Part shown: positions 1 to 36,119 of the stretch, in pieces
How the letters are laid out: every line of letters begins with the position of its first letter
Position numbering within the stretch: the stretch's first letter is position 1
Assembly (NCBI GenBank): GCA_030838385.1
Contig: JAUTWX010000032.1
Span: 1 to 36,119, forward strand
Direction of reading: 5' to 3'
Source of the DNA: Acidobacteriaceae bacterium
GTDB taxonomy: Bacteria > Acidobacteriota > Terriglobia > Terriglobales > Acidobacteriaceae
DNA length: 36,119 nucleotides
Notes under the pieces: generated by a model
What the model was told of the DNA's origin: nothing
The model's database searches: none
What the model saw: the letters and a program-made list of their open reading frames with translations, nothing else
Translations under genes and position numbers: made by a program

Positions 1-489
1 TGGACCAACGGCTCCGTGCTTCCCGCCGATGCGATCGGTCTGGCAGCCAAGCTGATCAAGGACCACATGAGCATCTTCATCAACTTCGAGGAAGAGATCG
101 AAGCGGAGCACCAGTCGGAAGAGGGCCGCATGCAACTGCGGAACGAGAACCTCAACCGGTCGGTGGAAGAGCTTGAGCTGTCTGTGCGCAGCTACAACTG
201 CCTGAAGAACGCGAACATTCAGACCATCGGCGAGTTGGTGCAGAAGACCGAGCCGGAGATGCTGAAGACCAAGAACTTCGGCCGCAAATCACTGAACGAG
301 ATCAAGGAAATCCTGGCACAGATGGGTCTTTCGCTGGGCATGAAGATCGATGAGAACGGCAACGCCGTGCCCGGACCGACTTCGATCCTGCCCTCGGAAG
401 TCAGAGCGCAGGCGTACAACCGCTTCGACGACGAAGAGGATGATCTGGATGTGCTCGAGCCGATGCAGAACGAGCCGGAGAACTTCTAA
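1..489 (+). CDS. rpoA: DNA-directed RNA polymerase subunit alpha, C-terminal part (5' truncated by window edge)
   Basis: Frame is open from base 1; alpha-CTD motif '[64 protein letters not shown]'; followed by rplQ as in the alpha operon. Confidence 0.97.
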
Positions 490-576
490 GCGTTAACTGT
501 ACTTCGCCGGAGAGGGGCGACTCTCTCCGGCACTGATTCTGGCGGCCTCGGGCCGCACGTAAGTGAGAGATTCGCC

Positions 577-1047
577 ATGCGCCATCGCAATGCTGGATAC
601 AAACTCGGACGCAACACCAGCCACCGCCGCGCCCTGCTGCGCAACCTGGTCACGTCCATTCTGCTGGAAGACCGCGTCGTGACCACCGTCACCAAGGCCA
701 AGGCCGCGCGTCCCCACGTGGAGAAACTGATCACGCTGGGCAAGCGCGGGGATCTCCATTCCCGCCGCCAGGCCCATGCTTACCTGATGACCGACGACGC
801 GGTGAAGCGCCTGTTCGAGACCGTCGCGCCGCGCTACGGCGACCGGCAGGGCGGCTACCTGCGTATCGTGCGCACTGGCTTCCAGAAGGGCGATGGTGCG
901 GAAAAGGCATTCATCGAGTTGCTGGGCGCCGAGAAGCTTCTCGATGAGAAGCGCAGCAAGCGTGCTGAGGCGCGCGAGAAGCGCCGCGAGGAGATGGAGA
1001 AGGCCATGGCCGAACAGACCCCGGCCGAGGGTCAGGCCGGCGAGTAG
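577..1047 (+). CDS. rplQ: 50S ribosomal protein L17
   Basis: 'MRHRNAGYKLGRNTSHRRALLRNLVTSILLEDRVVTTVTKAKAARPHVEKLITLGKRG' is the canonical L17 N-terminus. Confidence 0.98.
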   Translation: MRHRNAGYKLGRNTSHRRALLRNLVTSILLEDRVVTTVTKAKAARPHVEKLITLGKRGDLHSRRQAHAYLMTDDAVKRLFETVAPRYGDRQGGYLRIVRTGFQKGDGAEKAFIELLGAEKLLDEKRSKRAEAREKRREEMEKAMAEQTPAEGQAGE

Positions 1048-1075
1048 TTCCCCGATACATCCGTGGAACAACAAG

Positions 1076-1101
1076 ACGCACCCAAGCCGGGTGCGTTTTT
1101 G
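1076..1101 (+). terminator. Rho-independent terminator of the rpoA-rplQ transcript
   Basis: ACGCACCC (1076-1083) - AAGCC - GGGTGCGT (1089-1096), 8-bp perfect stem followed by a T run. Confidence 0.9.
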
Positions 1102-1405
1102 TTATTGCTGCGCGTCTCCGCTCGAAGCAAAAAGAAGGGAGGCGATCTCTACGATCGACCTCCCGGCACTGAGGGAGGCCAGTGCCTTGAATACATTCTC
1201 AGGCGTTCGACATGGCTGTTTCCCCGGGAGGGCCTGCCTCTTCGCAGCAGTTTCCCTTTAGACAAACGTTCGCCTGCACTCAGAAAATGTTGCGATCATC
1301 ACACACCGCCAATCGGGCGATTGTCAAGCAAATGATCGTTTCCGCCTTATTTTGTCATTCTCGTGCACCCGGAGTACGGGGTGGGAACGTGGCTGATTTG
1401 CGATT

Positions 1406-2263
1406 TCAGTAGCGGGGTGGAGGGACGGCGCGGGCCGCTGGTCCCGGTGCGGGTACGAAGCGGTCGCCGGGGAAGCGTGGAATTCCAAAGTGCCCACGCA
1501 GATGCAGCAGATCCAGTGGGCTGAGGTTGCCAGAGAAAGCGATCAGGTTCAGATTCGTCGAGTTCTGGAAGAGCACGACCGCTCCGGTCGCCTGCATGTG
1601 GTGGAAGCTGATCCAGAGGTCGGTGGCACCGTCAGCGGAGCGCGAATGCGCAGTTACCAGGTGCTGCCAGCCCAGGGCGCTGTACTGCTGTCGCACAGCG
1701 TTCAGGAGTCGTGGATCGTACATGCCGGGTGCGGCGTAGTGATAGCTGTGCACGGAGATGCCGTCCAGCCGGCTCATGGCGTCGGCCAGACCCGGATCGC
1801 TCGGGCCTTCACATATTCCGCTGGCTAATTGCAGCATCGAGCGGTCGAAGGTGAAGTCGGTGTGGAAGGCGGCGGTGCGAGCCAGTGTCTCCATGCCCTG
1901 CGGAACCCAGTTGAGCGAGCTGCTGCCCGCGGGTGGGTAGGCCGGGGCGCTCTGTTGCGGGTAGGTCTGCTGCCCGGATGGCGGGGCATATGGCTCGGTA
2001 TTCTGCTGATTCTCCGGCGGATAGGGGGACGGTTTCTGCGGCACCTGGTTTGGAGCTGCCCGCTGATTCTGTTGCTGCTGGTCGGGCGCCGACTGACCGC
2101 TATATTCCGGCTGATCCGCCTGATCCGGAGGCGCGGTGTGGGGCGCGTTGTCTCCCGAAGCCGGCGGGGGCGGCGGATAGTTGGGGTAGACAGGCTGTTG
2201 CTGGGCCAGCGCGGGGATAGCGACGGAGAGCAGGGCGGCGGCAAATACGGCGCGACGAGCCAT
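1406..2263 (-). CDS. Secreted protein with Pro/Gln-rich linker and a DUF4252-like C-terminal domain (tentative)
   Basis: Signal peptide MARRAVFAAALLSVAIPALAQ; P/Q-rich segment; C-terminal 'LDGISVHSYHY...LGWQHLVTAHS...DLWISFHHMQATGAVVLFQNSTNLNLIAFSGNLSPLDLLHL' resembles DUF4252. Confidence 0.75.
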   Translation of the reverse strand: MARRAVFAAALLSVAIPALAQQQPVYPNYPPPPPASGDNAPHTAPPDQADQPEYSGQSAPDQQQQNQRAAPNQVPQKPSPYPPENQQNTEPYAPPSGQQTYPQQSAPAYPPAGSSSLNWVPQGMETLARTAAFHTDFTFDRSMLQLASGICEGPSDPGLADAMSRLDGISVHSYHYAAPGMYDPRLLNAVRQQYSALGWQHLVTAHSRSADGATDLWISFHHMQATGAVVLFQNSTNLNLIAFSGNLSPLDLLHLRGHFGIPRFPGDRFVPAPGPAARAVPPPRY

Positions 2264-2445
2264 AGTTCTTATGAGAACGCAGGCGACCGGTGAAAGTTGC
2301 GTCGGAACGGGAATTCGGTCGGGGCGAAGACTGGAGTTGTGGCTAGGAAACTGCAGGTTCTTCCTACGCTCAGAATGACAGCCTAATTCTCATTGCCACA
2401 GCCGGTGCGCCGGATGCTTCCCTGATTCTGACCCCCGGGTAGCCG

Positions 2446-3972
2446 CTACTCTACGTGGTAGTTCGGTGCCTCGCGCGTGATGATGACATCATGAACATGG
2501 GACTCGCGCAGGCCTGCATTCGAGATACGGATGAAGCGGGCATTTTTCTGCAGCTCTTCGATGCTGCCGCAGCCCAGGTAGCCCATGCCGGAGCGTAGTC
2601 CACCCACAAGCTGGTAGACCATGGATTCCAGCGGCCCGCGATGGGGCACGCGGCCTTCAATGCCCTCCGGGACAAACTTGGCCAGGCGATTCTGCGTCGC
2701 GCGCTCACGCTGGACCACATCGCCCTGCAGCCGAGCCTCGGGCGCGTCCAGGTCGCGGGAGCTCTGAAAATAGCGCTCGCCGGAACCCTGAGCCATGGCG
2801 GAGAGTGAGCCCATCCCGCGGTAGGTCTTGAAGGAACGGCCCTGGTAGAGGATAGTCTCGCCCGGGCTTTCGTCCACGCCGGCAAAGAGCGAGCCGATCA
2901 TTACTGAAGAGGCGCCCGCGGCGATGGCCTTGGTGACATCGCCCGAATACTTGATGCCTCCGTCGGCGATGACTGGAATCTTGCGCTCCTGTGCGGCGCG
3001 GAAGCACTCGGAGATGGCGGTGATCTGCGGCATGCCGGCGCCGGTGACCATGCGGGTGGTGCAGATGGAGCCCGGTCCGATGCCGACCTTGACCGCGTCC
3101 GCGCCTGCATCCATCAGGGCAATGGCGCCCTCGTAGGTGGCGACGTTGCCGGCCAGCAGATCGGTCTCCGGGAAGCGCCTCTTTACTTCGCGGACAGCCT
3201 CCAGCACGCGCGAGGAGTGGCCGTGCGCGGAATCGATAGAGAGCGCATCCACGCGGCCTTTGATCAGCTCCGCGGCACGCTCCAGGAAGTCGCCTGTAGC
3301 GCCAATGGCCGCGCCCACGCGCAGGCGCCCCTGCTCGTCCTTGGCGGCATAGGGATATTTGAGCTTCTTCTGGATGTCCTTGACCGTGATCAGGCCCTTC
3401 AGCTCGTAGTCGCCGTTGACCACCAGCAGCTTTTCGACGCGATGCTGGTGCAGGATGAGCTCCGCTTCTTCCAGGGTGGTGCCGACGGCGACCGTGATGA
3501 GGTTCTCCTTGGTCATCACGTCGCCTACGGGGATGTCGGTGCGGGTCTCGAAGCGCAGATCACGGTTGGTCAGGATGCCGACCAGCCGCTTGCCCTGGGT
3601 CACCGGCACGCCGGAGATCTTGTAGCGGCGCATGACATCGAGAGCGTCGGAGATCAGCTGCTCCGGTCCGACGGTGACCGGATCGACGATCATGCCGCTC
3701 TCTGAGCGCTTTACCTTATCCACTTCGCCGGACTGCTGCTCGATGGAGAGATTGCGGTGGATAATGCCAATGCCCCCCTGCTGCGCCATGGCGATGGCGA
3801 GGCGCGACTCGGTCACCGTATCCATGGCGGCTGAGAGCAGTGGGGTGTTCAGGGAGATGCGTTGTGTGAGGCGGGTCTGGGTCGAGACCTGGGCAGGAAC
3901 GACTTCGCTGTAAGCAGGAACGAGGAGGACGTCGTCGAAGGTCAGTGCTTCCGGTACGGAGCTCTCAATCAT
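2446..3972 (-). CDS. guaB: Inosine-5'-monophosphate dehydrogenase; start placed at [17 protein letters not shown] rather than the ORF start at 4230
   Basis: '[15 protein letters not shown]', CBS pair, '[20 protein letters not shown]', '[20 protein letters not shown]', '[10 protein letters not shown]'. The upstream ORF extension does not resemble GuaB. Confidence 0.97.
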
Positions 3973-4030
3973 AAGTGTCTTAGATAGTGCTAAGGACACC
4001 GTAGCCGGATGGTCTGCGTTCGTTTCAGGA

Positions 4031-4062
4031 GGGACGAAGACAGCGGCGGATGTCTTCGTCCC
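4031..4062. repeat. Perfect 12-bp inverted repeat upstream of guaB
   Basis: GGGACGAAGACA (4031-4042) - GCGGCGGA - TGTCTTCGTCCC (4051-4062). Confidence 0.9.
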
Positions 4063-4163
4063 ATTGTAGCGCGGGTCGCGCCGAAGAGATTTCCGGAACC
4101 CAGCCGCACGATTCGGCGTATGGCAGCACAGGTGGTTGCGGCTGCGAGTGTACGGAGGCAAAC

Positions 4164-4862
4164 GTGAAGGCTCGATTTGCGCGATGGAGTTGGTTGCTGC
4201 TGGTGCTGTGTGGCATCGGAGCGCTCGCACACGCGGAGAACAACAACTGCGGCGATCCGCCCGATCCCAGCCACTACATAGCCCAGAGCGGAGACACAGG
4301 GGATGCTCAGCACTTCGGGGTCGATCGGACCTTCACCGGCCAAGGCCGGCTGGAATTCAATATGTGCTCGGGTGAGTTGCGTATCGAACGCGGTCATAGT
4401 GACAAGCTGAGGTTGCGTATCGAGACGCGCGACACACCTTCGCTGAAGATGCGCGCTTACGTGAAGACGCTCGATGTGGCGGCCGACCACGCGACCATCA
4501 GCCTCCAGTTTCCCTACAAAACGCATCCCGTGGTGGTGCTGGAGCTACCGTCTTCTGGCTCCCTGAGCAGCCAGATCAATCTGGGCGCCGGCAAGTTCTA
4601 CTTCGATGTCGATGGCGTCAAGGGCGATCGCCAGGTGAATGTAGGGGCGGGCGAAGCCCATCTCGCGATGGTGGGCGATCGCGGCTACGCCAGCTTCGAG
4701 GCGAACGTGGGGATGGGAAGCTTTCACGATCACCGGCCGGGCGGCGTCAGCTCGCATTTCATCATCAGCCGTCAATACCAGGGCAAGGGCGAAGGCAACC
4801 TGCAAGTGAACGTAGGAGCGGGTTCGCTCGACATCGATCGGGAAAATGGAGAGACGATATGA
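4164..4862 (+). CDS. Secreted DUF4097-like protein; GTG start preferred
   Basis: GGAGG at 4155-4159 precedes GTG at 4164; signal peptide '[24 protein letters not shown]'; repeated 'NVGAG/NVGMG' strands. Confidence 0.75.
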
Positions 4863-5494
4863 GTCGCAGCACACGCTTTTGCTGGATAGCCGTATGCGTT
4901 CTGATGCTTTTTAGCCTGCGCCAGACCTGGGCCGAGGAGTTCGCTCCGGTGGTGCGCGAGGCGTCCTTCGCTGCAGGCGGAGTGGTGATTCTGGATGCGA
5001 ATGTCGGCGATGTGCGCGTGATGCCGACCGACCATGAAGGCAAGCTGCGCCTGGTGATCACCTCGCGCAAGGCCGATGATGCAACGGCTGCTCCGCAGTG
5101 GATCCGCGAATTTGCCGTGAATGGATCACAGGCGAAGATCGTGCTCCAAATGCCGAAGCATGGCGAGCACAACTTCGACGTCACCATCTACGTGCCGAAA
5201 CAGAGCGACCTGCGGCTGAACCTGGAAGTTGGTGATCTTACGATCACAGGCATCTCCGGCAACACCGACGCCGAAGTGGGTGTGGGCGACCTGAAGATGA
5301 CAGTGCCCGATCCACATGCCTACCGTGCCGTGGTCATGTCGGTGCACATCGGAGATGTGCACGCGGGAGCGTTTGGACTGGAGCCCTCGGGCTTTCTCGG
5401 CAAGAGCGTGAAGCGGGAGTTCAACGCCGGCAGCTACCGATTGAAGCTGCACACCGGCATTGGCGATGTGAGCTGCACAGCGGGCGGCGCGTAG
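4859..5494 (+). CDS. Secreted DUF4097-like protein, 4-nt ATGA overlap with the preceding gene
   Basis: Signal peptide; repeated 'NVGDVRV', 'EVGDLTI', 'GVGDLKM', 'GIGDVSC' strands typical of DUF4097/beta-solenoid proteins. Confidence 0.8.
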   Translation: MSRSTRFCWIAVCVLMLFSLRQTWAEEFAPVVREASFAAGGVVILDANVGDVRVMPTDHEGKLRLVITSRKADDATAAPQWIREFAVNGSQAKIVLQMPKHGEHNFDVTIYVPKQSDLRLNLEVGDLTITGISGNTDAEVGVGDLKMTVPDPHAYRAVVMSVHIGDVHAGAFGLEPSGFLGKSVKREFNAGSYRLKLHTGIGDVSCTAGGA

Positions 5495-5592
5495 CGAGTC
5501 AGTGAGCGCGATGCCATAGTGTCCGCTTCGCCGGCTTGCTTGCTGTACCATGAGCAGCGTTCATTTCAGACACACATGAGGGATGATTCCAA

Positions 5593-7221
5593 ATGAAGAC
5601 GCGCGTCTGGCTGGGGAGCCTTGCGGCCGTAGCGGTACTGCTGAATGGTGCAGGGATTCATGCGCAGGAGGCGCCGCGTCGCGCCTATGTCCGGGTTGTC
5701 ATCGGGAAGGATGTACCCGGGCCGGTGAGCGGCCGTCTGCTGATCTTCGCGGAAAACGCCACGGCCGAGGCCGGGAAAAAGGAAGAACACGAGGCCGGCG
5801 CCAAAAAGAAAGTCGACATCAGCGAATTCCACCCGACGAACACGTCGGTGGCTGCGGTGGAAGTCCACGATGTGGCGCCGGGCAGCGCGGTCGAAGTCGA
5901 TCTCGATCAAGCGGCATTTCCCGCAGCTTTCTCGATGCTGCCTCGTGCTGATTACGAGCTCCAGGCGGTGCTTGACACCGACCACAACTACAACTACAGC
6001 GGACGCGACGCGGATGACTGGCAGGCTGAGGTCGTCGAAGCGAAGGGCTGGCAGCCGGGTGCGGGTGACGAGCCTGTGCTGATGCTGAGCGAGCATCCCG
6101 AGCCGGGGCGCCGCGCCGCGATGGTGGCGAAAGCCGTGGCAGAAGTAAAGCCGGGCGAGGCGGAGAAGGCGGAGTTCGAAAGCCCGCTGCTGACGAAGTT
6201 CTGGGGCAAGCCGACCTATATCCGCGGCTGGGTGATGCTGCCGCCGGGCTATGACGCAAAGGCGAAGAAGACCTATCCGACGCTGTATTGGACGCACGGC
6301 TTCGGCGGCAACATGGACTACTCGCTGATCACGGGCCTGGGGCTGCGCAAGGCGATGGTGGAGCACAAGGCGCCGCCGATGATCTGCGTGATGCTGGATG
6401 AGTCGCTGCCCGAGGGCACGCACGAGTTTGCCGATTCGGTGAACAACGGGCCGTGGGGTGCTGCGCTGACGAAGGAGTTCATCCCCTGGCTGGAAGCGAA
6501 GTACCGCATGGATGCGCGGCCGAATGGGCGCTTACTGAATGGCCACTCCAGCGGCGGCTGGGCGACTTTGCAGCTTCAGGTGAACTATCCGCAGGTCTTC
6601 GGCGGCACGTGGTCTACGTCGCCCGATCCAAGCGACTTCCACAACTTCACCGGGCCCGATCTCTACGCTGCGCACGCCAACCTCTACCACAAGGCGGACG
6701 GGACAGCGCGGCCCATCATGCGCGACCAGGGCAAGGTGCAGGCGACGATGGGACAGTTGGCGAAGCTCGAAGCGGTGCTTGGACCGTACGGCGGCCAGAT
6801 GAGCTCGTTCGACTGGGTCTTTTCGCCCAAGGGGCCGAGCGGCGCGCCGGAGCCAATGTTTGACCGCGTGACCGGCGATGTCGATCCGAAGGTGGTTGCC
6901 TACTGGCACGATCACTACGATCTTGCGCACCTGACGGAGGAGCACTGGGCGAAGAATGGCGATCTGCTCAAGGGGCGGATTCATCTATTCGTCGGCACGG
7001 CGGATACGTTTTATCTGGATGGATCGGCGCACCTATTCGAGGCGCGGCTGAAGACGCTCGGCGCCGATCCGCACTTCACCTACATTCCGGACAGGACGCA
7101 CTTCGATCTTTACAAGGTCGGGGACGACCGCATGGGCCTGATGTGGCAGATCATGTCGGAGATGTACGCGGTCGCTCGGCCGGGAGCGAAAGTGCGTGGC
7201 GCGGGTACAGCAGGGTTATGA
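5593..7221 (+). CDS. Secreted putative esterase, alpha/beta hydrolase (enterochelin esterase/CE1-like)
   Basis: Signal peptide; 'YPTLYWTHGFGGN', nucleophile motif 'LLNGHSSGGWATL', late His in 'FTYIPDRTHFDLY'. Confidence 0.85.
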   Translation: MKTRVWLGSLAAVAVLLNGAGIHAQEAPRRAYVRVVIGKDVPGPVSGRLLIFAENATAEAGKKEEHEAGAKKKVDISEFHPTNTSVAAVEVHDVAPGSAVEVDLDQAAFPAAFSMLPRADYELQAVLDTDHNYNYSGRDADDWQAEVVEAKGWQPGAGDEPVLMLSEHPEPGRRAAMVAKAVAEVKPGEAEKAEFESPLLTKFWGKPTYIRGWVMLPPGYDAKAKKTYPTLYWTHGFGGNMDYSLITGLGLRKAMVEHKAPPMICVMLDESLPEGTHEFADSVNNGPWGAALTKEFIPWLEAKYRMDARPNGRLLNGHSSGGWATLQLQVNYPQVFGGTWSTSPDPSDFHNFTGPDLYAAHANLYHKADGTARPIMRDQGKVQATMGQLAKLEAVLGPYGGQMSSFDWVFSPKGPSGAPEPMFDRVTGDVDPKVVAYWHDHYDLAHLTEEHWAKNGDLLKGRIHLFVGTADTFYLDGSAHLFEARLKTLGADPHFTYIPDRTHFDLYKVGDDRMGLMWQIMSEMYAVARPGAKVRGAGTAGL

Positions 7222-7296
7222 TGCGTTGAACAGCGTCGCTGGTTGCGACCCCGGCCCCTCGAACAGGCCGAGAATCGAAAAGTCGGAGGGCCCGCC

Positions 7297-8325
7297 TTGT
7301 TGACCGACGAAGCACTCGATGTTCTGGCGTTGAGACCGGGCGCGTCCCCCTCCGAGATCAAAGAAGCGTATCGGGACTTGGTGAAGGTGTGGCATCCGGA
7401 CCGCTTTGGAAACGATCTGCGACTTCGGCAGAAAGCAGAGCTTCAGCTCAAATCGATCAATGAAGCCTATCGCGTGCTGCGGTCCAATTCAGGTGCAGGT
7501 GGAATACCCGCAACTGGACCAGAAAGTGCCTCCGCTTCATCCCCTCGTGACCCGTCGTTCCGTGGCGCCTACGGAGGGCGCTACTCTGGTTCGCCAATTC
7601 GACGCAACGGTCCAGGCAGATCAAGCGGCAAAGGGATGGGCGTTCGTTGGATGTATCGCGGTCTGGGAATATCCGCGATTCTTCTGGCGGGCTATTTCGT
7701 CATGGAACATGACCCGACGCAGGGGGCGGGCCTGTCGCGGGATTCTGTAGGTCAGCAGCCTGCGGGAATTCCTGTCCAGCAACCGCTGGAAGCTGCGCGA
7801 GGTGGGCGCGTCGTCCACTCCACAGATTTAAACGGTGCCGGGGTCCGACCGATGGGCGTCCGAGGTTCGAAAGATCCAAGCGCTGAACGTGCTGGCCTGC
7901 GGCAGTTTCGGGTGCGGTCATTATCTGCGGCTGAGACTGACAGGCTGGAGACGCTGTGTTCCAGGCAGAAGGAATTGTGGGGGCAAGTTGTGTATCAATC
8001 GTGTCTCAAGGCGCAGTTGGATGTGATGACGAATCCAGCGGGCAAGCCAGACTTGAGTGCTCTGCGTGAGGCAGAGCGCGAGTCGATCGAGAGCGTGTGT
8101 TCCGAAGCGAGACGCCTCCGCGGGCCGGACAGCTATAACCGTTGCGAGACTGAGCAGGTGGCGAGCTTGGCAGCTGAACCCGCGCGACCGGACCTATCGA
8201 CACTCAATGATGCGGATCGACATTCGATCGAGTCGGCTTGTACCAGGGTGAAGAATCGCGAAGGTCCGGCTGCTTACCATCGCTGTTTGGACAGAATGAT
8301 GAGGACTCTTGCGGAGGCGAGGTAG
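7297..8325 (+). CDS. J-domain membrane protein with three C-terminal 47-aa cysteine repeats
   Basis: J domain 'DVLALRPGASPSEIKEAYRDLVKVWHPDRFGND...SINEAYRVL' with HPD; TM 'GLGISAILLAGYFVM'; TTG start 6 nt after GGAGGG. Confidence 0.85.
   Translation: MLTDEALDVLALRPGASPSEIKEAYRDLVKVWHPDRFGNDLRLRQKAELQLKSINEAYRVLRSNSGAGGIPATGPESASASSPRDPSFRGAYGGRYSGSPIRRNGPGRSSGKGMGVRWMYRGLGISAILLAGYFVMEHDPTQGAGLSRDSVGQQPAGIPVQQPLEAARGGRVVHSTDLNGAGVRPMGVRGSKDPSAERAGLRQFRVRSLSAAETDRLETLCSRQKELWGQVVYQSCLKAQLDVMTNPAGKPDLSALREAERESIESVCSEARRLRGPDSYNRCETEQVASLAAEPARPDLSTLNDADRHSIESACTRVKNREGPAAYHRCLDRMMRTLAEAR
7915..8322 (+). repeat. Three in-frame protein repeats, 47-aa (141-nt) period, each with C-x14-C
   Basis: CSRQKELWGQVVYQSC / CSEARRLRGPDSYNRC / CTRVKNREGPAAYHRC; first Cys codons at 7957, 8098, 8239. 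Confidence 0.93.
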
Positions 8326-8630
8326 ACGACGCTGGGACGGTTTGATGGCGACGGAAAGTCGCATGGTGACGACTGAAGCCGCCCGAAGCATTTCCGGTCC
8401 AGAGCCGGCCTTATGGCTCGGTAGCTGTGGCGATCTTGAGGTTCTCCCAGAATGTCCGCTGGTTCTCGCTGGATCGCTTGATTGTCTCCTCACCCACTGT
8501 TCCCACGCCTGCAAACAAATCACGCTCGCACCCAAAGTTTGTTGCTGCTGGAAAACGGCTGCGAAACAAGAGAGCGGCGCCACTCACTGTCCGAGCCGTG
8601 GCCCGCCTATTGGCGTAGGATCATCGCGGA

Positions 8631-9326
8631 GTGACGCCGATGCAGATGCGTGTGTACGTTGCCGCAATGATGGCAGCAGTGCTGCTGCCTTCGTTCACGT
8701 TCGCGAAGGACAAGCCGAAGTCCACGCTGCCCACGTACGTCCTGCAGGCGCAGACGGTCTCCGTCATCATCGATCCGAGCGCGGGTGAGTCGCTCGACGA
8801 TCCGCGGGCCAACGAGATGGCGCAGAGGGATGTGGAGACGGCGCTGCTGAACTGGGGGCGGTTTCAGCCTCTTCTCGCAGGCCGGAATGCGGACCTGGTG
8901 ATTGTCGTTCGCCGCGGAACCGGGAAGATGGCGAGCGGCACGGTTCATGATCCACGGCAGGGCCGGCGGCCAGTGGCAATCGATCCTACCGATACTGGGA
9001 TCGACGTTGGCATGCAACGCGGCCAACCGCCTCCCTATGCAGGCGACATACCCGATGCGTCGCAGGGATCTTCAATCCCGTCTCAGAATGGACCCCAGAA
9101 CGGGCCGATGACCGGGGACAGGGCTCATCCGCAGGCCGAGATGGGCACTTCCGTTGCGGAAGACAGCTTCCTGGTGTATCGAGGTCGTACGGAGAATCCG
9201 CTGGATGGGTCTCCGGTCTGGAGATATGAAGCGAAGAATGCGCTCAAGTCTCACAGTGTGCCGGCGGTGGAGACCTTCCGAAAGGCCGTCGACGAGGCTG
9301 AGCAGGCCGCGGTCAAACAGCCCTGA
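8631..9326 (+). CDS. Secreted hypothetical protein (start may be ATG at 8640)
   Basis: Signal peptide 'MRVYVAAMMAAVLLPSFTFA'; long ORF with intergenic space on both sides; no family recognised with certainty. Confidence 0.7.
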   Translation: MTPMQMRVYVAAMMAAVLLPSFTFAKDKPKSTLPTYVLQAQTVSVIIDPSAGESLDDPRANEMAQRDVETALLNWGRFQPLLAGRNADLVIVVRRGTGKMASGTVHDPRQGRRPVAIDPTDTGIDVGMQRGQPPPYAGDIPDASQGSSIPSQNGPQNGPMTGDRAHPQAEMGTSVAEDSFLVYRGRTENPLDGSPVWRYEAKNALKSHSVPAVETFRKAVDEAEQAAVKQP

Positions 9327-9332
9327 AGAGTG

Positions 9333-9361
9333 TTGGCAAGCGGGCGATAGCGGCGTATCAT
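9333..9361 (+). promoter_or_regulatory. Sigma70-type promoter for rimP-nusA-infB
   Basis: TTGGCA (9333-9338), exact 17-bp spacer, TATCAT (9356-9361), about 100 bp upstream of rimP. Confidence 0.7.
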
Positions 9362-9410
9362 AGCAATAGACGCGTTTGCTCCGTACGTGATGGCACCGGC
9401 GGAGGAGATG

Positions 9411-9433
9411 GGTGGGCGAAAGCCCACCTTTTT
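9411..9433 (+). terminator. Intrinsic terminator/attenuator in the rimP leader
   Basis: GGTGGGC (9411-9417) - GAAA - GCCCACC (9422-9428) followed by TTTTT; 7-bp perfect stem with GNRA tetraloop, between promoter and rimP start. Confidence 0.8.
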
Positions 9434-9461
9434 CTTGCAGCAAACGTGGCGCGGGCGGCGG

Positions 9462-10094
9462 ATGGCGGTAGATCTGGAAAAAATTCGTGCGACGGCGGAG
9501 CGTGTGGCGTCCAGTTATGGGCTGGAACCGGTCGATGTCGAATTTGTCGGCGGCGGCAAGCATCGGGTGCTGCGGGTATCGATCGAAAAGGATGCGGCGG
9601 GGCGGGCTCGGCTGGCTGCCGAGGCGAAGGCTGCCGCGGAGCGAGGCACGAACGACGAAGGCACAGTTCCGGCCGCCGTGCTGCGCGGGGAGCTGAGCTC
9701 CGAGCACCTCTCCGGCGTGACGCATGAGGACTGCGAGCGCTTCAGCCACGACTTCGGCACGGTGATTGAGGTCGAGGACCTGGTTCCAGGTGCGGAGTAC
9801 CTGCTGGAGGTTTCCTCGCCGGGACTGGATCGCAAGCTGAGCCGGCCTGCGGACTACGAGCGCTTTCGCGGCAGCCTGGTGAAGCTGCAGACCTTTCAGC
9901 CGGTCGCGGGCAACCGTCAATGGCAAGGCCGGCTGACGGCGGTCGACCTGAAGGCAGCAAATGGTGGCAAGATCACGCTCGATCGTTCTGCCATCCAAGT
10001 GAAAGGGAAGGCGAAGAAGGCGGCGACTGGCGATGCGCTGGTCGAAATTGAGTTGGCCAACATCGAGAAGGCGCAGCTCGTCCCCGAGCTGTAA
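9462..10094 (+). CDS. rimP: Ribosome maturation factor RimP, with an approximately 40-aa insertion
   Basis: 'RATAERVASSYGLEPVDVEFVGGGKHRVLRVSIEKD...EYLLEVSSPGLDRKLSRPADYERFRG...QWQGRLTAVD'; precedes nusA. Confidence 0.93.
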   Translation: MAVDLEKIRATAERVASSYGLEPVDVEFVGGGKHRVLRVSIEKDAAGRARLAAEAKAAAERGTNDEGTVPAAVLRGELSSEHLSGVTHEDCERFSHDFGTVIEVEDLVPGAEYLLEVSSPGLDRKLSRPADYERFRGSLVKLQTFQPVAGNRQWQGRLTAVDLKAANGGKITLDRSAIQVKGKAKKAATGDALVEIELANIEKAQLVPEL

Positions 10095-10192
10095 ATGAAG
10101 CCGGAGCTGTAAACGAAATCAGCCGAGCAGAACGAATGGCCGCGTGACGTTACACCGCGGCGCGAGATTGAACGAGAGAAGGACAGAGAGAG

Positions 10193-12046
10193 ATGGCGAG
10201 TCAGCTTTATCAGGTAATTGAAGGATTGAGCCGCGACAAGGGGATCGACCCACAGATCGTGGTGACCGCGGTTGAGGATGCGATCGCTCTAGCGACGCGC
10301 AAGTACTACAAGACGCAGGAAAACATGCGCGCCGAGCTGGACAAGGAGACGGGCGAGATTCGCGCGTACGTGTACAAGACCGTAACCGCGACCGATGACG
10401 AGATCGAAGACGACCTGAACCAGATCGCGCTGGAAGAGGCGAAGGAACTTGCGCCGGACGTGGAAGTAGGCGGCGAGATTCGCTACTACAAGCCGACCGA
10501 CGTGCTCGGCCGGATCGCCGCGCAGATGGCGAAGCAGGTGATCTTCCAGAAGGTTCGCGAGGCGGAGCGCGACACGGTCTTCAACGAGTACGCGCATCGC
10601 ACGGGCGAAGTGCTGACCGCGATGGTGAAGCGGCTGGAGCTGCAGGACGTGATCTTCGACCTGGGGAAGGCCGAAGCGCGCATGCCGCGCCGCGAGCAGA
10701 GCCGGCTGGAGCAGTTCAGCGTGGGTGAGCGGGTGCGCGTTATTCTGCTGCGCGTGGATCGCGCTGCAAAGGGGCCGCAGGTGGTGGTCTCGCGTGCCGC
10801 GCCAGAGCTGGTGCAGAGCCTCTTCCAGAGCGAGGTGCCGGAGATTTACGACGGCACGGTCAGCGTGCAAGCCATCGCGCGCGAGGCGGGCGAGCGGACC
10901 AAGATCGCCGTCCAATCGCGCGATAAGGATGTCGATCCGGTGGGTGCATGCGTCGGCATGAAGGGGATGCGCGTGCAGTCCATCATCCGCGAGCTGCGCG
11001 GCGAGAAGATCGACATCATCGAGTTCTCCGATGAGGTGACGACCTTCGCCGAGAAGGCGCTGCAGCCGGCCAAGGTGAGCCGCGTCAGCATCACCGATCT
11101 GACCGAAAAGCAGCTCGAGGTCATCGTGGATGACACGCAGCTCTCGCTGGCCATCGGCAAGAAGGGGCAGAACGTGCGGCTCGCAGCGAAGCTGCTGGGC
11201 TGGAAGATCGACATCAAGAGCGAGGAAGAGAAGCGCCAGGAAGTGGAGCAGCAGATGCAGGCGCTGAGCGGCGGCCCGTCGACGCCGATCGAACAGGTGA
11301 CCGAGCTGGGCGAGACGATCATCCAGAAACTGGTCGCCGCCGGCATCACGACCGTCGAATCGCTGGCCGATATGACTCCGGAGCAACTGGAGGAGATCCC
11401 GGGCATCGGCGAAAAGACGCTGGAGAAGATTTCAATCGCGGTGCGCCATTACTTCGGCCAGTACGAAGAGGGCGAGGAGCGGCCGGAGGGCGCTGCATCT
11501 CAATCTGCAGAGGGGGATGCAATGCAAGCCGACAATATTGACAACGCACTCACCCAGCCGGAAGAGGCGCTGGTAGGACAGCGGCCGGGCGGCGATGACC
11601 TGGTGGAAGCGGACGTGCTCGGTCGCGACGATGTTGTGACCGGTGCGGGTGAGGACAACGAGCGGGCGCCGAATCGGGCCGATCTCGAGGCGCTCGACAC
11701 TGATGCCACGCTGGACGAAGAGCGGGCGAAGGCCGATGCGGAGCTGGGCGAGGAGCTGGACGCCCTGCGAGTGGATGATGCGGATGGAACGAATGAGAAC
11801 CCGGATAGCAGGGACAGCTCGGGCCGCGTCGTCGACGAAATAGCTCGGGAACGCATAGAAGAGCTCACCGAGTCCGGCCGCGAGGCCGGCGAGGTGGGGG
11901 TTCTGCCACAGGACGTTGGAAACGACGACACCAGCGCCCGTCTGCGGCGTCAAAATCCAGCCAACAGCCCCCTTCCAGGCGGGGAGGCAGAGGAAGAGAC
12001 AGTGCTTCCCGATGCCCGCCCGCAGAGCGACGACGAAGGTGTGTAA
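10193..12046 (+). CDS. nusA: Transcription termination/antitermination protein NusA with a long acidic C-terminal tail
   Basis: NusA N-domain, S1 'GERVRVILLRVDRAAKGPQVVVSRAAPELV', KH 'DPVGACVGMKGMRVQSIIRELRGEKIDIIEF', 'LSLAIGKKGQNVRLAAKLLGWKIDIKSE', HhH region. Confidence 0.97.
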   Translation: MASQLYQVIEGLSRDKGIDPQIVVTAVEDAIALATRKYYKTQENMRAELDKETGEIRAYVYKTVTATDDEIEDDLNQIALEEAKELAPDVEVGGEIRYYKPTDVLGRIAAQMAKQVIFQKVREAERDTVFNEYAHRTGEVLTAMVKRLELQDVIFDLGKAEARMPRREQSRLEQFSVGERVRVILLRVDRAAKGPQVVVSRAAPELVQSLFQSEVPEIYDGTVSVQAIAREAGERTKIAVQSRDKDVDPVGACVGMKGMRVQSIIRELRGEKIDIIEFSDEVTTFAEKALQPAKVSRVSITDLTEKQLEVIVDDTQLSLAIGKKGQNVRLAAKLLGWKIDIKSEEEKRQEVEQQMQALSGGPSTPIEQVTELGETIIQKLVAAGITTVESLADMTPEQLEEIPGIGEKTLEKISIAVRHYFGQYEEGEERPEGAASQSAEGDAMQADNIDNALTQPEEALVGQRPGGDDLVEADVLGRDDVVTGAGEDNERAPNRADLEALDTDATLDEERAKADAELGEELDALRVDDADGTNENPDSRDSSGRVVDEIARERIEELTESGREAGEVGVLPQDVGNDDTSARLRRQNPANSPLPGGEAEEETVLPDARPQSDDEGV

Positions 12047-12216
12047 CGGTAACGGCGCCTCATCCTCGATCTTTGTGCTGCGCATCTTCACATCGGGGCA
12101 GCACGAATTTCCGGTTTTCAGGCGATAATCAATGGGACGGCATGTGAACCCGGCAGACCAAGAGGTTGCTATGAACAGCTGAGGGGCGACAGGCAGAGTG
12201 CCACGTAAAGGGACGG

Positions 12217-15200
12217 ATGAGTAAAGTTCGCATCAACGATTTGGCAAGAGAGCTCGAAGTCAAGAGCAAAGCGATTCTTGACGTACTGCGTGAGGTTGGG
12301 GTGACCGACCCGAAAACGCATTCCAGCTCGCTCGAGTTAGATGAAGCGCAGCGTGTGCGCGCGCATTTCCAGCGTGGGAGCAGCCGCAACGGCTCAACCG
12401 CAACGAAGGGCGAGAGCGGGTCCGCCCAGAAGATCGACTGGTCGCGAGTATCGAAGCCCGGCGACGTTCTCAAAGCGATCCAACAGCGTAAAGAAGAGGC
12501 GGAGCGGCCAGCGCCGCGGCCCCAAGGCACGCCTGCCGCCGCTGCCCAGCCTGCTGCGCCAGCGGTGCCTGCTGCTTCGGCCGCACCTGCGGCTGCGCCG
12601 CCTGCCAGCGTGCCCGCTGCTGCGCCCAAGGCTGAGCCTCCAACTCCGCCGCGACGCATCGTCGTACCTCAGCCGCGGCAGGCGCCGCCGATCGTGACTG
12701 CGCCCCCGCCACAGGCTCCGGCTATTGCCGCGAAACCGCCTGCCGGCCCCGTCGTGGCCCGTCCTCCTGTGACGGCTGCTCCGCCGGCTGCAGCGTCCAC
12801 GGCGCAGCGTCCGGCAATCGCCTCGGCTCCGCCCACAAATACGGTGGTCGCACGTCCGGCTGCTGCCGCTGCTCCGCCTGCGCCAGCCGCGGCCAGTGCT
12901 GCGCCCGCAGCGGCTCCTCCTCCCGCAGCGGTTGCTCCGCCTGCAACGCCGCCGGTTGCAGCTGCACCGGAAGCGCCGGAGGTCTCTGCCGCAGCGCCCA
13001 CGCCGATCAGGCGGGTCATCATGCCGCAGACCGGCCCGCGTCCGGTCTACAGCGCACCGCCGCCGCGTCCTGTTGCACCGCAGGCTCCAAGTGGACCTGC
13101 TGGTTCGGGCGGCGTCATTCAGCGCGGCCGACCCATCTTCCAGCGCCCCGGTGGACCAGGCGGCTATCCGCAGCGTCCAGGCGCTCCCGCAGGCGCAGGC
13201 GCTCCTGGTGGCTTTCCAGCAGGACGCCGGCCCATGCATCCCACGCGTTCCGCGCCCACAGGCGCTCCGGGCGGCCGTCCGGGCTTTGGTCCGCGTCCCG
13301 GTGGTCCTGGTGGCCGTCCCGGCTTCGGCCAGCGACCCGGTGGTCCCCCTGGGGCCGGCGGCGGACTCATGCCGCCTCCGGGCGAAGCGCCGCGTCCACA
13401 GCGTCCGAGTGGTCCGCCACGCGGCCGTGGACGCCAGCAGTACCCGAAGACCAAGGAAGGCCCGATGAAGGGCTTCGCTCCGCCATCGCGTTTCGGTGGA
13501 GCGCAGGTTCCGCAGGAGCCGCTGCCCATCACCCGCACCATCACGGTGACCGAGGGCATCAGCGTGAAGGACCTGGCGGAGAAGCTCGGCGTGCGCGGCA
13601 AGGATCTGATCGCAAGCCTGTTGATGCGCGGTGTGCTGGTCACGGTGAATCAGTCGCTCGATGCGGAACTGGTGAAGGATGTGGCGCGTCAATTCGGCGC
13701 GGACGCTACCATCATCAGCTTCGAAGACGAGATGGCCAACGAGGCGCTCGAAACACTCCTCGGAACCGAGCACGTCGGCGAGATCGAAGTGACGCGTTCA
13801 CCCGTAGTCACAGTGATGGGCCACGTCGATCACGGCAAGACTTCGCTGCTCGATGCGATCCGCGAAACGGATGTAGCGGCGGGCGAAGCCGGCGGTATCA
13901 CGCAGCACATCGGCGCGTACAAGGTCCGCATCACCAAGCAGGATTCACCTGCCTTTGGCCGCGAGATCGTCTTTCTCGATACGCCGGGTCACGAGGCATT
14001 TACCCGCATGCGTGCGCGCGGCGCGAAGGTGACCGACATCGTGGTCATCGTGGTCGCAGCGGATGACGGCGTGATGCCCCAGACGCTCGAAGCCATCGAC
14101 CACGCCAAGGCGGCGAATGTGCCGATGATCGTGGCGGTGAACAAGATCGACAAGCCGGATGCGCAGCCGGACCGCGTGAAGCAGCAGTTGGGCGATCGCG
14201 GGCTGGTGCCTGAGGCGTGGGGCGGTTCGACCGTCTTCGTCGATGTATCGGCGAAGAAGCGGCTGAATCTGGACCTGCTGCTCGAAATGATCTGCCTCAC
14301 GGCGGATCTCGGCGATCTCAAGGCGACGCCCGATCGTTCGGGTCTGGGTACGGTGCTCGAAGCCAAGCTCGATCGCGGCCGCGGCGTTGTCGCGAGCGTG
14401 CTGGTACAGAACGGCACACTGCGCAACAGCGACAGCTTCATCGTAGGCAACACCTTCGGCAAGGTCCGCGCCATGTTTGACGATCGCGGCCGGTCGATCG
14501 ACGAGGCAGGGCCATCGACTCCGGTTGAGATCCTGGGCCTCGAAGGCATGCCGGATGCGGGCGACAACTTCCTTGTCGTCGCGGATCGCGACAAGGCGAA
14601 GGGCATTGCGCAGTACCGCAAGATGAAGGAGCGTGAATCGCAACTGGCGAAGAGCTCGCGTGTCTCGCTCGAAGGCTTGGCAGAGCAGATCAAGCAGGCC
14701 GGCGTCAAAGACCTGCCGCTCATCCTCAAGGGCGATGTGCAGGGCTCGGTGCAGGTGCTCTCCGATTCGCTCAGCAAGATGTCGACCGAGAAGGTGCGGA
14801 TCAAGATTCTCCACACCGGCGTCGGCGCCATCACGGAGAGCGACATCCTGCTGGCTTCTGCATCCAACGCGATCGTGATCGGCTTCAACGTGCGGCCGGA
14901 GCGCAAGGCCGCCGATCTGGCCGAGCAGGAAGGCGTGGAAATCCGGCTGCACTCGATTATTTACGAGCTGCAGGACGAGATCACCAAGGCGATGCTGGGG
15001 CTGCTCGATCCGGTCTTCAAGGAGAGCTATCAGGGGCGTGCGCTGGTGCAGGAGGTCTTCCGCATCCCGAAGGTGGGCACCATCGCCGGCTGCCGCGTTA
15101 CCGACGGGTCGATCCGTCGCGACGCAGAAGTCCGCGTGATGCGTGGCGGCGAGCAGGTCTTCAAGGGCAAGCTCGCATCGCTCAAGCGCTTCAAGGACGA

Positions 15201-15327
15201 TGCGCGCGAGGTCACTAACGGTATGGAGTGCGGCATGGGATTTGCCGGCTTCAGCGACGTGCAACAGGGCGACCAGATCGAGGCCTTCGTGACCGAGAAG
15301 GTTGCGGCGGAGCTGACGGCGCGCTGA
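12217..15327 (+). CDS. infB: Translation initiation factor IF-2
   Basis: IF2_N domain, Pro/Ala/Gly-rich linker, G1 'GHVDHGKTSLLDAIRETDVAAGEAGGITQHIGAY', 'DTPGHEAFTRMRARGA', 'NKID'. Confidence 0.98.
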   Translation: MSKVRINDLARELEVKSKAILDVLREVGVTDPKTHSSSLELDEAQRVRAHFQRGSSRNGSTATKGESGSAQKIDWSRVSKPGDVLKAIQQRKEEAERPAPRPQGTPAAAAQPAAPAVPAASAAPAAAPPASVPAAAPKAEPPTPPRRIVVPQPRQAPPIVTAPPPQAPAIAAKPPAGPVVARPPVTAAPPAAASTAQRPAIASAPPTNTVVARPAAAAAPPAPAAASAAPAAAPPPAAVAPPATPPVAAAPEAPEVSAAAPTPIRRVIMPQTGPRPVYSAPPPRPVAPQAPSGPAGSGGVIQRGRPIFQRPGGPGGYPQRPGAPAGAGAPGGFPAGRRPMHPTRSAPTGAPGGRPGFGPRPGGPGGRPGFGQRPGGPPGAGGGLMPPPGEAPRPQRPSGPPRGRGRQQYPKTKEGPMKGFAPPSRFGGAQVPQEPLPITRTITVTEGISVKDLAEKLGVRGKDLIASLLMRGVLVTVNQSLDAELVKDVARQFGADATIISFEDEMANEALETLLGTEHVGEIEVTRSPVVTVMGHVDHGKTSLLDAIRETDVAAGEAGGITQHIGAYKVRITKQDSPAFGREIVFLDTPGHEAFTRMRARGAKVTDIVVIVVAADDGVMPQTLEAIDHAKAANVPMIVAVNKIDKPDAQPDRVKQQLGDRGLVPEAWGGSTVFVDVSAKKRLNLDLLLEMICLTADLGDLKATPDRSGLGTVLEAKLDRGRGVVASVLVQNGTLRNSDSFIVGNTFGKVRAMFDDRGRSIDEAGPSTPVEILGLEGMPDAGDNFLVVADRDKAKGIAQYRKMKERESQLAKSSRVSLEGLAEQIKQAGVKDLPLILKGDVQGSVQVLSDSLSKMSTEKVRIKILHTGVGAITESDILLASASNAIVIGFNVRPERKAADLAEQEGVEIRLHSIIYELQDEITKAMLGLLDPVFKESYQGRALVQEVFRIPKVGTIAGCRVTDGSIRRDAEVRVMRGGEQVFKGKLASLKRFKDDAREVTNGMECGMGFAGFSDVQQGDQIEAFVTEKVAAELTAR
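13270..13347 (+). repeat. Two tandem 13-codon repeats (GGRPGFG[P/Q]RPGGP) in the IF-2 linker
   Basis: GGRPGFGPRPGGP (13270-13308) then GGRPGFGQRPGGP (13309-13347). Confidence 0.9.
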
Positions 15328-15358
15328 GCGTAGCTGGAGAACCGTAACCGCAGAACTG

Positions 15359-15392
15359 AGAGAAGCCCGGCCATCGGCCGGGCTTCTCTTTT
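15359..15392 (+). terminator. Rho-independent terminator after infB
   Basis: AGAGAAGCCCGGCC - ATC - GGCCGGGCTTCTCT then TTT; 14-bp perfect stem. Confidence 0.93.
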
Positions 15393-15406
15393 GCGATGAA
15401 GACTCG

Positions 15407-17353
15407 CTACTTTGTTGCTGCCGGCGGCGGCGTTAGCGGCTTCACGATGTCGTCCAGCAGATCTGGCGCGCTCGAATCCCGCTCCAGGTGCGGATACTTC
15501 TCACCCGCGTGATAGTCGAGCTTGAGCGTGCGGAAGTGGTTGTCGTTCGAGACGATGAATTCGATGGGTTCGCTGGTGCCCTTGGCTTTCTTCAGCGCGT
15601 CTTTGAAGCCGTCATCGGAGTAGCCGATGCTGTTGACCGCGACGACCTTCCACTGCGGCGCGAAGCCGGCCTTGTAGGCATCGGAGAACATCTTTACGTC
15701 GCTGATGGTGCCGTCCTTGGTGAGACGCAGGCCAATTGAGTAATACGCATCGACGCCACCGCGCCTGCCGAGCGCAGCCTTCTCGAACTTCGTCGGCTGA
15801 TCTTCATAGGTCAGCTTGTATCCGCCATGCTCGATGCCGCCCAGCGGTGCGTGGTTCGCATGCGAGGTGAGGCGCTCGGTCAGGAAGCCACGCCAGTCGT
15901 AGGCGACGACAGAGTTGAGGTCGTTCACGATGTCATCGAAGGTGTAGGGAACGACCTTCGGCGGTGTGTTGCCGCCCACCGCCAGGAACTTGATGCAGAA
16001 GTCATTCAGCGATTTCTGTCCGTGCGTGAGCTGACGGATCGTAGTATCAGCGTCGAGCCACAGCAGCTCGCCTTCGGGATAGTAGTCCTGGCTGCGCCGC
16101 CAGTTGCTGTAGTTCTGTGTGTTGCCGCGTAGAATCTGTGCCGCGATGGCGGTGTCTTCCAAGTCGCGCCAAGTGCGGCCGGGTTTCTGGTCGAGGTTCG
16201 CGGCAGTGAGCGCCAGCGATTCCTTGTACTGCTCCGGCGTCCACAGGCCGCTGCGCGTCGCCAGCACGCCGCCCCAGTATTGCGTCATGCCCTCGTAGAC
16301 CCACAGCAGGTCGCCGCGCATCGGGGTGGCATAGTCCGGCGTCGCAAGGCCGATGGGCCGGCGGTATTTGCCATTCCACGAGTGTGTGAACTCATGCGGC
16401 AGCAGATCGGCGTCGAGCATTGCCATCGAGTCGTCCGAAAGGCCTTTCTCCGGCAGTCCGTTGTCGCTGGACTGGTGATGCTCCAGGCCCTCGCCGCGCA
16501 CGTTGTCGCTAAGTGAGAGGACGAAATGATAGGTCTCATAGTGATGCGACTGGTAAAGCGCAGAAGCTTCGCGCACCAGCCGCGAAAATGAATCGAGGAT
16601 CGCCGGCTTGATCTCGACATCGTCCGGCGCCTCGCCTGCTACGTCGAGATAATGCTTCGGCGTGATCTCCGGCGCCAGTGGAATCTCGCGGAAGTAGCGG
16701 CCGGTGATGAATGGCGAATCGACCAGCATTTCGAGCGGGACGGTCTTGAAGCTGGTCTCGTTCCCGGACTGCTGCGTCGGCGTCAGCGCGGTGCCGGATT
16801 TCCAGCCATCGGGCACGGTGATGCTGGCGGTGATGGGAATGTCGGCGACCGGGATGTGTGCCGGATAGAGCACGACGGAGTTCCACTCCAGGACAGCCAT
16901 GTTCGCGCTGGCGGCGTCGTCTTCGCCGGAGCCGGTGCCACCAGGAACTACGAGGAAGTCGTAGGAGACATCCAGCGAGGTCACGCCATCAGGCACGGTC
17001 AGGTGAATGCCGTACATGTCGACTTCATCGCGCCGCCACGGGATGTCCTTGCCATTCGCGCGGACGAAGACGCCCGTGAGATTGTCGATGGGGCCGGTAG
17101 GACGATGGTTGCCGGGAATCCACTGCGGATATTCGAGCGTCAATGGGCCGGCTGAAACAGGGATCTGCTCGTGCGCATGCAGGATGTGGCGCGGCGCATC
17201 GGTGAGATCGACGTGCAGGATGATCGGCTCACTTGGATGGGCCGGTTCTTTTGCGGCGGGTTTGTGTTTTGCAGCGAGAGCGGGAAGGGTGAGTGCAACA
17301 ACCACAAGCAGAGCAGGGAAGCGGGGGGCGCCATTCGTCATGGAGAAAATCAT
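15407..17353 (-). CDS. M61 family metallopeptidase (glycyl aminopeptidase-like), secreted
   Basis: 'LPHEFTHSWNGKYRRPIGL' zinc motif, 'LLWVYEGMTQYWGGVLATRSG', C-terminal PDZ-like region. Confidence 0.93.
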   Translation of the reverse strand: MIFSMTNGAPRFPALLVVVALTLPALAAKHKPAAKEPAHPSEPIILHVDLTDAPRHILHAHEQIPVSAGPLTLEYPQWIPGNHRPTGPIDNLTGVFVRANGKDIPWRRDEVDMYGIHLTVPDGVTSLDVSYDFLVVPGGTGSGEDDAASANMAVLEWNSVVLYPAHIPVADIPITASITVPDGWKSGTALTPTQQSGNETSFKTVPLEMLVDSPFITGRYFREIPLAPEITPKHYLDVAGEAPDDVEIKPAILDSFSRLVREASALYQSHHYETYHFVLSLSDNVRGEGLEHHQSSDNGLPEKGLSDDSMAMLDADLLPHEFTHSWNGKYRRPIGLATPDYATPMRGDLLWVYEGMTQYWGGVLATRSGLWTPEQYKESLALTAANLDQKPGRTWRDLEDTAIAAQILRGNTQNYSNWRRSQDYYPEGELLWLDADTTIRQLTHGQKSLNDFCIKFLAVGGNTPPKVVPYTFDDIVNDLNSVVAYDWRGFLTERLTSHANHAPLGGIEHGGYKLTYEDQPTKFEKAALGRRGGVDAYYSIGLRLTKDGTISDVKMFSDAYKAGFAPQWKVVAVNSIGYSDDGFKDALKKAKGTSEPIEFIVSNDNHFRTLKLDYHAGEKYPHLERDSSAPDLLDDIVKPLTPPPAATK

Positions 17354-17387
17354 ACCGCCAGAGGCGCTCTATCCTGTCACCGGCTCT

Positions 17388-18296
17388 CTATCGAGCTTTT
17401 CGCAGAAGCTGGCGATAACGACTCGGGGAGTAGCCGATGATGGAGCGGAAATCATTGATGAGGTGGGCCTGGTCGCAGTAGCCGAGATCGAGCGCCGTTT
17501 GCGCACCATCCAATGCTTCGCCCGCCTTCAGCCGCTCCACCAGCTCGTGCAGTCGATAGCGGCGAATCACCCACTTGGGGCTGGCTCCGACGTACTCCTG
17601 AAACAGACGCTGCAGCGAGCGCTGGCTCATACCGCTTTGACGTGCCAGTTGCTGCACGCTGCGAATCTCGCCCTCGCTTTCCGCGGCCTTTGCAATCTGT
17701 TCGACCAGCCGCGTGGCCAGGGCGACATTCGCGTCCGCTGCGGGGAGGCGCGCGCGCAGGAATTCACTCGCGCCTGCAATCAGGTCTTCGTCATCCTGGA
17801 TCGACAACATGGTGATCTGCCACTGTCGCGCGCTGGCTCCCGCACTGGCTCCAAAGATCTGCTCGACCGGCACCATGCGGTTGGCGAGCGTGCCGACGGA
17901 CGCGCCGAGAAATGGCCGAAAGCCGCCCGGTCGAAACTTGATGCCGAAGACGCGTGATTCGCCCTCCAGCGTGGTCGAGAAGCGTGCCGTATGTACGCCG
18001 GCAACGTGAGAGCCGGCTCGGTCGAAGACGATATGAACATTGGGATGAGGCAGCGTCTCCTGCAGGAACGGCTCGCAGCCGCACAGGTCCCAGCTCACGC
18101 TCCAGAAATGTTGAATCCACGGTTGGAGATCGATGGGCGGTTTCCGGCGCGCATGACGCATGCGCCCGTCGGCTGGTGCTGGCCGAAGCACGCCACGTGG
18201 CCTGCCTGCTTCCGGATCGTATATCTCCTCTGCGCAGGAAGGCTGCTCAGGAGTTTTCTTCACCGCAATGGCCTTCATGGAATCAGTGCCGGGCAT
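17388..18296 (-). CDS. AraC-family transcriptional regulator with DUF6597-like N-terminal domain (start at MPGTDSMKA)
   Basis: C-terminal HTH 'SVQQLARQSGMSQRSLQRLFQEYVGASPKWVIRRYRLHE...LALDLGYCDQAHLINDFRSIIGYSPSRYRQ'; ORF extends to 18326. Confidence 0.9.
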   Translation of the reverse strand: MPGTDSMKAIAVKKTPEQPSCAEEIYDPEAGRPRGVLRPAPADGRMRHARRKPPIDLQPWIQHFWSVSWDLCGCEPFLQETLPHPNVHIVFDRAGSHVAGVHTARFSTTLEGESRVFGIKFRPGGFRPFLGASVGTLANRMVPVEQIFGASAGASARQWQITMLSIQDDEDLIAGASEFLRARLPAADANVALATRLVEQIAKAAESEGEIRSVQQLARQSGMSQRSLQRLFQEYVGASPKWVIRRYRLHELVERLKAGEALDGAQTALDLGYCDQAHLINDFRSIIGYSPSRYRQLLRKAR

Positions 18297-19195
18297 CAGT
18301 GACGTTCCAGCGCGGCGCGGTCCCATCCGGCTTTGTCCGCAGCCGCGGCGTAGGTGGATTCGAGGAAGGCGCGCACCGTGTTTTCCGGCGATGCCTGCTT
18401 GCGGGCGTCATTGTACCGCAGCAGGAATTCGCCCATCTTGCTGTCGAAATATGCAGCCGCCGGTTGTACCTTCGCATCCGCGAGTGTTGTGGGTGACGGC
18501 GCAGCATAGCAGTAGAAGGCTGCTTCGCCGTAGCCGCCGTTGCCGGGCCAGAAGCCGGCGCTGATGACTTCATGCGAGTAGGCCTCGCGCGTGATGGCAT
18601 CGGCGCCGGGGCGCTCCGGTGCGGGCTTGCCGGAGAAGCGCGTCACCGCGAGATCGAAGCTGCCCCAGAAGAAATGCACGGGACTGATCTTGCCGATGAA
18701 GCCGGAGGAGAATTTCTGGAAGATCTGATCCGCGCTCACCAGCACGCGCCAGAAGCGGTGCGCGTACTCCGGATCGTAGGAGGCGTGCTTCGTATCCAGA
18801 TCGAAGCGGATGGGGTCCTTGATCTCCACCGGCATGGGATGGATGCGTGCATCGACTCCCAGCAGCGTGAGGCATTGCTGAAATTCGAGATAGAAATCTG
18901 CCACCGTTTGCGGCCGGAGCGGGATAGAAAGCGCTGCACCGGTGCTGAGCCGGAAGTGCAGCTCGTGGCTGACGAAGTCGAATTCGATGTCCAGCATCTC
19001 GCCGGCGGTCTGCATCGCGGAGGTGCTCAGTCCACGGGCACTGACGTAGAGCGGCACGTTCCACCAATGCGCCTGCATCGGGCTGAGGGCAAGCCGCACT
19101 TTGCCGACGATCTGGGTCCACATGTGCAGAGTGGAGGCAGTGCGCTCCCATGCGGACCAGTCAAGCTCCGGCCACGGATTCGATTCTGCGGACAT
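18296..19195 (-). CDS. DUF5996 family protein
   Basis: 'WPELDWSAWERTASTLHMWTQIVGKVRLALSPMQAHWWNVPLYVSARGLST...EFDFVSHEL' characteristic start; 'FFWGSFDLAVTRFSG'. Confidence 0.87.
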   Translation of the reverse strand: MSAESNPWPELDWSAWERTASTLHMWTQIVGKVRLALSPMQAHWWNVPLYVSARGLSTSAMQTAGEMLDIEFDFVSHELHFRLSTGAALSIPLRPQTVADFYLEFQQCLTLLGVDARIHPMPVEIKDPIRFDLDTKHASYDPEYAHRFWRVLVSADQIFQKFSSGFIGKISPVHFFWGSFDLAVTRFSGKPAPERPGADAITREAYSHEVISAGFWPGNGGYGEAAFYCYAAPSPTTLADAKVQPAAAYFDSKMGEFLLRYNDARKQASPENTVRAFLESTYAAAADKAGWDRAALERH

Positions 19196-19259
19196 GCTGT
19201 ACCTCGTAGGACGACGCTATGTTCCGCTGAAACGTGGTCTGACGGCAAGCCGGCGCGTA

Positions 19260-20321
19260 CTAAAAGAGTGTCCGCAGCCGCGCGAGGATCGAATCCGAAG
19301 CCGCGGGCATGGGCCCGGGCAGGGTGCAGCCGCTGGCGTTTTCATGACCGCCGCCGCCGAGGCTCTCGGCCACGGACGCGACGTTCACCGCGCCTTTGCT
19401 GCGCAGGCTGAGCCGTACGCGATGGTCCGGCAGCTCGCGCAGGAAGACCGCAACCTCCACGCCGGCGATGCCGATCGCGTAGTTCACAATGCCTTCGCAG
19501 TCCTCTTCGGCGGCGTTGGTGCGTTCCATGTCCGATGTCGTCACCCACAACCACGCAATGCGGCCGTCGCGCCGGAGGTTGGCCAGCGCCGCGCCCAGCA
19601 GCAGCATCTTCGACATCGGGTTTGAGAAGTAGACATCCTGCGCGATGCGCGGGGGACATGCGCCGAGCCTTACCAGCTCGTGGGCGAGTGAAAAGGTATG
19701 CGTGTCCGTGCCTTCGTAGCAGAACGATCCGGTGTCGGTGAGCACGGCCATGTAGAGGCAGGTGGCCATTTCCGGCGTGATGCGCACCTCTGCCGTGCGC
19801 GCGAGGGTGAAGACCTGCTCGGCAACGGCGCAGGCATCGGTGTCGATCCAGTTGAGGTGAGCGAAGTTGCGGCCGCTGGTGTGGTGATCGATGTTGATGA
19901 GGCGGCGTCCTTCGAGGCCTTTGAGTCGACTGCGTTCGATGCCATCGCACTCCAGCAGGATGACGAGGTCGAAGTCGCCGTCGACCCTCTGCCAGTGCTG
20001 GATGCTCTGCGCGCAGGGCAGCCAGCGATAGATGAGCGGCACGCGGTCGCTGAAGGCCATAGTTGCCTGCTTGCCAAGCTGTTCCAGCATCATCCCGCAG
20101 GCCAGCACGGAGCCGACAGCGTCGCCATCCGGGCGCGCATGCGCGGTCACCAGGATGCTCCGTCCGTCATGGATCGCCTGGAGGATGGGACGGATGGCGG
20201 CATCGCGCCGATGGTTGTACGCAGAGCCTCGTCCGCGCCTCCCCTCTTCTAAGGGCGAGTCCGCAAGAGCGCCAACCAGCGCCGGATCGAGCTGCCGCGA
20301 CATGGAGGCAGACTGCTTCAT
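19260..20321 (-). CDS. DHH/DHHA1 family phosphoesterase, NrnA-like
   Basis: 'VTAHARPDGDAVGSVLA', 'INIDHHTSG', 'VLTDTGSF', C-terminal 'GGGGHENASG'; 4-nt overlap with rbfA. Confidence 0.93.
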   Translation of the reverse strand: MKQSASMSRQLDPALVGALADSPLEEGRRGRGSAYNHRRDAAIRPILQAIHDGRSILVTAHARPDGDAVGSVLACGMMLEQLGKQATMAFSDRVPLIYRWLPCAQSIQHWQRVDGDFDLVILLECDGIERSRLKGLEGRRLINIDHHTSGRNFAHLNWIDTDACAVAEQVFTLARTAEVRITPEMATCLYMAVLTDTGSFCYEGTDTHTFSLAHELVRLGACPPRIAQDVYFSNPMSKMLLLGAALANLRRDGRIAWLWVTTSDMERTNAAEEDCEGIVNYAIGIAGVEVAVFLRELPDHRVRLSLRSKGAVNVASVAESLGGGGHENASGCTLPGPMPAASDSILARLRTLF

Positions 20322-20734
20322 GCGCCTTTGCCGGCCTCCGAAGCGGGTGCGGGTGTCTGGGAGGAGCTGCTGCCCTTACGGCGCCGCCTGCGACCCAGCA
20401 GTTCGTCGATGCGGGCCGTCATCCGGTCCGTACGATCGAGGTGAAAGGTAAGCTCCGGCACATGACGGACGCCCATGCGCTCCAGTAGCTCATGCCGGAT
20501 GAAGCCGCGCGCTGACGCCAGCGCTTCGAGCATCGGCTCCTCATCTTCAGCCGGGCCGTCGTTTGCGACGTAAACCCGCGCGGACTTGCCGCCGACGTTC
20601 AGCACCACCTCTGTCACGTGTGCTGAGCCGATGCGCGGATCCGAGAGCTCTCCCTGGATCATGGTGCTGATCTCGTCGCGCAGGGTCTCGGCTACACGGC
20701 CCTGATGGTATTTGCGGGCGCGTTGCTCTGGCAT
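20318..20734 (-). CDS. rbfA: Ribosome-binding factor A
   Basis: 'VAETLRDEISTMIQGELSDPRIGSAHVTEVVLNVGGKSARVYV...RHELLERMGVRHVPELTFHLDRT'; start at MPEQRARK. Confidence 0.95.
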   Translation of the reverse strand: MPEQRARKYHQGRVAETLRDEISTMIQGELSDPRIGSAHVTEVVLNVGGKSARVYVANDGPAEDEEPMLEALASARGFIRHELLERMGVRHVPELTFHLDRTDRMTARIDELLGRRRRRKGSSSSQTPAPASEAGKGA

Positions 20735-20826
20735 GACGAACCTCCCGGGGTAAACCCAAAAGGATACCAGAGTGCACGAAGCGGATCGGAGCATTTATGA
20801 GTTCAGACCAGCGGTGCCTCGGGTGG

Positions 20827-21123
20827 TCACGATTCGACGAAATCCCACCAGGCGTCCCGGACTTCGGCTCCGTGCTCGGCTGCGAGCCGGGTCGCGGCGC
20901 GCTCCACTTCGGTCATCAGCCCGCGAAGGTAGTCGCGCGAAGAGGAGACAGCCGCGATGCCGAGCGTCGCGCTCTGCCAGGTGGTGGCTTCATCCAGTTC
21001 GGCGACGGAGATGTTGAAGCCCTGGCGCAGCCGGTCCTTCATGCTGCGCACTACCTGGCGGCGGTCTTTCAGCGAACGCGAGAGCGGAATCGAGAGCTCG
21101 ACGGTGAGGGCGGCGATGGCCAT
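20827..21123 (-). CDS. ylxP: DUF503 (YlxP-like) protein
   Basis: 98 aa; 'LTVELSIPLSRSLKDRRQVVRSMKDRLRQGFNISVAELDEATTWQSATLGIAAVSSSRDYLRGLM'; next to rbfA. Confidence 0.9.
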   Translation of the reverse strand: MAIAALTVELSIPLSRSLKDRRQVVRSMKDRLRQGFNISVAELDEATTWQSATLGIAAVSSSRDYLRGLMTEVERAATRLAAEHGAEVRDAWWDFVES

Positions 21124-21136
21124 AGGCGGAGGCGAG

Positions 21137-22603
21137 TCAGGATGCGGGCTCGCTGGGCGCAGCCTCGGTTGCAGGAAAGAACGGTGCGATCTGCTCGCGG
21201 CGCGGCGGCGCGGTACATGCGCTCACCACAATCAGGCAGAAGACGGACGCGATCAGCGCGGGGAAGATCGCATCCCGCTGCGCCAGCACCGCCGGCAGAT
21301 GGTGATGGATAAAATCCGTGTCCCAGAAGACGGTGACGAATGTTCCGATGCCGATGGCGGAGACGGCGCCTGCGGCGTTGGCGCGCCGCGAGTAGAAGGC
21401 AGCCAGCACCACCGGCGTGAGCGCGGCGGAGTAGATGGTGTAGGCGTAGAGCGTCTTCTGCAGAACTGATTGTGTGTGCAGCGCCTGATACAGCGCCCAC
21501 AGGCCGAGACATACGACCATGAGTCGCGAGACGAGCAGCACGGCGCGGTTTGAGGCATCCGGCGCGATGTAGCGAGAGAAGACGTCGTTGACGAGATTCG
21601 TCGCAGGCGAGAAGAGATAGTTGTTGGCAGTGGAGATGATCTTCGCGAAGACGGCACCCATCAGCAGCGGACCGAGCCACGCAGGCAGCCCATGCAATGC
21701 GGACCACGCGATGATCTCGCGCGGATGCTCATGCACCTCCCCGGTGGGAAAGACGACCGAAGCGACAACGGCAAGCGCGACGATAACGGATTCAAGGATG
21801 ACCGTGCCGATGACCCAGCCAACGACTGCCTGCCGTGCAGCCTTCTCCGACTTGGCGGAAAAGAACTTCTGATACATGGACTGGTTTCCGAGCATGAGCA
21901 GCATGGTGGGCAGAAAGAGTTCGAGCGCCTGGATGAGATTGAAATCTCCCAGCACCTGAAAGTGCGTTGCGGGCAATGAAGCGTGCACGCCGTGCCAGCC
22001 GCCGGCACGATGCATCAGGAACGGCAGCGCGAGGATCAATGTAATGGTGGCCAGTATACCGATCAGCACGTCCATGTACGCCACGGACGACATGCCGGCG
22101 ATGGCGGTGAAGACGATGACGAACGCCGCGATCAGATACTTGCCCGCGTCCGACGAGATCGACCCGGGGAAGACCAGGTGCAGAATATCGCCGCCGCCGA
22201 TGAGTTGATAGCTGGTGATGGCGGTGTAGGTGAACAACACGGCGATGACGCCCAGCACGCGCGCCATCTGGTTGTAGCGGACCTCCAGCAGGTCGGGGAT
22301 CGTGAATTGAGCGAATTTGCGTGCGCGTGGTGCGATGAAGTAGATGAGCGCGAGTCCTGCCCAACCGCCGGCAGACTGCCACAGTGCTGCGAAGCCGTGT
22401 TTGTAGGCGTTCTCCGCGCCACCCAATAGCGAGCCGGAGCCAATCCACGACGACAGCAGGGTGAAGACCAGAACGATGGCGGGCAGCGAGCGGCCGGCCA
22501 CCAGGTAGTCGTCCTTGGTGTGCGTCTTGCGCAGGCGCGAGATCGAGACAGTGAGCAGACCGAGAACGATAGCGGCGAGAACGCCGGCATAGAGATGATT
22601 CAT
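21137..22603 (-). CDS. Sodium:solute symporter (SSS) family transporter
   Basis: 'DDYLVAGRSLPAIVLVFTLLSSWIGSGSLLGGAENAYKHGFAALWQSAG', many TM segments, 'AKIISTANNYLFSPATNLVNDVF'. Confidence 0.92.
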   Translation of the reverse strand: MNHLYAGVLAAIVLGLLTVSISRLRKTHTKDDYLVAGRSLPAIVLVFTLLSSWIGSGSLLGGAENAYKHGFAALWQSAGGWAGLALIYFIAPRARKFAQFTIPDLLEVRYNQMARVLGVIAVLFTYTAITSYQLIGGGDILHLVFPGSISSDAGKYLIAAFVIVFTAIAGMSSVAYMDVLIGILATITLILALPFLMHRAGGWHGVHASLPATHFQVLGDFNLIQALELFLPTMLLMLGNQSMYQKFFSAKSEKAARQAVVGWVIGTVILESVIVALAVVASVVFPTGEVHEHPREIIAWSALHGLPAWLGPLLMGAVFAKIISTANNYLFSPATNLVNDVFSRYIAPDASNRAVLLVSRLMVVCLGLWALYQALHTQSVLQKTLYAYTIYSAALTPVVLAAFYSRRANAAGAVSAIGIGTFVTVFWDTDFIHHHLPAVLAQRDAIFPALIASVFCLIVVSACTAPPRREQIAPFFPATEAAPSEPAS

Positions 22604-22656
22604 GGGCTCGGAAATGCCTTTCGGGTCACGAGCGATGCTACATGAAGGCGCAGCAT

Positions 22657-23385
22657 TTAAGCCTTGCCGTAATCGCGCGCGCCGAAGAGTGCAGTGCCCA
22701 GGCGAATCTCGGTTGCGCCCTCCTCGATGGCGACAGCGTAGTCGTGTGTCATGCCCATGGAGAGCGCGTTGAGCTGCAACTTGGGATACCGCCTTGCGTA
22801 GGTTTCGCGCAGCTCGCGCAACTGGCGAAAATAGGGGCGCACGGCTTCGGCGTCGCGCAGATACGGCGGCACGGTCATCAGTCCACGTACGTTCAGGTGC
22901 GTGAGGTCCGCCAGGCGCTCGAGGAGCTGTTCGATCTCGGCGCTCTGCGGGGCGAGGCCACTCTTCGCTTCCTCATCGCTCAGCTTGATCTCGATCAGTA
23001 CGGGCAGCGTGCGATGGAGCGCTGCGGCTGCTGCATCCAGCCGCTCAGCCAGACGAAGGGAGTCGACGGAGTCGATTGCGTCGAAGAGCGAGGCAGCGCG
23101 TGCGGCCTTGTTCGATTGCAGATGTCCGATCAGGTGTGCGTGCAGCTTGTGCGAGTCGCGCAGGGGAATCCATTCCGGCTGCTTGGAATCGAACTCCTGC
23201 ACCTTGTTTTCGCCGATGTGCGTGATGCCGAGCTCGGCAGCCGCGCCAATTGCCGCTGCGGGGTGCATCTTGGTTACCGCGATCAGCGTGATTTCGCTGC
23301 GCGTGCGCTGCACGCGTCGGCAGGCAGCCTCGATGGTCTCTAATACCTGCGCCAGATTGCGCTCTAGCTCGTCGTGAGTGTTCAT
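22657..23385 (-). CDS. yggS: YggS family pyridoxal phosphate homeostasis protein (PLPBP)
   Basis: 'ITLIAVTKMHPAAAIGAAAELGITHIGENKVQEF', 'HLIGHLQSNKA', 'GLMTVPPYLRD', 'LSMGMTHDYAVAIEEGATEIRLGTALFG'. Confidence 0.95.
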   Translation of the reverse strand: MNTHDELERNLAQVLETIEAACRRVQRTRSEITLIAVTKMHPAAAIGAAAELGITHIGENKVQEFDSKQPEWIPLRDSHKLHAHLIGHLQSNKAARAASLFDAIDSVDSLRLAERLDAAAAALHRTLPVLIEIKLSDEEAKSGLAPQSAEIEQLLERLADLTHLNVRGLMTVPPYLRDAEAVRPYFRQLRELRETYARRYPKLQLNALSMGMTHDYAVAIEEGATEIRLGTALFGARDYGKA

Positions 23386-24887
23386 GCGTTCGCGGCGAGC
23401 CGGTCGCCGAAGCGTACGCAGTCCTCGGCCAGCGCGGCGAAGTCATGCATCTGGCTGCGATGGTTGGTGATGGCCACGCGTACTGCGTAACGGCTGTCCA
23501 GCGTGGTGCTGGAGACGATGTAGCGGCCCGACTCCTGCAGTTCGATTACGAGACGCCGGTTCAGCGCATTCAGCGCGGGGTCATCGAGCTCCGGACGCCG
23601 ATAGCGGAAGCAGACGACGTTGGTCGGCCGCGGCGCAATCAGTTCGAGGCGCGGCGCAGCTTGGATGAGTCGTTCGAGATGAGCAGCCTGTTCCATATTT
23701 CCCGCGATGAGGCGCGAATACGTGTGGACGCCGTGCACCTGCAGCGACATCCACAGCTTCAGTGCGCGGAAGCCGCGGGTCAGCTCCACGCCGCGATCGG
23801 CGAAGGGCAGGCCACCGGCCATGATGCCACCCTCGGCTTCTTCGAGGTAGCTGGCCTGGGTGACAAAGGTAGCGGTGTGCAGGCTGGGATCGCGCACCAG
23901 CACACAGCCGATTTCGAATGGCAGATAGATCCATTTGTGCAGATCGAAGGCAAGCGAATCGGCCTGCTCGATGCCGCGCACCAGCCCTGCATATTCCTGG
24001 GTGAGGCGCAGCAGCGCGCCGAAGGCGCCATCCACGTGAAACCAGAGATCATGATTGCGGCAGAGGGCGGCGATGGCCGGCAGATCGTCGATGGCCCCAG
24101 TGTTCACCGTGCCGCAGTTGGCAATGACCACGGCCGGCCGATGCCCCGCGTCGCGGTCGCGCTGGATTTGTAACTCAAGCTGTTCTACATCGATCCTGTG
24201 CGCGTCTGTTACCGGGATGCGGCGGTAGGCGTCGCGACCCAGCCCCATCAGTTCGATCGCTTTCAAGGCCCAGGAGTGGGTCTCGGTCGAGCCGTAGATA
24301 AGAAGTTGCGGGTGAACGCAGCCCTGCAGGCCTTGCTTCCGGACGTCGTAATCGGCCTTGGCATGCCGTCCCACGGCGAGGCCGATGAGGTTGGCCATGG
24401 TTGCGCCGGTGGTCAGCAGGCCTGAGCTCTCCGCCGGCATACCCATCAGCTCGGCCAGCCAGCGCAGGCAAGCCGCCTCCATGACGACAGGTGCCTGGTG
24501 GCCGCCTGCTACGTGCGCGTTCAGCCCTGACGCGAGCATGTCGGCCAGCATGGCCAGCGGGGTGCCGGTGCCGCGCACCCAACCCCACGCCCGCGGGTGG
24601 CGGTTGCCAATGGTGTAGGGGACTAGGTGCTCGACGAGGGCGTTGTAGACCTCGGCTGCCGAGCGGCCATGGAGAGGTATGCGGCCGGAGAGTGCGATCG
24701 CAGACGCTTCGGGCAGCGGCCGCCACGCGGGCTGTTCGCGCAGGGTGGCCATGTCGTCGAAAGCGTCGTCCAGCATGCGATGGCCCAGCGCGCGCAGTTC
24801 CTGCCATTCTTCGGGCGTAGCTGGATCCAGCGTGGGCTGTTGGCGATCGATCTCTTCGCTGACAGAGGAGCGGGTGGGCAAGGGCAT
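23382..24887 (-). CDS. Group II PLP-dependent amino acid decarboxylase (aromatic amino acid decarboxylase-like)
   Basis: 'GLLTTGATMANLIGL', 'NCGTVNTGAIDDLPAIAALCRNHDLWFHVDGAFGAL', PLP lysine 'FDLHKWIYLPFE'. Start at MPLPTRSS inside the ORF that begins at 24941. Confidence 0.92.
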   Translation of the reverse strand: MPLPTRSSVSEEIDRQQPTLDPATPEEWQELRALGHRMLDDAFDDMATLREQPAWRPLPEASAIALSGRIPLHGRSAAEVYNALVEHLVPYTIGNRHPRAWGWVRGTGTPLAMLADMLASGLNAHVAGGHQAPVVMEAACLRWLAELMGMPAESSGLLTTGATMANLIGLAVGRHAKADYDVRKQGLQGCVHPQLLIYGSTETHSWALKAIELMGLGRDAYRRIPVTDAHRIDVEQLELQIQRDRDAGHRPAVVIANCGTVNTGAIDDLPAIAALCRNHDLWFHVDGAFGALLRLTQEYAGLVRGIEQADSLAFDLHKWIYLPFEIGCVLVRDPSLHTATFVTQASYLEEAEGGIMAGGLPFADRGVELTRGFRALKLWMSLQVHGVHTYSRLIAGNMEQAAHLERLIQAAPRLELIAPRPTNVVCFRYRRPELDDPALNALNRRLVIELQESGRYIVSSTTLDSRYAVRVAITNHRSQMHDFAALAEDCVRFGDRLAANA

Positions 24888-25033
24888 AGACGGGAGACCT
24901 CGCGGATTTATATCGGGCGAGGCACGCCGAAGGGGTGTCAAACGCTCGGGTCCACGTCTCCGGATGTGGAGATCGTAGCGCCGTTCTTAAGAATACCGCG
25001 TCCGGTGGTCCGCAAGCGACGCAGACTGCCGCG

Positions 25034-26215
25034 TTACGCAGGTGACCGATGACGCTTCAGCTTCAGAAAAGGCTGCTCCAGCAGATGAAAGCTGCTGGCA
25101 CTGATGAGCATGGTCAGGCAGGTCACCGTGACCAGATACACCACTCCAGAGGCGACGCGGCCAGGAAATGTGTGGGTGATGGGGGGAAGCAGGTATGCCT
25201 TGAATGTGTCGTGGAGAAAGATGCTGTAAACGTAGATTCCGTAGCTGTATTTGCCGGCAATCCGCAGGGGGCCGATGCTGAAGAGACGCGAGGAGAACGA
25301 GGTGGGGTCGACAGCGATGGCAATGAGAGCCGCGCCCACTGAGCCGACCAGCGCAAAGGCGAAGAGATGTTCCATAGCGCCGCTGAAATGTCGCAGAGCA
25401 GAGATAGTGAAGAACGCCAGCATGACGGGAGTCACAACCCAGAAGATTCGCCGACCGATACGAACTGTCTCTTCCGGATGCGTCCGAAGCGCAAGGGCGC
25501 AAAACGCGCCGGCGCAGAGACCTTCCAGGCGGAGCGGCAACATCACGTAGCTCCACCTCGGGTTGAGGTGAAGTCCAAGAGCGACGAGTTTGAGCGCGAG
25601 GCTGGCGAAGAAGGCGATGAAGGCGATGCGCTTCAGTGTCTCGAGGTTGCGGATGCGCCATACCAACACTGGCCAGATCATGTAGAACTGTTCCTCGACT
25701 GCCAGCGACCAGAGATGGCTGATGGTGAACAGGCCGATCTGATTCAACCCCTTGAATGGGAAGACGAAATTCCCCGCGTAGAAGAGGTAGGCGAAGTTTG
25801 AGCGATACCAGGGATGGCGGAAGACGATGCAGTAGAAGAGGAGAAAGGCCCAGAGCCCGTAGTACAGAGGAAAGAGCCGAAGTGTGCGGTTGCGATAAAA
25901 GTTCAGCCAACGATGATTGGCATTGCGCATATCCCAGAGGATGCCGGTAATGAGGAAGCCGGAGAGCGCGAAAAAGATGTCGACGCCATAGGCGCCCCGC
26001 ATTTTCACCAGATTGATGAATCGCAGGACATGCGAGCTGGAGTTGCCCAATTCGCCATAGTGGAAGAGGAAGACGGCGATGGCCGCGAAGCCCCGCACGC
26101 CATCGAGCGCAGGAAGATGCCGCTTTCCCGCATGCGGAATACTCGGTGGCTGTTGCACCGGGGCGTCGTCAACCATCACAGTGCCGCCTGCAGATGCTCG
26201 GGGGAGATCCACCAT
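25034..26215 (-). CDS. Acyltransferase 3 family membrane protein (OafA/YrhL-like)
   Basis: 'LPALDGVRGFAAIAVFLFHYGE', 'VDIFFALSGFLITGILWDMRNA...FYRNRTLRLFPLYYGLW', multiple TM helices. Confidence 0.94.
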   Translation of the reverse strand: MVDLPRASAGGTVMVDDAPVQQPPSIPHAGKRHLPALDGVRGFAAIAVFLFHYGELGNSSSHVLRFINLVKMRGAYGVDIFFALSGFLITGILWDMRNANHRWLNFYRNRTLRLFPLYYGLWAFLLFYCIVFRHPWYRSNFAYLFYAGNFVFPFKGLNQIGLFTISHLWSLAVEEQFYMIWPVLVWRIRNLETLKRIAFIAFFASLALKLVALGLHLNPRWSYVMLPLRLEGLCAGAFCALALRTHPEETVRIGRRIFWVVTPVMLAFFTISALRHFSGAMEHLFAFALVGSVGAALIAIAVDPTSFSSRLFSIGPLRIAGKYSYGIYVYSIFLHDTFKAYLLPPITHTFPGRVASGVVYLVTVTCLTMLISASSFHLLEQPFLKLKRHRSPA

Positions 26216-26309
26216 GCAAGAAAATGCTCCTGAAATGATTCTGCCAGTTATGGATGCGCAGAGCGAGGCCAGGAGCGCTGGGGAACGGAAAGATTGGCGG
26301 GAAGGTGGC

Positions 26310-26840
26310 CTACAGGGCCTGGGTGAGGCGAGGCAGCAGGCCGGCGTGGCTGGTCTCGTAGAGCGCGAGCAGCCGCTGGCGCATCAGGTAGTAGGCAGCC
26401 GACGCTTCGTGGATATAGAAGGGAATGCGCAAGCTCTGGCGGTGCAGCAACATGGCCATCTCGATCTGTGTGATGGCCTTCTGCAGGCGCGCGGCGTCGC
26501 GGCGCATGATCTCTGCGACAACGGTGGCGTCCTCGAAGTTCCAGCGCTGCACAAAGATCGCGAGGTCCAACATTACCTTGGCATTGCGGCGCAGTCGAGG
26601 CAGGCCGTCTGCTCCGCCCAGCAGCCGCCACATGGCCTGGGGCTGCAACTCAAGCTGATTGCCGCGGGGTTCCAGATAGGCTTTCGCAATTTTTTCGAGA
26701 TCGGAGAAGTTGAGGGGCTCGATGCGCGCGAGCAGCATATTCCAGGTGGTTCTCTGTTGGGCTCTGCGGCGCAGAAAGAAGCGCAACTGAATCCCGATGA
26801 TTCCCAGGAGGAGGAATGCGACAGTAACGAGGCCGACCAC
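26310..26840 (-). CDS. Hypothetical protein with N-terminal TM helix (GTG start)
   Basis: 'MVGLVTVAFLLLGIIGIQLRFFLRRRAQQ' then helical soluble region; start abuts the stop of the upstream 7-TM gene (TAAAGTG). Confidence 0.75.
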   Translation of the reverse strand: MVGLVTVAFLLLGIIGIQLRFFLRRRAQQRTTWNMLLARIEPLNFSDLEKIAKAYLEPRGNQLELQPQAMWRLLGGADGLPRLRRNAKVMLDLAIFVQRWNFEDATVVAEIMRRDAARLQKAITQIEMAMLLHRQSLRIPFYIHEASAAYYLMRQRLLALYETSHAGLLPRLTQAL

Positions 26841-26841
26841 T

Positions 26842-27618
26842 TTAATGAGACTCCTTCTCCGGGGTACCCAAAACTTCTGCGAGATCGTAACTTACTCGAT
26901 CGGCCACTTGCAAGACGGCTTCGCGGATTTCCGGCGGGAGCGATCCCCTTTCGGGTTCGTCCCGCCAGAGGGCGACGATCCAGTAGCTCAGGATGGACAG
27001 GTACACGACCATCCGCGCATGTTCGATTCCGAGGTAATGGCCGGACCTTCCCAAATATCCGTGCAGGAGTCCGATGACCAGGGCGACGGTCGCCCACACC
27101 ATCAAGCCGTAGCCGATCGACATCACGTGGGATCGCCAATGGAAGCCCAGCCGCTGAGACGTAAGGAGCACGAGGGTGAACATGCCGCTGACGATCAGAC
27201 TCGTGAACAGATCGCCGCGGATCTGCCAGACTCCGGCCACGGTGGGTGAAGTTGGATGAATCCACCAGACGATAGCAAATGCAATCACTCCCACCGCAAT
27301 GAGAGACGTCAGCCACGTTCCATGTTTCCCGAGCGGACCGCGGGAATGAAAGACTATGTGAGCCACCTCCGCGACGACGCCTATCTGGAGGAGCGCGTCG
27401 AGTCCTTCCGCGACCCAGTAAACCGTGGCGTAAACACGGTCAGAGCCGACGCGGTAGGCGAAGAAGTGCGCAATCGTACTGAGAACTGTGAAAATGCACC
27501 ACGAGGCGAGCATCGGAAAGGTGCGAAGGCGTCGCCTCAGGCACATCACGGCTACCAGCGCGGCGTTCAAGACAGGCCCCGCCGCCCAGAGCACGGTATC
27601 CAGGAAGGGGAGCTTCAC
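26842..27618 (-). CDS. Hypothetical integral membrane protein, about 7 TM helices
   Basis: 258 aa; seven hydrophobic segments by inspection, e.g. 'VLWAAGPVLNAALVAVMCL', 'LASWCIFTVLSTIAHFFAY', 'WLTSLIAVGVIAFAIVWWI', 'YGLMVWATVALVIGLLHGYLG'. Confidence 0.8.
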   Translation of the reverse strand: MKLPFLDTVLWAAGPVLNAALVAVMCLRRRLRTFPMLASWCIFTVLSTIAHFFAYRVGSDRVYATVYWVAEGLDALLQIGVVAEVAHIVFHSRGPLGKHGTWLTSLIAVGVIAFAIVWWIHPTSPTVAGVWQIRGDLFTSLIVSGMFTLVLLTSQRLGFHWRSHVMSIGYGLMVWATVALVIGLLHGYLGRSGHYLGIEHARMVVYLSILSYWIVALWRDEPERGSLPPEIREAVLQVADRVSYDLAEVLGTPEKESH

Positions 27619-27653
27619 TGTTGCAACTCCTATCCTGGTCAGTATCTATCAGC

Positions 27654-27818
27654 TCACAAGCCGAGGAACGACAAAAACGAGTTGATCGCGTTGATGGTAG
27701 TGACGATCAATCCCTTGGGCGGAGGATTCGTGCCCCCGGGCATTTCCGCGAAGGCAGAGCCTGTGGTTGCGGCGAGGAGGGCTGCGGAAAGGGCGAGGTT
27801 GCGGAATGTGCGTGACAT
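27654..27818 (-). CDS. Small secreted peptide precursor (54 aa; predicted mature part about 30 aa)
   Basis: 'MSRTFRNLALSAALLAATTGSAFA|EMPGGTNPPPKGLIVTTINAINSFLSFLGL'; clear signal peptide with AFA cleavage motif; ORF extends upstream to 27956. Confidence 0.65.
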   Translation of the reverse strand: MSRTFRNLALSAALLAATTGSAFAEMPGGTNPPPKGLIVTTINAINSFLSFLGL

Positions 27819-27968
27819 GGTTGAGGCTCCCGGGCGCAGATGCGCTCCAAGAAGCGTAACGAAAGTGCAGCAAAGTGGGATAGGGGAATTACCGGAGGGA
27901 TATCGGTAACTAATGCTTTGCTTGCCACAAAAGCTGCCTAGAATCCGCAACGGCACGTTGTGCCCCCT

Positions 27969-28904
27969 TTATCGCCCCTGTTCCTCCAGGTACTTTTCGG
28001 CCTCCAAAGCCGCCGCGCACCCCGATCCGGCGGCTGTGATCGCCTGCCGGTAGCGCCGGTCCTGCACATCGCCGCAGGCAAAGACGCCTTCTACCCGGGT
28101 GTGTACGTCGTCATGGGTAACCACATAGCCGTCGCTGTCGAGCTCGATCTGGCCGACGAAGGGTTTGGTATTGGGCTCGTGGCCGATGCCCAGGAACATG
28201 CCGGTAACCGGAAGCGTGGAGACGATTCCGGTCTTGACATGTTGCAGGCGAAGGCCAGTCACTTCCTTATGCTCGACGCCGAGAACTTCCTCAACTAGCA
28301 CATTCGAAACGAATTCTATCGTCTCGTGGGCCCGGGCCCGTTCCAGCATGATGTGCGAGGCGCGATAATTGTCCGAGCGATGCAGAACGTAGACCTTGCT
28401 GGCGAAGCGAGTCAGGAAAAGCGCCTCCTCCATGGCTGAATCGCCGCCGCCGATGACGGCGATCTCCTTGCCGGAGAAGAAGAAGCCGTCGCAGGTGGCG
28501 CAGGAGGAGACGCCATGGCCGATCAGCGCCTGCTCGGAGGGCAGGCCCAGCCAGCGCGCGGAGGCTCCGCTGGCGATGATGAGCGTGCGGGTGCGGACGG
28601 TCTCCGACCCAAGATTGAGGGCGAAGGGTCGCTGAGACAGGTCGGCAGAGACCAGGTGGGCCATACGGAACTCCGCGCCGAAGCGGGCGGCCTGTTTTTT
28701 CATGTTCTCGATGAGGTCGGGGCCTTGAATGCCCTCCGGCCAGCCGGGAAAGTTCTCCACCAGCGTGGTGATGGAGAGCTGGCCGCCCGGCTCATGGCCC
28801 TCGAGCACCAGCGGTTTCAAATTGGCGCGGGCGGTGTAGATGGCTGCGGTGAGCCCGGCGCAGCCGGAACCCAGGATGACTGTGTCACGAACAATGTCTG
28901 TCAT
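27969..28904 (-). CDS. trxB: Thioredoxin reductase
   Basis: 'VILGSGCAGLTAAIYTARANLKPLVLEG', redox 'SSCATCDGFFF', 'VIGGGDSAMEEALFLTRFASKV', 'GVFACGDVQDRRYRQAITAAGSGC'. Start reset to ATG at 28904; the ORF extension to 29300 is not TrxB-like. Confidence 0.95.
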   Translation of the reverse strand: MTDIVRDTVILGSGCAGLTAAIYTARANLKPLVLEGHEPGGQLSITTLVENFPGWPEGIQGPDLIENMKKQAARFGAEFRMAHLVSADLSQRPFALNLGSETVRTRTLIIASGASARWLGLPSEQALIGHGVSSCATCDGFFFSGKEIAVIGGGDSAMEEALFLTRFASKVYVLHRSDNYRASHIMLERARAHETIEFVSNVLVEEVLGVEHKEVTGLRLQHVKTGIVSTLPVTGMFLGIGHEPNTKPFVGQIELDSDGYVVTHDDVHTRVEGVFACGDVQDRRYRQAITAAGSGCAAALEAEKYLEEQGR

Positions 28905-28984
28905 GATCTCTATCTGTGCATCTTTGATTCTAATCGAGTAAAAACGACTCCGCGGCGCTCGGCTGCGAAGAGAAGGGGTGAAGA

Positions 28985-29185
28985 ATGGCGGATCTGGTCC
29001 TGGTCTATGGAATGCGGCTGCTGCCGGCAGATGAGGTAAAGCAGGTCGGCGCGGCTCCTGTGACGCTGAACAATGGCAATGAGGCGCAGGTGACCATGCA
29101 CGTGCTGGAGGGCTCACGGGAGCAGATTGAGAACCAGTTGAAGCAGAGCATCGATGCCTTCTTCGATTTCTATCCTGAGATTTGA
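28985..29185 (+). CDS. Small hypothetical protein, 66 aa
   Basis: ORF with purine-rich SD 'AGAAGGGGTGAAGA' before ATG; divergent from trxB. Confidence 0.6.
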   Translation: MADLVLVYGMRLLPADEVKQVGAAPVTLNNGNEAQVTMHVLEGSREQIENQLKQSIDAFFDFYPEI

Positions 29186-29238
29186 ATGCTGCGTCAGCGG
29201 GCCACGGATGCATCTTCTGCGAGCAGTACGGAGCGGCG

Positions 29239-30036
29239 ATGAAGGCTTTAAAGATGGGGAAGCGTTGGGCAGTTGTGGCGGCAGCGATGGCGCTGACCAT
29301 GGGAGCGCTTCAGCTCAACGCGCAGGAGCAGAGTGCCGCCCGGAATGCTGACGTCCAGAGCGCCGATCGAGTGCAGCCGCAGCCGACGGCCGAGGACGTG
29401 CTGGCGTCGCTCGTGCACCACTCTGCCGTAATCTTCGCGGGTGCGGTTTATGCCATTCGCATGCCGCGGGGCATGGCGGGGGCGAGCGGAGTCAACGGCG
29501 GAGTTCCCAGTTCGCATCCGGATGCTGTCGATGTGGAATTCCAGGTGAACATGGGGATTCGAGGCGCATCGATCGGCAGCAATTATGTGGTGCGCATGCC
29601 AGCGTCGACATGGCAGCAGGCGCCTTCATTCGCGCTGCATGAGCGCGTGGTTGCGTTCCTGAGGGCGGCAGACGCTGCAGGCTTTGCGGGACCGGTAGAA
29701 GGCGAGGCCGACCTGCCAGGGATGGACCTTGGCGTCATGCCGCTGGATGACTCCAATCAGGTGGACCTGAGCCGGTTGCAACGCTTGGTGACCCGAAAGA
29801 CGATCACGCAGGCGACGATGCTTCCACCCGCCGGCCCGGCCCAGGCCCCGTCTGTGACCGATGTGACTACAGAGCAGGGGCAAGATACGTTGATCTCCGG
29901 CTCCAACGAGGGAAGAATGCCGGAGCTGCGCAACAACACGGTGCCTTTTCTGGCCCTGGTGCGGGATGTGTCGGTGTTGAGCGCGGCCGAAGGTCAGCAG
30001 GGGAATGCCTCGGCGGCGAGCGCGGCAACAAAGTAG
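29239..30036 (+). CDS. Secreted hypothetical protein
   Basis: 'MKALKMGKRWAVVAAAMALTMGALQLNAQ' signal peptide with RBS GGAG; ORF extends upstream to 29182. Confidence 0.72.
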   Translation: MKALKMGKRWAVVAAAMALTMGALQLNAQEQSAARNADVQSADRVQPQPTAEDVLASLVHHSAVIFAGAVYAIRMPRGMAGASGVNGGVPSSHPDAVDVEFQVNMGIRGASIGSNYVVRMPASTWQQAPSFALHERVVAFLRAADAAGFAGPVEGEADLPGMDLGVMPLDDSNQVDLSRLQRLVTRKTITQATMLPPAGPAQAPSVTDVTTEQGQDTLISGSNEGRMPELRNNTVPFLALVRDVSVLSAAEGQQGNASAASAATK

Positions 30037-30097
30037 CGCGCGAAGCCCGGACCGCTTGCCGCGCATCTCTCAGGCATAGGCTGTGAGCGCAGGAGCG

Positions 30098-31567
30098 ATG
30101 ATGACCTCTACGAATGAACAGAGCGCAGTGAAGACGCCCGCGCGGCCGCGGGTGGTGGTGCTGGGGGCGGGCTTCGCGGGACTGAATGCAGCGCTGGCGC
30201 TGGGCGATATGGCCGTAGATGTAACGGTGATCGACCGCCGCAATCACCACACCTTCCAGCCGCTGCTCTATCAGGTGGCCGTAGGCGTCTTGTCCCCGGC
30301 CGATATTTCGAAGCCCATCCGCACGGTTCTGCGGCACAAGAAAAACACGGAAGTCCTGATGGACGAGGTGGTCGGCATCGATACCGCGCAGCAGTATGTG
30401 CAGCTGCGCAGTAATGCAAAGATTGACTACGACTACCTGGTCCTGGGAACGGGCTCGACCCACAGTTATTTCGGCAACGATAGCTGGGCAAAGCTCGCGC
30501 CCGGTCTGAAGACTCTGGAGGACGCCCGGGAGATGCGGCGGCGCATCATGCTGGCGTACGAACTCGCCGAGCGGGAAGCGGTGGAGACGGGATTGCATCC
30601 GCCGCTGAACTTCGTGATTGTCGGCGGCGGCCCAACAGGCGTTGAGTTGGCGGGGGCCATTCGCGATATCGCCAGCCTTTATATGAGGGAGGACTATCGG
30701 CACATCGACACCACGAAGTCGCGCGTGCTCCTGATAGAGGGTGGTCCGCACATCCTGCCCTCCTACCCTGCGGATTTGCAGAAGAAAGCCGTCGAACAGT
30801 TGAACGAGCTTGGCGTTGAGAGCCTGACCAGCAAGGTAGTGACGGATATTCAACCGGGCTACGTGATCGTGGGCAAGGCGCCGAACAGCGAGCGCTTCGA
30901 GTCGCTCGTGACATTGTGGGCGGCAGGCGTGCAAGCGTCCCCCCTGGGAAAGATGCTCGGTCTGCCGGTGAATCGGCGCGGCGCCGTGACCGTAGACCAA
31001 TACTTGAATCCGCCGGGCTTGCGAAATGTTTTTATCTGCGGCGATCTCGCGGATGTGACCGAGAACGGCAAACCGATTCCCGGTGTGGCGCAACCCGCGA
31101 TGCAGATGGGCACGCAGGCGGCCCACATGATCGAGGCCGACATGGAGGGCAGACCACGCAAGCCATTCCACTACTTCGACAAGGGAGACATGGCGACGAT
31201 CGGCCGCAACCGGGCCGTTGCCGACGTCAAGTGGCCATTCAACGCACACTGGAGCGGATTTATCGCGTGGGTGACCTGGCTGACGGTGCACATATTTTTT
31301 CTGGTGGGCTTCCGCAACCGCATCCTCGTGATGGTGCAGTGGGCGTGGACCTACCTGACGCTGGGCCACGGAGCGCGGCTGATCATGGGCAATCAGAGAC
31401 TGCCGGGATGGAACGCATTGGCGCCGGGACGAATACCCCTCCAGCAGGGGCCGCTTGACCTGGCCTCACCCGCGCACTTCGATCCGGCCGATGACCTGAG
31501 TCCGCAGCAGGTTGCAACGCAGCTCCCGAATCCTGACAGAAAGGCCTCCCAGAAAGCGTCCGCCTAG
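30098..31567 (+). CDS. NAD(P)/FAD-dependent oxidoreductase, type II NADH dehydrogenase-like
   Basis: 'RVVVLGAGFAGLNAALAL', 'VIDRRNHHTFQPLLYQVAVGVLSPADIS', 'FVIVGGGPTGVELAGAI', 'VFICGDLAD', C-terminal membrane segment. ORF start is GTG 30083; ATG 30098 preferred. Confidence 0.93.
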   Translation: MMTSTNEQSAVKTPARPRVVVLGAGFAGLNAALALGDMAVDVTVIDRRNHHTFQPLLYQVAVGVLSPADISKPIRTVLRHKKNTEVLMDEVVGIDTAQQYVQLRSNAKIDYDYLVLGTGSTHSYFGNDSWAKLAPGLKTLEDAREMRRRIMLAYELAEREAVETGLHPPLNFVIVGGGPTGVELAGAIRDIASLYMREDYRHIDTTKSRVLLIEGGPHILPSYPADLQKKAVEQLNELGVESLTSKVVTDIQPGYVIVGKAPNSERFESLVTLWAAGVQASPLGKMLGLPVNRRGAVTVDQYLNPPGLRNVFICGDLADVTENGKPIPGVAQPAMQMGTQAAHMIEADMEGRPRKPFHYFDKGDMATIGRNRAVADVKWPFNAHWSGFIAWVTWLTVHIFFLVGFRNRILVMVQWAWTYLTLGHGARLIMGNQRLPGWNALAPGRIPLQQGPLDLASPAHFDPADDLSPQQVATQLPNPDRKASQKASA

Positions 31568-31731
31568 GCGACGAGCGCTTCTTCGCCGCGAAACCAAAAA
31601 GGCATTCGCTCCCGTTTGCTGGCGAACCTCTTTGCCGATGCCGCCGCAAGGCCGCATCTTGCCAGCCGAAAAGTGAAGATTTCCGGATATGATCGTGCCG
31701 CTGCCCTTTGAACATCATCTGGGGGAACTTC

Positions 31732-34572
31732 ATGCTCTCTGGCTTTTCTCGTGGCGCACGCGTGTGCCTTGCCGCGGCTGCTCTCGCACTCACGACCGTT
31801 GCACTGGCGCAGCCCGCACCCAAGCTTGCTCCGACGAAGCCTCTAAAGGTCCCTGCGCTTACCTATGAGCGCTACACCCTGCCCAATGGATTGACCGTGC
31901 TGCTGCACGAAGATCATCGCCTGCCGCTGGTTGCGGTAGACCTGTGGTATCACGTTGGGCCGGTGAACGAGGCGAAGGGCCGCACCGGATTCGCGCACCT
32001 CTTCGAGCACATGATGTTCGAGGGCTCCGAGCACGTGGGCGAGAAGGCGCACTTCCGCTATCTGGAAGGCGCGGGCGCGACAGACATCAACGGCACCACG
32101 GACTTCGACCGCACGAATTATTTCGAGACCGTCCCCAGCAATGAGCTGGAGCTTGCCCTGTGGCTGGAGAGCGACCGCATGGGCTTCCTGCTGGAGAAGC
32201 TGGATCGCGAGAAGCTGACCAATCAGCGCGATGTGGTGCGCAACGAGCGGCGCCAGGGCGAGAACCAGCCTTACGAGCTGAGCGATGAGCAGGTGTATCA
32301 CCAGCTCTTCGCGCCGGATCATCCGTATTACGGCTCGGTGATCGGCTCGCATGCGGACATCGAGGCCGCACGGCTGATGGATGTGCGCAACTTCTTCCGC
32401 AACTACTACACGCCGAACAATGCGAATATCGCCATCGCGGGCGACTTCGATAAGGCGAAGCTGAAGCAATTGGTGGAGCGATATTTCGGCCCGATTCCCA
32501 GGGGGCCCGAACCGCCGCCGGTCACCGTGACGACCGCGCCCATTGCCAGCCAGAAGACTGCCACCGTCACGGATACAGTTCAGTTACCACGTGTCAGTTA
32601 TGCGTGGCTGATGCCGCCCGCCTTCCAGCCTGGCGACGCCGATGCGGAGATGCTGATGAACATTCTCGGCGGCGGCAAGGCGAGCCGGCTCTATCGCAAG
32701 CTGGTGTATGAGAAGCAGATCGCGCAGAGCGCAGAGTGCCAATTGAATTCGCTGCGCCTGGGCTCGGTGGCGCAGTGCGATGTGATTGCGCGGCCGGGCG
32801 TGAAGCCGGAGGACCTGCAGCGGGAAATTGAAGTGGAGCTGCGCGCCGTTCGCGAGCAGGGCCCCTCGCAGGCGGAGCTGGATGGCGCGCGGAACTCCCA
32901 TCTGACGGGCTTGATCAGCGGATTGCAGCGCCTGGGCGGCTTTGGCGGCGTGGCCGATCGCATGGACTACTACAACTACTACACCGGCGATCCGGGCTAT
33001 CTGGTGAAGGATGTCGCGCGCTTCCAGCATGTGTCGGTTGCTTCCTTGCGCAGGCTGGCGCAGGCCGACCTTGTCGATGCAAAGAGCGTTGTGGTGACCA
33101 CGGTGCAGGGCGAAAAAGTGACGCACGATGTGCCGCGCAGCCCAGCGGACACGGACGCGACTGTGAAGGTGGAGAATCCCTATCCGGCATCGTTTGAAAC
33201 CGCGCAGGACTGGCGCAAGGGTGCGCCCTCGCCCGGGCCGCTGCCTCAAGTCCACCTGCCAGTGCCGAAGGTCTTCACGCTGGACAATGGACTGCATGTG
33301 TACCTGGTCGAAGACCACGCGCTGCCGGTGCTCAACGCGAGCGTGGTGACGCTAGCCGGGGGCGATGCAAATCCTGCGAACAAGCCCGGTCTGGCGAGCT
33401 TCACCTCGGGCATGCTGACGGAGGGAACGCGCGATCGCTCTGCAACCGAGATCGCGGATGCGGCAGATCATCTCGGCGCACAGCTCAAATCGCAGGCCGT
33501 CGTCGACAACTCGGACTTGTCGATGGACGCGTTGAGCAACACGACGGATGCAACCTTCGATCTGCTCTCCGACATGAGCGAGCATCCGGCGTTCGCGAAA
33601 CAGGAAGTAGACCGCGTTCGCAAGCAGCAGTTGACGGGCATTCTGCAGGAGGCGGACGAGCCGATTGCGGCGACGCTGCGCGTGGCCGTGAAGGCGCTGT
33701 ACGGAGATTCGCCGTACGGCTACCCCGCAATCGGTACGACGGCGTCCGTCAAGGCCATCACCCGCGAGGACATTGCCGGCTTCTGGAACGCGCACTATGG
33801 GCCGCAGACCTCCGCACTAGTGCTGACCGGCGACATCACGGAGCAGGAGGCACGGGCGCAGGCGGACAAATACTTCGGCGTGTGGAAGAGCTCGGCGGCG
33901 GCGGCGGTGGCTTCGGTCCCTGAGCCATCTGCACCGGAGCGCAAGCTGATCCTGGTGGACAAGCCGGGTTCGCCGCAGACCGTGCTGCTCGCCTTCGGAC
34001 TGGGCGTGCCGCGTTCCGCGCCCGACTATCCGAGCATTCAGATCATGAACGATGTGCTGGGCGGGCTGTTCTCCTCACGACTCAACATGAATCTGCGCGA
34101 GGCGCACGGCTACACGTATGGCGCCGTCTCGCGATTTACCTTCAATCGCTTTGGCGGCCCCGTCTTTGCGGGGGCGCAGGTGCGGACAGATGTGACCGCT
34201 CCGGCTGGGAAGGAGCTATTTGCGGAGCTGGATCGCATCACCACCGATCCGCCGAGCCCGGCGGAACTGAAGCTGGCGCAGGACTCGCAGATACGCTCGG
34301 TGCCGGGGCAGTTCGAGACGGCCAAGGGAACATCGGCGCGCATTGGCCAGCTCTTCGTCTTCAAGCTGCCGGACAACTACTACGCGAGCTTGCCGGGCCG
34401 GTTTGCAGCGGTGACTCGGGAAGAGGTGAAGCAGGCGGCCATCGACCACATCCATCCCAAACAGATGATCGTCGTCGCAGTAGGGGATCGCGCAAAGATA
34501 GAGCCTGGGTTGAAGGAGCTGAATCTTGGGCCAATTGAGTATCGCGATGCTTCGGGCGATCCTGTGAAGTAG
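31732..34572 (+). CDS. M16 family zinc peptidase, two M16 modules fused, secreted
   Basis: 'GRTGFAHLFEHMMFEGSEHV' (HxxEH), second M16-like half lacking the motif; GGGGGAA RBS before ATG 31732; signal peptide. ORF start 31708. Confidence 0.95.
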   Translation: MLSGFSRGARVCLAAAALALTTVALAQPAPKLAPTKPLKVPALTYERYTLPNGLTVLLHEDHRLPLVAVDLWYHVGPVNEAKGRTGFAHLFEHMMFEGSEHVGEKAHFRYLEGAGATDINGTTDFDRTNYFETVPSNELELALWLESDRMGFLLEKLDREKLTNQRDVVRNERRQGENQPYELSDEQVYHQLFAPDHPYYGSVIGSHADIEAARLMDVRNFFRNYYTPNNANIAIAGDFDKAKLKQLVERYFGPIPRGPEPPPVTVTTAPIASQKTATVTDTVQLPRVSYAWLMPPAFQPGDADAEMLMNILGGGKASRLYRKLVYEKQIAQSAECQLNSLRLGSVAQCDVIARPGVKPEDLQREIEVELRAVREQGPSQAELDGARNSHLTGLISGLQRLGGFGGVADRMDYYNYYTGDPGYLVKDVARFQHVSVASLRRLAQADLVDAKSVVVTTVQGEKVTHDVPRSPADTDATVKVENPYPASFETAQDWRKGAPSPGPLPQVHLPVPKVFTLDNGLHVYLVEDHALPVLNASVVTLAGGDANPANKPGLASFTSGMLTEGTRDRSATEIADAADHLGAQLKSQAVVDNSDLSMDALSNTTDATFDLLSDMSEHPAFAKQEVDRVRKQQLTGILQEADEPIAATLRVAVKALYGDSPYGYPAIGTTASVKAITREDIAGFWNAHYGPQTSALVLTGDITEQEARAQADKYFGVWKSSAAAAVASVPEPSAPERKLILVDKPGSPQTVLLAFGLGVPRSAPDYPSIQIMNDVLGGLFSSRLNMNLREAHGYTYGAVSRFTFNRFGGPVFAGAQVRTDVTAPAGKELFAELDRITTDPPSPAELKLAQDSQIRSVPGQFETAKGTSARIGQLFVFKLPDNYYASLPGRFAAVTREEVKQAAIDHIHPKQMIVVAVGDRAKIEPGLKELNLGPIEYRDASGDPVK

Positions 34573-34580
34573 TAGTAAGG

Positions 34581-34617
34581 AAAAAGGCCGGAACGGCGAT
34601 GCCGTTCCGGCCTTTTT
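34581..34617. terminator. Bidirectional terminator between convergent M16 peptidase and ilvE
   Basis: AAAAAGGCCGGAACGGC - GAT - GCCGTTCCGGCCTTTTT, perfect 17-bp inverted repeat with A/T tracts on both sides. Confidence 0.96.
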
Positions 34618-34638
34618 GTATTCGCGGCCAAGTCGCGT

Positions 34639-35580
34639 TCAGGCGCCGACTGGTTCCGCAGCGCGTACGTTGACCGGGCTGAGCCAGTTGTAGCGATCCG
34701 GGCGCGTGCCGTTGACGATGCCAAAGAATTCTTCTGCTAGTTGATGCGTGATGGGACCCGTCTTGCCATCCTTGACCAGGATGCGGTCGACCGAGCGGAT
34801 GGGCGTGACCTCGGCCGCGGTGCCGGTGAAGAAGACCTCGTCTGCGATGTAGAGGATCTCGCGGGGCAGGGGCTGCTCAACGACCGGGATGCCAAGGTGG
34901 CGGGCCAGGGTGAGGACCGAGTCACGGGTGATGCCGCTGAGTACAGAGTTAGCGAGCGGCGTGGTGTAGATGGTCGATCCGCGCACGACGAAGAGGTTCT
35001 CGCCCGAGCCCTCGGAGAGATTGCCGTTCACATCGAGCGCGATGCCCTCGTTGTAGCCGTTGAGGTCGGCTTCCATGCGGATAAGCTGCGAATTCAGGTA
35101 GTTGCCGCCGGCCTTGGCGAGCGAGGGCATGGTGTTGGGCGCGAGGCGGTTCCAAGAGGAGATGCAGACGTCCGCGCCGGCATCGCCCGGAACGTATTTG
35201 CCCCACGGATAGTTCACGATGTATGTCTCGACGGGGCAGCCCTTGGGGTTGACGCCGATCTCGCCGTAGCCGCGGAAGGAGATGGGCCGCACGTAGCAGG
35301 GCGCGATGCCGTTGACTTCCACCAGCTCGATGACGGCGGCGTTCAACTGCTCGAGCGTGTAGGGAATTTCCATGCGGTAGATGCGCGCCGAGTCGAGCAG
35401 GCGCTGCATGTGCTCCGGCAGACGGAAGATGGCTGCGCCGCCCGGCTGCTTGTAGCAGCGCAGGCCTTCGAAGACCGATGAGCCGTAGTGCAGCACGTGG
35501 CTCATCACGTGCACCTGTGCCTTCTCCCAGGGGATGAGTTTTCCGTTGTGCCAGATGTTGGCTGTGGTCTGGATCGGCAT
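34639..35580 (-). CDS. ilvE: Branched-chain amino acid aminotransferase
   Basis: 'HYGSSVFEGLRCYKQPGGAAIFRLPEHMQRLLDSARIYRM', 'YNEGIALDVNGNLSEGSGENLFVVRGSTIYTTPL', 'EVFFTGTAAEVTPIRSVD'. Confidence 0.96.
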   Translation of the reverse strand: MPIQTTANIWHNGKLIPWEKAQVHVMSHVLHYGSSVFEGLRCYKQPGGAAIFRLPEHMQRLLDSARIYRMEIPYTLEQLNAAVIELVEVNGIAPCYVRPISFRGYGEIGVNPKGCPVETYIVNYPWGKYVPGDAGADVCISSWNRLAPNTMPSLAKAGGNYLNSQLIRMEADLNGYNEGIALDVNGNLSEGSGENLFVVRGSTIYTTPLANSVLSGITRDSVLTLARHLGIPVVEQPLPREILYIADEVFFTGTAAEVTPIRSVDRILVKDGKTGPITHQLAEEFFGIVNGTRPDRYNWLSPVNVRAAEPVGA

Positions 35581-35679
35581 GCATGCTCCTTGCTCGGACT
35601 GCAGTAGGTTCTCGGTGTCGTTCTTCTCGATTATAGGGGAGGGCGCAGCGGTGCGGTGCGGCCCGTTCCGACACGGATG

Positions 35680-36119
35680 CTACTCGTCGCGCAGCGCCTC
35701 TACCGGCGGGATGATGGAGGCGCGCCACGCTGGAATGTAGGATGCCGCCGCGCCAATGAGACAGAGGACGAGCAGGACGCCCGCGTAAGTCCACACATCG
35801 GAGGCGGTGACGTTGTAGAGAAAGCCGGAGAGCAGGCGCCCGCTCAGCGCGGAGAGCACCAGTCCTGCGACCACCAGGCCGGCGGCGATCATGGCAGCGC
35901 CCTGGCGCAGCACCATCTGCAGCACGGAGGCGCGTGGTGCGCCCAGCGCCAGCCGGATGCCGATCTCGCGCCGCCGGTAGCCCACGAGTTGCGCGAGCAC
36001 GCCATAGAGGCCGGTGATGACCATCAGGGCGGCCAGGGCGGCGAAGGCCCCAGTGATGAACAGGCCGAGCCGGTTGGTGAAGTCGCTTTTATCCACCGTC
36101 TCCTTCAACGTTTCGAAGT
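35680..36119 (-). CDS. ABC transporter permease, MacB/FtsX (ADOP) type, C-terminal part, truncated at window end
   Basis: 'LMVITGLYGVLAQLVGYRRREIGIRLALGAPRASVLQMVLRQGAAM...YIPAWRASIIPPVEALRDE'; frame open to the window edge. Confidence 0.92.
   Translation of the reverse strand, partial: FETLKETVDKSDFTNRLGLFITGAFAALAALMVITGLYGVLAQLVGYRRREIGIRLALGAPRASVLQMVLRQGAAMIAAGLVVAGLVLSALSGRLLSGFLYNVTASDVWTYAGVLLVLCLIGAAASYIPAWRASIIPPVEALRDE

Follow-up and report, generated by a model that had tools for sequence, protein, structure and literature searches.

A conserved terminator and a covarying hairpin in the rimP-nusA-infB leader of Acidobacteriaceae, a probable site of NusA feedback

The DNA analysed here, a stretch of 36,119 nt referred to as the window, comes from the 4.4 Mb draft genome (G000) of a soil bacterium in the Acidobacteriaceae, the family to which the relatives used for comparison also belong. 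A hypothetical gene, a leader segment, rimP, nusA and infB follow one another at the locus, and a re-reading of the window sequence confirmed all coordinates given in an earlier note on this DNA. The features discussed below are the following.

8631-9326: hypothetical gene upstream, before the leader segment
9333-9338, + strand: -35 hexamer TTGGCA
9356-9361, + strand: -10 hexamer TATCAT, after a 17-nt spacer
9368, + strand: predicted transcription start, placed 7 nt after the -10 hexamer and uncertain by about 2 nt
9366-9372, + strand: 5' block, ATAGACG here (degraded) and GCAGACG in most relatives, a weak candidate for pairing with the 5' arm of the terminator
9373-9410, + strand: hairpin P1, defined by folding and covariation
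9373-9377 with 9406-9410: P1 outer helix, CGUUU with AGAUG
9378/9405: G.G mismatch of P1
9379-9384 with 9399-9404: P1 inner helix, CUCCGU with GCGGAG
9387-9389 with 9394-9396: P1 apical pairing, GUG with CAC
9411-9428, + strand: terminator hairpin GGUGGGC-GAAA-GCCCACC, the rimP-leader motif
9429-9436, + strand: interrupted U tract UUUUUCUU
9439-9446, + strand: AGCAAACG, 3' strand of a long-range helix proposed in the earlier note, judged not to be a functional part
9462-10094, + strand: rimP, with its ATG at 9462
10193-12046, + strand: nusA, the proposed feedback regulator
12217-15327, + strand: infB, downstream gene of the operon

RimP carries an apparent insertion in its N-terminal domain, with Pfam RimP_N matching profile positions 35-73 only. 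RbfA-like and DHH phosphoesterase-like genes are often found next after infB; ORF translations place such genes on the opposite strand, about 4 kb away (19260-20794). In this genome, the rimP frame stays open in the upstream direction past the entire terminator, as far as a GTG at 9387 (9387-9461), an opening that looks accidental; stops close the frame in most relatives. A leader peptide was likewise rejected: in many relatives the AUG before the terminator (AUGAGUGGGC) is replaced by AGG, ACG, ACA or AUA, and the lengths of the loops are not multiples of three, so that coding is not conserved.

The family set was built from a nusA search that yielded 80 Acidobacteriaceae loci; rimP was placed in all of them and the sequence 5' of it was compared, giving 81 leaders with that of the window. 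A promoter resembling TTGNNN-N16/18-TANNNT occupies a constant register in 81/81 leaders, including a -35-like hexamer in each and a spacer of 17 nt in 73/81, and its matches to consensus average 8.5/12 versus 1.2 in local shuffles. The promoter TTGGCA-N17-TATCAT read earlier from the window alone was correctly positioned. It is the sole sigma-70-like site in the surrounding 9 kb; shuffles contain 1.0 on average, so the local scan proves nothing by itself.

The terminator described in the earlier note (in DNA form GGTGGGC-GAAA-GCCCACC at 9411-9428, then TTTTTCTT) and the rimP start at 9462 were also placed correctly. A stem of the AGUGGGC-loop-GCCCACU type followed by a U tract is found in every leader (81/81); the earlier note had named loss of the hairpin or U tract in relatives as grounds for abandoning its reading, and both proved conserved. 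Within the family alignment the G-C core is invariant. At the edge of the stem, the A-U pair of the relatives is replaced by G-C in the window, both sides having changed together, and the inner C-G becomes U-A in L156/L157. These two leaders (G049, G217) read AGUGGGU-GAGA-ACCCACU, a compensatory change of the innermost pair that is rare in the otherwise invariant core. Two leaders of one genus (L158 and L159; G179, G225) are diverged, with GGUGGGC/GCCCGCC and AUUUUCUUU, and P1 is not clearly recognisable in them. Folding of the predicted leader RNA (9368-9436) gave z = -3.7. On comparative grounds, the promoter and terminator, both present in all 80 Acidobacteriaceae relatives, can be regarded as real regulatory anatomy.

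In 81/81 leaders the U tract is broken exactly once, close to its middle, and it has the form TT[ACG]TTT (TTVTTT) in 77/81, versus 5/16 other terminator-like tails at the same loci; the 81 tracts belong to related leaders and are therefore not 81 independent observations. The window's own tract (TTTTTCTTG) lacks the exact TTNTTT motif, and TTVTTT is far less regular in outgroup leaders outside Acidobacteriaceae. In B. subtilis, interrupted U tracts are described for terminators that depend on NusA and NusG, and the NusG pause motif is TTNTTT (PMC8060035). Given its interrupted U tract, the acidobacterial terminator is probably dependent on NusA, and possibly on NusG as well. Of the two marks of a suboptimal terminator, the interruption occurs in 81/81 leaders, and the basal pair is A-U in relatives but G-C in the window; the terminator helix of the window is thermodynamically strong (P = 0.99).

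When 61 leaders were folded with RNAalifold and no structure was suggested, two helices emerged, namely the terminator and the stem just upstream of it, P1. The family form of P1 is GUUU-G-UCCNNN ... NNNGGA-G-AGAU, with the G.G mismatch. In the structural alignment of the 61 leaders, 98.5% of cells in the P1 helices are paired versus 90.7% when shuffled and 43-65% when slid, and double-change cells number 89 versus 31. An anchored swap test, in which the left and right strands were anchored separately and hence independently of the structural alignment, gave 5.12/6 pairs versus 3.86 (sd 0.16) after partner swaps, with 0/2000 swaps as high. These covariation statistics ignore shared ancestry; since C-G, G-C, U-G and U-A pair types occur at the same P1 positions, common descent alone appears an unlikely cause of the pairing.

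P1 abuts the terminator, so both can coexist, and in the window it has no U tract of its own. It is absent from the inspected outgroup leaders and from some genera of the same family, where the -10 hexamer stands about 30-45 nt from the terminator; P1 is therefore treated as a domain of the core Acidobacteriaceae. A description of an acidobacterial rimP-leader or of P1 was not found in the open literature searched, and P1 is regarded as a new, family-specific hairpin on the known rimP-leader attenuator. Its role is a guess; most likely it would serve as a platform on the 5' side for stacking or folding, or as a place where NusA or some other protein binds. It is improbable that P1 acts as a sensory or protein-binding RNA domain particular to the family and gates termination at the widespread rimP-leader terminator, for instance with the 5' block capturing the 5' arm; if it did, Acidobacteriaceae would govern NusA and IF2 through a switch missing from other bacteria.

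R1, a covariance model for the leader, matched one copy in this genome, and the search found no further leader copies there. Strong R1 matches (>60 bits) among 297 Acidobacteriota genomes were confined to Acidobacteriaceae. Weak matches occurred across the phylum; the inspected ones (L104-L111) precede rimP and comprise the terminator only, without P1. The pattern GTGGGCN{3,8}GCCCACNTTT, representing the GUGGGC-loop-GCCCAC-U core, occurs once in the 4.4 Mb genome and in 119/294 Acidobacteriota genomes, with few matches to a reversed control pattern. In 45 of the 50 genomes having both a core match and a nusA coordinate, the core lies <1 kb upstream of nusA, on the sense strand in 44. Among 40 genomes from 37 other families, 31 have GUGGG..CCCAC plus a U tract before rimP and 2 more a close variant (33/40); the remaining 7/40 outgroup leaders have no such terminator. 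A plasmid search returned nothing meaningful, the resemblance of GAGUUUG-UCC to the 5' end of 16S rRNA was within chance, and no riboswitch or other Rfam family matched the window at gathering, matches at E<=10 being at chance level.

The earlier note had further proposed that an 8-bp helix encloses the terminator. The complementarity itself is real, CGTTTGCT at 9373-9380 pairing perfectly with 9439-9446, and its chance occurrence had been put at several percent; about 1% of shuffles equal it in this genome, yet the match is unconserved in relatives. Across 79 genomes, no excess complementarity was detected between the 5' region and the stretch from the U tract to rimP (mean z -0.05, standard error 0.11), and the enclosing helix is therefore not upheld as a feature of the leader. 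Its 5' strand is the 5' strand of P1, and it appears in the best fold only of this genome's readthrough RNA, hence after the termination decision. The covariation check that had been suggested for both helices divided them, the terminator pairs changing together and the enclosing helix finding no support. A few cases of 7-9 bp exist among the 79 leaders, three of which (L007, L024, L027) are alike in sequence. These three share 7-9 nt 3' of the terminator (ACTCGTC, AAACTCGTC, CAAACTCG) that are complementary to the 5' block, perhaps a local peculiarity of these leaders.

The leader anatomy, its conservation, its specificity for rimP and the covariation of P1 are matters of observation. In the mechanism proposed to account for them, a sigma-70-type promoter would drive a leader RNA of about 70 nt from the 9333-9436 segment, and this RNA would fold with P1 stacked directly on the intrinsic terminator. 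A fraction of RNA polymerases would stop at the U tract, the rest transcribing rimP-nusA-infB, and high NusA would raise termination and so lower its own operon. The best explanation, and a fairly probable one, is that NusA, perhaps together with NusG, attenuates rimP-nusA-infB by feedback at this promoter-proximal terminator. We infer that partial termination takes place in vivo and that its effector is NusA; no motif for NusA binding was identified. The link to NusA feedback, advanced earlier as an inference, is strengthened by analogy, through membership in the rimP-leader family (PMC2965389) and the NusA autoregulation of B. subtilis (PMC12288461), and NusA feedback on this operon is accordingly graded as likely.

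The same anatomy could belong to an unregulated, fixed attenuator that allows constant low readthrough and responds to no factor. Anatomy alone does not show regulation, and a well-supported antiterminator is not visible; on the other side, across the phylum the stem keeps its exact letters and is tied to rimP, which is more than a plain terminator needs, and NusA feedback on the rimP operon has been reported in other bacteria (PMC2965389, PMC12288461). We consider a fixed attenuator unlikely.

Somewhat more doubtful is a switchable attenuator in which pairing between the conserved 5' block, GCAGACGA, and the 5' arm of the terminator, GAGUGGGC, forms a factor-stabilised antiterminator. Such an antiterminator would extend P1 outwards through GC, AC and tandem G.A pairs in register with it; four positions of block and arm are compatible in 95.7% of cells, versus 5-48% in other registers, A-U to G-U changes are tolerated, and in the modelled nascent RNA the 5' arm is predicted to be partly paired upstream (mean 0.54). 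However, the 5' arm is invariant, so covariation cannot decide the matter, and 5' blocks come close to the same fit after shuffling (median fraction 0.075; 0.92 in the window). The terminator form is also more stable by 4-12 kcal/mol, and the window's 5' block, ATAGACGCG, fits the 5' arm poorly.

Feedback might instead come from a ribosome-related protein, RimP or another, through binding to P1. RimP feedback is an alternative named in PMC2965389, and the NusA model can do without P1, a conserved structured element of the family; with the terminator motif occurring all across the remaining phylum in leaders that lack P1, this reading seems very unlikely. That the hairpin is an ordinary 3' terminator of the upstream gene can be dismissed almost entirely, for while it lies about 85 bp past the stop of gene 8631-9326 and would end that transcript too, a conserved promoter separates the two, and the gene adjoins the leader in 0/80 relatives, the terminator being present in all, from which it follows that the terminator travels with rimP.

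The feedback leader of NusA, an essential general transcription factor, has been described as the most ubiquitous of attenuators; the letter-by-letter conservation of the terminator stem is so far without explanation. Across their phylum, the Acidobacteriota provide a natural series of leaders that have or lack P1, which makes it testable whether NusA dependence is set by the stem sequence, the U-tract interruption or the upstream hairpin. RNA family libraries could also take up the leader as an acidobacterial member.

Among known systems, the gammaproteobacterial rimP leader (Rfam RF01770) shares the gene context. The window matched its model neither at gathering (47 bits) nor at E 10, while the E. 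coli control scored 102 bits; conversely, R1 did not match the E. coli leader. RF01770 has tandem terminators, the upstream one of the form CCCg...cGGG, and in E. coli K-12 the terminator adjoining rimP is CUGGGCUUUAGGCCCUUUUUUU, inside RF01770; the window has a single terminator. Membership in RF01770 was ruled out by the missing model match and the lack of tandem terminators.

In S. agalactiae, the rimP-nusA leader of gbs0413-gbs0418 gives a short terminated RNA and a long transcript from one transcription start, and NusA feedback has been proposed (PMC4448216). Both leaders place the terminator very near the transcription start, which is a predicted one in the window (31 nt in S. agalactiae). 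They differ in that no P1 is reported there and in that its transcripts were observed, the acidobacterial leader being known from sequence. Autoregulation of B. subtilis NusA by termination in its leader has also been reported (review, PMC12288461). That leader resembles the present one in its promoter-proximal intrinsic terminator before the nusA operon and in the interrupted U tract (PMC8060035). Dependence on NusA was measured in B. subtilis and is surmised here, and the Nus-dependent terminators of that species have weak basal pairs, unlike the G-C basal pair and strong terminator of the window.

The closest counterpart is the general rimP-leader family, defined by a GGGc...gCCC terminator and U tract before rimP with no larger conserved element, for which NusA was the favoured regulator and RimP feedback was raised as an alternative (PMC2965389; Naville and Gautheret, 2010). 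Its genes lie 4-130 nt beyond the element; here the stem ends at 9428 and the ATG is at 9462, with 33 nt between. The stem and tract (GGUGGGC-GAAA-GCCCACC-UUUUUCUU) agree with the family form, and the conserved sequence is specific to rimP, as the single match in the genome and the 45/50 cores <1 kb upstream of nusA indicate. By these sequence features, the window leader is assigned to the general rimP-leader family, with which it has in common the position before rimP-nusA-infB, a GGGC...GCCC stem with U tract, rimP-specific sequence and no clear antiterminator. It departs from that family in being preceded by the conserved, covarying P1 and in a conservation that reaches GUGGGC/GCCCAC.
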